Of a stretch of 64,000 nucleotides of DNA, positions 1-64,000 are shown one piece after another. The DNA is from Lachnospiraceae bacterium. Lineage in GTDB: Bacteria > Bacillota > Clostridia > Lachnospirales > Lachnospiraceae. A model generated the notes under the pieces. That model was given only the letters and a program-made list of their open reading frames with translations. It searched no databases and had not been told where the DNA came from. The translations under genes were made by a program, and so were the position numbers. How positions within the stretch are numbered: the stretch's first letter is position 1; each line of letters starts with the position of its first letter. The stretch is from the NCBI GenBank assembly GCA_022510665.1, contig JAFLSZ010000001.1, forward strand, positions 1 through 64,000, read 5' to 3'.

Positions 1-75
1 GCTTTCATAAAGGATAGTGACAGCAAGATGTACGAGTCTAAACAGCGGCATCACAACAAGCGTAAGAGCGAGTAA
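1..75 (+). CDS. C-terminal fragment of a CDS entering from the left edge (…AFIKDSDSKMYESKQRHHNKRKSE*)
   Basis: Open frame from base 1 to TAA at 73-75, followed by a terminator-like hairpin at 136-178; too short to identify. Confidence 0.35.
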   Translation, partial: AFIKDSDSKMYESKQRHHNKRKSE

Positions 76-135
76 TATAACAATAAGCTGAAACGATACG
101 ATTCCGGATAGAGACTATCCCAAAGTTTGTATAAA

Positions 136-178
136 CCTTCAAACCGGTGTAAGATAAATACCCGGTTTGGAGGTTTTA
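136..178. terminator. Rho-independent, probably bidirectional terminator
   Basis: ccttcaaaccgg…ccggtttggagg stem followed by ttttatt; lies between the left-edge CDS (+) and rlmD (-). Confidence 0.75.
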
Positions 179-1654
179 TTATGGCGAGAACTCTACCCTT
201 ATCTTTTTCGACCGGATTTCTCCCTTGGAAAGCAAGACAACCGTCTCCACATGCCCCGTCCCCGGAAACATATCCACCGGACAGACCTTTTCCACTTGGT
301 AACCTCTTTCCTGCAACGTAACCAGGTCACGCTGCAAACTGGTCGGTTTGCAGGAAATATAAATCAAATGCTTTGCACCGTAGGCAATAATCTTTTCCAG
401 TGCTTTCGGGTGAATACCGTCCCGCGGCGGGTCTAAGAGAATCAAATCCGGACGTTCCTCTATGGTGTCTAATACTTTTAAAACGTCGCCCGCGATAAAT
501 TCGCAGTTGGAAAGCCCGTTGTCCTTCGCGTTTTCCTTTGCCGCCTCTACCGCTTCTTCCACGATTTCCACGCCGATTACCCTGCGCGCCGCCGATGCCG
601 CTATCTGCGCGATGGTGCCGGTGCCGGTGTAAAGGTCAAAGACAAGTTTTCCGTCCGTCTCTCCGATAAACTCCCTGACGGTGCCGTAAAGCACTTCCGC
701 ACCAAGGGAATTGGTCTGGAAGAAAGAGAACGGCGTAATCCGAAAGCGCAGTCCCAAAAGTTCCTCGTAAAAATGATCCGTTCCGTAAAGAACCGTCGTA
801 TTCTCGCTGGTTACCACATCCGCAGGGCTGTTATTTCTGCTGTGAAGGATTCCCGCAATCTTCCCTTCTAGCGGCAGTGCCGACAGCCTGTCACAAAGAT
901 TTGTAAAAAATTCCTCCTCACAAAACGCCGTGGTTTTTACCGCCCCGGCGCAATATGTCTTTGTATCGGAGCTCGTCACAAGGTTTATTAAAATCTCTCC
1001 GGTCTTTTGTCCGCGGCGAATCACAAGATGCCTGAAATATCCCGCGTGGGTAATTTTATGAAAATGCGCAAGCCCCGTCTCCTTTGCCAGCGCAAGAACC
1101 TCCCGCAGAATCAGGTTATAATCCTCATGGACAATCCGGCACGTGTCCGTTGTCAGGATATCATAAAAACTACCCTTTTTATGAAGTCCCAAAGCTAACG
1201 GTCCGTCTTTTCGCTCGTTTCCGAAAGAAAACTCCATTTTATTCCGGTAGCGCTCCGGCTGCGGGCTTCTGCGAATCGGCATAAACTCATACGGTTTTGT
1301 AATCACGGCGTCCATTAACCGCCTCACCTGCTCTTCTTTCAAGGCAAGTTGCGCCTCATAAGGAAGGTTTTGGCAGGCACAGCCGCCGCAGTTTCCAAAC
1401 AACGCGCACGGCGCATCTATTTCCTGCGGCGCACGCAAAAGCACCTCAACTAAACGCCCTTCTGCCTTTTTACTGCTTTTATGAAGTTTGGTTGCGCGAA
1501 ACCTGATTTTTTGTCCCGCCAGTACCCCCTTTACCGTCACACGGATTTCCGCGTCGGCGCTGTCTTCCCCGCTCTCCGGCACAACGCGCACCAGACCCTT
1601 ATTCGGAAAATCCACACGCTCCACCACGCCGATATATTCCATTCCTTTTTTCAC
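179..1654 (-). CDS. rlmD: 23S rRNA (uracil-5-)-methyltransferase, RlmD/RumA family (TRAM + Fe-S + SAM-MTase)
   Basis: TRAM-like N-terminus, CALFGNCGGCACQ Cys cluster, DLYTGTGTIAQ, LDPPRDG and ISCKP motifs. The ORF is open to 1675, but GAGGAG-6nt-GTG supports a start at 1654. Confidence 0.9.
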   Translation of the reverse strand: MKKGMEYIGVVERVDFPNKGLVRVVPESGEDSADAEIRVTVKGVLAGQKIRFRATKLHKSSKKAEGRLVEVLLRAPQEIDAPCALFGNCGGCACQNLPYEAQLALKEEQVRRLMDAVITKPYEFMPIRRSPQPERYRNKMEFSFGNERKDGPLALGLHKKGSFYDILTTDTCRIVHEDYNLILREVLALAKETGLAHFHKITHAGYFRHLVIRRGQKTGEILINLVTSSDTKTYCAGAVKTTAFCEEEFFTNLCDRLSALPLEGKIAGILHSRNNSPADVVTSENTTVLYGTDHFYEELLGLRFRITPFSFFQTNSLGAEVLYGTVREFIGETDGKLVFDLYTGTGTIAQIAASAARRVIGVEIVEEAVEAAKENAKDNGLSNCEFIAGDVLKVLDTIEERPDLILLDPPRDGIHPKALEKIIAYGAKHLIYISCKPTSLQRDLVTLQERGYQVEKVCPVDMFPGTGHVETVVLLSKGEIRSKKIRVEFSP

Positions 1655-1664
1655 GTCTGTCTCC

Positions 1665-2156
1665 TCATTTAACATCTTTTCTTACACTTTTCTGTATTCT
1701 ACAATCATTTTGCCATACTTGTTTCAAATTATCACCTTTTTCGTAATCATATACATAGACTATTTCATCCTCGTAATCATTCTTGCCGCCTAATTTTTCA
1801 TATACATGACAAGCTCTTGAATTGCCTTTATCAGTTATAATAAACATTTTAGAACACCCCATCTTTCTCGAATATTCCTTTATAAATGATAATAAACTTG
1901 TACCATATCCTTTATCTTGATACTTAGACAACATTCCTATTGAATGTAAATAAAACATAGTTTTTCCATCAGGTCTTAATAAGGTATAACCATACGCAAA
2001 ACCTACAAGTTTGTCCTTTTCTTTAGCAATAAATCCATAAGTATTTTCATTTTGAATAAAGTTTTTTATATAATCTATATTAAAAATCATATTATCATCA
2101 TTTAATACATTTTCCATTAGCTCTAATTCTTTTTCTTCTAACAACTTGTATTCCAT
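1665..2156 (-). CDS. GNAT family N-acetyltransferase
   Basis: LHSIGMLSKYQDKGYGTSLLSFIKEY (acetyl-CoA binding Q/RxxGxG/A-like) and NSRACHVYEKLGG motifs. Confidence 0.85.
   Translation of the reverse strand: MEYKLLEEKELELMENVLNDDNMIFNIDYIKNFIQNENTYGFIAKEKDKLVGFAYGYTLLRPDGKTMFYLHSIGMLSKYQDKGYGTSLLSFIKEYSRKMGCSKMFIITDKGNSRACHVYEKLGGKNDYEDEIVYVYDYEKGDNLKQVWQNDCRIQKSVRKDVK
1671..1720. repeat. 50-bp direct repeat, copy 1
   Basis: aacatcttttcttacacttttctgtattctacaatcattttgccatactt; matches 3041-3090 at 49/50 positions. Confidence 0.95.
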
Positions 2157-2241
2157 AAATCATATTTCTCCAACTACGTTAAATACTTTTATTATATAGA
2201 CAAAATCATATAGAATATCTTTTTCTTATTAGTTATAATGA

Positions 2242-2520
2242 TTATTTCTCGTAAAATCCTTCTTGGCTGTAAGAAGCCCATTTTAAATACATCTCTTGAT
2301 AATTCTTTTTTATAAAACTTTGTATTTTCAGTATCTCCCTGTCATTTAATAGTCCTCTATTTTGGGGTACTGTATCTCCATTTTCTTTTACAAAAAATTT
2401 AGCAGAACCCGTTTCTGTTAATTTTCTGTCACTTGCATGAACATGCATACACTCAATAATACAATGTGATGTAAAATATAGGTAATATCCGGCAACCTTA
2501 TATTCATAGTATTTGGGCAT
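2242..2520 (-). CDS. DUF4160-like protein
   Basis: MPKYYEY…FTSHCIIECMHVHAS…SAKFFVKENG…NRGLLNDREILKIQSFIKKNYQEMYLKW fits the DUF4160 pattern (HVHV…AKFWLEP…N.G….EL..I…I..N….W). Confidence 0.65.
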   Translation of the reverse strand: MPKYYEYKVAGYYLYFTSHCIIECMHVHASDRKLTETGSAKFFVKENGDTVPQNRGLLNDREILKIQSFIKKNYQEMYLKWASYSQEGFYEK

Positions 2521-2521
2521 A

Positions 2522-2743
2522 TTATTCCTCCATAAATTCCTGATTATTATTTAAATAATTTATTACAATTTGAATTTCTATATCATCCATACTTGTTTCC
2601 AGCACTTTCCCAGATTTATCTACAACAACTGATTTGTCTGTATTATTTAAATTTAAAATCCTTATAAGCTCATTTTCTTTTGTAAAAGCATAACCGTTAA
2701 TAATCATATCTGCCTGATCGGCAACTTTCATAAAATCAATCAT
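2522..2743 (-). CDS. Small conserved-looking protein, unknown function (73 aa)
   Basis: Complete ORF tightly packed between its neighbours in the same operon. Confidence 0.6.
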   Translation of the reverse strand: MIDFMKVADQADMIINGYAFTKENELIRILNLNNTDKSVVVDKSGKVLETSMDDIEIQIVINYLNNNQEFMEE

Positions 2744-3008
2744 ATAAAATCCTCACTTTCTCTATTGGCTTTAAAAAGTCATCAATGTCAAAATAAAGAG
2801 ATTGTAGTATAGGAACTAAATCTATATACTCTTCCTCCTCTTTATCATTATGGAAATATTTTGCCATAACTACCAGGTATCCCTTATCCCATTCTTTTAT
2901 TTCCGTATATCTTTCCAATGAATAAGGTGCAAGGAATCGGATTATATGTTTTCCATATTTAAAAATTGTATATCCTTTATCATGACACAATATTGCTTCG
3001 TTTGACAT
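2736..3008 (-). CDS. Small protein of unknown function (90 aa)
   Basis: ATG at 3008 preceded by AAGGAG; 8-bp overlap with the next ORF. Confidence 0.65.
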   Translation of the reverse strand: MSNEAILCHDKGYTIFKYGKHIIRFLAPYSLERYTEIKEWDKGYLVVMAKYFHNDKEEEEYIDLVPILQSLYFDIDDFLKPIEKVRILYD

Positions 3009-3040
3009 AATATGAACTCCTTCCTGCCTTTTATTCAAAT

Positions 3041-3090
3041 AACATCTTTTCTTACACTTTTCTGTATTCTACAACCATTTTGCCATACTT
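3041..3090. repeat. 50-bp direct repeat, copy 2
   Basis: aacatcttttcttacacttttctgtattctacaaccattttgccatactt. Confidence 0.95.
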
Positions 3091-3095
3091 ACCCA

Positions 3096-3166
3096 AAACA
3101 GTCAAGCCTGTATCCTTACAATACAAAACAGCCAGGTCTGTATCCTTACGTTACAAACCTGACTGT
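3096..3166 (-). terminator. Terminator of the ABC exporter operon with a tandemly duplicated 30-bp 3' arm
   Basis: Minus strand ACAGTCAGGTTTGT…ACAGACCTGGCTGT TTTGT (14-bp stem with two G·U); a 30-bp unit is repeated at 3096-3125 and 3126-3155. Confidence 0.75.
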
Positions 3167-3184
3167 CTGATTGTATACGCGGCT

Positions 3185-4975
3185 CTATGCCGTATATTTT
3201 CCCGCCTGCGCGTACCACATTTCGGCATACTTTCCCTGTCTGCTCAAAAGTTCTTCGTGCGTTCCTTCCTCAATAATACGCCCTTTTTCCAACATTAGGA
3301 TACGGTCCGCGTCCCGTGTCGTGGAGAGGCGGTGGGAAATGTAGAATACCGTTTTGTTTAATGCCGCCTCGTGCATCGCCTTGTTTAAATTATACTCCGC
3401 AATCGGGTCAAGGGCGGAAGACGGCTCATCCATAATCAGGATATCCGCCTGACGGTAAAAGGCCCGCGCAATCGCCACTTTCTGTCCCTCTCCGCCGGAA
3501 AGGTTGACGCCCTTTTCGTCAAATTCCGTAGTAATCTGGGTGGAAAGCCCCTGCGGCAGACTCGAAAGACGCTCCGAAAACCCGCTGCGGCACAGCGCTT
3601 CGGTTACGGCTGCCTCTTCCGCCGCGCCGTCCCCTACATCATTTAATATGACATTTTCCAAAAGGCTCACGCCGTACATTTTAAAATCCTGAAATACAAC
3701 ACCCACCCTTTTGCGATAATCCGAAAGCAGGTATCCGTCAATATTATTTCCATGGTAGGAAATGCTTCCGGCGCTCGGATCATACAGACGCATCAGAAGT
3801 TTAATCAGCGTTGTTTTCCCCGCGCCGTTATAACCGACAATCGCCACACGCTCTCCCGGCTCTACCGTTAAGCTGATATCATGCAGGATTTCTTCGGAGT
3901 CCTGCGTATAACGGAAAGATACATGGTTCAGCTCCAAACGTCCCGTTCCTTCCGGTACGGCCTCGCCGACATCCTGTTTTATCTTAGGCTCATAGGCAAG
4001 GAAGGTTCTGATTGTGTCAATATACAGGCTGTTTTCGTTTGCCTTAGGCCCGATTTCCGCCACACCGCGCAGACCGTTACGCAGGCTTCCGGTCCGGTTA
4101 AACAGTACGACCGCGTTGCTGTAATCAATGGTATGAAACACCGCTGCCTGTAAAATCAGGTATCCCACAAACAAACCGTCCGTAATAAAATCGGTCGCGC
4201 AGTAATAACGAAGAAACGAAAGCCCTACCCGCTTTCCGGAAATCTTTCTCTGCTCCTCCGCAATTTCGTCGTTTGCCTGCATAAAATCTTCTTTTACTAT
4301 TTTCGCCACTTCCGGATTTAAACGAAGTTCCTTCGCGTAGTCGTTCAAATAAAACACACGGCCGGCGTAGTTTCGTTTCCGCTCCCACGGATTGACTTTA
4401 AGCCTCACATCGTAATTCAGCTTGTTTATCTTCTTGGAAAGGAAGAAACTCAGTACAAAGGACGCCGCCACAAATAAAATACTGGCCGAATTAGTCATTA
4501 AGTAAAATACGCCGGTACTGAACACAATCGTAAGGCTCTGTACTACGGAGTTTAAAAAGGTTAAAAAGCGGTCAATGGAAGTTTCCGCCTCTGCCACCGC
4601 AAGGACAAACTCATTGTAATATTTCGGGTCGTCATAACAGGAAAGGTCAAGCTGAGCCGCCTTTTCATACATCTTTTCCTTTAACGCCCGATAAAGTTTC
4701 GGTTTCGCCCGATATGTCATGGCATGAATAAAATAACCGTCCGGTATAATCTGAATCATATTAACCAGCAGAATCGCACCGATTCCAAGCAGCGCCTTAT
4801 AAAACGGTTCTCCGTACTCCGCGCAGTGCAGCACATAACGGATACCGAGCGTATGCTCTAAGAAAATAATAATCTGGTAACGGAACGCGTCGTATAAATG
4901 GTAAATCATATATCCCGGCGCCGTCTTAAAGCAAAGCTTCCATAAAAACAAGTGATTGCTCCATACACGTTTCAT
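3185..4975 (-). CDS. ABC transporter, ATP-binding/permease fusion (exporter half)
   Basis: N-terminal TM domain; Walker A GYNGAGKTT, signature LSGGEGQK, Walker B ILIMDEPSSALDP, H-loop ISHRLST. Confidence 0.92.
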   Translation of the reverse strand: MKRVWSNHLFLWKLCFKTAPGYMIYHLYDAFRYQIIIFLEHTLGIRYVLHCAEYGEPFYKALLGIGAILLVNMIQIIPDGYFIHAMTYRAKPKLYRALKEKMYEKAAQLDLSCYDDPKYYNEFVLAVAEAETSIDRFLTFLNSVVQSLTIVFSTGVFYLMTNSASILFVAASFVLSFFLSKKINKLNYDVRLKVNPWERKRNYAGRVFYLNDYAKELRLNPEVAKIVKEDFMQANDEIAEEQRKISGKRVGLSFLRYYCATDFITDGLFVGYLILQAAVFHTIDYSNAVVLFNRTGSLRNGLRGVAEIGPKANENSLYIDTIRTFLAYEPKIKQDVGEAVPEGTGRLELNHVSFRYTQDSEEILHDISLTVEPGERVAIVGYNGAGKTTLIKLLMRLYDPSAGSISYHGNNIDGYLLSDYRKRVGVVFQDFKMYGVSLLENVILNDVGDGAAEEAAVTEALCRSGFSERLSSLPQGLSTQITTEFDEKGVNLSGGEGQKVAIARAFYRQADILIMDEPSSALDPIAEYNLNKAMHEAALNKTVFYISHRLSTTRDADRILMLEKGRIIEEGTHEELLSRQGKYAEMWYAQAGKYTA

Positions 4976-6828
4976 TCTGCCACCTCCTTGTCCGCTCCGA
5001 AGATACCGCCCTGCACCGACGCCACATCGGCGGCAAGGTAATTGACCGCCTGTTTTTCATACATATCCGCGTAAGCACCGTGGTTTTGCATAAGCTTCTT
5101 ATGAGAACCCTGTTCAATGACCGTACCGTTTTCCAGCATAAATACCCAGTCCGCGTTCTGCACGGAAGACAGGCGGTGGGAAATAAACAGCATCGTCTTA
5201 TCCTGCCCGTCCTGCAGAATGCTTTCAAATAACTTATACTCCGCAATCGGGTCAAGCGCGGAAGAAGGTTCGTCAAAAATTTTTATCGGACGGTTTTGTA
5301 CAAACGCCCGTGCCACTACAATTTTCTGATATTCGCCGCCGGAAAGCACCGCGCCGTCTTCCGCAAACTCCTTCGTAAGAATCGTGTGGATTCCGTTCGG
5401 AAGACTCTGTATTTTTTCATATACACCCGCCAGTTTTAACGCGTGGATTACTTCCGCCTCGTCTTCCGGCATTCCTTTGCGCATCAGGACGTTTTCCATG
5501 ACGGACAGGGAAAAAATCTGGAAATCCTGAAACGCCGTGGCAAACAGCGCGCGGTATTTTTGCAATTCATATTCTTTAATGTTTTTTCCGTTTAAGAAAA
5601 TCTCACCGGAAGTCGGGTCATAAAACCGCAGCAATAGTTTGATAATCGTAGACTTTCCCGCACCGTTATGTCCCACCAGTGCATAAGTTTTTCCGCCCCG
5701 CAGTTCAAAAGAAAGATTACGGATGACCTCTTTCTCCTTATAAGAGAAGCAGACATTACGGAACTCAATGCTTTCTATGGTATCTCCCGGATTTTCTCCC
5801 GCGTAATCTTCCGGAATCGTTTCCTTATATTCCATAAAGGTGCGCAGATTGTCTACAAACAAACCGTTCTTAAAGCTCACCGCCAAAGAATCCGTAAAAC
5901 CGATTAAAATCCATGTGGACGATACCATCATACTGGTCAGCACCGCCAGCTGCGCGAGGCTCATGCTGTTATTGACAAGCGTCCGGTACGCGCCGTAAAT
6001 CAGCACGCCTTCAAAAATAAAGGTAAACGTAAACATAACCCGGAACCAGTGCAGCACCATGGCTTTCGGCGTATATTTCTTTGTCACGTCCGAAACGCCT
6101 TTGATTGCTTCCCGATAATCCCTGCGCATCAGCGCAAACACATCCGTCAGACGGATTTCCTTTGCGTAATCCGCAAGATACATGACACGGTTGACATAGG
6201 CAATTTTACGGTTATACGGAGCCATGTCCTTATTCCGGTCAAAATCAATTCTACTGAGCCCGCGGTTAAATACAAAATTTCCGATAATCGGAAACAGCAC
6301 GAACAAGACCGAAATCTTATCCACATCATACATCAGATAAAACGCCGCTCCGGCGGCAATCACCCCGAACAAAACGCCCCAGATGTTTTGTATCGTTTCA
6401 ACCAGTTTATCGGTCGCCCTATCCGTTGCAAGCGTATACTTATTGTAAAACTCGCTGTCTTCAAAACAGGCCAGTTCCACGTTCGTAGACTTTTCAAACA
6501 GCTTTAAATTCAGCTTCTTGTGGACCTTCGCCAGCGTAATCGGCCATACCCTGCCCTCCAGGTAGTTATTATACAGGGACATAAGTGCAAACACTACGAT
6601 AGTAACTCCGAGAAAAGTCAGAATCGAAGACACTTTCTGTTCCGTTTCCATGGCGTTAATTACATAACGCATAAAAAACGCACTGTAAAACAACCATTCA
6701 AAATAACCAAGCAGTCTGGCAACCGCCATATGTACGATCGGTCCGGGCGCCATCTGCCACCCAAGCCGCAGCGCGTACAAGTTATTCTTCCATGCCCGCA
6801 GGATTTCCTTTCCTTTTTCTTTTTTCAT
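4972..6828 (-). CDS. ABC transporter, ATP-binding/permease fusion (exporter half)
   Basis: TM domain; Walker A GHNGAGKST, LSGGEYQK, IKIFDEPSSALDP, ISHRLSS; 4-bp overlap with 3185-4975 suggests a heterodimer. Confidence 0.92.
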   Translation of the reverse strand: MKKEKGKEILRAWKNNLYALRLGWQMAPGPIVHMAVARLLGYFEWLFYSAFFMRYVINAMETEQKVSSILTFLGVTIVVFALMSLYNNYLEGRVWPITLAKVHKKLNLKLFEKSTNVELACFEDSEFYNKYTLATDRATDKLVETIQNIWGVLFGVIAAGAAFYLMYDVDKISVLFVLFPIIGNFVFNRGLSRIDFDRNKDMAPYNRKIAYVNRVMYLADYAKEIRLTDVFALMRRDYREAIKGVSDVTKKYTPKAMVLHWFRVMFTFTFIFEGVLIYGAYRTLVNNSMSLAQLAVLTSMMVSSTWILIGFTDSLAVSFKNGLFVDNLRTFMEYKETIPEDYAGENPGDTIESIEFRNVCFSYKEKEVIRNLSFELRGGKTYALVGHNGAGKSTIIKLLLRFYDPTSGEIFLNGKNIKEYELQKYRALFATAFQDFQIFSLSVMENVLMRKGMPEDEAEVIHALKLAGVYEKIQSLPNGIHTILTKEFAEDGAVLSGGEYQKIVVARAFVQNRPIKIFDEPSSALDPIAEYKLFESILQDGQDKTMLFISHRLSSVQNADWVFMLENGTVIEQGSHKKLMQNHGAYADMYEKQAVNYLAADVASVQGGIFGADKEVAE

Positions 6829-6958
6829 AAACCTCTCCTCTCAAGCCAAAACCAACAGCGTTACTCCTTTTCCCAGCCTATTTCCATCCTATTTTACAAT
6901 ACCTTTTCCGCAGTTGCCTGACTTTTCAAATAAATCCCGAACAAAAAGATGTTGTTTC

Positions 6959-6987
6959 ATTATATTACCGTTCCTGTCTTCTGTCAA
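6959..6987 (-). promoter_or_regulatory. Consensus sigma-A-type promoter for the ABC exporter operon
   Basis: Minus strand TTGACA (6982-6987) - 17 bp - TATAAT (6959-6964), about 130 bp upstream of the start codon. Confidence 0.75.
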
Positions 6988-7062
6988 CCAAAAAAATAAA
7001 AAATTTGCACCAACGTTTGAATATGCCCCTATTTTACGTGTTTTTACTGAATTTTAAAATCG

Positions 7063-7081
7063 TAAGAAATGTTTAAGAAAT
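7063..7081 (+). promoter_or_regulatory. Candidate OmpR/PhoB-family binding site upstream of the response regulator
   Basis: TAAGAAAT (7063-7070) and TAAGAAAT (7074-7081), 11-bp period, just upstream of the -35 position implied by TATAAT at 7111-7116. Confidence 0.5.
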
Positions 7082-7210
7082 CTGTTACTGTTTTTTTCAT
7101 GGAACTATGATATAATTTTCGCGAAAAGGAAAGAAAGCAGACTGAACCTGCAAAGCATGGAAACTGCTTTTTGTCTCCGTAACTTTGCAAATATATTTTC
7201 GGAGGTTTTT

Positions 7211-7912
7211 ATGTACCATATTTTAGTTTGTGATGATGACAAAGAAATTGTAGAGGCAATCCGCATTTATTTATCCGCGGAAGGGTATCAAGTCACATCC
7301 GCGTACAACGGTACGGAGGCTCTTGCCGCCATACACGCGGAAACGCCGCATCTTGCGATTTTAGATATTATGATGCCGGAACTGGACGGGCTTCATCTGA
7401 CAAAAAAACTCAGAGAGGAAGGTCTCACTTTTCCGATTCTTTTTCTCAGCGCCAAAGCGGAGGATACCGATAAAATCTTAGGGTTAAATATCGGCGCAGA
7501 CGATTATATTACCAAACCGTTCCGGCCGTTAGAGCTTGTGGCACGTGTCAAGTCGGCGCTCCGCCGTTACACCACCTTCGGAAACCTTTCCGACGAGGAA
7601 AAGGAACACTGCTACACCGTCGGCGGACTTACCATAAACGACGACACCAAAGAAGTGACGGTAGACGGTGAACCGGTGCGGCTTACACCGACCGAATACG
7701 CCATGCTTTTGCTTTTAACTCAGAACCGCGGCCGCGTTTTCTCCACGGAACAGATTTATACCGCCATTTGGAACGAACCGTCGTTCGGCGCGGACAATAT
7801 TGTTGCCGTACATATCCGGCATATCCGCGAAAAAATTGAAATTAACCCGCGCGAACCGCGTTACTTAAAAGTTGTCTGGGGACTGGGCTATAAAATAGAC
7901 TGGCAGGACTAG
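7211..7912 (+). CDS. OmpR/PhoB-family response regulator
   Basis: MYHILVCDDDKEIVEAI receiver, LDIMMPELDG, GADDYITKPF, winged-helix C-terminus; GGAGG RBS before ATG 7211. Confidence 0.93.
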   Translation: MYHILVCDDDKEIVEAIRIYLSAEGYQVTSAYNGTEALAAIHAETPHLAILDIMMPELDGLHLTKKLREEGLTFPILFLSAKAEDTDKILGLNIGADDYITKPFRPLELVARVKSALRRYTTFGNLSDEEKEHCYTVGGLTINDDTKEVTVDGEPVRLTPTEYAMLLLLTQNRGRVFSTEQIYTAIWNEPSFGADNIVAVHIRHIREKIEINPREPRYLKVVWGLGYKIDWQD

Positions 7913-7928
7913 ACGGAAAGGAGCTTGT

Positions 7929-10274
7929 ATGAAACGTCTTTTTTATTCCGGAATTACAAAAGTATGGCTGGCAGTTCTTCTGCTGTTTTCTTCTATTTCC
8001 GCCGTTTCTTACGGTTTTCTTGCCCTGCGCGCTCCCGTTCTCTACCGGAACACGGAGAACGTTTATTCCACAAAATGGTTTTCCGAACTGTTCTCCAAGT
8101 ATGTCGAGCGTACCGCAGTCTATGTGCGTTATCTGGAAGACGGCTATTCCCTGCACTCCACAACGCTTGACCCGCAGTTAGAACTGCTTTTAGAAGGGGA
8201 AACCGCCAAAACCGATTTGGAAAACGCCCTGAGAAACGTCTATGAGCCGAGCGAAACCGCATTTTATTACTACTACTCAAAACTCAACAAAGAACCGACG
8301 AACTACCAGTATTATGTAAAAAATACCGAAACCGGTACGGTCTATGCTTCCAAAGACTTTGAGCGGTATGCCTGCGAAAAAAGCGGAAGTCTGGACGCGT
8401 TCCTTTCCAATGGCATTATTTCCGAAAATCTTTACCTGATTTTAAATACACAAAACAACCGTACCATGACCGGCGGCGGAAACAACGATGTTTTAAACCG
8501 TTCTACCCTCCTTTGGTCCATGGACTTTTTACGTCGCCCTCTTTCCGACATGGCGGAAGATGTTTATTATAAGTATAACTATCAGACAGACATCTCCTAT
8601 TCGAACAAAGACAGTGCGGAAATGAGTGAGACGGACTATCTTCATTCCGTTTCCGACCAGACTTACTTAGATAAGAACGACATTACCGTAAATGAATCTG
8701 TCAAAAATTCGCCAGCCGGAACCGTCGCTCCGGCCAGCCCGCCGAAACATTCTTATCTTTTGTACGCATTCATCGCGGACGACATTGCCGAAGACGGCTT
8801 TTCCGCCCTGTCCGCAAATTTCAACAGGGCCAAGGAAGACTACCGGCATTGTCTTAAATATGCCATCCTTTTCACACTGACAACTATCTTTCTGTTTTTT
8901 TGCTGCCATGCGGTATCGGGCAGGCAAAAGGACGGAACCGAGATACGCCTGCACTTTTACGACCGGATTTTTACGGAATTTATTCTCGCGGCGCTTGCCG
9001 GCCTTTTTGCACTGCCGTTTCTCTTATTCAGTTTTCTGCAGCCGTTTTTCACGAAGTTTATTATAAATTACCCGCTCCATTCCGAATGGATTCCTGCCAT
9101 TCTGGGAGGCTTTGCCGTGTTCTTTATCCTCGCCGCCATTCTCTATTTCAGTTTGGTTCGCCGGATAAAAGCAGGAACCTTTTTTAGCAGTTCCCTTCTG
9201 GGACGGTTTATTCTTGCGCCGTTAAAATGGCTGTTTTCCTTGGTTTTTCTTAACTTAAAGGAATTCTTCACCTCGCTTCCGACGCTTTGGAAAACACTGT
9301 TACAGCTCTGCGCCGCCGCTTTATGGCTTTTGATTTCGATACTGTTTCTTTTTGACAGTTCTTTTTTCGGCGTACTGCTGCTCTTTTTCGGTGCCTGTTT
9401 CTGCGCCTTTTTGTGTCTGCGGAACGCTCTGGACCATACACGCATCATTCACAGCACGGAAGAAATGGCAGGCGGCAATCTTTCGGCGCGCATTTCGTTA
9501 AAATCCATGCTGCCGTCCAATAAACGCCTGTCGGAAGACATCAACCATATCTGTGACGGACTGCATTTCGCGGTAGAAGAACAAACAAAAAGTGAGCGTA
9601 TGAAAACCGAATTGATTACCAATGTATCCCATGATATCAAAACGCCGCTCACTTCTATTATCAACTATATTGAACTGATTAAAAACGAACTGCCGGACGA
9701 AGGCACGGTCGCGGAATATGCGGAGATTCTTTCCCAGAAATCGTGGCGGTTAAAAGCCTTAATTGACGATCTGGTAGAAGCCTCCAAAGCCTCCTCGGGC
9801 ACGATTAAACTGGAACCAATCCGCTTTAACGCCGTGGAACTGCTCCGGCAGGCAGTCGGTGAGTTCGAGGAACGCCTGACGGAACGCAACTTGAAAATCT
9901 GCATGACGCTTCCGGATACCCCGGTCAACGTCCTCGCGGACGGGGACTGCACCCACCGCATTATTGAAAACCTGCTCTCCAATGTCTGCAAATATGCCCT
10001 CTCCGGCACAAGGGTATTTATTACCCTTGACCTTCCGGAAGGCACGGGAGTGATGCTTCTGACAATTAAAAATACTTCCGCGGCGATTCTTTCCAAAACG
10101 CCGGAAGAACTGTTGATGCGTTTTTCCCGCGGAGACGAAGCGCGGTCCGACGAAAGCAGCGGCCTCGGTCTTTCCATTGCCGAAAGTCTTGCCAGTTTAC
10201 AGGGCGGCACGTTCTATGTAGAAACGGACGGAGACCTGTTTAAGGCAAAGCTGACGATTCCGCTGGCAAAATAG
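7929..10274 (+). CDS. Sensor histidine kinase, multi-TM
   Basis: ITNVSHDIKTPLTSIINYIEL H-box, DGDCTHRIIENLLSNVCKYA N-box, SSGLGLSIAESLA G-box. Confidence 0.93.
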   Translation: MKRLFYSGITKVWLAVLLLFSSISAVSYGFLALRAPVLYRNTENVYSTKWFSELFSKYVERTAVYVRYLEDGYSLHSTTLDPQLELLLEGETAKTDLENALRNVYEPSETAFYYYYSKLNKEPTNYQYYVKNTETGTVYASKDFERYACEKSGSLDAFLSNGIISENLYLILNTQNNRTMTGGGNNDVLNRSTLLWSMDFLRRPLSDMAEDVYYKYNYQTDISYSNKDSAEMSETDYLHSVSDQTYLDKNDITVNESVKNSPAGTVAPASPPKHSYLLYAFIADDIAEDGFSALSANFNRAKEDYRHCLKYAILFTLTTIFLFFCCHAVSGRQKDGTEIRLHFYDRIFTEFILAALAGLFALPFLLFSFLQPFFTKFIINYPLHSEWIPAILGGFAVFFILAAILYFSLVRRIKAGTFFSSSLLGRFILAPLKWLFSLVFLNLKEFFTSLPTLWKTLLQLCAAALWLLISILFLFDSSFFGVLLLFFGACFCAFLCLRNALDHTRIIHSTEEMAGGNLSARISLKSMLPSNKRLSEDINHICDGLHFAVEEQTKSERMKTELITNVSHDIKTPLTSIINYIELIKNELPDEGTVAEYAEILSQKSWRLKALIDDLVEASKASSGTIKLEPIRFNAVELLRQAVGEFEERLTERNLKICMTLPDTPVNVLADGDCTHRIIENLLSNVCKYALSGTRVFITLDLPEGTGVMLLTIKNTSAAILSKTPEELLMRFSRGDEARSDESSGLGLSIAESLASLQGGTFYVETDGDLFKAKLTIPLAK

Positions 10275-10301
10275 CCGCACATCCTGTCCGGAGGGCTTTT
10301 G

Positions 10302-10335
10302 TGTCATAGGAAATGCAATGCAATTTCCTATGACA
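10302..10335. repeat. Perfect 13-bp inverted repeat with 8-nt loop, nested in an outer GGCTTTT/AAAAGCC stem
   Basis: TGTCATAGGAAAT gcaatgca ATTTCCTATGACA. Confidence 0.9.
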
Positions 10336-10344
10336 TGGGCTAAA

Positions 10345-10379
10345 AGCCACACAAAATTTATGTTTAGTTCTTTGTGGCT
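10345..10379 (-). terminator. Terminator overlapping the potD 3' end
   Basis: Minus strand AGCCACAAA…TTTGTGTGGCT TTTAG. Confidence 0.5.
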
Positions 10380-11428
10380 TTCATTTCGTTCCACATTTCC
10401 ATATAAAGCTCCTCTACAGCGGTGCCTAAATACCGGAAAGCCTCACAACGGTTAAGCGTTTCTTCCGGTGGGAAAGCAATCGTGCTGTTTCTGATAGCTT
10501 CGTCTTCGATTAACTCACGAGCCGCTTTATTCGGCGTAGAGTATGTAATTTCCTCAAAGTTCATCAGTGCGATATCCTCACGGCACATAAAGTTAATCCA
10601 CTTTTCCGCGTTTTCCTTGTTTTTCGCGTTCTTAGGGATTACCCAGCCGTCAATCCATACGTTGGAACCTTCTTCCGGCACAACATAGACAAGATTCGCA
10701 TTTTCACGCTGCGTATAAATCGCCTCACCGGAATAAATAACGCCAAGCGCCGCTTCTTCTCCGATCATCTTGTTGCGCACTTCATCTACAAAATAACCCT
10801 GTACCAGCGGACGCTGTTTGATTAACAGCTGCTTTGCTTCTTCTAACTGAGACTTTTCCGCGGTGTTCATTGAATAACCGAGATACTTTAACGCGATTCC
10901 CATACCGTCGCGCACGCTGTCAATCATCAGGATATTCTGGGAATACTTCTCGTCAAAAATCGAGGACCAGCTGGTGATTTCCCCGTCTACCATCGTTTTA
11001 TTGTAAAGGATACCTACGGTTCCCCAGCAGTACGGCACCGCATACTTGTTGCCCGGGTCAAAATCTTCCGCGCTCTTTAAATACTCGGGATCAATATTTT
11101 TAATATTCGGAATATTGTCGTAGTTTAACTCGGCAAGCAGATTTTCCTGAATCATACGGCTTATCATGTAGTCGGACGGACAGACTACGTCATAATTTAC
11201 CTCCCCGATGTTGATAATCGGATACATATCCTCATTCTCGGTAAACTCGTCATATACCACCTCGATGTCGTACTCTTCCTCAAACATCTTGATTACAGCC
11301 TCGTCGATATACTCGCCCCAGTTGAAAACAACCACCTCGCCGTTCGCATACTCTCTTTTGCAGCCGCAAAACAGTGTTACCGCTCCTATCAGCGCCGCCA
11401 TTAACAACCACTTTTTCATTCCTCTCAT
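10364..11428 (-). CDS. potD: Spermidine/putrescine ABC transporter substrate-binding lipoprotein
   Basis: Lipobox FCGC; VVVFNWGEYIDEAV, YDVVCPSDYMISRM; operon with potABC. Confidence 0.92.
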   Translation of the reverse strand: MRGMKKWLLMAALIGAVTLFCGCKREYANGEVVVFNWGEYIDEAVIKMFEEEYDIEVVYDEFTENEDMYPIINIGEVNYDVVCPSDYMISRMIQENLLAELNYDNIPNIKNIDPEYLKSAEDFDPGNKYAVPYCWGTVGILYNKTMVDGEITSWSSIFDEKYSQNILMIDSVRDGMGIALKYLGYSMNTAEKSQLEEAKQLLIKQRPLVQGYFVDEVRNKMIGEEAALGVIYSGEAIYTQRENANLVYVVPEEGSNVWIDGWVIPKNAKNKENAEKWINFMCREDIALMNFEEITYSTPNKAARELIEDEAIRNSTIAFPPEETLNRCEAFRYLGTAVEELYMEMWNEMKATKN

Positions 11429-11480
11429 TCCTTTGTTTCCTCCTTTAAAATACTTTATCTGTCTCTATAATCAAATATGA

Positions 11481-12275
11481 CTACCTTTGTCTTTCCGCAG
11501 CTTTCTTTGCGGCCTTCGCCTTAGTGCGGTTTACCGCAATCAGCAGAACCAGTACCGCCGTAAACATCACGGTGGAAAGCGCATAAATTTCCGGTTCGAT
11601 TCCGCGTCTGGTTTCGGCGTAAATTACCGTAGACAGCGTATTAACCCTTGCGTTTTTGGTAAAGTGGGTGATGACAAAATCATCTAACGCTAAGGTAAAC
11701 GCCAGCATAAATCCGGATAAAACACCCGGAAAAATATCCGGCAGCACAATTCTGAAAAATGCCGCCAGCGGCGGAGCGCCTAAGTCCAACGCCGCCTCAT
11801 AAGTGCTTTTACTCGTCTGACGCAGCTTTGGCAATACGCTTAAAATCACATACGGCATATGGGCCGCCGTCAGCGCGAGCAAAACGCTGGTAAATCCAAG
11901 CGAAAAACTAACCGCAAAATAAAGAAGCATCAATGAAATACCGGTTACGATTTCGGAGTTGAGCAGCGGAATATTGGTAATACTCATCATAACCGCTTTC
12001 GGCAGCTTTTTCATCCGGTTTATCGCAACCGCCGCAAGCGTACCGAGCAGAGCCGCAAGCAGTGCGGACGCGAGTGCCAGCAAAAGCGTCGTCCACAGCG
12101 CGTTCAATATCTTGTCGTTTTCTAACATCTTTTGATACCACTTTAACGTGAATCCGCCCCACTTCGCACGGGATTTCGACGAATTAAACGAAAGCACCGC
12201 CAATACCAGAATCGGCGCGTACAAAAATACAATGACAAGCCCGATATAGCCTTTTTGAATTATACGTTTTACCAT
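11481..12275 (-). CDS. potC: Spermidine/putrescine ABC transporter permease
   Basis: Binding-protein-dependent permease EAALDLGAPPLAAFFRIVLP; operon context. Confidence 0.92.
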   Translation of the reverse strand: MVKRIIQKGYIGLVIVFLYAPILVLAVLSFNSSKSRAKWGGFTLKWYQKMLENDKILNALWTTLLLALASALLAALLGTLAAVAINRMKKLPKAVMMSITNIPLLNSEIVTGISLMLLYFAVSFSLGFTSVLLALTAAHMPYVILSVLPKLRQTSKSTYEAALDLGAPPLAAFFRIVLPDIFPGVLSGFMLAFTLALDDFVITHFTKNARVNTLSTVIYAETRRGIEPEIYALSTVMFTAVLVLLIAVNRTKAKAAKKAAERQR

Positions 12276-13126
12276 ACGCCCGTTCCCTCCGCGTCTTTAT
12301 CATATTTCTGCACGATTGCCATGCAGATAAAAATAAATACCATCAGAACCAAAGACAGGCCGCAGCCGGCATTCCAGTCATTTGCCATCTTAAACTTCTG
12401 CTCTATCACTTTTCCGATTAAAAGCACCTTGCCGCCGCCCAAAATATCCGAAATAACGAACGTCGTCAAAGACGGCACGAATACCATCGTCAGACCGCTG
12501 ACGATGCCCGGCTTGGAAAGCGGTATAATGACGCGGAACAAAATCTGAATGTAATTGGCCCCAAGGTCCGACGCCGCCTGAATAACGTCGTCGCTGATTT
12601 TGGAAAGCACGTTATAAATCGGTATAATCATAAACGGAAGAAAATCGTATACCATTCCCAGTACAATGGCCGCCGGCGTGTTGATAATATTTAACTTAGG
12701 AAGTCCCACCGCGCCAAGAAACATATTAATAACTCCGTTTTTCTCTAAAATATTCTGCCAGGCAATCGTGCGAAGCAGGAAATTCATCCACATCGGCAGC
12801 ATAAACAAAAGAATGACAAATCCGTTGCTCTTTAAGCGGAGCGCCCGCAGCGCGAGCGCCAGCGGATACGCAATCAGCAGACACAACAGGGTACTGATGA
12901 CGGAAAGCTGTATTGACAAAACCAGAGTGGAACGGTTGGTCGGAGCCCAAATCAGTTTCAGGTTTTCCAACGTAAATCCATCGCCGTTACGGCTCGTCAT
13001 ACCATAGTAGACAATCATAATAAGCGGCAGCACAATAAATCCTATGCTCCACAGTACATACGGCGTAGACAAAAGGTACTGCATTCTTCTCTTGTGTGTA
13101 GCCAGACGGCCCTTTTCTTTACTCAT
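12269..13126 (-). CDS. potB: Spermidine/putrescine ABC transporter permease
   Basis: [25 protein letters not shown] motif; operon context. Confidence 0.92.
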
Positions 13127-14198
13127 TGACTCCTACCGCCTCCTCATCTTCCGACTCCGGTTTATTCATAATCTGAATATCGAACGGGTCTACTTTGATT
13201 CCGACCTGCTTTCCTACCGGCGAAAGGTCCGTGCTGTGTACCAGCCACGAAAACCCGTTTGCCATAACTTCCATTTCGTAATGCACTCCCTTAAAAATCA
13301 GCGAAGTCACCACTCCCTGAATCGTCCCCTCTTCCGGCTCTACTAAGTCCACATCTTCCGGGCGGATTACAACGTCTACCGGACACTGGCTGCCGAAGCC
13401 TTCATCCACACAGGCAAACTTCGCACCGAGAATTTCCACCAGACGGTCTTCTAACATCGTCGCTCCGATAATATTGCTCTCGCCGATAAAGTCCGCCACA
13501 AACGCGTTCTTAGGCTCATTGTAGATATCTTCCGGCGAGCCGATCTGCTGAATATACCCCTGATTCATTACCACAATCGTATCCGACATAGTCAGGGCTT
13601 CTTCCTGATCATGGGTAACATAAACGAATGTAATTCCCAGCTCATTCTTTAAACGGATTAACTCATACTGCATATCCTGCCGCAGCTTTAAATCCAGCGC
13701 GCCAAGCGGCTCGTCAAGCAGCAAAACCTTAGGTTCGTTTACGATGGCGCGCGCGATGGCAATTCGCTGCTGCTGTCCGCCGGAAAGAGAATCCGGCATA
13801 CGGTTTTCGTAGCCGTCCAGATTCACTAACTTTAACGCGTAGGCAATTTTATCCTGAATATATGCTTTGCTCTTTTTCTTGATTTTCAGACCGAAAGCAA
13901 TGTTTTCCGCAATCGTCATATGAGTAAACAGCGCATACTTTTGAAACACCGTATTTAACTGGCGCTTGTTTGGCGGAAGGTTCGTAATGTCCTGCCCGTC
14001 AAAAATCACACGTCCCACATCCGGCGTTTCAAAGCCGCCGATAATACGCAGAGTCGTTGTCTTTCCGCAGCCGGACGGCCCAAGTATCGTTAAAAACTCA
14101 TTCTCCCTGATATAAAGATTCAGTTCATCCAATACTATCTGTCCGTCATACTTCTTCGTAATATTCTCAAGATTAATCAATTTATTATCCTGTGCCAT
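13119..14198 (-). CDS. potA: Spermidine/putrescine ABC transporter ATP-binding protein
   Basis: [29 protein letters not shown]-terminal TOBE-like domain. Confidence 0.94.
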
Positions 14199-14268
14199 AA
14201 TACTCCTTTCTCCTTCGCAGCCGCTCCTGACAGCCCTGTCGTAACGTGTCCCCTATCTTAAAACCATC

Positions 14269-14808
14269 TTAAAAACTCGGAGGCGTCGATATCCAAAGCA
14301 GCACCGCCCCCTGTTTTCCCGCCGCCTTGACGTAATGTGTCTTATTGGGCAGAAAATAAAACGACTCGCCCTTTTTTGCCTTAAACTTTTTATTCCCGAT
14401 ATATAGTTCAATACTTCCGCTCAGGATGTAACCGAATTCTTCGCCTTCGTGGGGATTGTCCGGGTAAGTCTCACCTTCCGGTTCAAGCGTCAGCAGAATC
14501 GGCTCCATCATATTTTTCTGTGCATTTGGAATAATCCACTCAATACGGTTACGAAGCTCGGCGTCCTCTTTCTCAAAGTAGTCGCTCTTTTTAAACACAA
14601 CCTGCTCGGCCGCCGTACCGCTGAAAAACTCTTCCAAATCCGTTCCGAGACACTGCAAAATATCCACAAGCGTCGCAATGGAAGGCGATGTCAAATCCCT
14701 CTCCAGCTGCGAAATAAAGCCTTTGGAAAGCTCCGCCCTATCGGCAAGTTCCTCCTGTGTCAGGCCTTTCTGCATACGGAGTTCTTTAAGTTTTGTCCCG
14801 ATTTTCAA
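14269..14808 (-). CDS. XRE-family regulator with C-terminal cupin domain (PuuR-like)
   Basis: HTH LRMQKGLTQEELADRAELSKGFISQLER; cupin PHEGEEFGYILSGSIELYIG. Confidence 0.9.
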   Translation of the reverse strand: MKIGTKLKELRMQKGLTQEELADRAELSKGFISQLERDLTSPSIATLVDILQCLGTDLEEFFSGTAAEQVVFKKSDYFEKEDAELRNRIEWIIPNAQKNMMEPILLTLEPEGETYPDNPHEGEEFGYILSGSIELYIGNKKFKAKKGESFYFLPNKTHYVKAAGKQGAVLLWISTPPSF

Positions 14809-14872
14809 CCAAAGCGCCTCCCCTCTGTCCTTTTAATTGCCTTTTCCTCAGTAAAGTAAAAATAAACTCAAA

Positions 14873-14889
14873 GTTTAGTAACGCTAAAC
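14873..14889. promoter_or_regulatory. Candidate operator for the XRE-cupin regulator at the pot promoter
   Basis: Perfect dyad GTTTAG-TAACG-CTAAAC just downstream of the -10 box. Confidence 0.6.
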
Positions 14890-14896
14890 AGCTTCT

Positions 14897-14924
14897 ATTA
14901 TACTCTCCCTTCGGGAAATGTCAA
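14897..14924 (-). promoter_or_regulatory. Sigma-A-type promoter for the XRE-potABCD operon
   Basis: Minus strand TTGACA (14919-14924) - 16 bp - TATAAT (14897-14902). Confidence 0.75.
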
Positions 14925-15118
14925 TAGTATTTTCCGTTTTCCTGCCGAAGAACGTAAATTTTTATTTCCCTCAAGTTTCCGCATTTTTTATGCTTTTTTA
15001 TATTCCGTGGATTGCACGCTATCTACGGAACTTTTTAAAACGGTTAAAAAAAATGCGAAAACTCGAGTCATTCCCTTATTGACAAGAAAGCGGGATAATG
15101 GTAAGATAGTTACGTCGG

Positions 15119-15189
<71 letters not shown>

Positions 15190-15289
15190 CTTTTTCTTTG
15201 TTTAAAACCTTATTTGAACTAACGAAATCAAACTACGATAAAATAATTCCGCGGACGGCGCTGCCGTTTTCGGGCGGAGAAGGAGTAAT

Positions 15290-16294
15290 ATGGCTGAAGA
15301 AAAGAAAATATTGTTCAGTGGAATGCAGGCAACCGGTAATTTAACGCTCGGGAACTATCTCGGCGCTTTAAAAAATTGGGTTTCACTAAATGAAGATTAT
15401 GAGTGTTATTATTGCGTGGTAGACGAACATTCCATCACCGTAAGACAGGATCCGGCGGAGTTAAGACAGCGTGCGCGCGCCCTGTTGATTCTTTACATTG
15501 CAGCAGGATTGGACCCGGAGAAAAACTGCATCTATTATCAGTCCCATGTGTCCGGCCACGCGGAGCTTGCATGGATTTTAAATTGCTACACATATATGGG
15601 TGAGCTGCAGCGCATGACCCAGTTTAAGGATAAGTCCGCAAAACACGCGGAAAATATTAACGCGGGATTGTTTACCTATCCGGTGCTGATGGCGGCTGAT
15701 ATCCTTTTGTTTCAGGCGGATGTCGTTCCGGTAGGCGTTGACCAGATGCAGCATCTGGAACTGACCAGAGATATCGCGCAGCGTTTCAACGGCATCTACG
15801 GCGACGTATTTAAGATTCCGGAAGCCTATATCGGAAAAGTCGGCGCAAATATAAAAAGTCTGCAAAATCCGACAAAGAAAATGTCAAAATCGGACGAAAA
15901 TCCGAATGCCAGCATCTATCTGATGGATGATACGGATACGATTATTCGGAAATTCAAACGCGCCGTAACCGATTCCGAAAGCGAGGTAAGGTATTCTCCT
16001 GACAAACCGGGTATCAGCAACTTAATCGACATTTACCGTGCCGCTACCGGAAAAACCGTTGAAGAAGTAGAAAAAGAATTTGACGGCAAGGGCTACGGCG
16101 ACTTTAAACTTGCCGTGGGAGAAGCGGCGGCGAATCTTTTAAAGCCGCTCCAACAGCGCGTAGCCGAACTTTCCAAAGATAAAGCTTACATCGACGGTGT
16201 AATTAAAAACAATGCGGAACGCGCGAACTATACGGCTTCTAAGACGCTGCGCAAGGTACAGAAAAAAATCGGTTTCCCGGAACGCATCCGGTAA
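15290..16294 (+). CDS. trpS: Tryptophanyl-tRNA synthetase
   Basis: FSGMQATGNLTLGNYLGAL (HIGH-like) and KKMSKSDEN (KMSKS). Confidence 0.96.
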   Translation: MAEEKKILFSGMQATGNLTLGNYLGALKNWVSLNEDYECYYCVVDEHSITVRQDPAELRQRARALLILYIAAGLDPEKNCIYYQSHVSGHAELAWILNCYTYMGELQRMTQFKDKSAKHAENINAGLFTYPVLMAADILLFQADVVPVGVDQMQHLELTRDIAQRFNGIYGDVFKIPEAYIGKVGANIKSLQNPTKKMSKSDENPNASIYLMDDTDTIIRKFKRAVTDSESEVRYSPDKPGISNLIDIYRAATGKTVEEVEKEFDGKGYGDFKLAVGEAAANLLKPLQQRVAELSKDKAYIDGVIKNNAERANYTASKTLRKVQKKIGFPERIR

Positions 16295-16321
16295 AAGCAA
16301 TTATGTAACAGAGGCTCTTTT

Positions 16322-16558
16322 TTACTCCTCAAATTCCACGGTTACATAATACCCTCTGCTGTTCTCCTCTATGTCTTTTACCGTTCCGGAAAGAGATGTC
16401 AGGCGTTCACGAAACGGAATGTTGCCTGACATCGCAACCGCCGGTTCGATTACATAATAGAAAACCGCGTTCGGGAGCGTGGACTCTCTGATTTCTACCA
16501 CGTCACCAATCTCCACAAGACCCGGACGCTCCATTTTAAACTGCATGGTTCTTGACAT
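16322..16558 (-). CDS. Conserved-looking small hypothetical protein
   Basis: RBS GGAGGGG upstream of ATG 16558; compact location before recO. Confidence 0.55.
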
Positions 16559-16602
16559 AACACCCCTCCAAAATTCTCCGCAAACAGCATACATAATCTC
16601 TA

Positions 16603-17391
16603 TCAGAGTTCCTCCAACAGCTCCAGACTGTGAAATTTCCGTTCAATATGTACCGCCAGAAACTGTTTTAATATTTTCTTTAACTGCCGCAATACATCCT
16701 CCGTCACGGTAAAGGTGTACAGGCTTTCAATCGGCGTAGACAGAATATACTGCATCGTATACAGGGTGGACGCCGCTGCCGGAAGCAGTTCATCCGTACG
16801 GCCCGGGACGCCTCCCCCGTCTTCCGGCACAGGCTCCGTCCAAAGCGCCTGTGCGCAGGTCTTGCAGATACAGCCGCCGCCTTTTGCGGCAAACCATACC
16901 AAGTCTTCTTTTTTCCGACATTTTATACATTCAAACACCTGCGGCGAAACGCCTTCTATCGAAAGCATTTTTAACTCAAACACGGCCCGTACCAGTTCCA
17001 CGCCGATAGAAGGCTTTAAAAGCGCGCCGAGCGAGCGGTATAATACTTTTAGCTCTTCTTTCGCCGGAAGTCCTTCTCTTGTGACCGCCTCCGCAAATTC
17101 ACAAAAGTATACGCCGTAATATACGGTCGTCAAATCGTTCCGCAGCTCCGCGAAATAATTTTCCACTTCCGCGTTTTGCAGCGTATAAGAACTTCTCCCT
17201 TCATACAGGGTAAACTTTCCGAATACAAAGGGCTGGCTGCATCCGAGCAGCGCCGCCGTCGGGCGGCGCACTCCTTTTGCAAACGCGGCGAGCTTTCCTT
17301 TTTCTTTTGTCAAAAGCACTACTCTCCGGTCATATTCCCCGATTGGCTGTGCCGACAATATCATTCCCGTCACCGTAATACTTTCCGTCAT
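16603..17391 (-). CDS. recO: DNA repair protein RecO
   Basis: OB-fold N-terminus [37 protein letters not shown]; Cys-rich zinc finger CIKCRKK…CKTC; near era. Confidence 0.9.
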
Positions 17392-17509
17392 AGGGCTCCC
17401 CCTGCATTGTCTGTTCCTGTCTGCTGCGCTGTTCTACCGCCTCACGGTAGGATAAGTAATCTGTTATGCTTCCTGTTGTCGTAAAACGTACCCAATATTC
17501 TTCTTCCAT
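17330..17509 (-). CDS. YqzL-like small protein (59 aa), not in the supplied ORF track
   Basis: Minus-strand [63 protein letters not shown]-x-x-F-x-x-T-G-x-x-x-x-Y-L resembles B. subtilis YqzL, which also lies between era and recO. Confidence 0.6.
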   Translation of the reverse strand: MEEEYWVRFTTTGSITDYLSYREAVEQRSRQEQTMQGEPYDGKYYGDGNDIVGTANRGI

Positions 17510-17716
17510 TTTTTTACCCCCGTATTTTCGGTTCTGCCTTGACCTTTCCCTCGGTCCGTTACACGCCGCGGCATAAGAAAAACCTATGCCGCCTCTGTAC
17601 TGTTAGCATCCCCGAATCTTTGCAAAATACGCTGATAAAAATATCCTATGCCTGGGGAAAAAATTGGGGCTTGACACGCGCTTTATCACGCAGACAATCC
17701 GTGCTGCATATTTCTT

Positions 17717-18664
17717 CTATTCTTCCGTATTCTCCGAATATCCGTAATTTTTCAGAAGAAAATCGCTGTCGCGCCAGTCTTTTTTTACCTTAACCCAAAG
17801 TTTTAAATTAACATGGTACTCAAATAAAAGTTCAATTTCTTTTCTTGCTTCCGTGCCGATACGCTTTAACATCGCACCCTGCTTTCCGATAATAATTCCT
17901 TTGTGGGACTCCCGCTCGCAGATAATCGTCGCGTCAATATCCACCAGTCTTCCGTCCGGCCGCTCTTTCATCCGCTCGATTGCCACCGCGATGCCGTGCG
18001 GTATCTCGTCATCCAGCAGACGCAGCGCCTTTTCTCTTATCATCTCCGCCGCAATCTGGCGCTCCGGCTGATCGGTCACCGTATCTTCGTCATAGTACAT
18101 CGGCCCCTCCGGAAGCAGGGAAAACAGCAGAGACTGCAGCTTATCCACATTGCGGCTGCGAAGCGCGCTGACCGCGACAACAGCTTCAAACGGATACCTT
18201 TCGCGGTACGTTTCTTCCGCCTTTTCAACTGCCGCCTTATCTGCCGTATCCATTTTATTAATTACCAGAACTACCGGCGTTTTAGTACGTTTCAACACTT
18301 CTAAAATGTGCTGTTCTCCCGCACCGATATAGTCCGTCGGCTCTACCAGCCAAAGAATCACATCAACCTCGGAAAGCGTTCCTTCCGCTACGTTTACCAT
18401 ATACTCGCCCAGTTTATTTTTCGCCTTGTGAATCCCCGGCGTATCCAAAAAAATAATCTGGCCCCGCTCGTCGGTATACACCGTCTGAATCCGGGTTCTG
18501 GTAGTCTGCGGCTTGTTGGAAGTAATCGCAATTTTTTGCTTAATCAAATGATTCATCAGCGTAGACTTCCCTACATTCGGCCTGCCGATTAACGCGACAA
18601 AACCGGAGCGAAAACCGCCGCTTTCTTTTCCCGCCTTTTTATGCTTCCCCTTTTCCTGTGCCAT
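17717..18664 (-). CDS. era: GTPase Era
   Basis: GRPNVGKSTLMNHL, DTPGIHKAKNKLGEYM, NKMD, C-terminal KH-like GKQGAMLKRIGTEARKEIE. Confidence 0.96.
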   Translation of the reverse strand: MAQEKGKHKKAGKESGGFRSGFVALIGRPNVGKSTLMNHLIKQKIAITSNKPQTTRTRIQTVYTDERGQIIFLDTPGIHKAKNKLGEYMVNVAEGTLSEVDVILWLVEPTDYIGAGEQHILEVLKRTKTPVVLVINKMDTADKAAVEKAEETYRERYPFEAVVAVSALRSRNVDKLQSLLFSLLPEGPMYYDEDTVTDQPERQIAAEMIREKALRLLDDEIPHGIAVAIERMKERPDGRLVDIDATIICERESHKGIIIGKQGAMLKRIGTEARKEIELLFEYHVNLKLWVKVKKDWRDSDFLLKNYGYSENTEE

Positions 18665-18702
18665 ATAAGCTTTCTCCGTTTTCTTGCTTTATTTCCCGTA
18701 TC

Positions 18703-21645
18703 CTAACGCAGCAAATCCCTTACCACAAAGAAATGCGACGCGTCCTCACGCACCTTGGCCTCGGAACCGATTGTACAGCAGCAGTTCTGGGAAAGCATTG
18801 TACGCACGCCCTCTGCCAGTGCCCGGATATCCTCTACGGTTACATCCAGTATCTCCTCGCGGTGCTTTTGAACGGTGTCAATGGTTCTTCCGGTCAGATA
18901 CGCGACACAGCCACGTTCTCCTTCCATACGCGGATTCTGCGGCATATCAATAGAACTCATGGTTCCGATGACATACTTTGTCATTTCCGCCTCATCGGCA
19001 TCAAAATTTGCAATATAGTCCACCGCCTCTTTGTAAACATTCATCGTTCTGTCAAGGTGCGGGTCACGCCATGAATAAAACGCCATTCTTCCGTTTTCCA
19101 TCGTCATAAACGCCGCGCCGTAAGCTCCGCCCTTGACGCGCACATTGTTCCAAAGATAGCCGTAACTCATTGCGGTACGAAGTACGTCATACGCTCCGGT
19201 ATAGGAAAGTCCGGCTGCTCTGAAATCACCCGCACAGCATACATACTGCACCTGGCCCGGTGTGATAAATCCTTCGTTTTTCTTCTCCGGAGAAAGCACA
19301 AGCCCGCTGCCCTCCGCGTGTTCCGCGAATGCCGAAAAGAGAGCTTCGCTCTGTTCCTGTACCAGCTGATATCCCTGTGCGTCCGCGGTCACGCTGACGG
19401 TCAGTACATCCTTTGCGAAAATACAGCCGAACGTTTCCCGCAGTTTTGCCGTCAGTTCTTCCTTACGGGTATCAAACTGCTCCAAAAGATCCGAAATAAA
19501 CTCGTAATAGGCAATGCCGTCCGTCTGTTCCCACGCAACGCCCGCCGCCGCAAAATAAGAAGTCACGCGCGTTAACGCCACACCCTGCGCCATGCCGGTA
19601 AAATTTCCCTCCATGCCGCTCTTTTGCTCCAGTAAAATCTCACGAATCCGCGCCGGATTATCAAGCACCGTCTCCGTCAATACCTCTCTGAAATACGAAA
19701 ACAGCTCCGGCACCTTTGCGTATAATGCTTTTCCCGATACTTTAAAATACACCTGATATTGATGAATATCATCATAGCGGGACGCTACCAGAATATCCGT
19801 GGAAAGACCGCCGGTATTAATGCCGATTTCGTTGTTCAGTTCAAGATAAGTGTGCCCGTTTGTATCCATTTTTCCGAATAGCTGAACCAGCATTCCGGCA
19901 TACGGCAAAAGCTCTGCCGGAATTTTTTTCATATTAAACAAAAGCGTTACATAGGCAATCTGATTGGTGAACAGCTCCTGATGAAGTACGGTAATACCGT
20001 TTATTTCCTTTACTTCATTTATAAACGGAGGCCCTTCTCTTTTAATATCTTCCCTCGTCAACCGCGGAATGGTTGCCAGTTCTTCCGCCGTGGAAGGCTC
20101 TTCCTGATACTTCTTTAACGCCTTGGTACGGGCGGCTATTTCTTCCAGTTCCTTTTCCGACAAACCGTTTTTATACGCGGACAATTTTTCTTTTAACGCC
20201 GCGTCTTTTTCCGCAAGCATACCTACCTGCGGCAGCAGCTTGATAAATGCCGCATGCTTACTGTCGATAAGATAATCCTTTACCAGTTTTTCAAAATAAT
20301 CCGTATCAATTAATCCGCGCAGCTTCTCAAACGTCGGAGACCAGTGTATACTGTCGAATACTCTCGTATCGTCATACAGCCATGTTGCAAGTATCATCTG
20401 TCCGTAACGCAGGCCCTTAGGATAATTTCCGGTATCCGCCTCTCTGAAGGTAAACTCCATCTGATTTAAAGCTGCAAGCAGCGACTTTTTATTGATGCCC
20501 TCTTTTACACACGTCTCCAGTGTCTGTAAGAGAACGGTTAAAAACTCCTCGGCTTTTTCCGCCGGCGCGTTCCGTGCCACAACGGAAAAATACGGCTGTA
20601 AGATTTCATCCGTAAAGGACGCATAAACATCTTCTCCGATACCGGCGGACGTAAGCGCGTTCTTTAACGGTGCGCCCGGAATATTGACAAGAGCAGTGCC
20701 AAGCAGAGAAAACGCCATTTTCTTTAAATCGTCGCCTCCCGCCTCCAACGCCGCGTTATAGGAAAAATATGCCGCGTCTTTTGCCTCTTCCGGCGTATTT
20801 ACGGAATAGAACTTTTCTATCGTTTTTCTTCCGTTAAACGGAGCCTGCTCCTTTAAAGACGAATCCAGTTCAATCTCCTCAAAACGGCTCAGATATTCTT
20901 TATCCATCCACTCTAATCGTTCTCTCACGTCCAGATTGCCGTAAAGGTAAATATAACTGTTTACCGGATGATAGTACCGCCTGTGAAACTCCAAAAACTG
21001 CTCGTAAGTCAGTTTCGGAATCTCCTCCGGGTCACCGCCGGATTCCACACCGTAAGCCGTGTCCGGGAACAGCGCCTTATCCATTTCGGAATAAAGAAGC
21101 CGTTCCGGACTGGAAAGCGCTCCCTTCATTTCACTGTAAACAACACCGTTGTAGCTCAGTTCGTCCTTCACGTCTTCCAGTTCGTAGTGCCAGCCCTCCT
21201 GCCGGAAGATTTCTTCTCTGCTGTAAATATTCGGGAAAAGCACCGCGTCCATATAAACTTCCATCAGATTGGCAAAATCCTTCTCGTTACAGCTTGCCAC
21301 CGGATAAATCGTCTTGTCCGGGTAGGTCATGGCATTCAAAAATGTATTCAAAGAGCCTTTGAGCAGCTCCACAAAAGGCTCCTTCGCCGGAAAGCGCTCG
21401 GAACCGCAAAGAACGGAATGCTCCAGAATATGAGCGACACCGGTGGAATCCTCCGGCGGCGTACGGAATCCGATAGAAAATACTTTATTATTATCCTCAT
21501 TAGAAATCACGGCAATTCTGGCGCCGGACTTTTTATGGCGAAGTACAATACCAAAACCTGAAATGTCCGGCAGCGATTCCGTCGAAATAATTTGATATGC
21601 GGACAAATCCTTTAAAGTTTCTACATCTTTTATTACATGGCTCAT
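18703..21645 (-). CDS. M16C-family insulinase-type metallopeptidase (presequence-protease-like)
   Basis: HILEHSVLCGSERFPAKEPFVELLKGSLNTFLNAMTYPDKT (HxxEH motif); 980 aa. Confidence 0.92.
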   Translation of the reverse strand: MSHVIKDVETLKDLSAYQIISTESLPDISGFGIVLRHKKSGARIAVISNEDNNKVFSIGFRTPPEDSTGVAHILEHSVLCGSERFPAKEPFVELLKGSLNTFLNAMTYPDKTIYPVASCNEKDFANLMEVYMDAVLFPNIYSREEIFRQEGWHYELEDVKDELSYNGVVYSEMKGALSSPERLLYSEMDKALFPDTAYGVESGGDPEEIPKLTYEQFLEFHRRYYHPVNSYIYLYGNLDVRERLEWMDKEYLSRFEEIELDSSLKEQAPFNGRKTIEKFYSVNTPEEAKDAAYFSYNAALEAGGDDLKKMAFSLLGTALVNIPGAPLKNALTSAGIGEDVYASFTDEILQPYFSVVARNAPAEKAEEFLTVLLQTLETCVKEGINKKSLLAALNQMEFTFREADTGNYPKGLRYGQMILATWLYDDTRVFDSIHWSPTFEKLRGLIDTDYFEKLVKDYLIDSKHAAFIKLLPQVGMLAEKDAALKEKLSAYKNGLSEKELEEIAARTKALKKYQEEPSTAEELATIPRLTREDIKREGPPFINEVKEINGITVLHQELFTNQIAYVTLLFNMKKIPAELLPYAGMLVQLFGKMDTNGHTYLELNNEIGINTGGLSTDILVASRYDDIHQYQVYFKVSGKALYAKVPELFSYFREVLTETVLDNPARIREILLEQKSGMEGNFTGMAQGVALTRVTSYFAAAGVAWEQTDGIAYYEFISDLLEQFDTRKEELTAKLRETFGCIFAKDVLTVSVTADAQGYQLVQEQSEALFSAFAEHAEGSGLVLSPEKKNEGFITPGQVQYVCCAGDFRAAGLSYTGAYDVLRTAMSYGYLWNNVRVKGGAYGAAFMTMENGRMAFYSWRDPHLDRTMNVYKEAVDYIANFDADEAEMTKYVIGTMSSIDMPQNPRMEGERGCVAYLTGRTIDTVQKHREEILDVTVEDIRALAEGVRTMLSQNCCCTIGSEAKVREDASHFFVVRDLLR

Positions 21646-21777
21646 GTTTTTGTTCTCCTTTTGCCTTTTTAATTATCTTACCACATTTTATACAAAAAAT
21701 CCATTAAAACCGGCGGTTATAAATCCACCAAATATCTGCCTAAAAACCTGTGCTGTCAGAACATGAAACTATCAATT

Positions 21778-22527
21778 TTACTCTCCCAGCAACTTCGCTA
21801 AAATTAAAAGAACTATGCACAATACTATGGCGGTTGCAATTAAAATCCCAACTCTGTTTTTCGCAATCCAAGGATGCTTTTTACCCAGAAAATGCATCGG
21901 TATTGCAAGAATGCCCTCTATTACCAGCATAGTCAAGACTCCTCTTAATCCCAAGGAAAGATTATATATGCTCCACTCCTTATTAATGACACAATATATT
22001 ACCCCCATTCCTACAAAAACTATAATAAAATATCTGATATTACGCGAGATATCATAAAGATTGCCCTCCTTATCCGTCCATCCCAAATAGTTTGTAATAA
22101 TCTTCTTTTCCTCATGTACGATATCTTTTGCAATATCCGTAAACGAGTTCCCCTTCTTTTCTTCCTCACCAACAATATTCCAATAAACGTTTGTATCAAG
22201 TGAAGAGAGCTCTGCTTTATCTTCCTTCATTTTTTTACAAAGGTTTATTGCTCCTTGTAATTCTGACATCTGCTTTTGAAGATTGATTATATTCTCATCA
22301 AGTGCCTCTGTCAGTGTCCTTGTACCATCAAAGAGATCTTCTATATCCTCAACAGACAGACCTATCTTTCGAAGAACTATGATTTTCTTCAACAGTTCTA
22401 CATCCTCGTCTGAATAATCACGGTACCCGTTCTCCTCTCTTTGTGGTTTAATTAGATTCTCCTTTTCATAATACCTTACAGTAGCCCTCGGAATTTCCAA
22501 AATCTGCTCAACTTCTTTAATTGTCAT
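21778..22527 (-). CDS. MerR-family regulator with C-terminal transmembrane domain
   Basis: MTIKEVEQILEIPRATVRYYEKENLIKPQREENGYRDYSDEDVELL MerR HTH; about three hydrophobic helices near the C-terminus. Confidence 0.85.
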   Translation of the reverse strand: MTIKEVEQILEIPRATVRYYEKENLIKPQREENGYRDYSDEDVELLKKIIVLRKIGLSVEDIEDLFDGTRTLTEALDENIINLQKQMSELQGAINLCKKMKEDKAELSSLDTNVYWNIVGEEEKKGNSFTDIAKDIVHEEKKIITNYLGWTDKEGNLYDISRNIRYFIIVFVGMGVIYCVINKEWSIYNLSLGLRGVLTMLVIEGILAIPMHFLGKKHPWIAKNRVGILIATAIVLCIVLLILAKLLGE

Positions 22528-22558
22528 TTTTATGACCTCCTTTTTGTCTTTTGAGCAT

Positions 22559-22589
22559 ACTGTAATGTATAAACAAGGTTTACAGTCAA
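22559..22589 (-). promoter_or_regulatory. MerR-type promoter with 19-bp spacer containing a dyad
   Basis: Minus strand TTGACT (22584-22589) - 19 bp - TACAGT (22559-22564); GTAAAC…TATAC dyad in the spacer. Confidence 0.55.
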
Positions 22590-22675
22590 TACTTTTTTTG
22601 AAATTTCCGGGGCAAAATGTACTATAAACCCACGTTACACTCAGAAGCCGGTTATGACTTTAAGAGAATCCGCGC

Positions 22676-24778
22676 TTATTTTGGCAGATACGAAAAATAA
22701 TCATTGACCAGAATCGCCTTTGAAACCGCGAACTTCTGTTTTACCTCCAGCAGTTTTTCATCCAGATACTCCTGCGTTACCTTTGCCCTGTTGACGGATT
22801 CCGCTCTTCCGGTTACCGTATTGTATGCCGCCTTGTCGGTCAGAAAGCTCTTATTATCAAAAATGACAAGACCTTCCCGGTCGGAAAGAATATCCGAACC
22901 CATATACAGTCTGGAATCATACGAAAGCCCGAATAAATTGGCAAGTGTCGGAGCAATATCAAGACTGGAACAATATTTGTCTACCGTAACCGTTTCTTCC
23001 ATTCCGGCGCACCAAAGAACAAAATAATTTTTGTATAATTCGAAGTTTTCTTCTACTTCATGCCCCGCCAGTTCATCAATATAGCGCTTATCCAGACCGT
23101 ACGGATAATGGTCTGCGGAAAGCGCAATCACCGTATGGTCTGCGATTCCTTTTTCCTCCAGTTCCTCTAACAGATACGCTAACGCCTTTTCCAATTCATA
23201 ATTACAGGCAAGATACGCTTTTGCGTTATCGGAATACGGCAGGCCTTTTACCGCGTCCCGGTTGCGGTATGCCATACTGTTATCCACAAACGTATACTCC
23301 ATGTGACCGCTGACTGTCATATAATATACATGAAACGGCTCTTTGTCTATATACTCCGGAAGCGTCGCCTCCATCATCTCAAAATCGGAACGCGGCCAGC
23401 AGTCGGTTTTTAACACGAGTCCGTTTCCGATTCCTTTAAACGTATATCCGAGATTCGGATGCGTCCGGTTTCTCTGATAATATGTATAAGAGTGATTGTG
23501 ATAGGCAAAGGTAAGATACCCTTCCCCGGCGAACTGGTTTCCAAAGGCAAACCGCATGTCATTTTTCGCGGAGCGCGTCATGCTGTTTGAGCCGTCCGGA
23601 ATTAATCCGGTACAGGCTACATATTCCCCGTCACTCGTACTGGTATACCAAAGCGGAGTGTAAAAGTTTTGAAAAACAAATCCGCTGTGCGTCAGCCGGT
23701 AAAGCGTCGGCGTCAGTTCTTTGTCTACTGCCCATGGGGAAAATCCCTCCGCGGTCAGCATAATAAAATTATATCCCTCAAACATTCCCGTATACTCATT
23801 CTCGGCTTCCGGCCGCTGTCCCGCAAAATAAGTATGTAATATTTTTATTTCTTCGTTTTTCTCCTGTTCCGCCAGTTTCGCAAAATCATACAATTCATGG
23901 AACCGCTGCGGCGCCGGAGTCGGAGTCAGCGGCGCGGTTTTGTCCGCCCCCTCCGCTTCCTCTCCCTCTTTTAGAGGAGGCGTCGGTACCGGAGTTACGT
24001 CTCCTTTTTTTAAAGACGCTGACGATGCTTCCAGCAGTTTTTTTAAATCGTCCTTCGTTCCGCCGAATAACACTCCCTTTACATCCCTTCCGGCAGCGAC
24101 AAAAAATCCGAGTTTCTGTGTTCCAAGCGTCGTTTCCCAATCGTTAAAATATAAGTCCCATGCGGAATACGGTATCCGTCCTCCCGTAAAAAGAGTTCCC
24201 AAAAAGAAAAGATAACAGGCGAGCGCCGTCCCCGTACCGGCTAACAGCATCTTTTTGGAAAGTTCCCGAAAACCAAAGCCGTAAATATCCAATAAAAACC
24301 GCAGCAAAAGCGGTATAAAAAGCAGTACAATTCCGTACCATCTCGCCGCCATCGTATGAAAAATCTGTCGTTTAAAATCAAGCACATCCGCCCCTACCGT
24401 AAACATGAGACGAAAGGAAAAGAACCTGCCAAACACCGTAAAATAAATTAACTGTACGCAGCCATAGAGCGCGACGGCAAACAGCCCCAAATAATAAAAC
24501 ACCCTGTTTAACGCCGCCGGAAAACAAATCGTTAAAAGATTCCACACACAGCCAAGGGCAAGCGCAAAAAGAGATGCCGCCACGGTTCCCTCAGGAAACC
24601 CACGGTAAACACAAAGCCTCAGAATCAACTCGGAAAATACGCAGACTGCCGGAAAATAACATAAGCGCAGAAAAATTCCCCTGCTTTTTGGCAGGCTGTT
24701 TTTTTGCGCTTTCTTGTTTGCCTGATTTTCTCCGGACTGCGGCAGCTTCCCTGTCACGGCCTTTGTCTCTTGTCCCAT
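22676..24778 (-). CDS. LTA synthase-family (sulfatase-fold) membrane protein
   Basis: N-terminal TM helices; NFIMLTAEGFSPWAVD, NFYTPLWYTSTSDGEYVACTGLIP, ALSADHYPYGLD. Confidence 0.88.
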   Translation of the reverse strand: MGQETKAVTGKLPQSGENQANKKAQKNSLPKSRGIFLRLCYFPAVCVFSELILRLCVYRGFPEGTVAASLFALALGCVWNLLTICFPAALNRVFYYLGLFAVALYGCVQLIYFTVFGRFFSFRLMFTVGADVLDFKRQIFHTMAARWYGIVLLFIPLLLRFLLDIYGFGFRELSKKMLLAGTGTALACYLFFLGTLFTGGRIPYSAWDLYFNDWETTLGTQKLGFFVAAGRDVKGVLFGGTKDDLKKLLEASSASLKKGDVTPVPTPPLKEGEEAEGADKTAPLTPTPAPQRFHELYDFAKLAEQEKNEEIKILHTYFAGQRPEAENEYTGMFEGYNFIMLTAEGFSPWAVDKELTPTLYRLTHSGFVFQNFYTPLWYTSTSDGEYVACTGLIPDGSNSMTRSAKNDMRFAFGNQFAGEGYLTFAYHNHSYTYYQRNRTHPNLGYTFKGIGNGLVLKTDCWPRSDFEMMEATLPEYIDKEPFHVYYMTVSGHMEYTFVDNSMAYRNRDAVKGLPYSDNAKAYLACNYELEKALAYLLEELEEKGIADHTVIALSADHYPYGLDKRYIDELAGHEVEENFELYKNYFVLWCAGMEETVTVDKYCSSLDIAPTLANLFGLSYDSRLYMGSDILSDREGLVIFDNKSFLTDKAAYNTVTGRAESVNRAKVTQEYLDEKLLEVKQKFAVSKAILVNDYFSYLPK

Positions 24779-24819
24779 AACTTTCCTTCTTCCTTCTTTT
24801 GAGGCTCTGCTTCCTTAAG

Positions 24820-25824
24820 CTAACACTTTAACAGAAGTCTGCCTTTTTTGCCTTCCACCGAAAGCCGTGCCAGAGCGCCGTTTATCATTGTCATGCGCGG
24901 CGCCTTATGACCGATATCCGCTTCATAAACAATCGGGACGGAAAGCTCTCCGAGAGCCGCTTCCACCGCTTCCTGATACGCAATCTCATAGTCGCTGGAA
25001 AAGAAAGCCGGCCTTCCGAAAACAAATCCTTTCGCGTAGCGGAACCAGCCCGCCTCTTTTAAATGCCAAAGGCCGCAGGTCAGCCGTTCCGAACTCAGCG
25101 CAAAACTTTCCAGATACCATAAAATCCCGTCCTCTTTGTAGCGCTCACACCACTCTGCCGTTTTATCAAACCTCGTCCCCACAAGATCGAGCAAAACATC
25201 CAGACAGCCGCCCAAAAGGCGCCCGGAAAGCACAACATCTCCACGGCTGCTTTCCCAGCGTACCGGCGTGTCCTCCTGAAAATCCTCAAGTCCCGTAATA
25301 CGCTCGGCAAAACCGTCTTTATAAAGAGGAAAACTCTCCTGTACAAAAGAATTTCCTTCCAGCAGCAGGAGATTTTCTTCAAGGCTTCTGTGCCATCTCT
25401 GCATTCCGAAATCGGTAAAATTACCGGCGTACACGGTTGCCATATCACAATTTGTCGTAATCGAGAACAAAAGCCCCGTCGGGTCGGAATAGCCCTGATA
25501 CCACTTAGGATTCCGCCCGATTGCCTCAAAATCCGTGTAGGAAAGCATCTCCGCAAGATAATCTCCGCCGCTTGCCTGTACAACCCACGATACCTCCGGA
25601 TTCTGCACCAAAGAATGCAGTTCCTCCGCGCGTACCCTGGCCGGAGCGCTTCTCCCTTTCTCGTTCTTTCTCGTATCCGGCGTTTCAATTACACGATACC
25701 CGCGCTCTTTCATCTGCCGCGCCGCATTATCGAGCCGCACCGTATCCACCGGCTGCTCTTTCCCCGCGGAACACGCCGTCACTCCGATACAGTCTCCTTT
25801 TTGAATCCATCTAGGAAAAATCAT
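24820..25824 (-). CDS. S66-family LD-carboxypeptidase (MccF-like)
   Basis: KGDCIGVTACSAG N-terminus, YQGYSDPTGLLFSI nucleophile region, GHKAPRMTMINGALARL. Confidence 0.85.
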   Translation of the reverse strand: MIFPRWIQKGDCIGVTACSAGKEQPVDTVRLDNAARQMKERGYRVIETPDTRKNEKGRSAPARVRAEELHSLVQNPEVSWVVQASGGDYLAEMLSYTDFEAIGRNPKWYQGYSDPTGLLFSITTNCDMATVYAGNFTDFGMQRWHRSLEENLLLLEGNSFVQESFPLYKDGFAERITGLEDFQEDTPVRWESSRGDVVLSGRLLGGCLDVLLDLVGTRFDKTAEWCERYKEDGILWYLESFALSSERLTCGLWHLKEAGWFRYAKGFVFGRPAFFSSDYEIAYQEAVEAALGELSVPIVYEADIGHKAPRMTMINGALARLSVEGKKGRLLLKC

Positions 25825-25827
25825 GCT

Positions 25828-26670
25828 TTAATATTCCCCCTCAAATACCGTCTCGGCCGGTCCCGTCATATAGATTACGTTTTCTTCTCTGTCATAGCGT
25901 ATTTTTAAATCTCCGCCAAGAAGTTTTACCGTTACGGTATCTTCCGTATAACCGTTTAATATCGCCGCATAAGCGCAGGCGCACGCGCCGGTTCCGCAGG
26001 CAAGCGTTTCGCCCGAACCGCGCTCCCATACGCGCATCAGCAGGGTATTCCGGTCAATGACTTTTACAAACTCCGTATTGATATTTTCCGGAAAACGCTC
26101 ATGCGTTTCATATGCCGGTCCGATCTGCTCTAGCGGAAGAGATAACGGATCCTCCACAAAAAAAACCGCGTGAGGATTTCCCATGGATACGCAGGTCATC
26201 ACTTCTTTTCTGCCCTCCACTTCAATCGGTTCCGCCACAACCGGGCTCTTTTCCGCAATCACCGGAATTTTTCCGGCTTCCGTCACCGGACTTCCCATAT
26301 TTACCGTAACTTCCGACACTTTGCCTTCCTTTACGCACAGGCTCAGGTGCTTGATTCCTGCTAACGTTTCCACCGTGACTTTTGTCTGCTTCGTGAGCCC
26401 GTAATCATACACATATTTTCCGACGCAGCGGATTCCGTTGCCGCACATCTGTGCCTGAGAACCGTCCGCGTTATACATTACCATTTTAAAATCCGCCACA
26501 TCCGACGGACAAATTAAAATCATTCCGTCGGAGCCTACGCCGAAATGGCGGTCACTGATTTTAATTGCCGTCTCTTTCTGATTCTCGATTGTCTCCTTAA
26601 AACAATTCACATAAACATAATCATTCCCGCATCCCTGCATTTTGGTAAATTTCATTTTATTCTGCCTCAT
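25828..26670 (-). CDS. dapF: Diaminopimelate epimerase
   Basis: MKFTKMQGCGNDYVYVN, MYNADGSQAQMCGNGIRCVGKY, ERGSGETLACGTGACA. Confidence 0.97.
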   Translation of the reverse strand: MRQNKMKFTKMQGCGNDYVYVNCFKETIENQKETAIKISDRHFGVGSDGMILICPSDVADFKMVMYNADGSQAQMCGNGIRCVGKYVYDYGLTKQTKVTVETLAGIKHLSLCVKEGKVSEVTVNMGSPVTEAGKIPVIAEKSPVVAEPIEVEGRKEVMTCVSMGNPHAVFFVEDPLSLPLEQIGPAYETHERFPENINTEFVKVIDRNTLLMRVWERGSGETLACGTGACACAYAAILNGYTEDTVTVKLLGGDLKIRYDREENVIYMTGPAETVFEGEY

Positions 26671-26728
26671 TTTCCTGTGTCAGACGGACACATCTTTTCT
26701 TATATAGTATAACATACCTAAAATTTTC

Positions 26729-26757
26729 TTGCAACTGACGGTAAATTATAGTATAAT
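26729..26757 (+). promoter_or_regulatory. Sigma-A-type promoter for the PilZ gene
   Basis: TTGCAA (26729-26734) - 17 bp - TATAAT (26752-26757). Confidence 0.6.
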
Positions 26758-26807
26758 TATAATGTAATAATAGTACACCTGCCGCAGCATCAAGGGAGAT
26801 TTCAGAT

Positions 26808-27467
26808 ATGACTATTTCAGATTTAGAAGCACAACATGCGGTAACCCTTGTTGTTACCGTAGGTTTAAACTCAAGGGATTTGCCGACAGCAATCGCCGAA
26901 GTACATGACGACTATGTTTTATTGGAGCCTATTTTGCTGGACGAGCAGACCGTCGGCTTTGACAGTTCCTGTAACATAGATTTTCTTTACACACAGGAAC
27001 ACACCCTTTATGCGTGGTATTCCGTATCACTCCCGCTGGTCAAAATAAAAGAACATACTTATTATCAGGTTTCTTTACAGGGAGAGGCTAATATTTACAA
27101 TCGTCGTGATTCTTTCCGCGTATACATCGGCGAGAACATGACAATCACCGCGTTCCATCACACCGGTCCGCAGCCGTTCAGTGTACTGATACGGGATATC
27201 AGCGAAACCGGTTTTGGATTTATCAGTAAGGAAAAATATGACACCGGACGCATCGTCCGTTTCTCCCTTCCGCTCGCGGGCCGCCAAAGCCTTGCACTCG
27301 CTGCTACCGTTGTGCGCCGGGAGTTTAACGAAGAGACCCTCTCTTATAGTTACGGCTGTAAGTTCGCAGAACAAAATTCTTATCTTTCCAGCTACCTTAT
27401 GGGAAAGCAAAGGGAGCGCCAAAAAGAAAAAATGAAGTCTTATTCCGCCGTAAAAAGAAGATATTAA
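26808..27467 (+). CDS. PilZ domain protein (c-di-GMP effector, YcgR-like)
   Basis: RRDSFRVYIGEN and DISETGFGFIS (RxxxR, D-x-S-x-x-G) PilZ motifs. Confidence 0.88.
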   Translation: MTISDLEAQHAVTLVVTVGLNSRDLPTAIAEVHDDYVLLEPILLDEQTVGFDSSCNIDFLYTQEHTLYAWYSVSLPLVKIKEHTYYQVSLQGEANIYNRRDSFRVYIGENMTITAFHHTGPQPFSVLIRDISETGFGFISKEKYDTGRIVRFSLPLAGRQSLALAATVVRREFNEETLSYSYGCKFAEQNSYLSSYLMGKQRERQKEKMKSYSAVKRRY

Positions 27468-27501
27468 TATTACTCTTTTTCACTGAAAGGAGGCAAAACT
27501 T

Positions 27502-28050
27502 ATGTCTGTTTCAATGAATCCGCTGCAAAACAGTCCGGACTATACGAATGCTGCTCTTCCTGCGTATCGGAACGCTTCCGCGCAGGCTGCTCTTCCTGCA
27601 TACGGGAATACTCCCGTGCAGCCGCTTGGACAGACCGGCCGCGTTTCCGACGACAAAACAAAAGTATCGGGAGAGCGTACGGAGAAAGCGCAGAAAAAGG
27701 GTGAATGCCAGACCTGTAAAAAGCGTAAATATATTGACGGTTCCAACGAAGGCAATGTTTCCTTCAAAGCGCCGGGACATATTGCTCCCGAAGCTTCGGC
27801 AGGCATCGTTATGGCCCATGAAAAGGAGCACGTTGCCAACGCAATAAAAAAAGGAAACGAGCCGGGAAACGAACTGGTTTCCGCCACGGTTTCCTTAAAA
27901 ACCGCTATCTGCCCGGAATGCGGACGCTCTTATGTTGCCGGAGGCACGACCCGCACTCTAATCAAATACGGCAAGTCGGAATACGACCAAAACAGAAAAG
28001 CCGCCGACTTGGACGCACTGCTCGGAGCAAACGTGGACGTTGCGGTATAA
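27502..28050 (+). CDS. Putative metal-binding / metalloprotease-like protein, SprA-related-like
   Basis: CQTCKKRKYIDGSNEGNVSFK…VMAHEKEHV…CPECGRSYVAGGTT: HExxH-like motif between two CxxC pairs. Confidence 0.6.
   Translation: MSVSMNPLQNSPDYTNAALPAYRNASAQAALPAYGNTPVQPLGQTGRVSDDKTKVSGERTEKAQKKGECQTCKKRKYIDGSNEGNVSFKAPGHIAPEASAGIVMAHEKEHVANAIKKGNEPGNELVSATVSLKTAICPECGRSYVAGGTTRTLIKYGKSEYDQNRKAADLDALLGANVDVAV
27550..27621 (+). repeat. 36-bp imperfect tandem repeat x2 (12-aa repeat AALPAYRNASAQ/AALPAYGNTPVQ)
   Basis: gctgctcttcctgcgtatcggaacgcttccgcgcag / gctgctcttcctgcatacgggaatactcccgtgcag. Confidence 0.9.
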
Positions 28051-28065
28051 CAGCGATATAAAATA

Positions 28066-28110
28066 AGCTGCATGGAAATGCTTGTCTGACAATTCCATGC
28101 AGCTGTTTTT
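28066..28110 (+). terminator. Rho-independent terminator
   Basis: AGCTGCATGGAA…TTCCATGCAGCT GTTTTT. Confidence 0.9.
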
Positions 28111-28139
28111 AGAAATTCTGTTTTGCGGCACTCTCTTTT

Positions 28140-29153
28140 CTATCTGGACAGCCTCTTTGAAAGCTGTACCATATACTCGTCCAAATCTTTTTTCATCGCG
28201 AGCGCTTCCTCAATATCATAATCGCAAAACTGTCCGTTTTTGTAAGCGACCAGACGGTTTGACTTACCCTGACAAATCAAATCTACTGCCATAGCACCCA
28301 TCGTAGACGCATATACACGGTCCTTACAGGTCGGACTTCCTCCTCTTTGAATATGGCCGACAATCGTAGCTCTTGTTTCCATTTCGGTCGCGTGCTCAAT
28401 ACGCTTTGCCATTTCATAAGAATCGCCGACGCCTTCGGCATTGATAATGATATGATGTTTCTTACCGATTTTCCTTTTCTCTTTGATATGCTCAATAATG
28501 CTCTGCTCAAAGCCTTCCTCATACCGCTCCGGAAGAAGGATATCCTCCGCGCCGTTCGCAATACCGCACCATAACGCGATATAGCCCGCATGGCGTCCCA
28601 TTACCTCAATAATACTGCATCTTTCATGGGAAGTAGAGGTATCACGCACTTTATCAATTGCTTCCATTGCCGTATTGATTGCCGTATCAAATCCAACCGT
28701 ATAGTCCGTGCAGGCAATGTCAAGGTCAATGGTTCCCGGTACGCCGATGGTATTGATTCCTCGTGCCGCGAGCTTTCTCGCGCCCTGAAAAGAACCGTCG
28801 CCTCCAATTACAACGATTGCGTCAATCTTATGCTTTTTACAGATTTCCGCACCCTTGTCCTGCCCTTCTGCCGTCATAAACTCCGCACAGCGTGCCGTAT
28901 ACAAAACGGTTCCGCCGCGCTGAATAATATCTGCAACGCTTTTTGCGTCCATATCAATAATATCTTCTTCCAGAAGTCCCGCATATCCTCTGCGAATCCC
29001 CTTTACCTTTCTGCCTTTTCCGAGGGCAGTTCTAACTACGGCACGAATTGCCGCATTCATCCCGGGTGCATCGCCGCCGCTTGTTAATACACCGATTGTC
29101 TTAATATTATCTCCCGGTTCCGTACTTTTTTTCACTACTTTTTTTGCTGCCAT
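28140..29153 (-). CDS. pfkA: ATP-dependent 6-phosphofructokinase
   Basis: GVLTSGGDAPGMNAAIRAVVR, GGDGSFQGA, GTIDLDIACTDYTVGFDTA. Confidence 0.96.
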   Translation of the reverse strand: MAAKKVVKKSTEPGDNIKTIGVLTSGGDAPGMNAAIRAVVRTALGKGRKVKGIRRGYAGLLEEDIIDMDAKSVADIIQRGGTVLYTARCAEFMTAEGQDKGAEICKKHKIDAIVVIGGDGSFQGARKLAARGINTIGVPGTIDLDIACTDYTVGFDTAINTAMEAIDKVRDTSTSHERCSIIEVMGRHAGYIALWCGIANGAEDILLPERYEEGFEQSIIEHIKEKRKIGKKHHIIINAEGVGDSYEMAKRIEHATEMETRATIVGHIQRGGSPTCKDRVYASTMGAMAVDLICQGKSNRLVAYKNGQFCDYDIEEALAMKKDLDEYMVQLSKRLSR

Positions 29154-29208
29154 GTTTTATTCCTCCGTACTATATTCCCAAATACATTCCCATAGTATTG
29201 TACTGCGT

Positions 29209-32200
29209 TTATCCATGTTTTTCAAGTTTTTTTTCCACAACTTTTACAGAATCTTTTCCAAAGGTTTCCTGTAAGCGTTTCTTCAATGTTTCGCCGGCCA
29301 GTGTCGCATGACTTTTCGGCAGACGTTTTATGGCTTTCTCCGCCGCGCAGTATACCACCGCTTCGTCTTTTCCGTCAAAGGAATCCAGTATCGCGTACAA
29401 TTCCTGTTCCTGCCGCAAAAATGTTTCCTTGTCCGGGAACCGTATCCACACTTCATGCGGCATCGATTCAAACGGAATAATTTCGCTGCAGATTAAACGT
29501 GCCGCTCGTTCTTCTTCGACACCGACTCTTCCTCTTATCAATACTTTATTATCTTCATAAAGTTCCTGCTTATACTTTTCAAAATCCCGCGGAAATACAA
29601 TAACTTCCACGGTTCCCAGTAAATCTTCCACCGTAACAAACGCCATTATTGAATTACTGCGGGTTGTCTTTTTCGTAATCTCGGTAATAATCCCACCAAT
29701 TACCGCCGTTTCTCCGTCATTTACCCGCGGTTCTTCTGTTTCATTGCCCTCTTCGTCTAATAAAAAGTCGGACGAAACTTTCGTTACGTTAGATTTTAAC
29801 ATCGCCTCATATTCTTCCAACGGATGTCCGCTTAAATAAATTCCCAAGGTTTCTTTTTCCAATGTCAGCAATTCATTTTTGTCAAATTCGGAAACATCCG
29901 GCAGCTGCACTTCAAAGTCTTCTTTTTCTTCCGGCGCGGCAAAATCAAACAGGCTCATCTGTCCGGAAAGACTTTTTTTGCGTTCCGTCACAATATCGTC
30001 CAAAACCGCCGTATAGCTTTCCATCAACTGCCGCCGGTTTCCTTTCAGACAGTCGAACGCTCCGGATTTAATAAAACTTTCCAAGGTACGCTTGGTAATT
30101 CCTTTTCCTGACAGACGTTCCACAAAATTTTTTAAAGTGGTATACTTTCCGTTTTCCGCACGTTCCGCGGTAATTACTTCAATCAGCGGCTTTCCGAGTC
30201 CCTTTATTGCCGCGAGCGCAAAGCGAATGCGGTTTCCCTCTGTCGTAAACTGTGCCTCGCCTACGTTGACGTCCGGCGGAAGTATTTCAATTCCCATTTG
30301 GCGGCAGGTTAAAATGTATTCCGAAACCTTTCTTGTATTGTCCATAACGGACGTCATAAGCGCCGCCATAAACTCCACCGGATAATAGCATTTCAGATAC
30401 GCGGTCTGATATGCGACGACGGCGTACGATGCCGCGTGGGACTTATTAAAGGCATACTTTGCAAAATCTATCATATCGTCATAAATTTTATTGGCAATCT
30501 GTTCGGAAATCCCGTTGGCAATACAGCCTTTTACTCCTTCTTCGGCATTTCCGTATACAAAATTCCGGCGTTCTTTTTCCATTACCGACGCTTTTTTCTT
30601 TGCCATGGCACGGCGTACCAAATCGCTCCGTCCGTAACTGTATCCGGCAAGGTCACGCACAATTTGCATTACCTGCTCCTGATATACGATACATCCATAG
30701 GTCGGCTGTAAAATCGGCTCCAGTTCCTTACAGTCGTATACAATCGACGCCGGATTCTGCTTTCCTTCAATATACTTTGGGATAAAATCCATCGGTCCCG
30801 GACGGTATAGGGAAATACCCGCAATAATATCTTCCATATTGCCCGGTTTTAACTCTTTTATAAAGTTTTTCATACCGGTGCTTTCTAACTGGAATACACC
30901 TTCTGTTTTTCCCGAACTGATTAAATCATATACCTGCTTGTCCGCATAGTCTATTTTTTCAATTTCCAAAGGATCGTTTTCGCTCCGGCTCCGGTTTGCA
31001 AGCTTTACCGCATCCTGTATTACGGTAAGCGTCCGCAGACCCAGAAAATCCATTTTCAAAAGCCCCAGCTCTTCTAACGTCGTCATCGTAAACTGCGTCG
31101 TAATCACATCGTCCGCGCCTCGGGAGAGCGGAACATATTCGTCTACCGGCGCGTTACTGATTACAACACCCGCCGCGTGCATGGATGTGTGGCGCGGAAG
31201 ACCTTCCAAGCGTTTTGACATGTCAATCAGCTCTTTTACTTCCTCTTCCGATTCATACATCCGGCGCAAATCGGGATTCTGTACCAACGCCTTTTCTATC
31301 GTAATCCCAAGTTCATTCGGAATCTGTTTCGCAACACTGTCCACCTTCGCATACGGCATATCGAGCGCCCGCCCGACATCACGAATGGCAAGACGCGCCG
31401 CCATCGTACCGAACGTAACAATCTGTACTACCCTGTCTTTTCCGTATTTTCGCACGACATAGTCAATAACTTCCTGCCGGCGTTCAAAACAAAAATCAAT
31501 ATCAAAATCCGGCATTGTCAGACGTTCCGGATTTAAGAAACGCTCAAACAGCAGGTTATAGTGAATCGGGTCAATGTCGGTAATACCGATACAATAAGAA
31601 ACCATGCTTCCCGCACCGCTTCCGCGCCCCGGTCCTACCGCAATGCCATGGTCGCGGCTGTATTTAATAAAATCCCAGACGATAAGGAAGTAGTCCACAA
31701 ACCCCATGTCTTCGATAATCTTTAACTCATATTCCAGGCGCTCCCGCAACGCGGCATCCGCGTCCGGATAACGCCTCGCGAATCCTTCGTCGGAAAGCAT
31801 ATAAAGATATTCTTTTGCCGTATATCCCGCCGGAACATCATACTTAGGCAGCTTATACTCTCCGAATACAATCTCCACGTCGCACCGGTCCGCAATTTCT
31901 TTTGTCCGCCGCAGCGCTTCCTTCGCATACGGGAACAGCTCTTCCATTTCCTCCGGCGACTTTAAATAATACTGCCCGCCGTCGTAACGCATTCTGTCCG
32001 TATCCGATACTTTTTTCTGCGTCTGGATACAAAGCAGGATATCGTGCGCTTTCTCATCTTCCGCGAACGTATAGTGTACATCGTTTGTCGCGACAAGCGG
32101 AATCTTCGTCTCCGCACTCATGCGAAGCAGCGCCTGATTCACGGTCTTCTGCTCCGGAATCCCGTGATCCTGTAATTCCAGAAAGAAATTCCCCTCTCCG

Positions 32201-32697
32201 AAAATATCCAAAAGACGCAGTGCGGCCGCTTTTCCTTCCTCATAAAATCCGCGCCTGATCTGTGTCGCAACTTCTCCTGCAAGACATGCGGAAAGTGCGA
32301 TAATCCCTTCATGGTACTCCCGAAGCACCTCTAAATCCACACGCGGTTTATAATAATAGCCCTCGGTAAATCCCTTGGACACAATTTTCATCAAATTGGA
32401 ATACCCTTTGTTATTTTCGGCAAGAAGCACCAGATGATAATACCTTTCGTCCGAAACGCCGCCCTCTTTTTGAAAACGGGAGCCGGGCGCGACATAAATC
32501 TCACAGCCTAAAACCGGGCGGATTCCCTCCGCTTTGCAGGCACGGTAAAAATCAACCACGCCGTACATCACTCCATGGTCGGTAATCGCAAGGCTGTCCA
32601 TACCCAACTCCTTCGCACGGGCGACAATTTCTTTAATTTTAGATGAACCGTCCAAAAGACTGTATTCGGTATGTACGTGAAGATGGGTAAACTCCAT
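29209..32697 (-). CDS. dnaE: DNA polymerase III alpha subunit (DnaE)
   Basis: PHP domain FTHLHVHTEYSLLDG; PDFDIDFCFERRQEVIDY; start set at MEFTH (32697) within the longer ORF. Confidence 0.97.
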   Translation of the reverse strand: MEFTHLHVHTEYSLLDGSSKIKEIVARAKELGMDSLAITDHGVMYGVVDFYRACKAEGIRPVLGCEIYVAPGSRFQKEGGVSDERYYHLVLLAENNKGYSNLMKIVSKGFTEGYYYKPRVDLEVLREYHEGIIALSACLAGEVATQIRRGFYEEGKAAALRLLDIFGEGNFFLELQDHGIPEQKTVNQALLRMSAETKIPLVATNDVHYTFAEDEKAHDILLCIQTQKKVSDTDRMRYDGGQYYLKSPEEMEELFPYAKEALRRTKEIADRCDVEIVFGEYKLPKYDVPAGYTAKEYLYMLSDEGFARRYPDADAALRERLEYELKIIEDMGFVDYFLIVWDFIKYSRDHGIAVGPGRGSGAGSMVSYCIGITDIDPIHYNLLFERFLNPERLTMPDFDIDFCFERRQEVIDYVVRKYGKDRVVQIVTFGTMAARLAIRDVGRALDMPYAKVDSVAKQIPNELGITIEKALVQNPDLRRMYESEEEVKELIDMSKRLEGLPRHTSMHAAGVVISNAPVDEYVPLSRGADDVITTQFTMTTLEELGLLKMDFLGLRTLTVIQDAVKLANRSRSENDPLEIEKIDYADKQVYDLISSGKTEGVFQLESTGMKNFIKELKPGNMEDIIAGISLYRPGPMDFIPKYIEGKQNPASIVYDCKELEPILQPTYGCIVYQEQVMQIVRDLAGYSYGRSDLVRRAMAKKKASVMEKERRNFVYGNAEEGVKGCIANGISEQIANKIYDDMIDFAKYAFNKSHAASYAVVAYQTAYLKCYYPVEFMAALMTSVMDNTRKVSEYILTCRQMGIEILPPDVNVGEAQFTTEGNRIRFALAAIKGLGKPLIEVITAERAENGKYTTLKNFVERLSGKGITKRTLESFIKSGAFDCLKGNRRQLMESYTAVLDDIVTERKKSLSGQMSLFDFAAPEEKEDFEVQLPDVSEFDKNELLTLEKETLGIYLSGHPLEEYEAMLKSNVTKVSSDFLLDEEGNETEEPRVNDGETAVIGGIITEITKKTTRSNSIMAFVTVEDLLGTVEVIVFPRDFEKYKQELYEDNKVLIRGRVGVEEERAARLICSEIIPFESMPHEVWIRFPDKETFLRQEQELYAILDSFDGKDEAVVYCAAEKAIKRLPKSHATLAGETLKKRLQETFGKDSVKVVEKKLEKHG

Positions 32698-32729
32698 GTC
32701 TGCTCCTTTCCCGGTGTTTCCTATGTCAA

Positions 32730-32775
32730 AAAGCAAAAGCCGCAAAGATACGCATAACCGCATCCTTACGGCAAT
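32730..32775 (-). terminator. Terminator downstream of the HPr/Crh-like gene
   Basis: Minus strand GCCGTAAGGATGCG…CGTATCTTTGCGGC followed by TTTTGCTTTTT. Confidence 0.65.
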
Positions 32776-32780
32776 TTATC

Positions 32781-33038
32781 TTATTTATCCGCGCTCAAAT
32801 ACTTTTCAATCTCAGCAATTGCACTTTCCTCATCCTCGCCATCCGCGTTCACTATCACATTCTCTCCTGTTTCAAGTCCGAGCGTCATCATACCCATAAT
32901 ACTTTTGGCGTTTATCGTCTTTTCGCCGCTTTCGATATAAATTTTGCTGTCATAACGGCTGGCCACCTGTACTAAAAGCGCTATCGGTCTTGCTTCCAAA
33001 TCGGAAGGAATACTGATTGTGATACTCTTTGAAATCAT
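32781..33038 (-). CDS. HPr-family protein with Glu at position 15 (Crh-like)
   Basis: ISIPSDLEARPIALLVQVASRYDSKIYIESGEKTINAKSIMGMMTLGLETGENV; Ser46 region intact, His15 replaced by Glu. Confidence 0.9.
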   Translation of the reverse strand: MISKSITISIPSDLEARPIALLVQVASRYDSKIYIESGEKTINAKSIMGMMTLGLETGENVIVNADGEDEESAIAEIEKYLSADK

Positions 33039-33055
33039 TTTAAATCCTCCTTTAA

Positions 33056-33991
33056 CTAACTCCGTATACTTTCCGCGTATTCACTGATTTTTTTCAGGCG
33101 ATGATTTACACCGGACTTCCCCAGTTTCGGACTGAGCATTTCACCCAGTTCCGCCAATGACGCTTCCGGATATTCCAAACGCAGTAACGCCACTTCCTCC
33201 AGACTTTCGGACAACTCATGCAAGCCTACTTTGTCCCGGATTAGTATAATATCTTCGTACTGCTTTCTGGCGGCGTTTACGGTTTTACTAAGATTCGCGG
33301 TCTCGCAGTTTACCTGCCTGTTGACGGAATTACGCACATCTTTTACAATCCGTACATTTTCAAACTCCATCATGGCGATATGTGCTTCCATAATATTCAG
33401 CAATTCCGCTACCTGCGCCCCTTCTTTTATATAAACCACATGATAGCTTTTCCGCACAATCGATTTTGCATCCACCTCAAACGAGTGAATCAGCGTAAGA
33501 AGCTGCTGTACACGCGCCTTTTCCTGTTCGCTGATCTCAAAATGATATGATTTCTGCGGATTGCTGACCGAACCGGACGCCAAAAACGTTCCCCGCAGAA
33601 AAGCCCTCTTACAGCAGGTATGCAGAACAACCATACCGTCCGCCGCAAGCAGGCCGTCTTTACCGAGCGTTTTTAACTTCAGCAGTTCCAATATCTTTTT
33701 TACCGCTTCGTCTCCCTGTATCTCAATAAAATACTGGGCAGACGTCTTTTTTCCTTTGGCCGTCCTTACGCAGACAGACAGCGTAAAACGGCACAAACGA
33801 TTCAAAAGCAGATTGCACTTGCGTGCCACATACCCGCTTTCCGTTTGTAATTTTATATGAAGATGTCCACTTTTGTCAACATCTATTTTACCACATTGTA
33901 CCATCATGGCGGAAAGCTCCGCAATTCTACAGTGCCTTGCCTGAGGAACTACTTGGAAAAGCTCCTTTTTTACCTGCATCGAAAATGACAT
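33056..33991 (-). CDS. whiA: DNA-binding protein WhiA
   Basis: MSFSMQVKKELFQVVPQARHCRIAELSAMM, FLRGTFLASGSVSNPQKSYHFEI, NCETANLSKTVNAARKQYEDI. Confidence 0.96.
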   Translation of the reverse strand: MSFSMQVKKELFQVVPQARHCRIAELSAMMVQCGKIDVDKSGHLHIKLQTESGYVARKCNLLLNRLCRFTLSVCVRTAKGKKTSAQYFIEIQGDEAVKKILELLKLKTLGKDGLLAADGMVVLHTCCKRAFLRGTFLASGSVSNPQKSYHFEISEQEKARVQQLLTLIHSFEVDAKSIVRKSYHVVYIKEGAQVAELLNIMEAHIAMMEFENVRIVKDVRNSVNRQVNCETANLSKTVNAARKQYEDIILIRDKVGLHELSESLEEVALLRLEYPEASLAELGEMLSPKLGKSGVNHRLKKISEYAESIRS

Positions 33992-34020
33992 ATCTTCCTC
34001 CGAAGCGCGTATACCTAAAT

Positions 34021-34962
34021 CTAAAATACTCCGAGCAGCTTTACTTCCGGTTCCAGTCTTACTCCGCTCTTTTCCTCCACCGTCGTTATAATATGCCGCA
34101 TCAGCGCGTAAATATCCGCCGCCGTGGCATTTTCTTTATTGATGACAAATCCGCAGTGTTTTTCCGAAACCGCTGCGCCGCCAATCCGAAAACCGGCAAG
34201 TCCCGCCTCCATAATAAGTTTTCCCGCGAAATTTCCGGCAGGCCGTTTAAAGGTCGAACCCGCGCTCGGAAACTCCAACGGCTGTTTTTCCCTTCGTTTC
34301 CGGTTTAACATTTCAATGTTTGACAAAATATAAAGTTTAGAGCCAATCGGGAAAGAAAACCATGCTCTTGTAACAATCCCCCGCTCTTCCGACAAAATGC
34401 TGTGACGGTAGGAAAGCTTCAGTTCATCTGCCGAAAGCTCCTTGATTTCTCCGTCCGCCGTCACAATCTCCGCTTTCGTAATACAGTCTTTGATTTCTCC
34501 GCCGTAAGCACCCGCGTTCATCACAACCGCGCCGCCTACGCTCCCGGGAATTCCCGCCGCGAACTCAAACCCGGTAAAGCCTTTTTTCGCAATTTTCATC
34601 GCAAATAGCGAAAGAGGCACTCCTGCGCCCGCCATGGCTTTCGCTCTTCCCGACAGCATATCTTCCTTGATTTCATAAGCCGTAAACTCTCCCGCAAGGC
34701 AAAGCACAACGCCCCGGATTCCGCTGTCGGAAACCAGTACGTTACTGCCGTTTCCAAGCACGACCCACGGCACCCCGTACTTTTCGCAGAGCAATACAAC
34801 TTCCCGCAGGCTTTCCGTTGTAGTTACGGTCACAAAATATTCCGCGGGTCCGCCTACTTTAAACGTCGTGTGACGGCTCATCGGCTCTTCCCGCAGAATA
34901 CTGTCTTCCCCCTGTAAGCTCTGACTAAGCGCTTCAAAAAAAACTTCCAAATCATTATTCAC
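34021..34962 (-). CDS. murB: UDP-N-acetylmuramate dehydrogenase
   Basis: RHTTFKVGGPAEYF, VLGNGSNVLVSDSG, GIPGSVGGAVVMNAGAYGGE, PSAGSTFKRP. Confidence 0.97.
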   Translation of the reverse strand: MNNDLEVFFEALSQSLQGEDSILREEPMSRHTTFKVGGPAEYFVTVTTTESLREVVLLCEKYGVPWVVLGNGSNVLVSDSGIRGVVLCLAGEFTAYEIKEDMLSGRAKAMAGAGVPLSLFAMKIAKKGFTGFEFAAGIPGSVGGAVVMNAGAYGGEIKDCITKAEIVTADGEIKELSADELKLSYRHSILSEERGIVTRAWFSFPIGSKLYILSNIEMLNRKRREKQPLEFPSAGSTFKRPAGNFAGKLIMEAGLAGFRIGGAAVSEKHCGFVINKENATAADIYALMRHIITTVEEKSGVRLEPEVKLLGVF

Positions 34963-34967
34963 CCCTT

Positions 34968-35918
34968 TTATTTCTCAATTCTGTCCAGTATCAGCTTTGC
35001 ACAGCCGTAAATACCGGCGTCATTCCCCAGTGTCGCAAGACGAAACTCCTTTCCCTGAAGTGCTTTCATAATTCCTTTGTTATAATGGTGTTTTACGGTC
35101 TCGGTCAAAACGGAACCGGCACGGGATACGCCGCCGCCGATTACAAACACCTCCGGCTCCACGACCGCCGCCACATGGGAAAGCGCCCGTGCCAGAACCG
35201 AGCCCAACTCGTCCACCAGTTCCGTTGCAAGCGGGTCCTTTTCTTTTGCCGCGTCAAAGATATCTTTCGCGGACAGCGTTTCTTTTCCGCGCAGCACGGA
35301 AGACTTTTTCGTCTCCGCCATACGTTTTTTTGCCATGCGCACTATGCCGGTTGCCGAGGCATACTGCTCCAGATGGCCGAAGCCGCCGCAGCCGCACGGC
35401 TCGCTCTCCTGCGGATTCATTACCATATGTCCCAGTTCGCCGCCCGCACCGGTCGCACCCGCCACGATTTTTCCTTCCGCAATAATGCCGCCGCCGACTC
35501 CGGTTCCCAGTGTCACCAGCACCATGTTTTTCACGCCTGCGCCGCCGCCCATCCACATTTCGCCAAGCGCCGCCACATTAGCATCATTTGCCGCTACCGA
35601 CACAAATCCGGTCAGCCGCTCCATTATTTCATTGACATTTTTTTCCCGCCAGCCAAGATTCGGACAATGGGAAACAAAGCCGTTCCCACTTACCGGTCCC
35701 GGCACGCCGAGTCCGACGCCAAGCACCTGTTCCCGCCTGATACCGTATTCCCTGCACTTTGCAAGAATCGTATCCGCGATATCCTGCGGTACTCTTTCCC
35801 CTTCTGCCGCACGTTCGGTCGGTATTTCCCACTTTTCTTTCAGTCTGCCGTCTTCCGTAAACAGCCCGCACTTAATTGCCGTGCCGCCGATATCTATTCC
35901 GAAAACAAACCGTTCCAT
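34968..35918 (-). CDS. ROK-family glucokinase-like sugar kinase
   Basis: FGIDIGGTAIKCGLF, LGTGVGGGII, GELGHMVMNPQESEPCGCGGFGHLEQYAS ROK signature. Confidence 0.93.
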   Translation of the reverse strand: MERFVFGIDIGGTAIKCGLFTEDGRLKEKWEIPTERAAEGERVPQDIADTILAKCREYGIRREQVLGVGLGVPGPVSGNGFVSHCPNLGWREKNVNEIMERLTGFVSVAANDANVAALGEMWMGGGAGVKNMVLVTLGTGVGGGIIAEGKIVAGATGAGGELGHMVMNPQESEPCGCGGFGHLEQYASATGIVRMAKKRMAETKKSSVLRGKETLSAKDIFDAAKEKDPLATELVDELGSVLARALSHVAAVVEPEVFVIGGGVSRAGSVLTETVKHHYNKGIMKALQGKEFRLATLGNDAGIYGCAKLILDRIEK

Positions 35919-35938
35919 ATGTCTGCCTTTCCGCCTTA

Positions 35939-36877
35939 TCAGTCATTCTGTCCGCTGTTTTTCATTAAGTTGCTTGTAACACGGTTGTACAGCTCCTGCG
36001 CAGCGTTGTAACCCATCTTCTTCTGACGGTAATTTACCGCCGCAGATTCGCAGATAATCGCAAGGTTACGTCCCGGACGAATCGGAATAGAGTGACATAC
36101 TACCTTATTCCCAAGAAACTCCATATATTCCTCATCCAGACCAAAACGATCGTACTCCTTGTCACGGTTCCACTCTTCCAGTTTAATTACCAGATCAATC
36201 GACTGCGTATTTTTCACGCTCTCTACGCCAAACAGCGTCTTTACGTCAATAATGCCGATTCCTCGCAATTCGATAAAATGTCTTGTAATATCCGGCGCCG
36301 TACCGATTAAAGTCTCATCGCTTACCTTTTTAATCTCCACAACATCGTCCGAAACAAGGCGGTGTCCGCGCTTAATCAGCTCCAATGCGGCTTCGCTCTT
36401 ACCGATGCCGCTCTCGCCCATAATAAGTATTCCTTCGCCGTAAACGTCCACCAAAACGCCGTGGATGGAAATACGGGGAGCAAGCTCTACTTTCAGCCAC
36501 CGGATTACTTCCGCCATAAAAGAGGAGGTCGATGCGGTGGAACGAAGTAACGGCACGCCTGCCTCTACCGCAATTTTCCGCATATTCTCCGGAACCTCAA
36601 TACCACGGCAGAAAACAATACACGGCACCTTAAAACTTAACAGCTTTTTCATAATACTGATTCCGTGGTCTTTCTCCATCTTTTCCATGTAAGCGTGTTC
36701 CACATTTCCGATAATCTGGACGCGCTCCGAATCAAAATAATCGAAAAATCCCGCCAGCTGCAGGGCAGGGCGGTTTACGTCCGGCTGTGTAATCAGGATA
36801 TGGTCGATATCCAGTTCCGGCGTACAGTTTTCCAGCTGCATTTTGTCTACGAGCTTTTTTAATTCTACCGTATACAT
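35939..36877 (-). CDS. hprK: HPr kinase/phosphorylase
   Basis: GILIMGESGIGKSEAALELIKRGHRLVSDDVVEI, ELRGIGIIDVKTLFGV; start at MYTVELKK. Confidence 0.96.
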   Translation of the reverse strand: MYTVELKKLVDKMQLENCTPELDIDHILITQPDVNRPALQLAGFFDYFDSERVQIIGNVEHAYMEKMEKDHGISIMKKLLSFKVPCIVFCRGIEVPENMRKIAVEAGVPLLRSTASTSSFMAEVIRWLKVELAPRISIHGVLVDVYGEGILIMGESGIGKSEAALELIKRGHRLVSDDVVEIKKVSDETLIGTAPDITRHFIELRGIGIIDVKTLFGVESVKNTQSIDLVIKLEEWNRDKEYDRFGLDEEYMEFLGNKVVCHSIPIRPGRNLAIICESAAVNYRQKKMGYNAAQELYNRVTSNLMKNSGQND

Positions 36878-37005
36878 TGTCCCTCTTTTCCGCACGGTTT
36901 TGAGGTTCTGCCCCAAATGTCCCGCGCCTGTTTATTTTATCCTGTTCCTCTTTATCATAGCATACTTTTCCCGGATACACAATGTTTATTGCGGAGAGAT
37001 TCGGC

Positions 37006-37959
37006 CTACTTTGCTTCCCTTCGTTTCGGTATCTGTGCCAAGATAACTGCGGCAAACACAAGCGCGCAGCCGGCAAGCTCCCTTACGGAAAGTATCTGCC
37101 CTAAAAGTACCCATCCTCCCAGCACCGCAAACACCGATTCCAGACTCATAATAAGGGACGCCTCCGTCGGCTCCGTATCTTTCTGCGCTACAATCTGCAG
37201 GGTATAACCTACGCCGCTGGACATAACCCCCGCGTAAACCAGCGGAAGCCATGCCTTTACTATCTGTGCGGCTTCCACCTGCTCCATCAAAAACATCCCC
37301 ACCGTTCCCAAGACCCCGCAGACAAAAAATTGAATGCAGGACATGGCAACTCCGTCCGCTTTCGGTGAAAAATAATCTACGACAAGGATATCCACCGCAT
37401 ATGCCAAAGCACAAAGCAGCAGATAAATATCCCCTTTCGCAATCGTAAAACCGTCGGTAACACAGAGCAGATACATTCCGCAAAGCGCAATCAAAACCGC
37501 AAGCCATACTTTCGCGCCGACCTTTTTCTTTATAAAAACCCCGCAAACCGGCACCAATACGATATATAACGCGGTGATAAAGCCCGCTTTGCCGGATTCC
37601 GGCGCGTATTTAATTCCGATTTGCTGTAACATGGAAGCCGTAAACAGTATTACGCCGCAGCAGACGCCGCCCAAAAAAAGAATCTTTCCGGAACCTTTTC
37701 TTTCCTGCACGATTTCTGCCGTTTTATCTTCTGCTCCCTTTACGGCGGTTACTCCCGATGTATCTTTTTTATGCCGCTTTTCAATTACTCCGCGGATTCC
37801 CAAAAATACCAGCAGGACAATTCCCGCGAGATACGAACGTACCCCCATAAAGGTAAACGGCTCCACATACTTCATTCCCTCGCTTTGCGCCGCAAACGCC
37901 ACGCCCCAGATAAATGCCGTAAGCAGCAATAACAGATTACCGCGCATACGTTTTGTCAT
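37006..37959 (-). CDS. EamA/DMT-superfamily transporter
   Basis: About ten hydrophobic segments; AFIWGVAFAAQSEGMKYV, SLESVFAVLGGWVLLGQ. Confidence 0.88.
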   Translation of the reverse strand: MTKRMRGNLLLLLTAFIWGVAFAAQSEGMKYVEPFTFMGVRSYLAGIVLLVFLGIRGVIEKRHKKDTSGVTAVKGAEDKTAEIVQERKGSGKILFLGGVCCGVILFTASMLQQIGIKYAPESGKAGFITALYIVLVPVCGVFIKKKVGAKVWLAVLIALCGMYLLCVTDGFTIAKGDIYLLLCALAYAVDILVVDYFSPKADGVAMSCIQFFVCGVLGTVGMFLMEQVEAAQIVKAWLPLVYAGVMSSGVGYTLQIVAQKDTEPTEASLIMSLESVFAVLGGWVLLGQILSVRELAGCALVFAAVILAQIPKRREAK

Positions 37960-37974
37960 TTTCTTCCCTCGTTT

Positions 37975-40491
37975 CTATTCTTTTGCGCCAATCAGTTTCT
38001 TTGCCACGGCCACCGCATCCTGCGCGTCCTTAGAATAGCCGTCCGCACCGATTTCTTCGGCGTATTCCGGCGTTGTCACCGCACCGCCTATCATTATCTT
38101 CGCAGACAGTCCTTCCCGGTTCCTAAGCTCAACCACTTCCGCCATACCGCGCATCGTAGTCGTCATCAGCGCGGAAAGCGCGATAATATCGGCATTCAGA
38201 CGCTTTGCTTCCGCAATTACACGTTCCGCGGAAACATCCTTTCCCAAATCCGTCACTTGAAATCCGTGATTTTTTAACATAAGTGCCACAAGATTTTTTC
38301 CGATATCGTGAATATCGCCTTCCACGGTCGCAATTACAACCGTTCCCGCGTTTTTACCGGAGCCGTCCTGTCTCAGATGCGGCTCCAATACTTCTACCGC
38401 CGCTTTCATTGCCTCTGCCGCGCCGATTAACTGCGGAAGGAAGTATTTCTTTTTCTCAAAAAGGTTTCCCGCTTCGGTAATCGCGGGAATCAGCTCTTGC
38501 TCCAACAGTTCCGCGGCTTCTTTCCCGTTTGCAAGCTCTTTCTTTGCCAGCGCGGCTATGGTATTTTTCTCCCCCAAAAGCACCGCCTTATATAACGGAG
38601 TTTCCGCTTTCGGCTCCGCTGCGGTCTTGGATTCGCTCTCCGCCCGCACTGTGTTTCCCTTTTGTTCCTGACGCGGCTGCGGCACTTTTACACCAAGTTC
38701 CGCTTCCCGTTCCCGCTTTTCTTTGAGCCATTCCGCCCTTGCAAGATAACGCGCGGAAGAGTCCTCCTTCGCCCGAAGCACCTCGGAGGCATATACAAGA
38801 TTCATTAAAAGTTCCTGATCCGGGTTCATAATTGCCATCGTCAGGCCGCGGGTTACCGCCATCATCAAAAAAGCGGCATTGATATATCCCCGTTCCGGCA
38901 GCCCGTAAGAAATATTGGAAAGGCCGCAGATGGTAGCAATCCCCAGTTCTTCCCTGCAATACCGTATTGTATCCAGGGCATCCAGGGCGGCATTTTGCTC
39001 CGCTCCTACCGTCATGACAAGACCGTCCGCCACAACGGCTTCTTTCGGAATACCGTATTCTTTCGCTTTCTGTACAAGGACCCGGAGGTTCTCCCTGCGC
39101 TCATCCGCATCTTTAGGAAGTCCCGTACCGCCAAGGGGCAGTACAACCACCATCGCGCCGTATTTCTTGACAAGCGGAAACAAAAGTTCCGGGCGACCTT
39201 CCTCTAAGGAAACCGAATTTACAAGCGCACGCCCCGGATAAATCCGAAGTGCCGCTTCCATAACGGATACATCGCTTGTGTCTATGGAAAGCGGAAGGTT
39301 TACTGCCTGCGTTACTTCCTCTATAATCCGGCACATCATTTCCTTTTCGTCGATTCCGCCCATTCCTACATTGACATCCAAAACCGCCGCTCCGTTTTCT
39401 TCCTGCTCTCTGGCAAATTCCAGAGCCACGGAAGTATCTCCTGCGCGCAGCGACTCCTGAAACTTCTTCTTTCCGGTCGGATTAATCCTCTCTCCCACCG
39501 GCAGAAAAGAGCCGTCTAACAATACATACACCGTGCGGCGCTCGTTGGTAAGCGCACTCACCGGCGTTTCGGAGATATGCGGCGGGTATGTTTTTGAAAG
39601 CGTTTCGTACAAACATTCTATATGCTCCGGCGTTGTTCCGCAGCAGCCTCCTAAAATTCCGGCTCCCGCCTCTACAAGCCTCTTCATTCCCTCCGAAAAC
39701 TGCCGCGGGTCCTGATCATACGCGGTTTCCCCGTCTACGAGCCGCGGAAGCCCCGCGTTCGGTTTCGCAATCACCGGCACATTGGCAACCGCCTTCATCC
39801 TGCGCACGATTTCCTCGCTGCGCTCCGGTCCCGCTCCGCAGTTGACTCCGACGGCATCCGCACCAAGCCCCTGCAATACAAGCATCGCGGTTTCCGGCTC
39901 CGTACCGTAAAGCGTATGCGCCGTTTCGTCAAACGTCATTGTAACCATTACCGGAAGGTTACAGCTTTCCCCCGCCGCAATTAACGCCGCCCTTGCCTCC
40001 TGCAGACTCATCATCGTTTCTATTACCAGCAGGTCCACTCCCGCCGAAACCAGTACCCGCATCTGCTCTTTATACACGTTTACCGCATCTTCAAAGGAAA
40101 GAGGCCCGAGAGGGGCTAAAAGCTGTCCCGTCATCGTTACGTCACCGGCAATGTACGGAATAAACTGCGCGTTCCGCTGCTCCACCATATATTCACCGAC
40201 CGCGCGCTTACTTAACTCCACCAGCCGCAGATTCATTTCTTCTAACTTATCTTCCAGTCCGTATTCCGCAAGTTTAATCCGGTTTGCCGTAAACGTCGGC
40301 GCATAAAGAATATCGGTGCCCCGGTGCAGATAACTTTTCTGCAGCCGGATAAAGCAATCCGGATTATCCAAAATCCATGCCTCCGGACAAACTCCGGCGG
40401 GCATTCCCGCACGCTGTAAATTGCTTCCGGTTGCTCCGTCCAAAAAAATCAACCGTTTCTCCGCCAATTCCCGAAATTCCTGTTTTGTCAT
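37975..40491 (-). CDS. metH: Methionine synthase-like (homocysteine, pterin and B12 domains; no activation domain)
   Basis: Hcy-binding GGCCGTTPEHI, pterin-binding GERINPTGKKKF, B12-binding EGDIHDIGKNLV; ORF ends after the B12 domain. Confidence 0.88.
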   Translation of the reverse strand: MTKQEFRELAEKRLIFLDGATGSNLQRAGMPAGVCPEAWILDNPDCFIRLQKSYLHRGTDILYAPTFTANRIKLAEYGLEDKLEEMNLRLVELSKRAVGEYMVEQRNAQFIPYIAGDVTMTGQLLAPLGPLSFEDAVNVYKEQMRVLVSAGVDLLVIETMMSLQEARAALIAAGESCNLPVMVTMTFDETAHTLYGTEPETAMLVLQGLGADAVGVNCGAGPERSEEIVRRMKAVANVPVIAKPNAGLPRLVDGETAYDQDPRQFSEGMKRLVEAGAGILGGCCGTTPEHIECLYETLSKTYPPHISETPVSALTNERRTVYVLLDGSFLPVGERINPTGKKKFQESLRAGDTSVALEFAREQEENGAAVLDVNVGMGGIDEKEMMCRIIEEVTQAVNLPLSIDTSDVSVMEAALRIYPGRALVNSVSLEEGRPELLFPLVKKYGAMVVVLPLGGTGLPKDADERRENLRVLVQKAKEYGIPKEAVVADGLVMTVGAEQNAALDALDTIRYCREELGIATICGLSNISYGLPERGYINAAFLMMAVTRGLTMAIMNPDQELLMNLVYASEVLRAKEDSSARYLARAEWLKEKREREAELGVKVPQPRQEQKGNTVRAESESKTAAEPKAETPLYKAVLLGEKNTIAALAKKELANGKEAAELLEQELIPAITEAGNLFEKKKYFLPQLIGAAEAMKAAVEVLEPHLRQDGSGKNAGTVVIATVEGDIHDIGKNLVALMLKNHGFQVTDLGKDVSAERVIAEAKRLNADIIALSALMTTTMRGMAEVVELRNREGLSAKIMIGGAVTTPEYAEEIGADGYSKDAQDAVAVAKKLIGAKE

Positions 40492-40564
40492 ACTCTGCTC
40501 CGTTCCGCCGTCTTTCCCTCACGGCACAAATCCTTGTAAACGTCCTGTTTTTTCAGGCATTTTT

Positions 40565-41428
40565 CTAAATCAGATTTTTGATACTGTCACAAATCCGCTT
40601 TGCCACCGTCGGATTATTCATGGTGTAAATATGCACACCTTCTACGTCATGCGCCACCAAATCCACAATCTGATTCACTGCGTATACCATGCCCGCGTCA
40701 AATAAGGCTTCTTTCTCAAACTCATACTTTTGTAAAATCCGTCTGAACTTTTCCGGCAGAGACGCGCCGCAAAGAGAGACCATCCGCTCAATCTGGGCGC
40801 AGTTAATTACAGGCATAATTCCCGCGGAAACCGGCGGTTTAATGTCCGCAATCTCCATCTTCTCACGAAAAGAATAAAATTGTTCGTTATCAAAAAACAG
40901 CTGGGAAATTAAAAACTCCGCCCCCATGTCCGTCTTTTTCTTCAAATTATGTAAATCGGCTACCCTGCTTACCGCCTCCGTATGGCCCTCCGGATAGCAC
41001 GCACCGCCGATACACAGGTTATCCCGCTTTTCTTTTAAGAAGGAAACCAGTTCGGAGGCATAGAAAAACTCCTCTTTCGGCGCAATATCCTCCCTCCGGT
41101 CGCCGCGCAGGGCAAGTACATTCTCAATTCCTGCCTCGGCAAGCTCGTCCGTAAACGCAAGGATTTCTTCCTTTGTATAATTGATACAAGTCAGATGTAC
41201 AAGAGGTTCTACGTTGTATTCCTTTTTGATTTTCTTTGCCAGTTCCACGGTAAGGCTGTTCGTCGCCGAACCTCCGGCGCCAAAAGTTACGCTGATAAAG
41301 TCCGGATGCAGATTACAAAGCACGTCTAATGTCGCGTCTATACTTGTCAGTGTCGTATCCCGCTTTGGCGGATATATTTCAAAAGAAAGCACCGGTGTTT
41401 TTTTTCGATAAATTTCACTGATTTTCAT
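40565..41428 (-). CDS. metF: 5,10-methylenetetrahydrofolate reductase
   Basis: LSFEIYPPKRD, DFISVTFGAGGSATN, ALRGDRREDI, AEFLISQLFFDNEQFYSF. Confidence 0.94.
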   Translation of the reverse strand: MKISEIYRKKTPVLSFEIYPPKRDTTLTSIDATLDVLCNLHPDFISVTFGAGGSATNSLTVELAKKIKKEYNVEPLVHLTCINYTKEEILAFTDELAEAGIENVLALRGDRREDIAPKEEFFYASELVSFLKEKRDNLCIGGACYPEGHTEAVSRVADLHNLKKKTDMGAEFLISQLFFDNEQFYSFREKMEIADIKPPVSAGIMPVINCAQIERMVSLCGASLPEKFRRILQKYEFEKEALFDAGMVYAVNQIVDLVAHDVEGVHIYTMNNPTVAKRICDSIKNLI

Positions 41429-41526
41429 AAAAGCCGTCTCCTTTTCTTTTCATCCGATTTAGTCCAATCTCTCATATAATAACATATCGGACGACGTTGT
41501 GCAAGAAGCGGCTATTATCAAATCTC

Positions 41527-42162
41527 TTATCGGAGCTGCCGGACTCTGCGCAGCGCCCCTGTCAGGGCGGCTGCCGCCACGATTTTTACAATCTCCATCG
41601 GAAGGAACGGAACGACGCATTTTAACAATGCGTCGGAAAGGGATGTGCCTTCCGTGTATACCAGCAAAAACCAAACGGTTCCCACCGTATACAGTGCCGT
41701 CGTTCCCAACAAAGCGGCAAATACAAAGCGCACCGGCTCTTTCTTTTTGCTGCCGCCTCCCTTTGTTAACATACCTACAATCCATACACACGGAATATAG
41801 CCGAGCAAATATCCTCCGGTTGGACCAAACAGCCTTGCGACACCCCCCATATAGCCGGAAAACACCGGAAGGCCCATCATTCCCAACAGCAGATAAAGCA
41901 GAACGCTCATGCTTCCCATGCGCGGGCCCAGTAAATATCCGGTCAGATACAGCAAAAAAGTCGCAAACGTAATTCCTACCGGATTACCCGGAAGGAAAAC
42001 CGTATGCGGCGCCAGTACACAAAACACGGCGGTCATCAACGCCGTCTTCGTAAGTTCCGCAACCGTATTCCTTTCTTTTTTTATACCTTGTCCTTTTTCG
42101 GTTTTTTCCTTCTCTGCCCACTCTGCTTCTGATTTGTTCCGTAACTTTTGTAACTTTTCCAT
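41527..42162 (-). CDS. bioY: BioY-family biotin transporter (ECF S component)
   Basis: LTKTALMTAVFCVLAPHTVFLPGNPVGITFATFLLYLTGYLLGPRMG, VLLYLLLGMMGLPVF, TGGYLLGYI. Confidence 0.9.
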   Translation of the reverse strand: MEKLQKLRNKSEAEWAEKEKTEKGQGIKKERNTVAELTKTALMTAVFCVLAPHTVFLPGNPVGITFATFLLYLTGYLLGPRMGSMSVLLYLLLGMMGLPVFSGYMGGVARLFGPTGGYLLGYIPCVWIVGMLTKGGGSKKKEPVRFVFAALLGTTALYTVGTVWFLLVYTEGTSLSDALLKCVVPFLPMEIVKIVAAAALTGALRRVRQLR

Positions 42163-42173
42163 ACTGTCTTCTC

Positions 42174-43193
42174 CTATTCCTCTTCTTTATTCAAAATTTT
42201 TACGCTGACTTCTCCGCTGAAAAGAGTCCGGACTACACCTTCATGCTCCACAAGCAGACGTCCCTCCCCGTCAATATCCCGCACTACGGCGGAATAGCTG
42301 CCTTGTGCGGAAAATACCGTTACCTCCCGTCCCAGTAACACCGAGCGTTCTTTATACTCTTTCATATACTCCGCCGCACCGAGTTTTTTATAAAGGCCGG
42401 AGAACTCATTCCAGACCGCGGCAATCAGCCTGCTCTTTTCTACCGGGTTTTTTGTGTACTCTTCCAGACAGGCAACAATTCCTTTCAGGTCTTCGGGAAG
42501 CGCCTGCTTTTCTATATTGATTCCGATACCGAGAATCACATATTCCGGTATTCCGCTTTCCAAATCCAGCGCCGCTTCGGTGGAAATTCCGCAGACCTTC
42601 TTTCCGTCGATAAAAATGTCATTCACCCACTTGATTCCCGTCTTGATTCCTGTTTCCTTTTCTATCGCACGGGCAACCGCCACCGCCGCGCAGGTCGTAA
42701 TAAAAACGGCCCTGTCCGCCGGAATCTCCGGACGCAGTACCGCGCTCATGTAAATTCCACCCTCCGGCGCAAAAAAGCTTCTGCCAAACCTTCCTTTTCC
42801 CATACTCTGCCGTTTCGCCACAAAAAGCGTCCCTTCCGCCGCCCCTTTTTGAGCCTGTTCCTTTGCGACACGGTTGGTTGAATCGGTTTCTTCCAGCACT
42901 TCTACCGAACGCATCAGCCCGTCTTTTGCAAGTGCGGCGCAGATTTCCCCTTCGGTTATCCGATTCGCGGGCATCCGGAGACAATACCCTTTCTTTGTCA
43001 CCGCGTCAATCTGATGGCCTTCTTTCCGAAGCGCACAGACCGCTTTCCACACCGCGTTTCTTGAACTATGCAGACGCCCCGCCAGTTCTTCTCCCGATAT
43101 GTATGTGCCCTGCTTTTCCTGCAATAATACAAACAATTCCTGCTTTCCTGTCATCGCTTCTCCTCTTTTTTGCCTTTTTGCATATCGTACCAC
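42174..43193 (-). CDS. birA: Biotin-[acetyl-CoA-carboxylase] ligase / biotin operon repressor
   Basis: N-terminal HTH (YISGEELAGRLHSSRNAVWKAVCALRKEGHQIDAVTKKGY); TDSTNRVAKE, KRQSMGKGRFGRSFFAPEGGIYMS, GIKWVNDIF. Confidence 0.95.
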   Translation of the reverse strand: MVRYAKRQKRGEAMTGKQELFVLLQEKQGTYISGEELAGRLHSSRNAVWKAVCALRKEGHQIDAVTKKGYCLRMPANRITEGEICAALAKDGLMRSVEVLEETDSTNRVAKEQAQKGAAEGTLFVAKRQSMGKGRFGRSFFAPEGGIYMSAVLRPEIPADRAVFITTCAAVAVARAIEKETGIKTGIKWVNDIFIDGKKVCGISTEAALDLESGIPEYVILGIGINIEKQALPEDLKGIVACLEEYTKNPVEKSRLIAAVWNEFSGLYKKLGAAEYMKEYKERSVLLGREVTVFSAQGSYSAVVRDIDGEGRLLVEHEGVVRTLFSGEVSVKILNKEEE

Positions 43194-43205
43194 ACCGCTC
43201 CATAT

Positions 43206-43239
43206 ATTGTCAACCTATCCATTGTTTTTGGTGACAATT
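43206..43239. promoter_or_regulatory. Candidate BirA operator upstream of birA-bioY
   Basis: attgtcaacc-N14-ggtgacaatt, an imperfect TTGT(A/C)AACC…GGTT(A/G)ACAA dyad, overlapping a minus-strand TTGACA -35-like box. Confidence 0.55.
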
Positions 43240-43311
43240 AGTTTCTCTTTGCTTTTTCCCTTGCGTTCCGCGGCAGAAAACGGTATACTGTAACAAAAGG
43301 AGGGCATTGTC

Positions 43312-45150
43312 ATGGGATTATTCAGCGGCATTTTCGGCACGCCGGCGGCGGCGCAGAATACAACGGTTCCCGGAACAAAACGCGTTTTTTCTTCGGGAAA
43401 GGATACCGTTATCCTGTCCAAGGGCGAAATTGTAAAAGGTGAGATTATCGATTTACGCAGCAACGAAGTGACCGTTCGCTTAGAGGATGGAAAGCAACTG
43501 CATGCCAAACTAAACAGCGCCATGGAATTGTCTATCGGACAGGAAGCGGAGTTTTATGTGCAGGAAACCAACGACGTCCTGATTACGCTAAAACTGCTTT
43601 CCGACGGGGATTCTTCGTTTGCCGAATCTACCATTGACAGAGCATTAGAGGCCGCGGGGTTTCCTAAGTCCGCCAATGCAGTCGGCATTGTGCGCTCTCT
43701 GCTTACCGCCGGACTTCCGGCAAATAAAGAAATGATTCAGAAAATGATGCAATATTCCGCTGCCAATAAAGGGGTCGAGCTTTCTACGCTGACGGCGCTT
43801 TTAAAGCATAATCTGCCTGTGACAAAGGAAAACGCCGCGGAACTTCAGGCTTACCGCAATTTTGAACACCGTCTGCTGGGGCAGGCGGCTTCCCTTACTT
43901 CCTCTCTTACCGATGCTCTGCGGTTCGGCGAAGCCACGCCGGATTTCGCGCAGCGCTTATTGGAGCTGTTTTTCGGTAACGGCACGGAATCTTCTTCCGC
44001 CGCAAATGCCGCGGACGGAATCAATCCGGTTTTAGCAGAAGAAGCCGACGTACCTGTAAACCCGGAAACAGCGGGCATAACCTCGGGAACAGCAGACGCT
44101 GCCGATGCAGCTGTCAGCTCCGCGCTAACGGATATCCCTCCGGCAAACGGCGCACCCCTTCCGGACGGTGCAGTACAAGGGCAGGCTGCTCCTTTTTCTG
44201 CCGGAGTACAAGAACCCGCAGCACGGCCGGACGTTTCCGGTACGGTTTCGCAGTCTTCCGATACAACTCCACAGCCTTCCGGCACGACTTCACAGTCCCT
44301 TGTATCTTTCGAGGAAACGGCTCCGCTAAAAAACTTTCTTTCCGAGACGGATTATCAGAAACTCGGCAACGCACTTTCCAAACTTTCACAGGACAGTCCT
44401 GAATTTGCAAAATTAAATCTTGATTTTACAAACGGCACTCTTACTGCAAACAGGCTGTTTTCCGCCCTTTCCTCAGGCGCTTTAACGCGTTCCGCTGCCG
44501 ATACTGCGGCCCTTTTTAAGGAAGAACCTCTGTTTTCGTCCTTACTGGATAAAACGTTGCTGGGGCGTTTTGTTCTGACGCCGGAAGATTTGACAAAAGA
44601 AGATGCCATAAAAAAATTTTATGAAAAAACAAGAACTACGCTTTCTTCTCTTACGGAACTGGCAAACGCCTCCTCGGACGGCTCCGCTTCCATGAAAAAC
44701 GCGGCTGACACCGGCGCGAAGATGCAGGATAACATTCAATTTATGAACACGTTAAATCAACTGTTTCCTTATGTGCAGCTTCCTCTCAAGCTGACGGAAC
44801 AATTTACACACGGCGAACTTTATGTATATACAAAGAAAAAAGACCTCTCCGCACAGGACAAAGAGGTCAGTATTTTACTGCATCTGGATATGGACTCGCT
44901 CGGACCTACCGACATCCATCTGTCTTTGCTGCGGCAGAATGTTGCCGCGAAGTTCTACCTGACCGAACAGGACGCGCAGGAGCTGGTGAGCGAACATCTC
45001 CCGTCTTTAACAGAAGCCCTGCAAAAAAAAGGTTACACATTAAATGCACAGGTAATGAAACGGGAAAAAGAACCGGACATCGTCAAAGACTTTTTAGACG
45101 ACGGCGACGCCGTCCCGATGAAACGCTTCCGGTTTGATATCCGGGCCTGA
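43312..45150 (+). CDS. FliK-like (flagellar hook-length control C-terminal domain) protein
   Basis: C-terminus LYVYTKKKDLSAQDKEVSILLHLDMDSLGPTDIHLSLLRQNVAAKFYLTEQDAQELVSEHLPSLTEALQKKGYTLNAQV; P/T/S-rich linker. Confidence 0.65.
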   Translation: MGLFSGIFGTPAAAQNTTVPGTKRVFSSGKDTVILSKGEIVKGEIIDLRSNEVTVRLEDGKQLHAKLNSAMELSIGQEAEFYVQETNDVLITLKLLSDGDSSFAESTIDRALEAAGFPKSANAVGIVRSLLTAGLPANKEMIQKMMQYSAANKGVELSTLTALLKHNLPVTKENAAELQAYRNFEHRLLGQAASLTSSLTDALRFGEATPDFAQRLLELFFGNGTESSSAANAADGINPVLAEEADVPVNPETAGITSGTADAADAAVSSALTDIPPANGAPLPDGAVQGQAAPFSAGVQEPAARPDVSGTVSQSSDTTPQPSGTTSQSLVSFEETAPLKNFLSETDYQKLGNALSKLSQDSPEFAKLNLDFTNGTLTANRLFSALSSGALTRSAADTAALFKEEPLFSSLLDKTLLGRFVLTPEDLTKEDAIKKFYEKTRTTLSSLTELANASSDGSASMKNAADTGAKMQDNIQFMNTLNQLFPYVQLPLKLTEQFTHGELYVYTKKKDLSAQDKEVSILLHLDMDSLGPTDIHLSLLRQNVAAKFYLTEQDAQELVSEHLPSLTEALQKKGYTLNAQVMKREKEPDIVKDFLDDGDAVPMKRFRFDIRA

Positions 45151-45213
45151 TACGGAGTTTTCCATACTCCGCACCAAAGCGCGCCCGTCGCGTTCCTCTT
45201 TTTTGTGTCCGCG

Positions 45214-46371
45214 CTACTGCCCTCCGGAAAGAACGGCTGCCAGCACTTCCGCCAGCGGTTCCATTGCCGCCTTTGCCTCCGCTACCGTGTTTTTGTGTGT
45301 TCCGAGTTCCACCAGCAGATATTTTTCTTTCAGGTGCATATTATAACGATAACTCTTTAAATAAATCCGGTGCATCAGTCCCGGATATAATTCATTCCCC
45401 GTTATCTGCATATGCAGGCTGAACGCAAGGTTTCCGGTCAGATTTTCATTGGAATAGTAGGAAATCGGTCCGTCCTTTGTCCGGCAAAGCCCGTTAAACA
45501 GCATTACTTTCGCCGTTTTTACCCCGTTTATTACCGAAGTTCTCGCCTCTCCGCTGTCTCTATGTAAATCGATTACCACCTCGATGCTCGGATATTGATT
45601 TAAAATCGAAGTAACTACCGGCAGGGCATTATTATAGGCATTGTTTCTGTCATCCGTCCCGTCCGCTTTCCGGTCGAATACCGTAGTTTCATGTATCACA
45701 TTGTATCCGTACTTTTCCCGCAGTGCCGCGGCAAGTATCTCTCCCATTCCTATTACGGTATCCTCCGTCATTTTCGAACGGCTGTCCGCGTAGCCTTCCG
45801 AGCCGTGGGTGTGAAAAATCAGAATCTGTGGTTCTTCCTTTTTTTCCATTGTTAAATCTATACCTAACAGCTTTGTCGGATTAAATAAATCCTCCGTTGC
45901 TTTCGTTGATACGTCTTCAATATAATAATTGGACAAAAAGTGCTGAAAAGTCAGCGTCTCCAATTCACCGAAACGCTCCTGCAGTATCTCCCTTACATTA
46001 ACGGATTCAATAACCGGCGTCGGCTCCACATAGTCCGGGATTTTCCCCGTAACCGTACTGACGGCAAGATAACGCTCCGAATCGTCGGCATACTCTATTT
46101 TAAATACTCCTTCTTCCTCTTTTTCCCTTGCCTTTTGATTTTCTAACGCCGCAAATTCTATGATCTTTTTATATTCGGATTTAGGCAGATACAGTAACGG
46201 CAGCTTTTTTCCGTACAGCACCCCCGCCCCGAAAATCAGAAAAAGAAACGCCCACATTATACGTCTTTCTTTGTTTCTCCGGCGTTTATCCATCCGCTTT
46301 CCGTATTGTACTGCCCTATGTTTCGCGTAGACCCGGCGCAGTTTTTGTCCACCATGCATTTTTTCTTCCAT
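45214..46371 (-). CDS. spoIIP: Stage II sporulation protein P
   Basis: PQILIFHTHGSEGYADS, EVVIDLHRDSGEAR, YLLVELGTHKNTVAEA. Confidence 0.94.
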   Translation of the reverse strand: MEEKMHGGQKLRRVYAKHRAVQYGKRMDKRRRNKERRIMWAFLFLIFGAGVLYGKKLPLLYLPKSEYKKIIEFAALENQKAREKEEEGVFKIEYADDSERYLAVSTVTGKIPDYVEPTPVIESVNVREILQERFGELETLTFQHFLSNYYIEDVSTKATEDLFNPTKLLGIDLTMEKKEEPQILIFHTHGSEGYADSRSKMTEDTVIGMGEILAAALREKYGYNVIHETTVFDRKADGTDDRNNAYNNALPVVTSILNQYPSIEVVIDLHRDSGEARTSVINGVKTAKVMLFNGLCRTKDGPISYYSNENLTGNLAFSLHMQITGNELYPGLMHRIYLKSYRYNMHLKEKYLLVELGTHKNTVAEAKAAMEPLAEVLAAVLSGGQ

Positions 46372-46416
46372 CCTTTCCCCGGAATACTTCCGCTTTCTTC
46401 TTTCTTTTGCCGGTTA

Positions 46417-47334
46417 TTACAATAATTCCTTACAGAAGCAAAGATTAATTGCCTCTGCCACAGTTTCTCCCGCCCGGTGCACCAGTTCGTCAATCCCTTT
46501 CGGAGTTACAAAAAGAACCTGTCCGTTTTCCTCTTCCGCTTCTTTTAATATCTGTTCACATTCCGCGTCGGCTACACCCTTTTTCCGTAAATAATTTCCC
46601 ATGCGCTCCCGTAAAATCGTCGCCGCGTCAACTACCGTCGGAACTCCGACCGCAATAACGGGAACGCCGAGCGTTTCCTTATTTAATGCCTGTCTGTTAT
46701 TTCCGATACCTGCCCCCGGATAGATTCCGGTATCCGTAATCTGTACCGTTGTTCCGAGACGTTCGGTGCTGCGCGCCGCAAGAGAGTCAATGGCAATCAC
46801 AACATTCGGGCGCATCTCCCGCACCACGCTTTTAATTACTTCACCGCTTTCCATACCGGTCTGCGCGAGTACGCCTGCCGCCAACGCAAAAAAGGAGGTG
46901 AGATGATACTTTTGGCGGAACTCCTCCCCCAGCTGTATAATAAGATGTCTTGTTACAACCAGATCATCCACCGCAACCGGCCCCAAGGCATCAGGGGTTG
47001 CCTCCCGGTTTCCGAGCCCCACCACAAGAATTTCCTGTCCTTCCGTTTTCCCGATCAGTTTCACAATCTGCTCCGCCAAAACTTCCGCCACAAAACGCCG
47101 CAGACTTTCTTCTCCCTCATGAAGTCCTTTTGCTTCCACGGTAATATAAGTACCGATTGGTCTTCCCATCGCTTTCGCGCCGCATTCGTCCGTAATCTGT
47201 ACGGTAGACACCCTTACATTCCGGCGGCGGTGGTATTCTTCTTTTATCGTTACCCCTTTGATCCGCTCATCATCTTCGGAAAAGTCTTCTCTTAATTCGA
47301 CCGCCAAATCGGTTCTTCCGCCTGTCTGTTTCAT
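46417..47334 (-). CDS. gpr: GPR endopeptidase (germination protease)
   Basis: RTDLAVELREDF, ILVVGLGNREATPDALGPVAVDDLVVTRHL, TDTGIYPGAGIGNNR, GVPTVVDAATI. Confidence 0.96.
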   Translation of the reverse strand: MKQTGGRTDLAVELREDFSEDDERIKGVTIKEEYHRRRNVRVSTVQITDECGAKAMGRPIGTYITVEAKGLHEGEESLRRFVAEVLAEQIVKLIGKTEGQEILVVGLGNREATPDALGPVAVDDLVVTRHLIIQLGEEFRQKYHLTSFFALAAGVLAQTGMESGEVIKSVVREMRPNVVIAIDSLAARSTERLGTTVQITDTGIYPGAGIGNNRQALNKETLGVPVIAVGVPTVVDAATILRERMGNYLRKKGVADAECEQILKEAEEENGQVLFVTPKGIDELVHRAGETVAEAINLCFCKELL

Positions 47335-47560
47335 GCGTCCTCCTTTTATTGTATGATTTCACTCCGAACACTATACCCATTCTATTTTTCCTCAAATTTT
47401 TTAAAAATATGTATTGACAGAAGCCGCCGAATATACTAAGATATAGAAGTATGCTTCCGCTGAAACGTCCGTGTCCGGCTCAGCTGGGGCAAAATCATGC
47501 GAATCGGACTGCCGCATACAGGCATTCCGGACGAATCCAAAAGCATAGGAGGTGTTGAAC

Positions 47561-47824
47561 TTGGCAAATATTAAATCTGCAAAGAAGAGAATTTCCGTTA
47601 TTGAAACAAAGACTCTTAGAAACAAGATGATTAAGTCTAAGATTAAGACTTTGGTTAAAAAGGTAGAGGGCGCTGTTGCCGCAAACGATAAGGCTGCTGC
47701 AAGTCTCGCTCTTTCCGAGGCTGTTGTCGCTATTGACAAAGCTGCCGCAAAGGGTGTCTACCATAAAAATACGGCTGCAAGAAAGGTTTCCCGCATTACT
47801 AAGGCCGTAAATAAAATTGCTTAA
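47561..47824 (+). CDS. rpsT: 30S ribosomal protein S20
   Basis: [29 protein letters not shown]…[25 protein letters not shown] start at 47561 after AGGAGGTG. Confidence 0.95.
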
Positions 47825-47847
47825 TGCTATGTAACCGTAAAGCAAGG

Positions 47848-47872
47848 GCCGCGAATGCGCGGCTCTTTTCTT
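47848..47872 (+). terminator. rpsT terminator
   Basis: GCCGCG-aatg-CGCGGC followed by tcttttctttttc. Confidence 0.75.
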
Positions 47873-47897
47873 TTTCTTTTATTTTAAGGAGGACGCC

Positions 47898-49130
47898 ATG
47901 AAAATTACATCCGTCAAGGGAACCAACGACTATTTACCTAAGGAAACCGAACTGAGGGACTATTTGCAGGCCAGTATCTTAAACACTTACCGCTCCTGCG
48001 GTTTTGAACACATTACGACCCCGGTTTTAGAAGAAATCGAAAATCTGGATAACAGTGAAGGCGGCGAAAATCTCGGATTGATTTTCCGTATATTAAAGCG
48101 CGGCGATAAGTTAGATAAGGCGTTGTCTTCGGGCAATCCGAAAGAGCTGGCGGATTTGGGTCTGCGTTACGACCTTACCCTGCCGCTTTCGCGTTACTAT
48201 GCCTGCCACCGCGCAGACCTTCCTACTCCGTTTAAGTGCATTCAGATTGACTACGCTTTCCGCGCGGAACGTCCGCAGAAAGGCCGTTACCGTCAGTTTG
48301 TGCAATGCGATATTGATATTCTCGGTTCCGATTCCGTCAACTGCGAAATCGAACTGATTGACACGACCGCAAAGGCTCTGCTAAATATCGGCATCAAAAA
48401 CTTCAAGGTTAAAATCAACGACCGCCGCATTTTAAAAAATCTGATTTCGGCCGCAGGTTTTTCGGCGGAAGATACGGACAGCGTCTGCATTGTATTTGAT
48501 AAGATGGACAAAATCGGCGCCGAGGGTGTTTCGGCGGAACTTTTGGAGAAAGGCTTTGCCGCGGACACCGTAAAAAAGTTCACCGAACTGATGAGTATTG
48601 CACCGTTCACGCTCGATACGGCGGAACAATACTGCGAAGACAAGACGCCGGTTGAAAACCTCCGTTACATTATCTCTGCCGTTACCGGACTGGCGAAAGA
48701 CTCCTATACGATTGTTTACGACAAATCTCTGGTACGCGGTCAGGGCTACTACACCGGTCCGGTTTTTGAAATCGAATCCTTAGATTTCGGAAGTTCCATT
48801 GCCGGCGGCGGCCGCTATGACAATATGGTCGGAAAGTTCTTAAACGAGTCCGTTCCGGCAGTAGGATTCTCCATCGGCTTTGAGCGGATTTCAAGCATTC
48901 TGGCCGATGCCGGTTATCAGATTCCGGATGCAAAGAAGCGTATCGCCGTTATTTATGACGCTGCGGACATTCTTCCGGCACTGAAAAAGGCAGACGAATA
49001 CCGTACCGAATACAACGTCGTATTATATGAGCGTCCGAAAAAGCTCGGAAAACTGTTCGGAAAATTGGAAGAACAGGGATTTTTCGGCTGTTATATTTTA
49101 AACGAATCCACGGAACTCAAGGTTTTTTAA
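47898..49130 (+). CDS. hisS: Histidyl-tRNA synthetase (divergent short form)
   Basis: VKGTNDYLPKE, LRYDLTLPLSRYYA, LVRGQGYYTGPVFEIES, GGRYDNMVGKF. Confidence 0.85.
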   Translation: MKITSVKGTNDYLPKETELRDYLQASILNTYRSCGFEHITTPVLEEIENLDNSEGGENLGLIFRILKRGDKLDKALSSGNPKELADLGLRYDLTLPLSRYYACHRADLPTPFKCIQIDYAFRAERPQKGRYRQFVQCDIDILGSDSVNCEIELIDTTAKALLNIGIKNFKVKINDRRILKNLISAAGFSAEDTDSVCIVFDKMDKIGAEGVSAELLEKGFAADTVKKFTELMSIAPFTLDTAEQYCEDKTPVENLRYIISAVTGLAKDSYTIVYDKSLVRGQGYYTGPVFEIESLDFGSSIAGGGRYDNMVGKFLNESVPAVGFSIGFERISSILADAGYQIPDAKKRIAVIYDAADILPALKKADEYRTEYNVVLYERPKKLGKLFGKLEEQGFFGCYILNESTELKVF

Positions 49131-49294
49131 TTAAGACCTGCTTTGAAGCAAAGTAAAACGATTGTAACACGGATAAAAAATTCCTATTTAGAAACTTGCA
49201 TTTTTATTCGTTTCATAGTATACTCTTTTCCGTAGTTACAACAGTGATACCGTTTTAATTACCGGCATTTTTATTGTCAGAAAGGCGGCATATT

Positions 49295-49963
49295 ATGCTG
49301 TGCGCGGAACATATTTCATTTTCCTATCGAAGAAAACAGGTGCTTCGTGATATCTGCTTTACGGCAGAAGAGGGCGATTTTATCGGTATTATCGGAAAGA
49401 ACGGCTGTGGGAAATCCACTCTGCTTTCCGTGTTGGCAGGAGTACAGTCTCCCGCTTCCGGTTCTCTTTTATATCACGGCGAGCCGCTGTATAAAAAGGG
49501 CGGTGTACCCGCAGAAACCGTAGGTTACGTTCCGCAGCTCAATCCGCTGCTTCCCGAGCTTACCGTCCGGGACAATCTGAAACTTTGGCGCCGGAATAAG
49601 ACGCTTCTGTCAGAAGACGCTTTAGACGGCCTGTACTTTCAGATGGGTCTGACCGAATGTTTTAAGATGCCGGTAAAAAAATTGTCCGAGGGGATGAAAA
49701 AACGAGTCAGTATTGCTTCTGTTCTGCAGAACGCTCCAAAGATTCTGGTTCTGGATGAACCTTCCGCGGCGTTAGACCTGCCCTGCAAAGAAGTCATTCA
49801 TACCCAGCTTTTATCCTTTACCAAAAACGGCGGCATTGTTTTGTTTGCCACCCACGAAGAAGCTGAGTTCTCACTTTGCACCGCGCTCTATATACTAAAG
49901 GACGGAATACTGCAGACTGCGGACGCCAGACAGGACAAAAGTACTTTAATCCAACACTTTTAA
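49295..49963 (+). CDS. ABC transporter ATP-binding protein
   Basis: GIIGKNGCGKSTLL, LSEGMKKRVSIASVL, ILVLDEPSAALDL. Confidence 0.93.
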   Translation: MLCAEHISFSYRRKQVLRDICFTAEEGDFIGIIGKNGCGKSTLLSVLAGVQSPASGSLLYHGEPLYKKGGVPAETVGYVPQLNPLLPELTVRDNLKLWRRNKTLLSEDALDGLYFQMGLTECFKMPVKKLSEGMKKRVSIASVLQNAPKILVLDEPSAALDLPCKEVIHTQLLSFTKNGGIVLFATHEEAEFSLCTALYILKDGILQTADARQDKSTLIQHF

Positions 49964-49980
49964 CTTTTAGGAGGATTGTA

Positions 49981-51450
49981 ATGAAAAAGACAGAAAACAT
50001 GAACAAAAGAAAAACACACAAAAAGCGCCTTGTCTCCCTTATCGCAATTTTCGCGCTGCTGATAGGATGCACAAGCTGCAAAAAAGAAACTCCGCGCGAA
50101 GCTTTGGAAAAAGCCTTTGACAAAACTTTTTCCGCCGAATCCCCGGTAGAGAATCTTTTGGGGATATCTAAAATTAATGAAGCCATTAATAACAACGAAC
50201 CGTACTCTTCCGGCCTTTCCGCTACGATAGAGAATATATCCGGCGAACTTTTCGGCGATTATGCATCTTTAATCTCCGGCCTCGGGTTCTCCAGTGACTC
50301 CGCACTTGATATCACAAAAAAACGCTATCAGTCTACCCTCGGAATTTCCTACGGCGGTACTACCTATTTTACCGTGGGCGTTCATCTCGACGGCTCCAAA
50401 CTTTATCTTACGGTGCCGCAATTGCTGAACGGAAATATTTCTCTTGATTTTTCTTCCCTGAGAGAAGATCTTGTGTCCGACTCTTTCTTCGGACAGCTCT
50501 TTACACAGCTGTTGACGACGTACGGCGGTTCTCTTCCGGAGGACTTCACGCTTCCGGAAAACTTCTCTATCGATGTTTGGGAACTTTTCACAACCGGGGA
50601 CATGAACATTGATACTACTCTCCCTAAAAATATTACCGACGCTTACGACGAAATGAATAAGCAGATTGCGGTAGAGGAAATAAAGAAAAACGAAGCGAAG
50701 CTTCCTGACGGTGTTTCCGCGAAAAACGTATATACCATGACGATTCCTAAAAAAGCATATAAGGACTTTGCGGCGGTAATCGTGCAGTTTGGCCTCGACT
50801 CTTTCTTTGAACTTCTGGACGACGAAAATCTGAGCGCGCTTGAGGAACTTGATATGCCGGATCAGGAAGATATCGATGATTTCTTAGAAGATCTTTCGGA
50901 TACTATCGGAGATATCGTTCTTACGGTTGCCGTTACAAAGGACGGCTATATAAGCTACATGACTTCCACGCTTGATATTGACGGAAGCACCGTGGATTTT
51001 TCCGCTTCTTTCTCCGGCAAAAAATCTCCGTTGGAAGAAGTTGACGTAAAAGTTTCCGCGAAAATCGACGGAGAAAAAGTTTCTTTCAGCTTCACGCAGA
51101 AGTATGATTCCGATAAGAAGACCGCAACCTATAACAGCAAAATTTCCGCAGGCGACTTTACCGCAAAAATTGCATGGGAAGGCGAGTACAGCAATGTGGA
51201 AAAAGGCAAGAAATACACCTTTAACCTCAACTACTTTGAGTGTGACTTCTCCGAGGATATGTCCTTCACGATTTCCGCAAGCAACTATATGGATATTACC
51301 AAGTGTGAAATCAGCGACGTAACCGGCAGGGAATATGAACTCCTTAAAATGGACCAATCTGCTCTGCTTGGACTTGTTACCGAAGTAATGGTCAATGTAC
51401 AGAACGATCCGATGCTCTCCGGACTTTTAGGTATTTTAGGCCTTGAATAA
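49981..51450 (+). CDS. Large secreted lipoprotein of unknown function
   Basis: Signal peptide and lipobox (LIAIFALLIGCTSC); RBS AGGAGG before ATG 49981; between ABC ATPase and permease genes. Confidence 0.8.
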   Translation: MKKTENMNKRKTHKKRLVSLIAIFALLIGCTSCKKETPREALEKAFDKTFSAESPVENLLGISKINEAINNNEPYSSGLSATIENISGELFGDYASLISGLGFSSDSALDITKKRYQSTLGISYGGTTYFTVGVHLDGSKLYLTVPQLLNGNISLDFSSLREDLVSDSFFGQLFTQLLTTYGGSLPEDFTLPENFSIDVWELFTTGDMNIDTTLPKNITDAYDEMNKQIAVEEIKKNEAKLPDGVSAKNVYTMTIPKKAYKDFAAVIVQFGLDSFFELLDDENLSALEELDMPDQEDIDDFLEDLSDTIGDIVLTVAVTKDGYISYMTSTLDIDGSTVDFSASFSGKKSPLEEVDVKVSAKIDGEKVSFSFTQKYDSDKKTATYNSKISAGDFTAKIAWEGEYSNVEKGKKYTFNLNYFECDFSEDMSFTISASNYMDITKCEISDVTGREYELLKMDQSALLGLVTEVMVNVQNDPMLSGLLGILGLE

Positions 51451-51456
51451 TATTTT

Positions 51457-51481
51457 ATAAAAACTTTATAAAGGTTTTTAT
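51457..51481. repeat. AT-rich near-perfect palindrome between the lipoprotein and permease genes
   Basis: ATAAAAAC-tttataaag-GTTTTTAT. Confidence 0.75.
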
Positions 51482-51518
51482 CTCAGCTTTACCAACATAC
51501 CGACAGGGAGGAACTGCC

Positions 51519-52715
51519 ATGAAGGTTCTCTTTTTCTTACAATTAAAGCGTGCCTTAAAGGCAGTTCCCAAACTGATCGCAGGAGCAGTCATACCGCTTT
51601 TCTTTGCCGGTATGGCTGTTTTTTGGGCGCAGAAGCGCCATACAGACGCTACGGGTACGCTGCTGTCTCCGGTTGCCCTGGTAAACCAGGACACCGAAGC
51701 GTATCTTGACTTTGTATTTCCGTTCATTACAAACACCGATGCCGCCGGAAGTTTTTCGTTCACTTTGATGGAGGAGCAGGAAGCGATGACTGCTTTAAAA
51801 AACGGAACGGTCTGTGCCGTTTTACTTCTTCCGCCCCGAATGTTTTCCGGCATTTTAGATTCCACCAACATTCCCGCCAGACTTTATCTGCCGGAAGGAA
51901 ATTCCTTCCCTTCCCTTTTGCTCGCAAAATTCGCGGAAGCGGGCGCTTTAACCCTCGGTTCCTCACAGGCGGGAATTTACGCCGCATCCGACTTATATTC
52001 CGAATACGGTCTTTCGGAACGCTTATCCGACATTTACTATGAAATCAATTTAGTTAATTTAAAATATGCCCTTGGAAGAGAATCCGTTTTTTCCGCGCAT
52101 TCCACTACGGCAACCGGAGAGCTTTCCCTCCCCGAATACTACGGAGGCACCTTGTTTTTATGCCTTTTGCTGTTTTTCGGGGCAGGCATGGGAACTTTTC
52201 TCTGCAACGCTTTGCCGAAAACCCTTTCCGACCAGCTTCGCCGACACGGAATCGGTTCTTTTTGCATAGAGGCAAGCCTGTTTTTACCCCTGCTACTGTT
52301 TTATCTGCTCGCGGCTGCTCTGCTTTGCGCCGCGGCTTCCCTATTACTGCCGGAAGTGTCCTTCTCTCCGATATTGGCCGCGTTCCTGTTTTGCGTTGTA
52401 CTCTGCCTTTCCGTTTTCACGCAGGTGATATTTTCACTGTTTCAAAACGCCGGCCGCGGACTTTTGGCATTTTCCTTTTTGGGCCTTTTTATGATTTTCC
52501 TTTCGGGAGGCTTTCTCCCTTATGCTTTTTTACCTGCCTCGTTTTCTTCGCTTACTCCGTTTCTTCCGCTCGGCGCCTGCCTTTTAGGGTTTAGGAAGTT
52601 CTTCGGAGAGGCGCTCGGAACGCAGGACATCCTGCTTATTTTGACACATACCGCAGCGCTCTGCCTGCTTTTATGGCTTATTTCCTTTTTTCGAAGAAAG
52701 GAGGCACGCGCATGA
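51519..52715 (+). CDS. ABC-2-type transporter permease
   Basis: N-terminal TM, large extracytoplasmic region, C-terminal TM cluster (LLFFGAGMGTFLC…FLSGGFLPYAFLP). Confidence 0.85.
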   Translation: MKVLFFLQLKRALKAVPKLIAGAVIPLFFAGMAVFWAQKRHTDATGTLLSPVALVNQDTEAYLDFVFPFITNTDAAGSFSFTLMEEQEAMTALKNGTVCAVLLLPPRMFSGILDSTNIPARLYLPEGNSFPSLLLAKFAEAGALTLGSSQAGIYAASDLYSEYGLSERLSDIYYEINLVNLKYALGRESVFSAHSTTATGELSLPEYYGGTLFLCLLLFFGAGMGTFLCNALPKTLSDQLRRHGIGSFCIEASLFLPLLLFYLLAAALLCAAASLLLPEVSFSPILAAFLFCVVLCLSVFTQVIFSLFQNAGRGLLAFSFLGLFMIFLSGGFLPYAFLPASFSSLTPFLPLGACLLGFRKFFGEALGTQDILLILTHTAALCLLLWLISFFRRKEARA

Positions 52716-53800
52716 ATTACCCGGTTTTCTTTCTTTTACAATTAAAACGGCCGCTGAAAAGTAAAGCTTTTGTACTTTTGCTGTTTCTGTTTCCTGTTTT
52801 TCTTTTTGCGCTCTCCCAAGCGTTTTCCGGCGAAACCGACTCCCGTATTCCGGTGGGTGTCTGCTCGGAAACAGATGATTTGCTCACCGAAAACCTTTGT
52901 CGCAAACTGACCGAAGGAAACGACTCTCTTTTTCGGTTTTTTGAAGTCTCCTCACAGGAAGAGCTCACAAGGCTTGTCCAAAACGGTCAAATCGAATGCG
53001 GCTATCTGTTTCAAAAACCTTTAGAAAAAGAACTCGACCGGAGCCATACAAAGAACCTGATTACGGTACTCGTTTCCGAAAACACCACCTGCAAAGGCAT
53101 TTTAAACGAGTTTGTCTATGCAAACCTGTTTGAAGAGTATTCTCTTCATCTTCTGAAAGAAACGCTTGCCGACGCGGGCGACCTCCCGTTTGACAGGAAT
53201 GCCGCCGCTGCTTTCTCCCTGCCGCCGGTCACGGAAGAATACATTGAACAAAACTACCGCGCACACCTGCTTGACGGGGATACGTTTACCTTTGAAGTTA
53301 CGTTTCTTTCCGCCAACGGTTCCGACGAAACCGCAGGCGGTACTGCTCCGGCCGCGTTTTCACTGTTTCGCGGTTTTGCCTCCGTCTTTCTGCTTCTGTG
53401 CGGTTTTCTTGCGCTGCTGACACTGCACGAAGACCTCCAAAACGGCTTGTACAAAAAACTGCGCGGCATAAAGCGTCCTGTCTGCATGAGCCTTACAATG
53501 CTCTCCTATCTGCTTCCGGCAGGTTTTGTTTTTCTGCTCTCCTTAGGCGTTTCGGGCTGTATGGGCGGCATTTTGCGGGAATTGATATCATTATTCTGCT
53601 ATCTGCTTGTTTTACTTGTTTTTTATGCTTTGCTCGGAACAATCATCCGGAGCCACACAATGCTTTGCGCCGCGTTTCCGATGTTGCTCTTATGCACCCT
53701 CGTTTTCACGCCGGTCATTGTGGACTTATCCGCCTTTTTCCCTTGGATTAAAGCGGTACGCTATGCCCTGCCGACCTATTACTATCTGCTCTTTTTCTAA
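52712..53800 (+). CDS. ABC-2-type transporter permease
   Basis: Same topology as 51519-52715; MNYPVFFLLQLKRPLKSKAF start overlaps the upstream stop (ATGA). Confidence 0.85.
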   Translation: MNYPVFFLLQLKRPLKSKAFVLLLFLFPVFLFALSQAFSGETDSRIPVGVCSETDDLLTENLCRKLTEGNDSLFRFFEVSSQEELTRLVQNGQIECGYLFQKPLEKELDRSHTKNLITVLVSENTTCKGILNEFVYANLFEEYSLHLLKETLADAGDLPFDRNAAAAFSLPPVTEEYIEQNYRAHLLDGDTFTFEVTFLSANGSDETAGGTAPAAFSLFRGFASVFLLLCGFLALLTLHEDLQNGLYKKLRGIKRPVCMSLTMLSYLLPAGFVFLLSLGVSGCMGGILRELISLFCYLLVLLVFYALLGTIIRSHTMLCAAFPMLLLCTLVFTPVIVDLSAFFPWIKAVRYALPTYYYLLFF

Positions 53801-53832
53801 ACCGTATAAGTCCGGCAAGAAAGGAATATGAC

Positions 53833-54486
53833 ATGGAACATAAAGTGAACTTAGAAGAAATCTCAGACGGAAAACTATATACGAAAAACGACATGGTAAG
53901 ACTTGGCTGTGACGGTTGCGCGGGCGCCGCTTCCTGCTGCCGCTTCGCGGAAGATACGATTACTCTGGACCCGTATGATATTTACCGGCTCACCGCCTGT
54001 CTGCGGCTTTCCTTTGAAGAACTTTACAAAAAGGGGCTGGTTGCTCTTGCACCGTCGGACGGACTTTTGCTCCCCCACTTAAACTTTTCCGGACAATCAC
54101 AGGCATGCCCGTTCTTGGAAGAAAACGGCAGATGCGGTATCCATGACTGCCGTCCCGGACTCTGCCGTCTGTTTCCTCTGGCTCGTTATTTTAAAGACGA
54201 CGCCTTATATTACATTCTGCAGATTCATGAATGTCCGAACCCGGCCGCTCCTAAGATAAAAATAAAAAAATGGCTTGCTCTCCCCAATACAGAGCAGTAC
54301 GAAGGCTTTCTGATCCGCTGGAACCGGCTGATAACCGAAACGAAACAGCGTATTCAAAAAGCCTCCGACCACGCGGAACTGTCCGCACTTACTACCTCTT
54401 TTTTAAAAACCTTTTTCTTTACGCCCTATGACGCGGACACGCCGTTTTATGAGCAGTTCGCCGAGCACATTAAAATTAAACCTTAA
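53833..54486 (+). CDS. YkgJ-type cysteine-cluster protein
   Basis: CDGCAGAASCCRF…CPFLEENGRCGIHDCRPGLCRLFPL. Confidence 0.85.
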   Translation: MEHKVNLEEISDGKLYTKNDMVRLGCDGCAGAASCCRFAEDTITLDPYDIYRLTACLRLSFEELYKKGLVALAPSDGLLLPHLNFSGQSQACPFLEENGRCGIHDCRPGLCRLFPLARYFKDDALYYILQIHECPNPAAPKIKIKKWLALPNTEQYEGFLIRWNRLITETKQRIQKASDHAELSALTTSFLKTFFFTPYDADTPFYEQFAEHIKIKP

Positions 54487-54494
54487 TTTAACAA

Positions 54495-57101
54495 CTATAT
54501 ATTCTCGTTTTTCAGGTCATCCATCAGATTGTCCTGCTTAATTTTGTTCACGGCATACAGCATCGTTGCAAACACTACCACAAACACACTGAACGAGGCA
54601 ATCCCCATTGCGGCCCACGGTACGGTAAAGCCCGATATTACCGCGTTGCTTGTTACGCGATGAATAAGGAGTGCCATGCAAAGAGACAACGGAAGTCCGA
54701 ACAACAACGCTCTTGAACCGTACAAAAGACATTCGTAAAACATCATTCGGAAAAGCCCCTTTGCAGTCATGCCGACCGAACGAAGCATCGCGAAGTCACG
54801 GCGGCGCAGGGCAATATTCGTGGAAATCGTATGAAATACGTTTGCTACGGCAATCAGGGAAATCAACGTAATAAATCCATACGAGAATACGTTTGCCAAC
54901 ACAACCATATCACGTTTTTCTTTCTCCTGCTCCACGAAATCCACAATATTATAGTCGCCGTTAGTCAATGTATTTTCTTTTAAAACCTGCTTTAAACCCT
55001 GAATCATCGTCTCATAGTCGGACGCCTTGAAGCAAAATATAGTATGGTCTTCTTCCTTAGGTACTCTGGCCCTCTCCGGATAAAACAGCAGTATCCCTTC
55101 ATAACTGTACGTATATACATATATCCCGGAAGGTATTTCCTCAATTTTCCCGCCAATCCGCACGCTGTACGGCTCCAATGCCTCTTCCCCCGCCGTCTCA
55201 ATTCCGCGGCAGGTAATTTCGGAAACCTCCGGCTTTAAAATCGGAAGTTCATACGTTATCCGCTCCATTTCATTCGCCTTGTTATAAATATACAGCGTTA
55301 AGGCACGGCGGTTCAGCACAACCGCCGGCGGATTCTCCGATTCGTATTCCGCCGCGGAAATCCCGCATTCGACTGCCAACCGACGGTATAACTCCTCCGC
55401 CAGATAATATATGCCTATGGTCTGAGTCTCCTCTGTTTTCTCTTCCGTCCAGCCGGAAGGTCCGGTCGATTTACTCTTTTCCAAATACTCTTTGTATTCC
55501 CCGGTCTGCTTATCCTCCTCTAAAATCATATATCCTGTCCTTATGGTATTGTGCGTCATCTCTTTCACACCTTCAATGCTCGAAAACCACTGCGTGAGTT
55601 CCTCAATCTCCATTTCTCCCGGCATATAATACAGAACATCAATTTTTGACGGACTCAACCCGGTCGATACGGTATCAAAAAGTTCACGGCCAAAAACACT
55701 GCTTGAAACAAACAGAACAATACTAAGCGTAAGAGATATTACCGTCGTACGGTATTTCCTTTTACTCCGCTTAAAATACTTTTGGGCGAGCGCGCCTTCC
55801 AGCCCAAACAGAGCGTAAACCAATTTTGACGTTTTTACCGTCTTCCCGCGCACGGTAATTTCTTTCCCCTGCCGAATCGCCTCTATCGCGGTTACTTTCG
55901 TGGCGCGTTTTGCCGGTATCCATACGGACAGAAACACCGTAAAAAGTGCAATCAGGGCCGCCGCCAAAAGCGCCGGCGCCGAAACCGACAGCCGCATGGC
56001 ATAAGGCGAATCTATGATATGACGGAATAAATCTCCTACCAGAGCAAGCGTAACTCCCATACCTGCCACTCCGGAAAGCAGACCGAGAGGAATGCCGATT
56101 ACGGATACGATTCCGGCCTCCGAAAACACACAGCGGCGTATCTGGCGTCTTGTCGCGCCTACGGAAGACAGCAGCCCGAACTGTTTTGTCCGTTCGCTGA
56201 CCGAAATTGAAAAAGCACTGTAAATCAGGGATACCGAACCCATTAAAATCAATATACTTAAAACGACTGCCATTCCGCCTACAAAAGGCATAATATTGTT
56301 GTATCTCCATACCCCCGAAAACATCAGCACATCCCAGTTCAGCTTCACCGCGCCCGAAGCCTCCCTCAGACCGTTCCGCTCATCATAATCGTCGATTGTT
56401 TTTCCCGGTCTGCGTAAAAGAACCGATAAAAAATATTCTTTCTCTGCCTGTACCCCTTTGTCGGAATAAGTAAGCGCCGTATAGCCCGGCGCACTATACC
56501 CTTCAAGTGAATATGACGGACGTTCGTAAAAACCGACCACCGTATACGTTTTCTCTGTCTGCAAAGTCAGGATTTCCCCGTCAATGTAACCTGTTCCCTG
56601 TCCCAGTTTTTCCTCTTCCATCCGGCGTTCCCCGACGGAAAGTTCCAACACGTCTCCTAATTCCGCGGAAAAACCGCCGTTTGCGTATAAATGGTACGGC
56701 AGCAAAATTTCCGTATCCTCTTCCGGAAGCCTGCCCTTAATAATATGCACCGGCATCTGTTCCAGAAATACCGCGTCCGCCTCCAAAATGTACAAATACG
56801 GCTTCTGATCATTTTCGGTTTCAACCGCCGCGTATCCTAACTGCCCGGCGCTTCCGAGCATCACGGTATCCTTATCTCTGGCCATCTGCGCGTAAAGCAG
56901 GGAATCCGCGTCCTGTACCAGAATATGCCAGTTTCCTTCACGATAGATACAGGTACGCCTGCTAAACTCCATAAGACTGGAACAAAATGTTGTAACCGCC
57001 GTAAACATGGCAGTGGAAAGAATTACGCCGACAATAGTAACCAGCGTCCGGACACGGTTCTTTTTCATCGTTTTCCATGTTACTTTTGAGAAAATATTCA
57101 T
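54495..57101 (-). CDS. FtsX-like ABC transporter permease
   Basis: FSISVSERTKQFGLLSSVGATRRQIR and C-terminal RRRDFAMLRSVGMTAKGLFRMMFYE duplicated FtsX motifs. Confidence 0.92.
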   Translation of the reverse strand: MNIFSKVTWKTMKKNRVRTLVTIVGVILSTAMFTAVTTFCSSLMEFSRRTCIYREGNWHILVQDADSLLYAQMARDKDTVMLGSAGQLGYAAVETENDQKPYLYILEADAVFLEQMPVHIIKGRLPEEDTEILLPYHLYANGGFSAELGDVLELSVGERRMEEEKLGQGTGYIDGEILTLQTEKTYTVVGFYERPSYSLEGYSAPGYTALTYSDKGVQAEKEYFLSVLLRRPGKTIDDYDERNGLREASGAVKLNWDVLMFSGVWRYNNIMPFVGGMAVVLSILILMGSVSLIYSAFSISVSERTKQFGLLSSVGATRRQIRRCVFSEAGIVSVIGIPLGLLSGVAGMGVTLALVGDLFRHIIDSPYAMRLSVSAPALLAAALIALFTVFLSVWIPAKRATKVTAIEAIRQGKEITVRGKTVKTSKLVYALFGLEGALAQKYFKRSKRKYRTTVISLTLSIVLFVSSSVFGRELFDTVSTGLSPSKIDVLYYMPGEMEIEELTQWFSSIEGVKEMTHNTIRTGYMILEEDKQTGEYKEYLEKSKSTGPSGWTEEKTEETQTIGIYYLAEELYRRLAVECGISAAEYESENPPAVVLNRRALTLYIYNKANEMERITYELPILKPEVSEITCRGIETAGEEALEPYSVRIGGKIEEIPSGIYVYTYSYEGILLFYPERARVPKEEDHTIFCFKASDYETMIQGLKQVLKENTLTNGDYNIVDFVEQEKEKRDMVVLANVFSYGFITLISLIAVANVFHTISTNIALRRRDFAMLRSVGMTAKGLFRMMFYECLLYGSRALLFGLPLSLCMALLIHRVTSNAVISGFTVPWAAMGIASFSVFVVVFATMLYAVNKIKQDNLMDDLKNENI

Positions 57102-57781
57102 CTGCGGATCACCTCGTTACGGGTAATCTTTCCGTCCTCAATCGCAATCATGCGATGCGCCTGAAGGGCAATATTTTCATCGTGGGTAATCACCAAAAGT
57201 GTCTGCCCGTACTTCTCGTTTGACATCTTCAGAAGTTCCACAATCTCCTGGGAATTTTTTGAGTCCAGATTTCCGGTCGGCTCATCCGCGAGCACAACTG
57301 CGGGCGCGTTCATCAACGCCCTTCCGATTGACACTCTTTGCTGCTGTCCGCCCGAAAGCTGGTTCGGCAGATGATTTTCCCGCCCGGTCAGCCGCAGGCT
57401 CTCCAACAGCTCCTTTAAGCGTTCTTCATTCACACGCCGCCCGTCCATCAGAACCGGAAGCGTAATATTCTCGACTACATTTAAAACCGGTATCAGGTTA
57501 TAAAACTGATAAATCAGTCCCACTTCCCGCCGCCTGAAAATCGAAAGTTCTTCCTCTCCCACCGAGTAGACGTCCTGCCCGTTCATAAACACTTTTCCGG
57601 AAGTCGGACGATCCACACCGCCCAAAATATGCAGCAGGGTTGATTTCCCGGAACCGGACGGCCCGATAATCGAAACAAACTCCCCTTTTTCCACCGAAAA
57701 GCTGATTCCGTCCAATGCACGGACTTCATTTTCTCCGCTCCCGTATTTCTTTGTCAGATTTTCCACTCTTAAAATTTCCAT
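57098..57781 (-). CDS. ABC transporter ATP-binding protein (LolD/MacB-like)
   Basis: [50 protein letters not shown]. Confidence 0.95.
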   Translation of the reverse strand: MEILRVENLTKKYGSGENEVRALDGISFSVEKGEFVSIIGPSGSGKSTLLHILGGVDRPTSGKVFMNGQDVYSVGEEELSIFRRREVGLIYQFYNLIPVLNVVENITLPVLMDGRRVNEERLKELLESLRLTGRENHLPNQLSGGQQQRVSIGRALMNAPAVVLADEPTGNLDSKNSQEIVELLKMSNEKYGQTLLVITHDENIALQAHRMIAIEDGKITRNEVIRR

Positions 57782-57812
57782 AAAATGCCGCTCCTTTCTG
57801 TATACAGTCTAA

Positions 57813-57824
57813 CACTCCGGAGTG
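57813..57824. promoter_or_regulatory. 12-bp perfect palindrome upstream of the FtsX-type ABC operon
   Basis: CACTCCGGAGTG between the ABC ATPase start and the histidine kinase end. Confidence 0.35.
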
Positions 57825-57896
57825 ACACCGCCATGACTTTTTTATTACAAAATCGTCACTTTCCGAAAAAACGCAAAAAACATAAAACGAAAAAAT

Positions 57897-58895
57897 CTAT
57901 ATAATGCCTTTATAAAAACGAATCGTAAAGACAGCGCCGCCCTGCGGATGATTGTCCGCCTTTATTATCCCATTCTGCCCCGTCACAATCATGCGCGAAA
58001 GAGCAAGCCCGATACCGATACTCTGTTCACCGGAATTTTTCCCCTTATAAAAGCGTTCAAACAGGCGGGGCAGATCTTCTTTTGCTATTCCCTCTCCCTC
58101 ATCCCGGATTAAAATCTCGGAATAAAGCGCGTTCTCGTTTGCCGTAACGAATAAAGTCCCGCCGTCTTTCATATGTTCAAGGCAATTTTTCATAACATTT
58201 CCGACTGCCTCCGCCGTCCATGACAAATCTCCCGTAAAACCACCCTCCGCCGATACCGCAAGCTTTTGCTCCCGTACCTCCATCGAAATTTCAAACGGCT
58301 CCGCCGCCTTTTTCAACAATTCCCCGAAAGAAACCCTCTGCTTTTGAAACTGAATCATACCGGCGTCCAGACGCGCAATCTTTAACAATGATTCTACGAG
58401 CCAGTCAATTCGCGTTATCAGTTTACGAAGCTCCAATAAATGCTCTTTCCGGATGTCCTCTCCTTCCTCTCCCCCCATCGAAGCCAGCGTCAGATGCAGC
58501 GCCGTAAGCGGCGTACGGAGCTGATGGGAAATATCCGCAATCAAATCCGCCATACGCTCCTTGTCCCTGCGCATCAGGTCGTTCTGCTCCCGTAAACGTA
58601 TTACCAGTTTCATTATTTCGCTCCGCAAAAGGCTCAGTTCCCCTTCCTTGTATTCGGAAAGCGTCTTCTGTTCCGAGCCGTGCAAAATCGCGTCAATCTC
58701 CGTACAGAGTCGTTCAAGCCGGACGTAGCGCTGCTTTGTCACATAAAAATGATATCCCGCCATCGCCAGAAACAATACCAAAAACAAAAGAGACTTCTGC
58801 GGCGCCGCCCACAGGGCAAGTCCTGTCCCCACGGCGGTAAAAAGCATATAAACCACGAACTGTATACGCAGTTCCGCATTCCTTAGAAGTTTCAT
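57897..58895 (-). CDS. Sensor histidine kinase
   Basis: LIADISHQLRTPLTALHLTL, GEGIAKEDLPRLFERFYKG, SIGIGLALSRMIV; AGGAGGG RBS before ATG 58895. Confidence 0.92.
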   Translation of the reverse strand: MKLLRNAELRIQFVVYMLFTAVGTGLALWAAPQKSLLFLVLFLAMAGYHFYVTKQRYVRLERLCTEIDAILHGSEQKTLSEYKEGELSLLRSEIMKLVIRLREQNDLMRRDKERMADLIADISHQLRTPLTALHLTLASMGGEEGEDIRKEHLLELRKLITRIDWLVESLLKIARLDAGMIQFQKQRVSFGELLKKAAEPFEISMEVREQKLAVSAEGGFTGDLSWTAEAVGNVMKNCLEHMKDGGTLFVTANENALYSEILIRDEGEGIAKEDLPRLFERFYKGKNSGEQSIGIGLALSRMIVTGQNGIIKADNHPQGGAVFTIRFYKGII

Positions 58896-58956
58896 CACTA
58901 TCCCTCCTGTTTTCCTTTTTTCCTGCCTGCTTCTTTCTTCCCTACGCTTTGTACTT

Positions 58957-59628
58957 TTATTCTCCCGCCTTATACCCAATTCCGCGTACCGTTTTTATAA
59001 TCAAAGGATTTCCCGCGTCCTCCTCAATCTTTTCCCGCAGCCGCTTAATATAAACCGTCAGCGTATTGTCGTTTACAAACTCTCCTGCCGCGTCCCAGAT
59101 TTCCTCCAACAGCTTTGTCCGGCTTAACACAACGCCTTTGTTATGAAAAAACACGGATAACAGACGGTATTCTAACGCCGAAAGGCATAAATCGGCTCCG
59201 TTTTTAAAGGCAGCTCCTTTTTCGGCATCCAGATAAACCCCGCCGATTTCGAGTACCTGTTTTCCCTTTCCCGTCCGACGCAGTACGGTGCGGATACGGG
59301 ATACCAGTTCCCTCGGCCGGAACGGTTTGGCAATATAATCGTCGGCCCCCATTTCAAGTCCCGCCACTACACTGTGTTCGTCTCCCGAAGCCGTCAGAAA
59401 AATGACCGGAATATCCCTGTCCTGCTTTAAGGCGGAACAGACCACAAACCCGTTGCCGTCCCTCAGCGAAATATCCAGCAGTACCAAATCAAACTCCGTT
59501 TCCCCCGCAAGACGCAGGGCATCGGACTGCCCTTTTGCGTTCGTCACGGCAAATCCTTCCATTTTTAAAAACTCCGTCAACGACTTTACAATTGCCTCGT
59601 CATCCTCCACCAAAAGAATTTTTGTCAT
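58957..59628 (-). CDS. OmpR-family response regulator
   Basis: MTKILLVEDDEAIVKSL, LLDISLRDGNGF, GADDYIAKPFRPREL, winged-helix C-terminus. Confidence 0.95.
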   Translation of the reverse strand: MTKILLVEDDEAIVKSLTEFLKMEGFAVTNAKGQSDALRLAGETEFDLVLLDISLRDGNGFVVCSALKQDRDIPVIFLTASGDEHSVVAGLEMGADDYIAKPFRPRELVSRIRTVLRRTGKGKQVLEIGGVYLDAEKGAAFKNGADLCLSALEYRLLSVFFHNKGVVLSRTKLLEEIWDAAGEFVNDNTLTVYIKRLREKIEEDAGNPLIIKTVRGIGYKAGE

Positions 59629-59777
59629 CTGCTTCCTCCTCTCCTGTATCTGAAACCGCTTTTCACAAATTTTACTTAATTCTCAAATATTACAATAGCA
59701 CCGTCCATCTGTTTTGCTTACGTTTTCTATAACATGAAAAAAGAACCTGCCATTCGGTAAGTCCTTCTTTGCAAAAG

Positions 59778-59863
59778 CGGAGTGGGTGGGATTCGAACCC
59801 ACGGTACCTTGCGGTACAACTGATTTCGAGTCAGTCTCGTTACGGCCTCTTCGATACCACTCC
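59778..59863 (-). tRNA. tRNA-Ser (CGA)
   Basis: Minus strand acceptor GGAGTGG/CCACTCC; anticodon arm ACTGA-CTCGAAA-TCAGT; long variable arm; GTTCGAATC T-loop. Confidence 0.93.
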
Positions 59864-59900
59864 GTATAATCTATGGTAACAGCAAATGCTGTAATACCCG

Positions 59901-60887
59901 CTATGATGCGCCGACGGCATTCAGCAGAAACAACTCCACTGCGATACGCTCGTCAATACGCCCTGTTTTAATCTGCTCCTCCAGCTCCGTTCCGTAAGTA
60001 ACCAGACGAAAGAGCTGCTCTTTGGTAAAATTCTTTGCCTGCGAAAGGCACTTCCCTACCGCAAACGGCGGCATCCCCGCTTTAGAAGCAATGGCGGAAC
60101 GGTCAAGCCCCTGTCTGTTCATCTCCGCCGCCTGCAAAATCATATTGCACTGGCGCACCATCAGATACAGTACCGTCATCGGCTTCTCCCGCACGGCAAG
60201 CAAATCGTGATACAGCTTTAAGGCAAGCTTTTTATCCTTAGCCCCAAGCGCGTCGATCATGGCAAAAATCTTTCCGGAAATCTGTTCCACCGTCACCGCG
60301 AGAATATCTTCCTTCGTGATAACCTCCCGTTCACCGGTATAGCAGACCAGCTTCTCCGCTTCGCTCTCTATATTCTCCATATCGCTTCCGACACGTTCCA
60401 GAAAAAAACGCAAGTCGTCTTTGCTGATTTTCTTCCCGTCCCGGTTTAAAAGCTGTGCGCTCCAAAGCATAAGATCGCTTTCACCAAGGCCGTTCATTTC
60501 GCAGACGTAGCCGTGTTCTTTCACGGCCTTAAACATCCGGCTCCGCTTATCCACCTCGGTTTCGTTAAAAATGAGTACCGCGCTTTCCGGGATGCGGGAA
60601 ATCTCATCCGCAAAGTCACACGCGTTTTTAAACGCTCCTGTATTTTCCAAAACAATGACGCGGTGTTCCGCGAAAAAAGGCATCGTTTCCGCCAGATTCC
60701 TGACCTCATTCCAGTCGGTATCTTTTCCGGAAAATACGGACAAATTCATCTCGTCCCCGCCCGCGAGCGCTCCCGCTTTCAATTTGGAAGTATAAAAACG
60801 GCGCAGATACGTTTCCGTCCCGTAAAGCAGATATACGGTCTTGTACTGTCCGGTTTTGATATGCTCTTTTATTCCCTTCATAGGCAC
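59901..60887 (-). CDS. holA: DNA polymerase III delta subunit
   Basis: VYLLYGTETYLRRFYTSKLK, RVIVLENTGAFKN, ITKEDILAVTVEQISGKIFAMIDAL. Confidence 0.9.
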   Translation of the reverse strand: MPMKGIKEHIKTGQYKTVYLLYGTETYLRRFYTSKLKAGALAGGDEMNLSVFSGKDTDWNEVRNLAETMPFFAEHRVIVLENTGAFKNACDFADEISRIPESAVLIFNETEVDKRSRMFKAVKEHGYVCEMNGLGESDLMLWSAQLLNRDGKKISKDDLRFFLERVGSDMENIESEAEKLVCYTGEREVITKEDILAVTVEQISGKIFAMIDALGAKDKKLALKLYHDLLAVREKPMTVLYLMVRQCNMILQAAEMNRQGLDRSAIASKAGMPPFAVGKCLSQAKNFTKEQLFRLVTYGTELEEQIKTGRIDERIAVELFLLNAVGAS

Positions 60888-60920
60888 TCCTTTAACTTTA
60901 TCTATTGTACATGAACTGCG

Positions 60921-63419
60921 TCAAAATAGCAAGGGGATTTTTGATTTTTTCTTATACAAAACTTTTTCCTTCACCCCATAACATATCCGATACCTGCTTT
61001 TTCCCACCTTTACGGTAATACAGCCTATTTCGTCCGTCCGCAGCACCCTGCTTTCCGCCCCGTAAAGCGTTTCCAAAGTTTTTTCGTGCGGATGCCCGTA
61101 CCGGTTATTCTTTCCGCAGGAAATAACGGAAAACACCGGCCGCAGCTTTGTAATAAACTCCTTTGAAGATGCACTCGCGGAACCGTGATGCGCCGCCTTT
61201 AATACCTCAACGGAGCGCTCTTTTAGTTCCTGCCGCGCTAAAAGACTTCTTTCTCCCGCCGCATCAATATCTCCGGTCAGCATTAAATCAAACTCTCCGT
61301 AAGAGGCAAGCAATACCATGGACGAGGCGTTTTTGTCGGAAAATACCGCGCCTTCCTTTGGCGCCAGACAGGAAAGAGAAAACTTCTTCCCCGGCAAAAG
61401 GCAGTCTCCCGCGGATAAATACAATACCTTCACATTCTTTTCTTCGGCGCTTTTTACAAGCTCCAGATAGGCGGAATCCGGTTCCTCCAAAAGCGGCAGC
61501 GCAATACTTTTAATTAAAATCTCTCCCTGATATCCCGCAGCCGCAGCGCGGTACGAAGAATATGACGGCATTCTTGTTAAAAGTTCGCGGATTCCGCTGA
61601 TATGGTCGCTGTCCGTATGACTGATTACCGCACAGTCGATGACACGGATTCCGCTCGCTTTTAAATAAGGAATCAGCCGCGTACTTCCGACGCTCCCTAC
61701 ATCCGAACTTCCGCCGTCTACCGTAATCACCGCGCCGAAACGCTCCCGTAAAACGATTCCGTCCCCCTGCCCCACATCCAGAAATACCGCTTCAAACGCC
61801 GCACAGGGCAGGGGCAGAAGAATGACCGGAAGAAAAAGAAGCACGGCGCCCAAGCGTCTTTTACGTTCCCGCTTTTTTGTACTTTGCAGCGCAAACACAC
61901 TTCCTGCCAGCACGGCAAAGTAAAGCACAAGCTGCCACAAGGCAGGCTTTCCGAACAGCAGCATAGAAAACGGAAGCCTTGAAACAAATTTACAAAGCGT
62001 TTCATACAGCCATAAAATCGCGTATACGCCGCCCGCGAAAAAATATCCGAGCCCTGCGCTAAACAGTCCGCCGATACCCGCTAAAAGGGCACAGATAAGC
62101 AGAATTGTCATAAGCGGTACGACAAACGGATTGAGAAAAAATCCGTAAAGGGGATACTCAAAATAGTGCAGCGCCGTGACAGGGAGCGTTACAAGCTGAA
62201 TCGCCATACCGGACAAGACAATACTCTTTCCCTTTTTTGCCCACGCCGCCTTTCCTTTTAATAAAACCCCTTCCTGCTTATTTAATATGCCCGTAAGCAC
62301 CGACGCACCATAGGCAGCAGCATAAGAAAGTTGAAAAGATGCCGTATACAAGGCTCCCGGACTTTGAAGCAAAATTAACACCGCGCTGACCGCTATTGCC
62401 GAAAGCGTATCGTATGTCCTGCCGAGCGCCGTTGCAAAAAGAAGCAGAAAAAACATAATGACGGCCCGTTTCGTAGAAGTTCCCGCATCCACAAATTTTC
62501 CGTACAGAATCACACAGGCACACGCGGCGGGAATCGCTCCGTTTCTGCCAAGCGGAGTACGGCGCAGGAAACGATATACCGCCATACCGAGCAACGACAC
62601 ATGCAGTCCCGAAATCGCGAGGATATGTGAAATCCCCCCGCGGCGGTATAACTCCTTTGTTTCCTCCGACAAAAGCGCGCGTTCCCCCAAAAGCATCGAA
62701 GAAACTATCCCCGCGCGGTCTTCCCCGAGGTAGATCAGATAGCTTTCCTGTAATTTGTTTTTTGCCATGAAAAATGCCTGATTTAAGCGATGATAAGAAA
62801 AATCCGTAATCCTGACGGACGACGCCGTAAGCGTCCCCGTGATTCCAAGAGAAAAATAATACTGTCCGGCATCAAACTGCCCAAGGTTTCCCGCGGCTTC
62901 TATCCCTTTGCCTTTTCCGTACAGCTGCACCTGCTGCCCGTCTTTTATCGTTCCGTTTTCCGCCGCAAAGCCGTCCATGTAAACAAGCAATGTTCCGACC
63001 TTACGGTACTCTCCTTCCGAAGAATCCGGCGCGGCTTTTGCCCCTTCCAGTTCAAAACGGACTCCGGTTTTTGATGCTCTCATGTGGGTAACGGTTCCCG
63101 TTACCCATATCTTTCCGCCGTCCTCCATACTTTTTTCAAAGCGCGCCGCACGCCTGTTATACTCCGTTCTCTCACCGCTCATTACCCCAAAGCCAAAAAG
63201 CAGGCACAACGGCGCGGCAAAGAGCAGCCTGTCCCCGAAAGACGGTTTCCGTTTCTCTTTTCTCATTTTATAATACACTAAGACTTCCGCCAAAAAAAGA
63301 AACAGCCCCATTCCGAATACAGCGAAAAAGCGCATCCGCTCCGATAACATACCAACGGCGAATACGGCGGCACACAGCACCGCCGGCCGTTTCAAAAAAA
63401 CACTCCTTTGCCCTATCAT
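60921..63419 (-). CDS. comEC: ComEC/Rec2-family competence protein
   Basis: Competence domain GISHILAISGLHVSLLGMAVYR; MBL domain FLDVGQGDGIVLRE, ISHTDSDHISG, LKAAHHGSASASS. Confidence 0.93.
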   Translation of the reverse strand: MIGQRSVFLKRPAVLCAAVFAVGMLSERMRFFAVFGMGLFLFLAEVLVYYKMRKEKRKPSFGDRLLFAAPLCLLFGFGVMSGERTEYNRRAARFEKSMEDGGKIWVTGTVTHMRASKTGVRFELEGAKAAPDSSEGEYRKVGTLLVYMDGFAAENGTIKDGQQVQLYGKGKGIEAAGNLGQFDAGQYYFSLGITGTLTASSVRITDFSYHRLNQAFFMAKNKLQESYLIYLGEDRAGIVSSMLLGERALLSEETKELYRRGGISHILAISGLHVSLLGMAVYRFLRRTPLGRNGAIPAACACVILYGKFVDAGTSTKRAVIMFFLLLFATALGRTYDTLSAIAVSAVLILLQSPGALYTASFQLSYAAAYGASVLTGILNKQEGVLLKGKAAWAKKGKSIVLSGMAIQLVTLPVTALHYFEYPLYGFFLNPFVVPLMTILLICALLAGIGGLFSAGLGYFFAGGVYAILWLYETLCKFVSRLPFSMLLFGKPALWQLVLYFAVLAGSVFALQSTKKRERKRRLGAVLLFLPVILLPLPCAAFEAVFLDVGQGDGIVLRERFGAVITVDGGSSDVGSVGSTRLIPYLKASGIRVIDCAVISHTDSDHISGIRELLTRMPSYSSYRAAAAGYQGEILIKSIALPLLEEPDSAYLELVKSAEEKNVKVLYLSAGDCLLPGKKFSLSCLAPKEGAVFSDKNASSMVLLASYGEFDLMLTGDIDAAGERSLLARQELKERSVEVLKAAHHGSASASSKEFITKLRPVFSVISCGKNNRYGHPHEKTLETLYGAESRVLRTDEIGCITVKVGKSRYRICYGVKEKVLYKKKSKIPLLF

Positions 63420-63432
63420 CAAAACTCCTTTC

Positions 63433-64000
63433 CTATTCTTTTTCAATCACATTTAAATCACGCTCATACGGCAGCGTCAGGTCCATTGTCTGATACAGCT
63501 TTTTCTGCGCTCCGTCAACATAAAACTGCACCCGGTAAATTCCCGGAAGTTCCGCCAGACTGTTGACAACGGAATAAATCGTAACTTCCTCCGATACCTC
63601 CGGCAGCTTGTCCAAAAAGCCCCCGCTCAAATCAACATAACATATTCCGTCCTTTGTGGACACGCTCACCACCTCTGTCTTTTCCGAAAGCACCGGATAT
63701 AATCCGTCTTCTACCGGGCCCGCAATCAGCTGGCGCAGCACGACCTGTTCTTCCGTTTCCGAAACCCTGTACGGAATTTTGAGATTTGACGCAATCAGCG
63801 CATCTCCCGTTTCATTCGCGTAATAGACCGTAGTGTACAGGTATTGATAATCGTCCGTGTCCGGCCCCGTATTATCAATGAAATCTTCGGGTTTCATAAT
63901 GCCGACAGGCGTATTCTGCGTTCCCATAAGCGGCTGCCCCATTACATAAAACTCTACCGAATCAATCTCCGGCACCTGACAAACCGTTTTCACAACCGCG
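63433..64000 (-). CDS. GerMN-domain protein, truncated at the right window edge
   Basis: VVLRQLIAGPVEDGLYPVLSEKTEVVSVSTKDGICYVDLSGGFLD…EVTIYSVVNSLAELPGIYRVQFYVDG. Confidence 0.85.
   Translation of the reverse strand, partial: AVVKTVCQVPEIDSVEFYVMGQPLMGTQNTPVGIMKPEDFIDNTGPDTDDYQYLYTTVYYANETGDALIASNLKIPYRVSETEEQVVLRQLIAGPVEDGLYPVLSEKTEVVSVSTKDGICYVDLSGGFLDKLPEVSEEVTIYSVVNSLAELPGIYRVQFYVDGAQKKLYQTMDLTLPYERDLNVIEKE

Follow-up and report, generated by a model that had tools for sequence, protein, structure and literature searches.

How did four AT-rich genes come to lie between two nearly identical copies of a 50-bp sequence, directly in front of the 23S rRNA methyltransferase gene rlmD of a Lachnospiraceae bacterium? 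The locus is situated close to the beginning of the 64,000-nt stretch of DNA that we analysed (the window). A preliminary description of this DNA had offered two origins, a mobile cassette inserted with its end duplicated or a recombination between tandem 3' ends of genes.

The direct repeat and the rlmD leader

Read along the minus strand, the order is the ABC exporter gene, a hairpin-like region with a 30-nt tandem repeat at 3094-3153, the first copy of the repeat, the genes for DUF7724, DUF7723 and DUF4160 (hereafter the trio), a GNAT acetyltransferase gene that ends inside the second copy, and rlmD (Table 1). The ORF list gave four ORFs between the repeat copies, all on the minus strand. 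As noted in the preliminary description, no transposase or integrase was found among these four genes, and the insert is richer in A/T than its surroundings, with a GC content of 0.25-0.28 inside the cassette and 0.45-0.52 in the flanks.

Table 1. Features of the locus, in minus-strand order (window coordinates)
Feature	Position	Strand	Basis
ABC exporter gene, upstream neighbour	3185..4975	-	ABC_tran match; shared synteny with rlmD in seven congeners
Repeat and hairpin region after the exporter, with promoter-like TTGACT-17-CAAAAT (3105-3077)	3077..3170	-	Sequence, tandem repeat, promoter scan
Right direct-repeat copy (rlmD leader copy, now ahead of the trio)	3035..3090	-	Repeat match; relation to the C93 relic
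DUF7724 gene, first of the trio, ATG at 3008	2736..3008	-	PF24849, E=6.8e-44
DUF7723 gene, overlapping DUF7724	2522..2743	-	PF24848, E=2.3e-32
DUF4160 gene, toxin-family candidate	2242..2520	-	PF13711, E=1e-7; PMC8198452, PMC12724237
GNAT acetyltransferase gene	1665..2156	-	PF00583; 69% identity to the GNAT before aac(6')-Ie-aph(2'')-Ia
Left direct-repeat copy (rlmD leader), running into the rlmD ribosome-binding site	1665..1720	-	Sequence, repeat match
rlmD (23S rRNA uracil methyltransferase), likely GTG start at 1654	179..1654	-	PF05958; ORF

Positions 1671-1720 and 3041-3090 were confirmed to be identical at 49 of 50 positions; when extended to 1665-1720 and 3035-3090, the copies agree at 53 of 56 (95% over 56 nt), with a spacing of 1370 nt. 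The whole window was scanned for direct repeats at a fixed threshold (score of at least 34, spacing 0.3-8 kb), and this pair was the only one obtained. The preliminary description had advised looking for more copies of the 50-mer, and no third full copy was present in the genome. Since the pair stands alone at the threshold and lacks a third genomic copy, a chance repeat was ruled out. The repeat gave no match to a structured RNA in Rfam and no convincing match on phages, plasmids or IMG/VR contigs that would make it an attachment site; there was no tRNA near the locus to serve as an insertion target, and no inverted repeats were detected at the cassette ends.

The left copy runs directly into the ribosome-binding site GAGGAG and the likely GTG start of rlmD, and the repeat is therefore the rlmD leader, not the 3' end of a gene or the end of a cassette. 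This copy overlaps the mechanically assigned start of the rlmD ORF (ATG at 1675), and the GTG behind GAGGAG is likely to be the real one. The repeats had been described as bracketing four genes; four ORFs do lie between them, but the left copy is itself part of the GNAT gene and encodes its last ~18 codons.

A promoter-like TTGACT-17-CAAAAT stands just ahead of the right copy, with its second box within that repeat. In the promoter scan, matches were no commoner here than in shuffled sequence, and the motif is no more than suggestive of a promoter. The ATG of DUF7724 is found 26 nt past the right repeat and has a ribosome-binding site, with no space left for a promoter of its own, so that the former rlmD promoter probably drives the trio and GNAT.

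Beyond the other end of rlmD, the start of the contig (window 102-190) is an apparent insertion-sequence end, which adjoins rlmD and probably replaces its last codons. The stretch 113-190 was found again at 85-90% identity in several genomes of the family, often at contig ends, with one further match (80%) in the genome itself. We also noticed short copies of the rlmD 3' end (window ~227-280; up to 98% over 47 nt) apart from the full gene in other genomes; they may represent copies of the attachment site of elements whose target is the 3' end of rlmD.

The exporter-rlmD junction in related genomes and in a paralogous relic

The exporter and rlmD genes were neighbours on one contig in seven of nine congeneric genomes, and in the remaining two the contigs break off too soon. 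Neither the cassette nor the leader repeat occurred in any of the nine, where the only matches to the insert were 70-84 nt long at 74% identity. The site between the two genes varies in gene content within the genus: it was geneless in G001, in which the genes nearly abut, and in G007; a gene for a SpoU methylase was found there in G009, and G002, G003, G004 and G006 had an Acetyltransf_3 gene with a normal GC content, which was also present in G005, after rlmD. None of these other occupants was flanked by the leader repeat found here. When the search was widened with the exporter protein as query, it again gave these members of the genus and no closer genome.

The preliminary description had named vertical inheritance of all four genes in relatives as the outcome that would speak against it, and this was found in none of the nine congeneric genomes. 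As for the empty site that it advised looking for, exporter and rlmD without the cassette were present in seven congeners, with differing contents between them, and an empty site with a single leader was seen as a paralogous one in the genome itself.

This site is the decayed 5' part of a second rlmD copy on contig C93 (C93:17253-17556), which has one shortened leader, joined to the rlmD start on one side. The conserved part of this leader is identical to the right copy at 22 of 24 positions and to the left copy at 21 of 24. Past the leader, the relic matches the outer right flank of the cassette at 18 of 26 positions as against 10 of 26 for the cassette interior; of the 127,974 26-mers of the window, three reached 18, the site itself included. 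Since a single leader is joined there to sequence resembling the outer right flank, the paralogue shows the insert-free arrangement, as a paralogous and not a same-species empty site with a shortened leader. The relic adjoins a gene resembling LL-diaminopimelate aminotransferase and a helicase gene with a PLD-like start.

The two parts of the cargo

The trio is an operon of fixed order, with overlapping or abutting genes, and its distribution in the family is patchy: DUF7724 was present in 24 of 250 sampled family genomes, and all three genes occurred together at 15 of the 26 other loci examined, in unrelated neighbourhoods. At none of these 15 loci was a close relative of the GNAT found nearby. 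Direct repeats are not a property of the trio, for the 26 regions gave only one long repeat (L081; 77 bp, 6 kb apart), paralogue duplications (L083) and two weak, short cases (L077 and L089). At L081, in genome G144, the two 77-bp copies (2598-2674 and 8611-8687) enclose ~6 kb of small genes that include the trio; the repeated sequence forms the 3' end of one gene and is found again ahead of a second one. At L042, L082 and L089, the trio was seen in type I restriction loci beside HsdS and/or a XerC-like recombinase, or fragments of them. No phage carriage of the trio was found in IMG/VR. Two GenBank 'Bacteriophage sp.' entries with DUF7724 (MT835787 and MT837901) have it beside RNase R/SmpB-like or other bacterial genes and look like fragments of bacterial chromosomes.

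The PF13711 match of DUF4160 is above the curated cut-off. Proteins of this family, for which there is experimental support as toxins, act together with DUF2442 antitoxins in Dickeya (DhiTA; PMC8198452) and on Thermus plasmids (PEM; PMC12724237). Here the partners of DUF4160 are DUF7723 and DUF7724; there was no adjacent DUF2442 gene and no DUF2442 match in the genome, and a shallow profile-profile comparison of DUF7724 and DUF7723 with DUF2442 was negative, so that the trio does not fall within the DUF4160/DUF2442 family. Neither DUF7724 nor DUF7723 resembled a known antitoxin or matched a PDB sequence. The structure model of DUF7724 was confident (pLDDT 93.8), although the fold comparison against the PDB gave no significant match for DUF7724 or DUF4160, and a literature search on DUF7724 found nothing. 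The trio plausibly acts as a toxin-antitoxin-like module with DUF4160 as the toxin and DUF7724 and/or DUF7723 as the antitoxin, which we rate as an even chance, and it can be flagged as a widespread candidate operon of this kind.

The GNAT shows 69% identity to a protein whose gene stands ahead of aac(6')-Ie-aph(2'')-Ia on hundreds of plasmids from enterococci and staphylococci and is also carried by some phages. Its best relatives among 397 genomes of the family reached only 37-43% identity; the chromosome of a gut Lachnospiraceae is thus home to a close relative of the GNAT known from Tn4001 clusters. At the DNA level, homology to the resistance-cluster gene reaches GGTGATAA at the stop codon of the latter and then breaks, ~10 nt before the repeat. 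The GNAT gene in the window is without its native stop and continues for ~20 codons through the junction and the left repeat, ending at a TGA that overlaps the rlmD ribosome-binding site. This homology to the resistance cluster, together with the unrelated contexts of the trio in which no close GNAT was found, means that the cargo consists of two parts with separate, unlinked origins. A close GNAT relative was also seen in the Streptococcus suis '_rum' prophages H27, H30 and H32, whose names point to integration at rum, a gene of the rlmD type. This link is probably a coincidence, because the site here is the leader.

Origin of the insert and comparison with known systems

It is very probable that a foreign segment was inserted into the rlmD leader. 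A ~1.3-kb AT-rich piece with the trio and GNAT would have entered it just past the exporter gene, and one ~50-bp leader copy would have remained on each side. The GNAT stop is missing, and neither a recombinase gene nor terminal inverted repeats nor a phage or plasmid counterpart of the repeat was found. This speaks for joining by recombination that was homology-assisted or illegitimate, such as the integration of a circle with a leader copy by one crossover, without a dedicated cassette recombinase; the chances of this particular route seem evenly balanced. Transcription of the promoterless trio operon, and of GNAT with it, would start from what was once the rlmD promoter, and rlmD itself would be expressed by read-through or from the leader that it has kept. 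Rare excision or amplification is possible between repeats of 50 bp, and the two leader copies would allow such events in a RecA-dependent manner. With a single mismatch in 50 and a foreign base composition, the insertion looks fairly recent, in agreement with the preliminary description. Of the two origins proposed there, the mobile cassette stands as far as an acquired insert without its own recombinase is concerned (absent from nine congeners, at a variable junction, with the relic on C93), but the target, the rlmD leader, was doubled and not the cassette end. Recombination between tandem 3' ends is not supported: the repeat is a leader, and the sole gene 3' end involved, that of GNAT, has no native stop at the junction.

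Alternatively, the nearly identical direct repeats of ~50 bp on either side of the compact cargo could be attL and attR of a small element without an integrase, moved in trans by an unrecognised recombinase; rumA, the E. coli-type homologue in the gene family to which the leader belongs, is indeed known as a target of integration (PMC5704250). We regard this as unlikely: the known rumA elements lie inside the gene and not in its leader (PMC5704250), no sequence corresponding to the repeat was found on phages, plasmids or IMG/VR contigs or at other places in the genome, and the other trio loci are mostly without such repeats. A purpose-built cassette would be expected to carry its gene whole, and the lost GNAT stop, besides the lack of an integrase in the insert, counts against one. 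The broader idea that the 50-bp leader is a site for an unrecognised trans-acting recombinase, which moves small toxin-antitoxin-like cassettes into the leaders of housekeeping genes so that the cargo captures the promoter and the host gene keeps a leader, appears highly improbable.

The unrelated origins of the cargo parts and the frequent changes at the exporter-rlmD junction in the genus would also suit an older tandem duplication of the leader, between whose copies the trio and GNAT arrived separately. Such a history is improbable as well, since it requires two separate arrivals exactly between the leaders, both cargo ends abut the repeats, and the copies differ at just one of 50 positions. 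That unrelated metagenome fragments were joined in the assembly, a draft of 136 contigs, is extremely unlikely, as the GNAT frame continues across the junction into the leader, contamination is estimated at 0.2%, and a 50-bp repeat is normally resolved by sequencing reads. The best explanation as a whole, and one that we consider reasonably probable, combines leader insertion, foreign cargo, promoter capture and retained leader copies. As we read it, the locus reflects horizontal acquisition of an ordinary kind, apart from the unusual length of the flanking duplication, and is a clean case of a promoterless foreign operon in a gene leader, with the host gene unbroken, both leader copies kept and the empty arrangement preserved in a relic on another contig of the genome.

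In comparison with composite or unit transposons, the four genes include no transposase, the ends have no inverted repeats, and the duplication of ~50 bp is not short. The insert lacks the integrase gene of an integrative element (IME, ICE or prophage remnant); its flanking direct repeats might derive from an attachment site, but they gave no counterpart on phages, plasmids or IMG/VR contigs. The integrative and mobilizable elements at rumA (PMC5704250) are likewise inserted at a gene for an rRNA uracil methyltransferase of the rumA/rlmD type; they have a serine integrase and lie inside the gene, whereas the site here is the 5' leader. Like the DhiTA and PEM modules, the trio is a compact operon whose small genes overlap and include one for DUF4160, and its distribution is patchy, although DUF7724 and DUF7723 replace DUF2442, without detectable similarity to it, and DUF4160 comes last and not first. 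Tn4001-type clusters are similar in their GNAT, 69% identical and with DNA homology up to the stop codon. In contrast to these clusters, the GNAT gene here is chromosomal, without flanking IS256 or IS257, and is followed not by aac(6')-Ie-aph(2'')-Ia but by the rlmD leader and rlmD, and with its stop lost its C-terminus is extended through that leader.
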